Source: a bacterium
GTDB taxonomy: Bacteria; SM23-81; DAOVCL01
Length of the DNA: 12,164 nt
Assembly: GCA_029932675.1 (NCBI GenBank)
Contig: JAOZPP010000087.1
Location: 1-12,164 of the forward strand
Reading direction: 5' to 3'
Shown one piece after another: positions 1 to 12,164 of this stretch; within the stretch, counting starts at the first letter, position 1, and every line of letters starts with the position of its first letter. Position numbers and translations under genes: made by a program. The notes beneath the pieces are model-generated. The model worked only from the letters and a program-made list of their open reading frames with translations. It did not search any database and was not told the origin of the DNA.

Positions 1-330
1 AACCTTTATGTCAAGTCCTTTATACGCCATTGTAATTATGAATTTGACTACTAAGGAATAAACCCTATCTTCATCCCAGAGCAGCAATGGGTTTTGGAAC
101 CGGGTTTCCTTTGCGAGAATATAGTAATGATGGGATGCATTCTCCCCCCATAGGGTTTTAGTTAAGAAATGACGATAGTTCTGCCTAAAGAATTCTAATA
201 GTCTTGGTGAATCGGACCTTATGGTTGCCTTTACATCAAGGAACTCATAACTATCGCCGAAGGGTGCTTTTTCCCTCAGAGATTTGATCTCGGTGGGGGA
301 TAGGGTAATAGGCTTGAAGTAATTTAACAT
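1..330 (-). CDS. unrecognised protein, N-terminal 110 residues, cut by window edge
   Basis: An open frame of 110 codons starts at the ATG at 328-330 and runs off the left edge without a stop. GGAGG lies two bases before the ATG, which is close for a ribosome site, but no better start is nearby. The visible part begins MLNYFKPITLSP and contains the stretch DSPRLLEFFRQNYRHFL, then an HHYYIL segment. No catalytic motif is present in this part. The layout (short beta segment, then a helix of the type sDsprlLeff...Y) recalls the N-terminal region of HprK-like kinases that occur in some PqqD/radical-SAM gene clusters. The P-loop that would prove this would lie outside the window, so the kinase idea is only a guess. 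The gene follows the radical SAM gene on the same strand, 203 bases downstream, with a repeat and a GxxExxY remnant between them. Confidence 0.65.
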   Translation of the reverse strand, partial: MLNYFKPITLSPTEIKSLREKAPFGDSYEFLDVKATIRSDSPRLLEFFRQNYRHFLTKTLWGENASHHYYILAKETRFQNPLLLWDEDRVYSLVVKFIITMAYKGLDIKV

Positions 331-390
331 AACCTCCAATGAAAAACCGAAGGGAACCAAACCCGCCGAATTTATAGAAAATTATAAAAT

Positions 391-418
391 CAGCCACAAA
401 GGCACTAAGACGCTAAGA
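391..418 (+). repeat. CCACAAAGGCAC-type dispersed repeat, copy 1
   Basis: CAGCCACAAAGGCACTAAG begins at 391 and continues with ACGCTAAGA. It is one arm of an inverted pair with 541-565, and together they enclose the GxxExxY remnant. The pattern (periodic AAGGCAC/AAGACxC units) is seen at several intergenic places in this window. Confidence 0.75.
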
Positions 419-541
419 TTAAACGATAAATCTTTTGATCCCATCCTTATAAACCTTTTCAAGCAAACCTGGTCCTAATCCCTTATGCACCATATATGCG
501 GAATCTACATTTTTTCTGATAAAGGTTTCAAGCTCATGTAT
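419..541 (-). pseudogene. truncated GxxExxY-family protein remnant
   Basis: The minus-strand frame ending with TAA at 419-421 reads ELETFIRKNVDSAY, then MVHKGLGPGLLEKVY, then DGIKRFIV and stop. VHKxLGPGLLExVY is the hallmark of the GxxExxY family (small proteins of unknown function, normally about 120-140 residues). Only about 40 residues of the N-terminal region remain. There is no usable start codon upstream, since the frame closes with a stop at 554-556, and the rest of the family sequence is missing. The frame overlaps the 3' end of the radical SAM gene and sits between two inverted CCACAAAGGCAC-type repeats. It is best read as a decayed insert rather than a working gene. Confidence 0.6.
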
Positions 542-1925
542 TCCCTTTGTGCCTTAGTGGCTGAATACTTTTTTGAACTTGTTTGCCTCTCGCAATCTTA
601 AAAATCAAATCTTCATAGAGCTTCTGACGAAAATCACAGTACTCATCTGTGGCCCACAGCGTTCCCCTATCTAAAAGGGCGAAGGCTGGACAGGAGGCTT
701 GACAGAAGTTCTTCCAAACGCATTTCTTGCAATCCTCTATTGTCTCCTTTCTGGAGAGGCAAGCTATTGTAAGTTCCTTTAGCTTTGCAGACTGCTCAAT
801 CTGTTTGAGATCCATCCGGTTCACATTGCCCAAGCGATAGCCCTTATCCATGAGAAGGGGGCAGGGATAGACATCTCCATTTGTATCAACGACTATCCTC
901 CTTCCCACACCACACCAGGATTCCTCTTCAGGTGGAAAATAAAGGAGGAATCCCGGTAATCCGCCACTCACCTCAAACGAAGGGGATCGAACCTCTTGCT
1001 CATAATAGACGTAGTGGTACCATTTTAGATATTCGTCTCGGGAAGCATCAAGGGTAGTCCAGGAAGATCGAGCCCTACCCTGTGAATGCAGGGGGAGAAA
1101 ACGGAGTTTTGGTATTCCCAATTGCTTTACAAGCTCTACCATCTCCGGTGCCCAGGCTATATTCCCCTTCATCAAAGTCATACAGATAATCAGTTTATCC
1201 CCTAAACCCTTCATCTGGAGATGATGAATGCCCTTAATGGTTGCTTCAAACGTCCCTTTACCTCTTATTCTATTATGGATTTGAGGGTTTGGTCCATCCA
1301 GGCTGATCTGAATGTGGGGTTTAATTTGGGAGAGAAGGGTTGCTGAGTTTGAATCAATTAGTGTCCCGTTTGTATTCAGGGTGACCTCTAAACTCTCGCT
1401 GGCATACCGCAGAATATCGAACCAATCCTCCTGGAGCAGCGGCTCACCCCCACTAAAGATGATTGATTTTCCATTTATACTTGCTAATTGGTCGATTAAA
1501 TCATAGATCTTTTGACTTTTAAGTTCCTCCCTTTTGCTAATATCCCCTACATAACAGTGGATACATCTGAGATTGCATCGATTGGTAAGGTGGAGGAAGA
1601 TGCTTTTGATCTTGACAGGGAGCGAAGGTTCAGTGGCTCTCTTTTCATTTGGAATTAAAAGCTTTGCCCTCTCAAGGCTTCTGATAAATTCCAATATGTC
1701 CCTTTCAACCTGAAGGTGAAGTTTTCCATATCTTCTTGCTATTGTGGAAGTAATGGACCCAATCGTATTCTTTCCATCACAGAGTTTAGCGATTTCCCAA
1801 CCCAACTGGTTAGCTATTGCCCAACGAGGCCTTTGGGGATGGAGAAAAAGATGAAGGGAACCCTTTTCTTTATGTAGAAGGTCAGGAAATATATGCGGAA
1901 TATAAGAAGAGTTGATCTCAATCAT
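534..1925 (-). CDS. radical SAM/SPASM peptide-modifying enzyme with N-terminal PqqD domain
   Basis: A 463-residue enzyme expected to bind S-adenosylmethionine at a 4Fe-4S cluster and modify a ribosomal peptide by radical chemistry. Residues about 20-92 form a PqqD-like recognition domain (WAIANQLGWEIAKLCDGK). The radical SAM core follows, with CNLRCIHC giving C117, C121 and C124, then FSGGEPLL at 157-164, TLNTNG at 182-187 and ISLDGP at 207-212. The C-terminal SPASM region has C338 (CGVGRR), C355 (VYPCPLL), C399, C402, C408, C412 and C430, enough for auxiliary Fe-S clusters. The domain order is that of RiPP maturases making thioether or carbon-carbon crosslinks; the product cannot be told from sequence. 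The ATG at 1925 lacks a clear ribosome site. The last codons (PLRHKGNT) are encoded by the dispersed repeat at 541-565, so the native C-terminus has probably been altered. Likely substrate: the peptide at 3621-3746. Confidence 0.92.
   Translation of the reverse strand: MIEINSSYIPHIFPDLLHKEKGSLHLFLHPQRPRWAIANQLGWEIAKLCDGKNTIGSITSTIARRYGKLHLQVERDILEFIRSLERAKLLIPNEKRATEPSLPVKIKSIFLHLTNRCNLRCIHCYVGDISKREELKSQKIYDLIDQLASINGKSIIFSGGEPLLQEDWFDILRYASESLEVTLNTNGTLIDSNSATLLSQIKPHIQISLDGPNPQIHNRIRGKGTFEATIKGIHHLQMKGLGDKLIICMTLMKGNIAWAPEMVELVKQLGIPKLRFLPLHSQGRARSSWTTLDASRDEYLKWYHYVYYEQEVRSPSFEVSGGLPGFLLYFPPEEESWCGVGRRIVVDTNGDVYPCPLLMDKGYRLGNVNRMDLKQIEQSAKLKELTIACLSRKETIEDCKKCVWKNFCQASCPAFALLDRGTLWATDEYCDFRQKLYEDLIFKIARGKQVQKSIQPLRHKGNT
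541..565 (-). repeat. CCACAAAGGCAC-type dispersed repeat, inverted copy 2
   Basis: On the minus strand this reads TTCAGCCACTAAGGCACAAA and then GGGAA, inverted relative to the copy at 391-418. It lies inside the 3' end of the radical SAM reading frame and encodes its residues PLRHKG, so it has been co-opted as coding sequence. Confidence 0.7.
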
Positions 1926-1943
1926 TTTTGTTGGAACAGTTCC

Positions 1944-2005
1944 GCCACAAAGCCACCAAGAATACGAAGCATCAAAGTAGTTCAGTTTGCAAACTTCTTT
2001 GTGGC
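1944..2005 (+). repeat. CCACAAAGGCAC-type repeat, copy 3 with inverted partner
   Basis: GCCACAAAGCCACCAAG starts at 1944 and continues ...TACGAAG to 1969. CTTCTTTGTGGC at 1994-2005 is the inverted partner. The unit resembles copies at 391, 541 and 3826 but has diverged. It sits 19 bases upstream of the radical SAM start codon. Confidence 0.6.
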
Positions 2006-2088
2006 AATGGATTATTTAGGCTAAGATTAGTATATAAGGAGACATCTTCATCTGTCAAACTATTTCTCTTCTCTTACAGGTAGAGCTA

Positions 2089-2121
2089 AGAAGGGGAGCA
2101 ATTCCTTTTTGCTCCCCTTCT
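2089..2121 (-). terminator. strong hairpin, probable terminator after the secreted-protein gene
   Basis: A perfect 13-base-pair stem (AGAAGGGGAGCAA with its complement) closes a 7-base loop, 143 bases past the stop of the secreted-protein gene. The minus-strand tail after the stem (TAGCTCTACC) is not a good U-tract, and the plus-strand tail (TTCGCTTTAG) is only somewhat richer in T, so termination efficiency is uncertain. It could instead act as an RNA-stabilising 3' hairpin or a partial terminator that lowers radical SAM expression. Confidence 0.6.
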
Positions 2122-2263
2122 TTCGCTTTAGCTGGAGGGACTAACAATTCCGGAAAACACCGCAATCACCGCATTTATAAAGAATCGTTGATTTACTCTT
2201 CTGATAGTATTTTTCGGTGATCTTCAGTATTTAACCACACCGCTTCGGTTGAGCTCTCTTAAC

Positions 2264-3490
2264 TTACTTCAGGAGGACCATCTTTTTGATCTCAGCATAG
2301 CTCCCCGCTTGCAGCCGGTAGAAGTAGATTCCGCTGGAGACCTCTTTGCCCAGATCATCCCTTCCATCCCAGGCCACTGAGTAGTACCCAGGAGCCTGCA
2401 CTTCATCTACCAGGGTCGCTACCTCCTGCCCCTGGATGTTGTAGATCTTCAGGGTGGTGCGGTGCGGATTGCCCCCTGCTAACTGATAGCTGATACCTGT
2501 AGTTGCATTGAACGGATTGGGGTAGTTCTGAGCCAGGCCGTAGCCAGTAGGAATTGGTTTTTCCTCCTTTCCTTCTACAACAGTCGGTGTAGCAGTGACC
2601 GGCCCGTGCATGGTGCTCTTGCCGTGGATGTCCACATCCTCCAGCCAGTAGTAGTAGGTGATGCCAGGAGTGACATCGTTGTCGGTAAAGGAATAAGATG
2701 CCCCCTGAAGCTCATCTCCTTGGGCAGGGATTAGCGCCTCATTAAGCTGCGATTTCTCACCATCCTTGCTCAGGCTGCGGTAGAGGTTGAACCCAGCGTT
2801 GTCCAGTTCGGAGGCAGTTGTCCAGTTTACCTCCACATAGCCGTCGTGGCCGTTGGCAGAAAGCGACGATATATCTACAGATGACACACCTTGGCAATCA
2901 TCATATTCATTGGTGGCAAAACTTTGAAAGCCATCATCAGTAGTGCCGCAGGCGAAATCGAGGAGAGCCGTATCAGGATTACAGCTACCTGCTCCCTCAT
3001 ATACGGTCCACCGCACCTCCATACTATCACCAACAGATAGATCCAGCAACCCTCCAGCGGTATCCACAAAAGCGTACCATTTCATATTCGCCTCGGAAGA
3101 ATCCGCCTCCAAGGTATCCGACCAGTCTTTAGAGTATTCGAGGAGGGTAGCATTACCCCAACCACTCGGTGCTCCAAACTCCTGATCGTAGTAGGCAGAG
3201 GGACCAACTGTGTCACCATGCGTCATGGCCCAAGTATTTGGCACATGGATCGCCACAATCGCCATGTTTTGCTTACTACCTCCTTCTTTCTTAGGGAAAC
3301 TTTCTTTGATGACGATTTTATCCTTGATGGTGACCGATCCAAAGGGGCCCAGATCTTGCTTCCACTTACTGTGGATCGCGATGCTGAAGCTAAACTTATA
3401 GGCCGCATTTGCCAGTCTGGGCATAGCAGTCATAGCCAAAAACACGAACACTCCTATAACCTCCAATAGAACCTTTCTTTTGCAAAACAT
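2264..3490 (-). CDS. secreted protein with fibronectin-like and C-terminal FlgD-Ig/type A sorting domain
   Basis: A 408-residue exported protein. Residues 1-29 are a signal peptide (basic MFCKRK, hydrophobic core, ANA cleavage site before AYKFSFS). The N-terminal 170 residues of the mature protein are unrecognised. They are beta-rich, with a few cysteines (SCNPDTALLDFAC, DDC). A fibronectin III-like segment follows (VNWTTASELDNAGFNLYRS, about 218-300), then the C-terminal module from about 318: YGLAQNYPNPFN, TTLKIYNIQGQEVATL, GYYSVAWDGRDDLG, SGIYFYRLQAG and a basic end. This module is the FlgD-Ig/type IX-like sorting domain of FCB and candidate-phylum surface proteins. The start is firm: AAGGAGG lies seven bases before the ATG. 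The gene begins 130 bases after the candidate precursor peptide and probably shares its transcript. Whether it carries, exports or merely neighbours the peptide is unknown. Confidence 0.88.
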   Translation of the reverse strand: MFCKRKVLLEVIGVFVFLAMTAMPRLANAAYKFSFSIAIHSKWKQDLGPFGSVTIKDKIVIKESFPKKEGGSKQNMAIVAIHVPNTWAMTHGDTVGPSAYYDQEFGAPSGWGNATLLEYSKDWSDTLEADSSEANMKWYAFVDTAGGLLDLSVGDSMEVRWTVYEGAGSCNPDTALLDFACGTTDDGFQSFATNEYDDCQGVSSVDISSLSANGHDGYVEVNWTTASELDNAGFNLYRSLSKDGEKSQLNEALIPAQGDELQGASYSFTDNDVTPGITYYYWLEDVDIHGKSTMHGPVTATPTVVEGKEEKPIPTGYGLAQNYPNPFNATTGISYQLAGGNPHRTTLKIYNIQGQEVATLVDEVQAPGYYSVAWDGRDDLGKEVSSGIYFYRLQAGSYAEIKKMVLLK

Positions 3491-3620
3491 TCTTAACCTC
3501 CTTATATGATAGACTGCCGCTTATAAGTTTCATACATTTACTCACTCCTCATCTACACCTCCCTTTTCCATTTTTCTCCCCTAGTCTAATCCCTTTCCCC
3601 TTCTCTCACCACACTCATCC

Positions 3621-3746
3621 CTACGGTGCTGGGCATGGGGATGTGCAGGCCTGTGCTGGGCCTAACTCCTCTAAGATGTCATCCTCATGGTAGGTTATTA
3701 CCTTAGGAGCCTCATACTTGGGGTGCCCCTTGACCTCTTTCTCCAT
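3621..3746 (-). CDS. candidate RiPP precursor peptide, 41 residues, YxxP leader and Cys-x3-Cys tail
   Basis: A short gene with an excellent ribosome site: AGGAGG ends nine bases before the ATG. It encodes 41 residues. The leader MEKEVKGHPK is followed by YEAPKVITYHEDDILEELG, then the tail GPAQACTSPCPAP and a TAG stop. A YxxP motif followed by a hydrophobic-acidic stretch is the kind of leader element that PqqD-type recognition domains bind in lasso-peptide systems. Here the match is by resemblance only. The tail is short, rich in Pro, Ala and Cys (C34, C38), and separated from the acidic leader by LG, as expected for a core peptide. It lies between a stand-alone PqqD gene and a PqqD-radical SAM gene on the same strand, which makes it the natural substrate. 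The modification and cleavage site cannot be read from sequence. A non-RiPP small protein remains possible. Confidence 0.75.
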   Translation of the reverse strand: MEKEVKGHPKYEAPKVITYHEDDILEELGPAQACTSPCPAP

Positions 3747-3768
3747 CTCTCTCACCTCCTTTTAGTCT

Positions 3769-3813
3769 CTAAAGGTTAAATCCCCCAAGGACGAACCTTA
3801 CTTCATTTTTCAT
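3769..3813 (-). CDS. possible 14-codon micro-ORF upstream of the precursor peptide
   Basis: An ATG with a strong ribosome site (AAAGGAGGGAGT directly before it) opens a 14-codon frame, MKNEVRFVLGGFNL, ending with TAG 22 bases before the precursor start. It may be a translated leader peptide, a translational-coupling device or a chance ORF in purine-rich RNA. No homology is recognised. Confidence 0.3.
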   Translation of the reverse strand: MKNEVRFVLGGFNL

Positions 3814-3825
3814 ACTCCCTCCTTT

Positions 3826-3855
3826 CAGCCACGAAGGCACTAAATCACTAAGAAG
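3826..3855 (+). repeat. CCACAAAGGCAC-type dispersed repeat, copy 4
   Basis: CAGCCACGAAGGCACTAAA begins at 3826 and continues TCACTAAGAAG. It is close to the copy at 391-418 (CAGCCACAAAGGCACTAAG). It lies between the PqqD gene and the peptide genes, just upstream of the ribosome site of the micro-ORF at 3769-3813. Confidence 0.7.
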
Positions 3856-3973
3856 ATCAAAAACATTCGCTCATTAAACTGAATTTCTCCGCATTGACCT
3901 GCCAACATTTGTTGTTTACCCGATCTATTCATAAATCGCTGCTATTCATTCTCCACACCGTGGCTACCGCCTG

Positions 3974-4000
3974 GTAGGGACTCCGCCTTAGCGGAGCCCG
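3974..4000. repeat. 27-base palindromic repeat element, copy 1
   Basis: GTAGGGA, then the hairpin CTCCGC-CTTA-GCGGAG, then CCCG. It lies 23 bases downstream of the PqqD gene stop. A second element of identical length with the same outer ends but different hairpin arms lies at 12000-12026. No U-tract follows, so it is not a typical terminator. Confidence 0.5.
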
Positions 4001-4022
4001 CGAGGGGCTTGGTGGCATAATC

Positions 4023-4298
4023 TCAGGGGTTCTCCAACAACCCCTCATCGAGAAATCGACCGATTACCCCTCGAATATGTTCGCCAACCCTCTCCTCATC
4101 AGCAACAGAAAACTCACTCCTAAGAGCCATTTCCATATCTTCTAAGCTGTGCTTACCATCACAAAGATCCCAGACCAGAAGCGCCGTAGGATTCAATACA
4201 TGAATGGCCTCGGTCTCTTTGTCATAAAGGACCGTCTCCTCACCTACCCTTTTGCAAAGCACTGACCATTTTCTACAGGGTTTATCCCTGGATAACAC
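4023..4298 (-). CDS. stand-alone PqqD-like peptide recognition protein
   Basis: A 91-residue protein of the PqqD/RRE type, small winged-helix proteins that bind RiPP leader peptides and present them to modifying enzymes. The recognisable core runs from LCKRVGEETVLYDKETEAIH (about 14-33) through LNPTALLVWDLCDGKHSLEDM to a C-terminal helix ending FLDEGLLENP. The LCDGK motif is shared with the PqqD domain fused to the radical SAM enzyme at 534-1925, which supports the two being related parts of one pathway. The start codon is GTG at 4298, backed by AAGGAG five bases upstream; the next in-frame upstream stop is 24 bases away. The start region overlaps the 3' end of a degraded reading frame (4244-4558). 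The nearest downstream genes are the 14-codon ORF and the precursor peptide. Confidence 0.85.
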   Translation of the reverse strand: MLSRDKPCRKWSVLCKRVGEETVLYDKETEAIHVLNPTALLVWDLCDGKHSLEDMEMALRSEFSVADEERVGEHIRGVIGRFLDEGLLENP

Positions 4299-4558
4299 AA
4301 GGACTCCTTGCTTAATACCTTTTTAAACATCGAAGTAAAGCGAAATCTTTTGGTAGAATCCACAAATTTATCCTGAGCATCCTGTCTATAATGCACAACC
4401 TCAAAACAAAAAGCCGGATCACCTTTAATCGCATCCCACGATTCTTCGGCAACCCGGCTATCCTGGCAAACCTTGTTTAATCCAAGGTTGATTCGGGAAG
4501 TCCTTTTAATTACTGTCCAATATTGTGAAAGAGTATCCGCTGAGGTCGTAAGGCCACT
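4244..4558 (-). pseudogene. probable frameshifted or decayed coding stretch between riboswitch and PqqD gene
   Basis: A 104-codon stretch without stops, from 4558 to a TAG at 4244-4246, has protein-like composition (for example ESWDAIKGDPAFCFEVVHY and DKFVDSTKRFRFTSMFKKVL) but no start codon in its first half. A second frame, open just upstream to about 4510, reads LPKRVSILLLEAEVAL, and the two overlap. A single frameshift between 4510 and 4558 would join them into about 140 codons. The LLLEA-type segment loosely recalls the N-terminus of transglutaminase-like B2 proteins of RiPP clusters, but the remainder does not match that family, so I give no product. It could be a real gene broken by a sequencing error, a true pseudogene, or long non-coding leader. 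Confidence 0.35.
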
Positions 4559-4651
4559 TCAGCCTCAAGCAATAGGATACTTACCCGCTTGGGCAATAAC
4601 ATAAGATAACTAAGAGTACACTCCCATTCCAGAAGGGTATTTCACTTTTCC

Positions 4652-4767
4652 TTAATCTCAAAAATGGAATCTATGTGACTTTGTTTTGAAACAAAGTTTA
4701 CTTTAGACCCTTTGGCTTTGCGTCCCCTGATTTCCCAGGGTTTGCCCTTCTCGGAATCTCGAGCTAA
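4652..4767 (-). ncRNA. cyclic-di-GMP class I (GEMM-I) riboswitch
   Basis: The diagnostic GEMM-I core is present: GGGCAAACC (4747-4739), a hairpin of CCCTGG-GAAA-TCAGGG with a GNRA tetraloop (4740-4725), and GGACGCAAAGCC directly after it. A second helix follows with GGGTCTAAAG (4710-4701), whose TCTA and GG pair with TAGA and TCC at 4673-4666, around an 8-base-pair hairpin. A weak closing helix can be drawn from TTA/CTC (4767-4761) and GAG/TAA (4659-4652). The G in the middle of GGG is kept, as in cyclic-di-GMP binders; variants with A there favour cyclic AMP-GMP. The RNA begins about 60 bases after a consensus promoter. AAGG and a GTG lie directly after the closing helix, so translational control is possible. 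The 3' half is less canonical than the 5' half. Confidence 0.85.
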
Positions 4768-4830
4768 TTTGTTTTCCCTATGCCTCCTTGTTTATATCTA
4801 AACAATCCTATTCGTTCCTTAATATATCCT

Positions 4831-4859
4831 AATATACCGGCTCAAGTTGGCCTTGTCAA
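4831..4859 (-). promoter_or_regulatory. sigma70-type promoter of the riboswitch transcript
   Basis: TTGACA at 4859-4854, a 17-base spacer, and TATATT at 4836-4831: a full consensus -35 and a near-consensus -10. Transcription would start near 4824, about 57 bases before the riboswitch aptamer. Confidence 0.8.
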
Positions 4860-4986
4860 GATTTTTTTTCAAAACTCTGCTCGCCAAGACGGACCAAGGG
4901 GAAACAGCGAGCTATCATAGCATCGAAATGCATTGAAATCACCGAGCTATCCCGGTGGCCTTCGGGGGAGCAGTTCATAATCTGGC

Positions 4987-6027
4987 TTACTCACTTCTGT
5001 TCACATAGAGGGTTTGGGTGGGATAGGCCATCTCAATGCCCTCTTTTTCAAATCGCTCCTTGATGGCCAGATTGATTTCCTGTTGGGTGTCCATATATTT
5101 ATTATAGTCGTTGGTATTCAAATAATAAACAACTTCAAAGTCCAAGCTGAAATCTCCAAATCTTTTGAAATGAACCCGATCGATATCTGCTAATTCAACC
5201 TTGGTTATTATCTCCTTAATAATCTGGGGGATTTTCTTCAGTTTCTCCGTGGGGGTCTCATAGATGACCCCAAAGCTAAAGGCTATCCTCCTCCGTTCCA
5301 TTTTCTTGAAATTGTGCACCCTTGTCTCAGTCAATTCCTTATTGGAAACGACAAGTTCCTCTCCGTGTAAGGTTTGGATGCGAGTGGTTTTTATGCCAAT
5401 CTTCCTTACTACCCCCAGGTCCTCCCCCACTAAGATGAAATCACCAATCTGGAAGGGTTTATCAAAGTAGATGGAAAAGGCAGCAAAGATGTCACCCAAG
5501 ATATTCTGTAAGGCGAAAGCAATGGCTACCCCTCCAATTCCTAATCCAGCAATCAGGGTAGAGATGTTATATCCCAAATTTGATAAAACAAGAATTAGGG
5601 CAACAACCCAGAGAGATATCTTCAAGATCTTGCCCAAAAGATCAATGACTGTGGTGTCACTAACCTTCTCCTCTTGTTGCCTCTTCTCTATTATCTTGTG
5701 GAAGGTATAATCAATTATCCTCTGAATGGCCCTCATTGCATAATAGGTGAGGGTGATGACAACGGCCCAATGCAAGGCCTTTTGGATGAAATCTGGAGGG
5801 GAAACAAACTGGAGGGCAAGATACAAGGAAAGCACCAGATAGAAAGGCCAACCAATGGTGGCGATGATTTTAATTAACAAATCATCGAAGTCGGTTCTCG
5901 TTTTAGCAGTTGCCTTTTTCAGCTTGGTGATTACCAGTTGCTTGAAGACCTTGATAAAACCAATGGCCACCCCCAAAACCGCCAAAGCTATTAGGTAATT
6001 TTTCACTAAACTTTCTCCGAATTTCAA
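4987..6027 (-). CDS. MscS-family mechanosensitive channel
   Basis: A 346-residue inner-membrane channel that opens on membrane tension to release solutes during osmotic downshock. Hydrophobic segments lie at about 12-28, 58-75, 87-103 and 135-151. The pore-lining helix and MscS signature follow: GLGIGGVAIAFALQNILGDI (161-180), then FAAFSIYFDKPFQIGDFI. After this comes the beta domain (GEDLGVVRKIGIKTTRIQTL, ELVVSNKELTETRVHNF) and the alpha/beta C-terminal cage ending YPTQTLYVN. The start is TTG at 6027, chosen because GGAGAG lies seven bases upstream and an in-frame TAATAA at 6049-6054 blocks anything further out. An in-frame ATG with a strong ribosome site lies before that double stop. The gene has its own promoter (6108-6136) and is separate from the hyp operon. 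Confidence 0.92.
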   Translation of the reverse strand: MKFGESLVKNYLIALAVLGVAIGFIKVFKQLVITKLKKATAKTRTDFDDLLIKIIATIGWPFYLVLSLYLALQFVSPPDFIQKALHWAVVITLTYYAMRAIQRIIDYTFHKIIEKRQQEEKVSDTTVIDLLGKILKISLWVVALILVLSNLGYNISTLIAGLGIGGVAIAFALQNILGDIFAAFSIYFDKPFQIGDFILVGEDLGVVRKIGIKTTRIQTLHGEELVVSNKELTETRVHNFKKMERRRIAFSFGVIYETPTEKLKKIPQIIKEIITKVELADIDRVHFKRFGDFSLDFEVVYYLNTNDYNKYMDTQQEINLAIKERFEKEGIEMAYPTQTLYVNRSE

Positions 6028-6048
6028 TTCAACACTCTCCGGGCATGA

Positions 6049-6100
6049 TTATTAACTACGCATAAAACCTCCTCCCCTTAATCAGGGATAACCAGGAGGG
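6049..6100 (-). promoter_or_regulatory. structured mscS leader with a three-codon ORF
   Basis: The leader RNA begins with CCTCCT (6099-6094), which can pair with AGGAGG (6073-6068) around an inner CCCT/AGGG hairpin. The AGGAGG stands four bases before ATG-CGT-AGT-TAA-TAA, a three-codon ORF in the same frame as mscS. The layout suggests either an attenuating leader ORF or loss of an older mscS start by mutation. Confidence 0.4.
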
Positions 6101-6107
6101 CTTTCTA

Positions 6108-6136
6108 ATTTTAACCGCCTGCTAAGGGTATGTCAA
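6108..6136 (-). promoter_or_regulatory. sigma70-type promoter of mscS
   Basis: TTGACA at 6136-6131, a 17-base spacer, then TAAAAT at 6113-6108. Transcription would start near 6101, giving a leader of about 75 bases to the TTG start codon. Confidence 0.78.
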
Positions 6137-6206
6137 GCCAAAATTCTCCCCTCCCTGGTTGATGACCCCACATGGTACCCATCCTGAATAGATTCTCCCT
6201 CTTCTA

Positions 6207-6241
6207 TCCAGGCAGGCCTGTCTGCCGTGGCACAGGCGGGC
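6207..6241. repeat. GC-rich imperfect palindrome
   Basis: CAGGCAGG directly followed by CCTGTCTG, then CCGTGGCACAGGCGGGC. The first two blocks are complementary apart from one G-T pair. It lies between mscS and the DUF2007 genes and looks like a REP-type intergenic element. No U-tract follows on either strand. Confidence 0.35.
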
Positions 6242-6330
6242 ATAAGTTGGTCCGCGATTACAGAATATGAAGAACGGTGGTGGAGAGAAGAACTTGATGG
6301 ATTGATGGATATTAGGAATACGTCCGTATT

Positions 6331-6564
6331 TTAGATGTGGTCGAGTAGCTCCTCTAAGATGGCCTCGGCTTCATCCCTTCTACCCTTGGGGACCAATATC
6401 TTCACCTCCATCCCTCCACTTCCGTAGGCGGTGGCCAGGACATCCCCTTTGATGATCGAGGGGATCCCCTTTTTCTTTAGCACCTCCTTCACCATCTGGG
6501 CATAATAGTTTGTGGGCAAGCTACGTAGGGGGACGAATTCTTCTTCGTCAGTTTCCTTAGTCAT
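6331..6564 (-). CDS. DUF2007-type small protein, second of two
   Basis: A 77-residue soluble protein resembling the DUF2007 family (putative signal-transducing, function unproven). It has the pattern of that ferredoxin-like fold: VPLRSLPTNYYAQMVKEVL, then KKGIPSIIKGD, a glycine-rich turn (YGSGGMEVKILVP) and a C-terminal helix DEAEAILEELLDHI. The start is firm: AAGGAGG stands four bases before the ATG. It overlaps the preceding gene by eight bases and is the last gene of the hyp-VanZ-DUF2007 operon. With the gene before it, it forms a tandem pair from an old duplication, since both keep the GIP(S/T)I(I/L)xG core. Confidence 0.8.
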   Translation of the reverse strand: MTKETDEEEFVPLRSLPTNYYAQMVKEVLKKKGIPSIIKGDVLATAYGSGGMEVKILVPKGRRDEAEAILEELLDHI

Positions 6565-6832
6565 TTTCCTCCTTGTTCAGGGGGCCAAACATCCCCTCCA
6601 ATACGGATAGGGCCTCCTTCCTCCTCTCCTCAGGGACAGAGAGGGAGATAAGGGATGACCCTGGTTTCCAACTAAGTTCAAGGCCGATAAAGGTATTTCC
6701 CAGGTTACCTCCAGCCAAGATGGTAGGAATGCCCCTTGCCTCCAATGCTTCTGCAGCCATCCTGGCCTCTATGGGCTTGGAAAACTTCCATATCTCTATC
6801 GGTTCCGTGATTCCCTCCAGCTTAATATCCAA
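6557..6832 (-). CDS. DUF2007-type small protein, first of two
   Basis: A 91-residue protein with the DUF2007 pattern: WKFSKPIEARMAAEALEARG, then IPTILAGGN, a central strand (GLELSWKPGSSLISLSVP) and a C-terminal helix ERRKEALSVLEGMFG. The family is annotated as putative signal transducing; no reaction is known. The start used is TTG at 6832, weakly backed by AGGGG, and it overlaps the VanZ gene by 37 bases. A GGAGGG further in has no standard start codon after it, so the start is uncertain. It is probably translated by coupling to the upstream VanZ-like gene and overlaps the next gene by eight bases. Confidence 0.75.
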   Translation of the reverse strand: MDIKLEGITEPIEIWKFSKPIEARMAAEALEARGIPTILAGGNLGNTFIGLELSWKPGSSLISLSVPEERRKEALSVLEGMFGPLNKEEND

Positions 6833-7170
6833 ATGGCCCCTGCTAAGCCCAAGAGATCGGCAAGAAAGTCCCAGGGAGAAGAGTCCCTTCCAGGGATGAA
6901 ATACTGGTGTAGCTCGTCAGCCCCGGCCCAGAAGGCTCCTAAAGCCAGGGAGAGACTATATCTATACTGGCTCAATCCCCTCCACTTCCCTAGTGATCTT
7001 GAGCAGAGCCAGCCAAAGAGGGCAAACTCGGCCAGATGATAGAACTTGTCCTGAAAAGTGAGGCCCAATTCCGGAGTAGAAATCGAGGAGAAGGAGGAAA
7101 AAGCGAAGATGAGGAGGGCATAGGTGATGGCCGGTAGGTGGTATTTAATGAATTCTTTGGAGGTTAGCAT
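6796..7170 (-). CDS. VanZ-like membrane protein
   Basis: A 124-residue protein with about four hydrophobic segments and the VanZ signature: DKFYHLAEFALFGWL, then ADELHQYFIPGRDSSPWDFLADLLG. VanZ was first seen beside glycopeptide-resistance genes, where it gives low-level teicoplanin resistance. Most chromosomal homologues have no known role, and its presence after hyp genes does not show one. The frame is open for 32 more codons upstream into hypE, but that part (GGRGTGGGLPQDKDWGNPSPP) is low-complexity and out of frame with the HypE C-terminus. The ATG at 7170, overlapping the hypE stop in ATATGCTAA, gives the family length and is preferred. Confidence 0.85.
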   Translation of the reverse strand: MLTSKEFIKYHLPAITYALLIFAFSSFSSISTPELGLTFQDKFYHLAEFALFGWLCSRSLGKWRGLSQYRYSLSLALGAFWAGADELHQYFIPGRDSSPWDFLADLLGLAGAIWILSWRESRNR

Positions 7171-8171
7171 ATCCTGGGCAACTGTTCTCCCTCCAACATA
7201 AGGAGGGGACGGGTTCCCCCAATCCTTGTCTTGAGGAAGACCCCCTCCGGTTCCTCTTCCACCCATCCGATGACCTGGGCATCCCTGCCTAAGGGGTGGG
7301 ACCTTAAGGCGCGCAGGGCCCTTTGGGCCTCTTCAGCGGGGAGGATGAGGATGAACTTTCCCTCATTGGCCACATAGAGGGGATCAAACCCCAAGAGCTC
7401 ACAGATCCCCCTTACCTCCTCCCTCACCGGAATCTCCTCCTCCTTCAGAAATATGCCTACCTTTGAGGAGTGGGCAATCTCATTTAAGGTTGTGGCCAAG
7501 CCGCCGCGGGTCGGGTCTCGCAGGGAGTGAACCCCAGTGGTCTCCTTAAGGAGACGCTCCATAAGGGGGGTGAGGGGGGCACAGTCGCTTTTCAAGGGGG
7601 ATTTTATCTCTATTCCCTCTCTCCGGGAGAGGATGGCCATCCCGTGATCACCAATTGTTCCGGAGCAGATCACCACGTCCCCAGGCTTGGCCCCTGCACC
7701 GGAGACCTCTACCCCGGACCAGATCCTTCCCACCCCGGCGGTGGTGATGAAGAGCCTATCCGCCCCTCCTTTCTCCACCACCTTCGTATCCCCGCAGACC
7801 ACCTCCACGCCTGCTTCCTTAGCCGTGGAGGCCATCGATGCGGCCACCCTTCTCAGAAGTTCCCACTCCAACCCCTCTTCAATGATAAAACTGGCGGAAA
7901 GGAAAAGGGGTTTTGCCCCCTTCATCCAGAGGTCATTAACCGTGCCGCTAATGGATAGCCTCCCAATATCCCCTCCAGGGAAGAAGAGAGGTTTGACCAC
8001 ATAGGAGTCGGTGGTAAAGGCCAACCTCTCCTTAAGGGGGAGCTCGGCGGAGTCATCGAGGGGGGCCAATTGGGGGTTGGTGAAGTTTTTCAGGAAGACC
8101 TCCTCGATCAACCTTCTGCTCGCCCTACCCCCACTGCCATGGGAGAGGAGTATCTTCTCAGGTCTCTCCAT
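7164..8171 (-). CDS. hypE: HypE, carbamoyl phosphate-derived cyanide carrier for NiFe hydrogenase
   Basis: A 335-residue protein. HypE accepts the carbamoyl group from HypF on its C-terminal cysteine and dehydrates it with ATP to a thiocyanate, the source of the two CN ligands of the NiFe site. The sequence ends PRIC, the exact acceptor motif. The N-terminus has LLSHGSGGRASRRLIEEVF, then LAFTTDSYVV, NDLWMKGAKPLF, VVCGDTKVVEKG and LRDPTRGGLATTLNEIA, the ATP-binding layout shared with PurM and SelD. The start is ATG at 8171 (MERPEKILLSHGSGG), which overlaps hypD by 14 bases. The frame extends 27 codons further upstream, but that part has no family counterpart. All key residues are present, so it should be active. 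Confidence 0.96.
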   Translation of the reverse strand: MERPEKILLSHGSGGRASRRLIEEVFLKNFTNPQLAPLDDSAELPLKERLAFTTDSYVVKPLFFPGGDIGRLSISGTVNDLWMKGAKPLFLSASFIIEEGLEWELLRRVAASMASTAKEAGVEVVCGDTKVVEKGGADRLFITTAGVGRIWSGVEVSGAGAKPGDVVICSGTIGDHGMAILSRREGIEIKSPLKSDCAPLTPLMERLLKETTGVHSLRDPTRGGLATTLNEIAHSSKVGIFLKEEEIPVREEVRGICELLGFDPLYVANEGKFILILPAEEAQRALRALRSHPLGRDAQVIGWVEEEPEGVFLKTRIGGTRPLLMLEGEQLPRIC

Positions 8172-9228
8172 ATTTGTAATAGGCTGCACAGGCCCCCTCC
8201 GAGGAGACCATACAGGGTCCCACTGGGGTCTGCGGGGTGCACCTTTCCCCAAATAGGCTACAATCGGGGGGAACCTTCAAACCCATCATTATCGGCCCAC
8301 ATATGCACCCCCTGGGCTCCAGGGGCTTTGGCTTTGGTAGGTCGAAGGCTCTCTTCGCATCATAATCGGCAAATTCTTGATTCAGGCCCAAACCTGAAGA
8401 AGGGATCACCCCTATTCCCCTCCATTGGGAGTCACACCGCACGAAGACCCTCTCTAAGGAGGCTAAAGCGCAAGGGTTCCCCTCCTCGGTAACTCCCCTC
8501 CTATACTGGATCTCTACCCGGGGATGGTTATTGGCCCTCTGGAGGAGAAGCATCCAAATCCCCTGGAGGACATCCAAGGGCTCAAATCCAGTAATCACAC
8601 AAGGGATGCCAAACCGTTTAGGGATGAATTCATAGGGCCGAGAGCCGATGATCACGCTCACATGGCCAGGACAGATGAAACCATCGATTTTGGCCTCCTT
8701 CTTCTCAGAGAGGAAACCCATGGCTGGGGGGATGAGCTTGAAGCCGGGATAGATGAAGAGGTTCCTCACCCCTCTCTTTTTGGCCAAGAGGATGGTAGAG
8801 GCCACTGTGGGTGAGGTGGTTTCAAACCCCACCCCGACAAAACAGACCCTCCTTTTGGGGTTCCTCTCCGCAATTTGGAGGGCATCCAAAGGGGAATAGA
8901 CCACCTTGACTTCTGCCCCCTTGGCCATCTCCGCCTCCAAGCTGGAGGCCGAACCGGGGACTTTCACCATATCGCCAAAAGTGGCTAGGATAACCCCAGG
9001 GAGCCTGGCGATCTCGATTATCCAATCTATATCCTCTGCCGGGGTAACGCAGACTGGACAACCAGGGCCAGAGAGAAGCCTCAGGGTGCGAGGTATCATC
9101 TTCCTTATCCCTGAGGAGGAGATGGCCATGGTATGGGTTCCACACACCTCCATCAGGTTTGTCTCCTCGGTGGCCAGCTCTTCTATCTTATGCAGCAGGC
9201 CTTGGGCAAGCCTTGATTCATTCCTCAT
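8158..9228 (-). CDS. hypD: HypD, scaffold for Fe(CN)2CO assembly
   Basis: A 356-residue iron-sulfur protein. HypD with HypC builds the Fe(CN)2CO unit later inserted into the hydrogenase large subunit. Conserved stretches are in order: EVCGTHTMAISSSGIR (C29), LLSGPGCPVCVTP (C57, C60), GVGFETTSPT (133-141), PGHVSVIIGSRPYE and CVITGFEPLDVLQGI. The C-terminal region CICGPIMMGLKVP, DCSLFGERCTPQTPVGPCMVS and EGACAAYY carries the cysteines of the 4Fe-4S cluster. The start ATG is at 9228, with GGAGG nine bases upstream inside the hypC gene, and it overlaps hypC by 11 bases. Length is normal for the family. Confidence 0.97.
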   Translation of the reverse strand: MRNESRLAQGLLHKIEELATEETNLMEVCGTHTMAISSSGIRKMIPRTLRLLSGPGCPVCVTPAEDIDWIIEIARLPGVILATFGDMVKVPGSASSLEAEMAKGAEVKVVYSPLDALQIAERNPKRRVCFVGVGFETTSPTVASTILLAKKRGVRNLFIYPGFKLIPPAMGFLSEKKEAKIDGFICPGHVSVIIGSRPYEFIPKRFGIPCVITGFEPLDVLQGIWMLLLQRANNHPRVEIQYRRGVTEEGNPCALASLERVFVRCDSQWRGIGVIPSSGLGLNQEFADYDAKRAFDLPKPKPLEPRGCICGPIMMGLKVPPDCSLFGERCTPQTPVGPCMVSSEGACAAYYKYGET

Positions 9229-9439
9229 AGGAGAGGACCTCCTCCAACATCTTCAGGGTCTCCTGGGCCTTCTCTTGGTCGATCCTCTGAATGGCGAACC
9301 CGGCATGCACAAGCACCCAGTCCCCTACTTTTGCTTCCGGCAGAAGCATCAAGCCTATCCTCCTCTCCACTCCCCTGAAGTTGGCTATACCAAACTCCCC
9401 TTCTATCCTCTTAATCCTTCCTGGAATGGCCAAGCACAT
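9218..9439 (-). CDS. hypC: HypC, hydrogenase maturation chaperone
   Basis: A 73-residue protein beginning MCLAIPGRIKRIEG. The essential Cys2 (exposed after removal of Met) binds the iron precursor and the large hydrogenase subunit. The beta-barrel pattern is complete (IANFRGVERRIGLMLLPEAKVGDWVLVHAGFAIQRID), followed by a C-terminal helix ALETLKMLEE-like (QEKAQETLKMLEEVL region). It works with HypD, whose gene overlaps it by 11 bases; it overlaps hypF by 29 bases. The ribosome site is weak (AAGGG), so coupling to hypF translation is likely. Length is normal for HypC/HupF. Confidence 0.95.
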   Translation of the reverse strand: MCLAIPGRIKRIEGEFGIANFRGVERRIGLMLLPEAKVGDWVLVHAGFAIQRIDQEKAQETLKMLEEVLSYEE

Positions 9440-11744
9440 CTTGTTCTACCCTTGCCCCAGCTACAACTGCTTGCCCCAAGGAGAGGCCACCGTCATTTGC
9501 CGGGACTAAGTGGTGATAAAACGGTTTAAGTCCTCTTTTTTTTAACCCTTCGATTGACTGCTGGAGGAGGTACCTGTTCTGGAAGACCCCCCCGGAGAGG
9601 AATATCTCCTTCCTCCCCCATTTCTCGCTCAATTGGCTACAGGTCTGGAGGATGAGTTCAACCACGGAGCGGTGGAACTTGTGGGCAATCTCCTTTTTCT
9701 TTTCCCCCTTGCGGAGGTCCTCTATCACGCCGTTGATGATTCCATGATGCTCTATGACCAGCTCATCTTGCTCTTCTCTGATCTGGAAGGGATATCCTCC
9801 TTCTTCCGATCCCTCCCAAGCCAAGGATTCCAGTTCTACTGCTGCCCTTCCCTCATAGGTGTTGTGCAGGCATAAACCCAAGAGGGCAGAGCAGACATCA
9901 AACAACCTCCCCGCACTGGAGGTGAATGGTGAGTTTATCCCCCTCTCTACCTGCTTTGTCACCGCCTCCAGTTCCCCTTTCCTAAACTTCGGCCAAAGAT
10001 CTAATGGCCACTGGAGGACCTGGCTTCCCCAAAAGCAGAGGAGGTAACCCAGCGCTGTGCGGTAGGTTCTTTTAATGGAAAGCTCCCCTCCAGGCAGGGG
10101 GAAGGGAGCCAGGTGAGCTACCCGTTGGAATCCTCTTAGGTCAAAGAGGAGGAATTCCCCTCCCCAGATCGTCCCGTCCAGGCCATACCCACTCCCGTCG
10201 AAGGCAACCCCTAAGGCCTTCTCGCTCCAACCGTTTTCAGCTGCACAGCTTACCAAATGGGCATGGTGATGTTGGACCCCAACCCTCACCTCTGCAGGCA
10301 GTTCCTGGGCCAACTTAGTGGAGAGGTAGTGGGGATGAAGATCGTGGGCTATTACCTCCGGTTCTAAATCAAGCCAGGCCTTAAACCTATCTAAGGTCTC
10401 CTGGAAGAACTTGAGGGTTTCCAGGTTATCCAATTCCCCAATATGTTGGCTGAGAAATGCTTTCCCCCCCTTGGCCAGACAGAAAGTGTTTTTGTAATAG
10501 CCGCCACAGGCCAGAACAGAGGGGATAGAGAGGGGAATCTTTATTGGCGAGGGGACCCAACCACGAGAGCGACGAATAGGGATAGGGCTACCATCTATGG
10601 AAAAGGTTACCGAATCGTCGTTTCTGTTCCAGATGGGTCTGTTGTGGATCAAGATGTAGTCAACCACTTCCCCCAGCTTTTCTGTTGCTTCCTGGTTTTC
10701 GGCGATGATCGGTTCCCCTTTTCGGTTGCCACTAGTCATCACCAGGGCCTTAAGCTTTTTCCCTTCGAAGAGGAGATGGTGGAGTGGTGTGTAGGGGAGC
10801 ATAACCCCTAAGTAACAGTTTCGCGGGGCAACGAACTCGGAGATCCTCAATGTTGGATGAGGGTCTTTCCTGAGGAGGAGAATCGGGGATTGGGGACTCC
10901 TCAGAATCTCCTCTTCGGGTGGGTCAACAACACAGGTATCCTTTGCCGTCTCTATATCAGAAACCATTATCGCCAATGGTTTTGCCTCCCTATTCTTTCC
11001 CTTTCGCAACCTGCGGACTGAACCATCATTGGTGGCATCGCATACTAAGTGGAAACCGCCTATTCCTTTTATGGCCAGGATGTGTCCCCTCTTTAGGAGC
11101 TCAATGGTCCACTGGAGGGGGTCTGAGGTACAGACTTCTCTCCCCCGATTATCGAGGAGGGTAAGCCAGGGGCCACAAATGGGGCAGGCATTGGGTTGGG
11201 CGTGAAACCTCCGATTTGTGGGGTCCTTGTATTCCTCCTCGCACTGGGAGCACATCTTAAACGAACTCATCGTAGTCAGAGGACGGTCATAGGGAATTCC
11301 CTGGATGATGGAGAAACGGGGACCACAGTTTGTGCAGTTTGTAAAGGGGTACCTGTATCTCCTGTTTGTTGGATCCCTTATCTCCTGTAAACATTCCCTA
11401 CAGGTGGCCACATCTGGGGAGATGAGGGTAGGTTCCTTTGGGAGGGATTGGCTCTCAATGATTTTGAAATCCTGGAAATTCTGCCACTTGTGGGGGTATA
11501 CATCTATTCTTTCCACCTGGGAGAGAGGGGGAGCCTTAGCCTTTAGCTCATGGATAAAACCTTGGATGGCTGCAGGAGAACCCTCGGCCTCAATTATAAC
11601 CCCTTGGGTAGAATTCGATACCCTTCCCCCTATTCCCCAATGGTGGGCCAAGTTGTAGACAAATGGTCTGAACCCTACCCCTTGAACTACCCCCTTTACC
11701 TCTATCCGCAAAGCCTTCTTCTTCTCCTGAATTGCCGTCTTCAT
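9411..11744 (-). CDS. hypF: HypF, carbamoyltransferase for hydrogenase cyanide ligands
   Basis: A 777-residue enzyme that uses carbamoyl phosphate and ATP to make carbamoyl-AMP and pass the carbamoyl group to HypE. Domains, numbered from this start: acylphosphatase-like 10-95 (VKGVVQGVGFRPFVYNLA), two zinc fingers with C115/C118/C137/C140 and C165/C168/C187/C190, a YrdC-like domain about 205-400 (LAIKGIGGFHLVCDA, VMTSGNRKGEP), and a Kae1-like domain from about 410 with VQHHHAHL (490-497), AFDGSGYGLDG, FLSGGVFQNRYLL and NDGGLSLGQA. All key motifs are intact. The start chosen is ATG at 11744. The frame is open to a TTG at 11783 without a ribosome site there, and a GTG at 11750 is another option. 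It is the first gene of the operon seen here. Confidence 0.96.
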   Translation of the reverse strand: MKTAIQEKKKALRIEVKGVVQGVGFRPFVYNLAHHWGIGGRVSNSTQGVIIEAEGSPAAIQGFIHELKAKAPPLSQVERIDVYPHKWQNFQDFKIIESQSLPKEPTLISPDVATCRECLQEIRDPTNRRYRYPFTNCTNCGPRFSIIQGIPYDRPLTTMSSFKMCSQCEEEYKDPTNRRFHAQPNACPICGPWLTLLDNRGREVCTSDPLQWTIELLKRGHILAIKGIGGFHLVCDATNDGSVRRLRKGKNREAKPLAIMVSDIETAKDTCVVDPPEEEILRSPQSPILLLRKDPHPTLRISEFVAPRNCYLGVMLPYTPLHHLLFEGKKLKALVMTSGNRKGEPIIAENQEATEKLGEVVDYILIHNRPIWNRNDDSVTFSIDGSPIPIRRSRGWVPSPIKIPLSIPSVLACGGYYKNTFCLAKGGKAFLSQHIGELDNLETLKFFQETLDRFKAWLDLEPEVIAHDLHPHYLSTKLAQELPAEVRVGVQHHHAHLVSCAAENGWSEKALGVAFDGSGYGLDGTIWGGEFLLFDLRGFQRVAHLAPFPLPGGELSIKRTYRTALGYLLCFWGSQVLQWPLDLWPKFRKGELEAVTKQVERGINSPFTSSAGRLFDVCSALLGLCLHNTYEGRAAVELESLAWEGSEEGGYPFQIREEQDELVIEHHGIINGVIEDLRKGEKKKEIAHKFHRSVVELILQTCSQLSEKWGRKEIFLSGGVFQNRYLLQQSIEGLKKRGLKPFYHHLVPANDGGLSLGQAVVAGARVEQDVLGHSRKD

Positions 11745-11807
11745 AGCCACATAGAACTTAATTCCCTCCCCCCTAATTGTCAAGGGGAAAGATTTCCAGT
11801 GCCAGTG

Positions 11808-11830
11808 CCGTCAGGGCTCTGCCCTGATGG
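11808..11830. repeat. 10-base-pair palindrome upstream of hypF
   Basis: CCGTCAGGGC-TCT-GCCCTGATGG: ten pairs (one G-T) around a three-base loop. No T-tract follows on either strand, so it resembles a REP-type element more than a terminator. It lies 64 bases before the hypF start codon. Confidence 0.5.
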
Positions 11831-11999
11831 AGAGAAATTTGGTGAGTCAAAAAAACCTTGACGTAAAGCTGATTCTTGCTTATATTTAAGATTGAATTTG
11901 CAGTGATTAGAAATGCCATGGTTTTTCGTTTCTCCTGTAATCTTAAGAGATTATAGGAATGAGTGGCAAAACCCTGCCTATCCGCTAGGAGGTAGTCTC

Positions 12000-12026
12000 G
12001 TAGGGATAGACCTTAAGGTCCGTCCG
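12000..12026. repeat. 27-base palindromic repeat element, copy 2
   Basis: GTAGGGA at the left and GTCCG at the right, enclosing the perfect palindrome GACCTTAAGGTC. It has the same length and outer ends as the element at 3974-4000, but its hairpin arms differ. Confidence 0.5.
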
Positions 12027-12057
12027 TTATCCCTGGATAGCTCAGGGGATTTATTTC

Positions 12058-12076
12058 GTAGGCTAAAGCCTGCGAC
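12058..12076. repeat. short palindrome CGTAGGCT-AA-AGCCTGCG
   Basis: Eight pairs (one G-T) around a two-base loop. It lies 31 bases after the 27-base element, so the two may be parts of one composite intergenic repeat. Confidence 0.4.
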
Positions 12077-12164
12077 TGATTCTAATTTCTTTGCAGTAGA
12101 GCCATTTTTACCCGAATTATTCATGAACTGAAAATGAATTGGCATAAATTTTTCAAGGCCAATG

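Follow-up and report, generated by a model that had tools for sequence, protein, structure and literature searches.

A short YxxP-leader peptide with a fixed tail, tied to a PqqD-radical SAM enzyme and encoded beside exported proteins

PqqD-type domains bind leader peptides that carry a [Y/W]xxPx[V/L...] element (PMC13381572, PMC12710340, PMC9266682), and HprK-like kinases phosphorylate a serine of the precursor in paeninodin-type systems and in those of linear polyphosphorylated peptides (LPP; PMC13381572, PMC9266682). The closest studied parallel to the locus described here is the LPP system of Bacillota, published in 2026, in which the leader is cut by an archaeal-type signal peptidase with the assistance of the recognition domain, and in which the combination of HprK-like kinase, archaeal-type signal peptidase and YxxPxV leader has been shown experimentally (PMC13381572). 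As regards surface proteins, the PorU enzyme known from Porphyromonas cleaves off the C-terminal domain of its cargo and attaches the freed end to an amino-acid-bearing sugar (PMC8545088, PMC7468200).

The window that we analyzed is an entire contig of 12,164 nucleotides (JAOZPP010000087.1); any PorU-like or S26 genes would lie beyond its end. The operon lies on the minus strand, and its coordinates are given here in the reading direction. It begins with a c-di-GMP-I riboswitch at 4756-4684 (Rfam RF01051, 46.1 bits, cut-off 35), placed about 390 nt upstream of the gene for a stand-alone PqqD-family protein of 91 residues, i.e. a RiPP recognition element (4298-4023; Pfam PF05402, 43.8 bits). 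The peptide gene comes next, followed by the gene of an exported protein of 408 residues with a signal-peptide-like start (3490-2264). This protein presents an Fn3-like domain, found by a search for that domain (nt 2878-2588), and a T9SS type A-like C-terminal tail (nt 2524-2276; TIGR04183, 35.7 bits, cut-off 23). Further downstream, a 463-residue protein combines a PqqD-like domain, a radical SAM domain and a seven-cysteine SPASM domain (1925-534); we presume it to be the maturase from its Pfam domains and its co-occurrence with the peptide. Its CxxxCxxC motif and the seven SPASM cysteines are invariant across seven orthologues. The last gene, at 330-1, runs into the contig end after 110 codons; its product is recognized as the start of an HprK-related kinase from its similarity (30% identity, E 1e-8) to the one encoded beside the radical SAM gene in genome G182. 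The riboswitch, which is absent from the relatives' loci examined, suggests a control of the operon linked to sessile or surface life.

The peptide gene itself, at 3746-3621, is an ATG...TAG reading frame for 41 residues, MEKEVKGHPKYEAPKVITYHEDDILEELGPAQACTSPCPAP, and a ribosome-binding site, AGGAGGTGAG, can be read directly at 3760-3751, 4 nt 5' of the ATG. The initial annotation had given the position and sequence of this frame correctly, and its ribosome site and the YEAP, ILEELG and C-x3-C elements that it named are all present. It had also placed the gene between the stand-alone PqqD and PqqD-radical SAM-SPASM genes, where it indeed lies, leaving out the exported-protein gene; it likewise made no mention of the riboswitch and the kinase start. 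We divide the peptide into a leader, MEKEVKGHPKYEAPKVITYHEDDILEELG, and a tail, PAQACTSPCPAP, at a presumed boundary with a putative cut site. The leader carries YEAPKV (3716-3699), an element of the YxxPx[V/L/I] type, and the tail carries Cys34-x3-Cys38 (3647-3633), the presumed site of the radical SAM chemistry. A small reading frame with Y..P.[VIL]-x11-LG is expected by chance at a rate of 0.007 per random window of the same composition. The peptide matches no Pfam or NCBIfam model, and we found no description of this family in the literature searched, which covered few subscription journals. Just 5' of the peptide there is also a 14-codon reading frame with a good ribosome site, MKNEVRFVLGGFNL, at 3813-3769 on the minus strand; in addition, similar intergenic stretches (TTAGTGCCTTCGTGGCTGA and others), possibly a dispersed repeat, occur on the same strand near 3850-3830, 1975-1940 and 420-390.

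The search for relatives started from the single peptide and covered 98 genomes, giving a match behind a PqqD gene in G045 (E 1.3e-9) and five weak matches in G037. An alignment built from the first matches led to further peptides in G182, G316 and G190, and to 15 matches in G386. Weak matches in G211 and G158, which overlap other genes, and in G026 and G028, which sit inside long open frames, were rejected as chance. Relatives are counted, at 1 to 15 copies per genome, in six genomes besides that of the window, from two further phylum-level groups, and because of these homologues the overlooked 41-residue frame is a genuine gene of a small peptide family, whose genes are mostly too short for gene calling. 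Examples are YEAPKVITYHEDDILEELGPAQACTSPCPAP in the window, YVQPEVITYTNDDVIKHLGPAQACSTTPCTVSPSGSGF in G045, YIPPEVITYSSDEILEELGTVQACNSYDSSCGVLYNMQQDNAGF in G190 and YEAPKVLTLGNTELMSRLGPSLSCTGFGGSASC in G386. We tabulated 28 peptides. The Tyr, Pro and Thr of YxxPxVxT and the distance from Tyr to LG are the same in all of them (28/28), and the Val in 27/28. The first cysteine of the tail stands 23 residues past the Tyr in 26/28, and a second cysteine, at variable spacing, is found in nearly all. Two diverged copies, at L109 5622-5735 and L073 1283-1402, lack the first cysteine (SHTVFGG and SYTGFGG, respectively) and keep the last one.

The distribution of the peptide coincides with that of the enzyme. 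In a survey of 386 genomes, the carriers of the peptide and the carriers of a radical SAM orthologue were the same six (G000, which is the window's genome, G190, G037, G316, G182 and G045). Full-length orthologues outside the window's genome scored 264 to 407 bits, and the next protein 138 bits. The odds of drawing the same six by chance are about 1e-13 if genomes are taken as independent, which they are not, three of the six being of one family. A genome of the same genus as the window (G001) has neither peptide nor enzyme, and the same is true of G322 and G387, each belonging to a family with a positive genome; G386, added after the survey, has both. Furthermore, in G037, G182, G316 and G386 the peptides are dispersed, unlike the enzyme, which lies on a single contig; the co-occurrence is therefore not mere co-location. 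Homologous loci devoid of the peptide had been named beforehand as the observation that would speak against a precursor; all seven genomes with the orthologue carry it (7/7).

The neighborhood of the enzyme in the relatives completes what the window shows in part. In G182 the radical SAM/SPASM, HprK-related, PorU-like C25 and S26 signal-peptidase-like genes are consecutive in a cassette headed by PqqD. G037 has PqqD, radical SAM, HprK-related and PorU-like genes up to the contig end, G386 the same cassette genes split over two contigs, and G316 only the middle part. In G045, from another phylum-level group, the order is PqqD, peptide, exported protein, radical SAM, HprK-related, PorU-like and S26; in G190 it is peptide, radical SAM, HprK-related and exported protein. 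The HprK_rel_A match is weak in the relatives' cassettes. Against the archaeal-type signal peptidase model TIGR02228 (cut-off 51.85), the S26 proteins scored 53.7 bits in G386 and 46.5 in G182. With PorU models the cassette C25 proteins reached 254 to 284 bits, short of the 420 required by NF033707; in an alignment of the G045 copy with gingipain R, the catalytic GHG histidine and the cysteine coincide. A PorU-like lineage proper to the cassette was considered and dropped, as the cassette copies form no clade apart from the others. No dedicated peptide exporter or immunity gene was seen in the cassettes. With the co-occurrence and the full cassette of the relatives taken together, the view of the peptide as a predicted precursor recognised by PqqD is well supported; what had been proposed for the window alone, a precursor-like peptide with a YxxPxV leader, is now tied to PqqD and radical SAM by the operon and by exact co-occurrence. 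It is very probably the real substrate of this cassette.

How does this locus compare with the described systems? It shares with LPP a discrete recognition domain, a YxxPxV leader, an HprK-like kinase and an archaeal-type signal peptidase I as candidate leader peptidase, the last two being found together in the relatives, whereas the window shows only the start of the kinase. However, the LPP leader consensus YxxPxVLxHQxIxFETxxS is not matched: only YxxPxV is common, and the rest reads xTYxxxxILxxLGP. The SynChlorMet (Scm) system of NCBIfam likewise includes PqqD, the HprK-like ScmC and radical SAM/SPASM proteins, and ScmD is the best model for the PqqD protein of the window, but the scores stay far below the curated cut-offs (ScmD 37.5/100, ScmE 111.6/400, ScmF 103.5/400) and the peptide matches no Scm model. 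Paeninodin-type lasso peptides have a [Y/W]xxP leader, a PqqD-type B1 protein and an HprK-like kinase acting on a C-terminal Ser; unlike them, neither the window nor the G045, G190 and G182 cassettes contain a macrolactam cyclase or a B2 leader peptidase, and a radical SAM enzyme is present instead. With sactipeptide and ranthipeptide maturases (PDB 5WGG; SkfB, 6EFN) the enzyme has in common a radical SAM domain, auxiliary clusters, an N-terminal recognition domain and Cys-bearing substrates, but no curated cut-off is reached (StsB, the best model, 149.1/625; PapB 113.5/340). Finally, the cassette C25 protein matches models of the T9SS sortase PorU and keeps the catalytic GHG His and Cys; unlike PorU, it attains at best 284 of 420, is devoid of the C-terminal third of the model and adjoins a peptide-modification cassette. 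Two marks expected of a RiPP precursor handled by a PqqD-type recognition element are found here: PF05402, both as a free protein and as the N-terminal domain of the radical SAM protein, and a YxxPxV...LG register held across the 28 peptides that co-occur exactly with the enzyme. As judged from these sequence features, the peptide is a predicted precursor of the PqqD/YxxP kind and is neither a lasso peptide nor, given the full leader consensus and the cut-offs, a member of LPP or SynChlorMet. It may be mentioned that another stretch of the window's genome (L066, G000:C62, 219-7534) contains a second PqqD-like radical SAM/SPASM gene (27% identity). Beside it are an HlyD-like gene, two ATP-grasp-like genes and genes of the nucleotidyltransferase-like type, which may together form a further pathway for a peptide or a conjugate.

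Another aspect concerns the relative conservation of leader and tail. In the many-copy phylum, pN/pS was 0.15 for the tail, 0.45 for the whole leader and 0.24 for YxxPxVxT; the tail reads GPSLSCTGFGG, with the positions SxSCTGFGG nearly constant, and the middle of the leader is free. Between phyla, in contrast, conservation is on the side of the leader, and the tails are different. A tail more conserved than the leader had been put forward by the initial annotation as an argument against a precursor; this was observed inside one phylum and not between phyla. The tail thus appears to be a fixed group within a lineage and not a variable core, and a fixed tail within the phylum speaks against an antibiotic that diversifies but leaves the precursor untouched. 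The proposal of a new RiPP with a variable tail consequently holds for the precursor and fits poorly for the variable-core natural product, since the tail is fixed and the genes travel with exported proteins.

This last association is recurrent. For 26/28 peptide genes, a gene for an exported protein with a shared C-terminal Fn3-like domain lies within 500 nt on the same strand, although peptide and neighbor may have multiplied together in the multi-copy genomes, so that the 26/28 are not independent and represent about three independent lineages. In one of the two exceptions the distance is 1.1 kb, with another peptide copy in between; in the other, from G190, it is 2.6 kb, with the radical SAM and HprK genes of the same gene run in between. 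The domain follows the pattern WxTxxExDNAGFxxYR...HGP, and the N-terminal parts of the proteins vary (beta-helix, papain, C25 peptidase). G037 has 14 Fn3-like domains in 3.4 Mb, yet 5/5 of its peptides adjoin one, far above chance, with the reservation that entire modules may have been duplicated. In the window's genome the neighbor of the peptide has by far the strongest Fn3-like domain, with 141 bits and the next at 38, a difference inflated by the presence of this neighbor in the query alignment. The domain is not restricted to genomes that have the system, being present also in others (G002, G003), where a T9SS tail of about 98 residues mostly follows it. A C-terminal Arg or Lys, seen in 24/30 paired exported proteins, was dropped as a mark of pairing, as unpaired Fn3-like proteins end alike. 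Taking the pairing as a whole, we consider it rather probable that the product is functionally tied to the neighboring exported proteins.

The pairing is not limited to one peptide family. A different YxxP peptide, YKKPTIKQVKLVPEEAVLGVCKSDTGAGPNQSTCIIPQCFNPGS, adjoins many other Fn3-domain proteins of G045 and G190, and in G190 also a PorU-like gene. Its pattern is VxLVPEEAVLGVCK...GPNQSxCIIPQCFNxGS, no NCBIfam or Pfam model exists for it, and at most of its loci (L163, L164, L165, L166, L168 and L169 in G045; L161, L162 and L146 in G190; L188 and L203 in G322) the neighbor is a PorU-like protein or an exported protein with the Fn3 domain. Weaker relatives, of about twelve other families, stand in cassettes of PqqD, radical SAM, peptide, HprK-like and S26 genes. 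The association of YxxP peptides with exported proteins therefore extends beyond a single peptide family. At L188 (G322:C171, 125-1772), a second-family peptide, a PEP-CTERM protein and a PorU-like peptidase are consecutive.

On balance, we lean towards a peptide of the PqqD/YxxP/radical SAM/HprK type whose product serves the exported proteins and is not an ordinary antibiotic. By analogy with known systems, the two PqqD proteins, one free and one fused, would hold the leader through YxxPxV, the radical SAM/SPASM enzyme would act on the short tail, probably at cysteine, the HprK-related kinase may phosphorylate a Ser or Thr of the tail, and the S26 signal-peptidase-like protein would remove the leader near LG(P). 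The product would be a fixed group, produced together with the exported proteins that share the C-terminal Fn3-like domain and destined for them; the PorU-like C25 peptidase may act on these proteins. One could go further and suppose that the PorU-like sortase joins the mature peptide to the C-terminal side of the Fn3-like proteins, as an anchor or tag of ribosomal origin modified by radical SAM chemistry. Such a joining seems improbable, being disfavoured in our data by the lack of an exporter and of a PorU-like clade proper to the cassette, and we are equally doubtful that the peptide would take the place of the amino-acid-bearing linking sugar of A-LPS in Porphyromonas, to which the analogy leads.

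Other explanations dispense with a role for the exported proteins or give them a different one. Radical SAM/SPASM, PqqD and a short Cys-bearing precursor are the standard layout for a conventional secreted RiPP, sactipeptide- or ranthipeptide-like, and nearly every tail has two cysteines; the precursor would then be clustered with exported proteins by happenstance. Up to 15 near-identical tails per genome, a tail under more constraint than the leader inside the phylum, cassettes in which no exporter or immunity gene was seen and the repeated pairing with exported proteins make this unlikely. The same kind of enzymes also makes redox cofactors derived from peptides, as for PQQ or mycofactocin, and the exported proteins might use one; PqqD and the mycofactocin maturase are among the nearest, though weak, models, and a fixed tail suits a single end product. 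Nevertheless, all these models score far under their cut-offs, the neighbors are beta-helix, papain and C25 proteins and not dehydrogenases, and 5 to 15 gene copies are more than one cofactor needs, so we regard a cofactor as very unlikely. That the frame is no substrate at all, only a conserved upstream reading frame regulating its neighbor, would agree with the many copies located directly before or after an exported-protein gene, but is scarcely credible for a frame that is often 3' of the neighbor, is under selection at the amino-acid level (pN/pS), co-occurs exactly with the radical SAM enzyme and has the YxxPxV motif.

The search for RiPP precursors is usually a search for antibiotics whose cores vary. 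In the present family the tail is fixed, one genome may have up to 15 copies, placed beside exported proteins that are otherwise unrelated, and the cassette includes a protein related to the sortase by which proteins are anchored on the outer surface. If the peptide is truly linked with the exported proteins, radical SAM modification of a peptide would help to make or place surface proteins in little-studied phyla, and the short peptide genes offer a direct test of this link.
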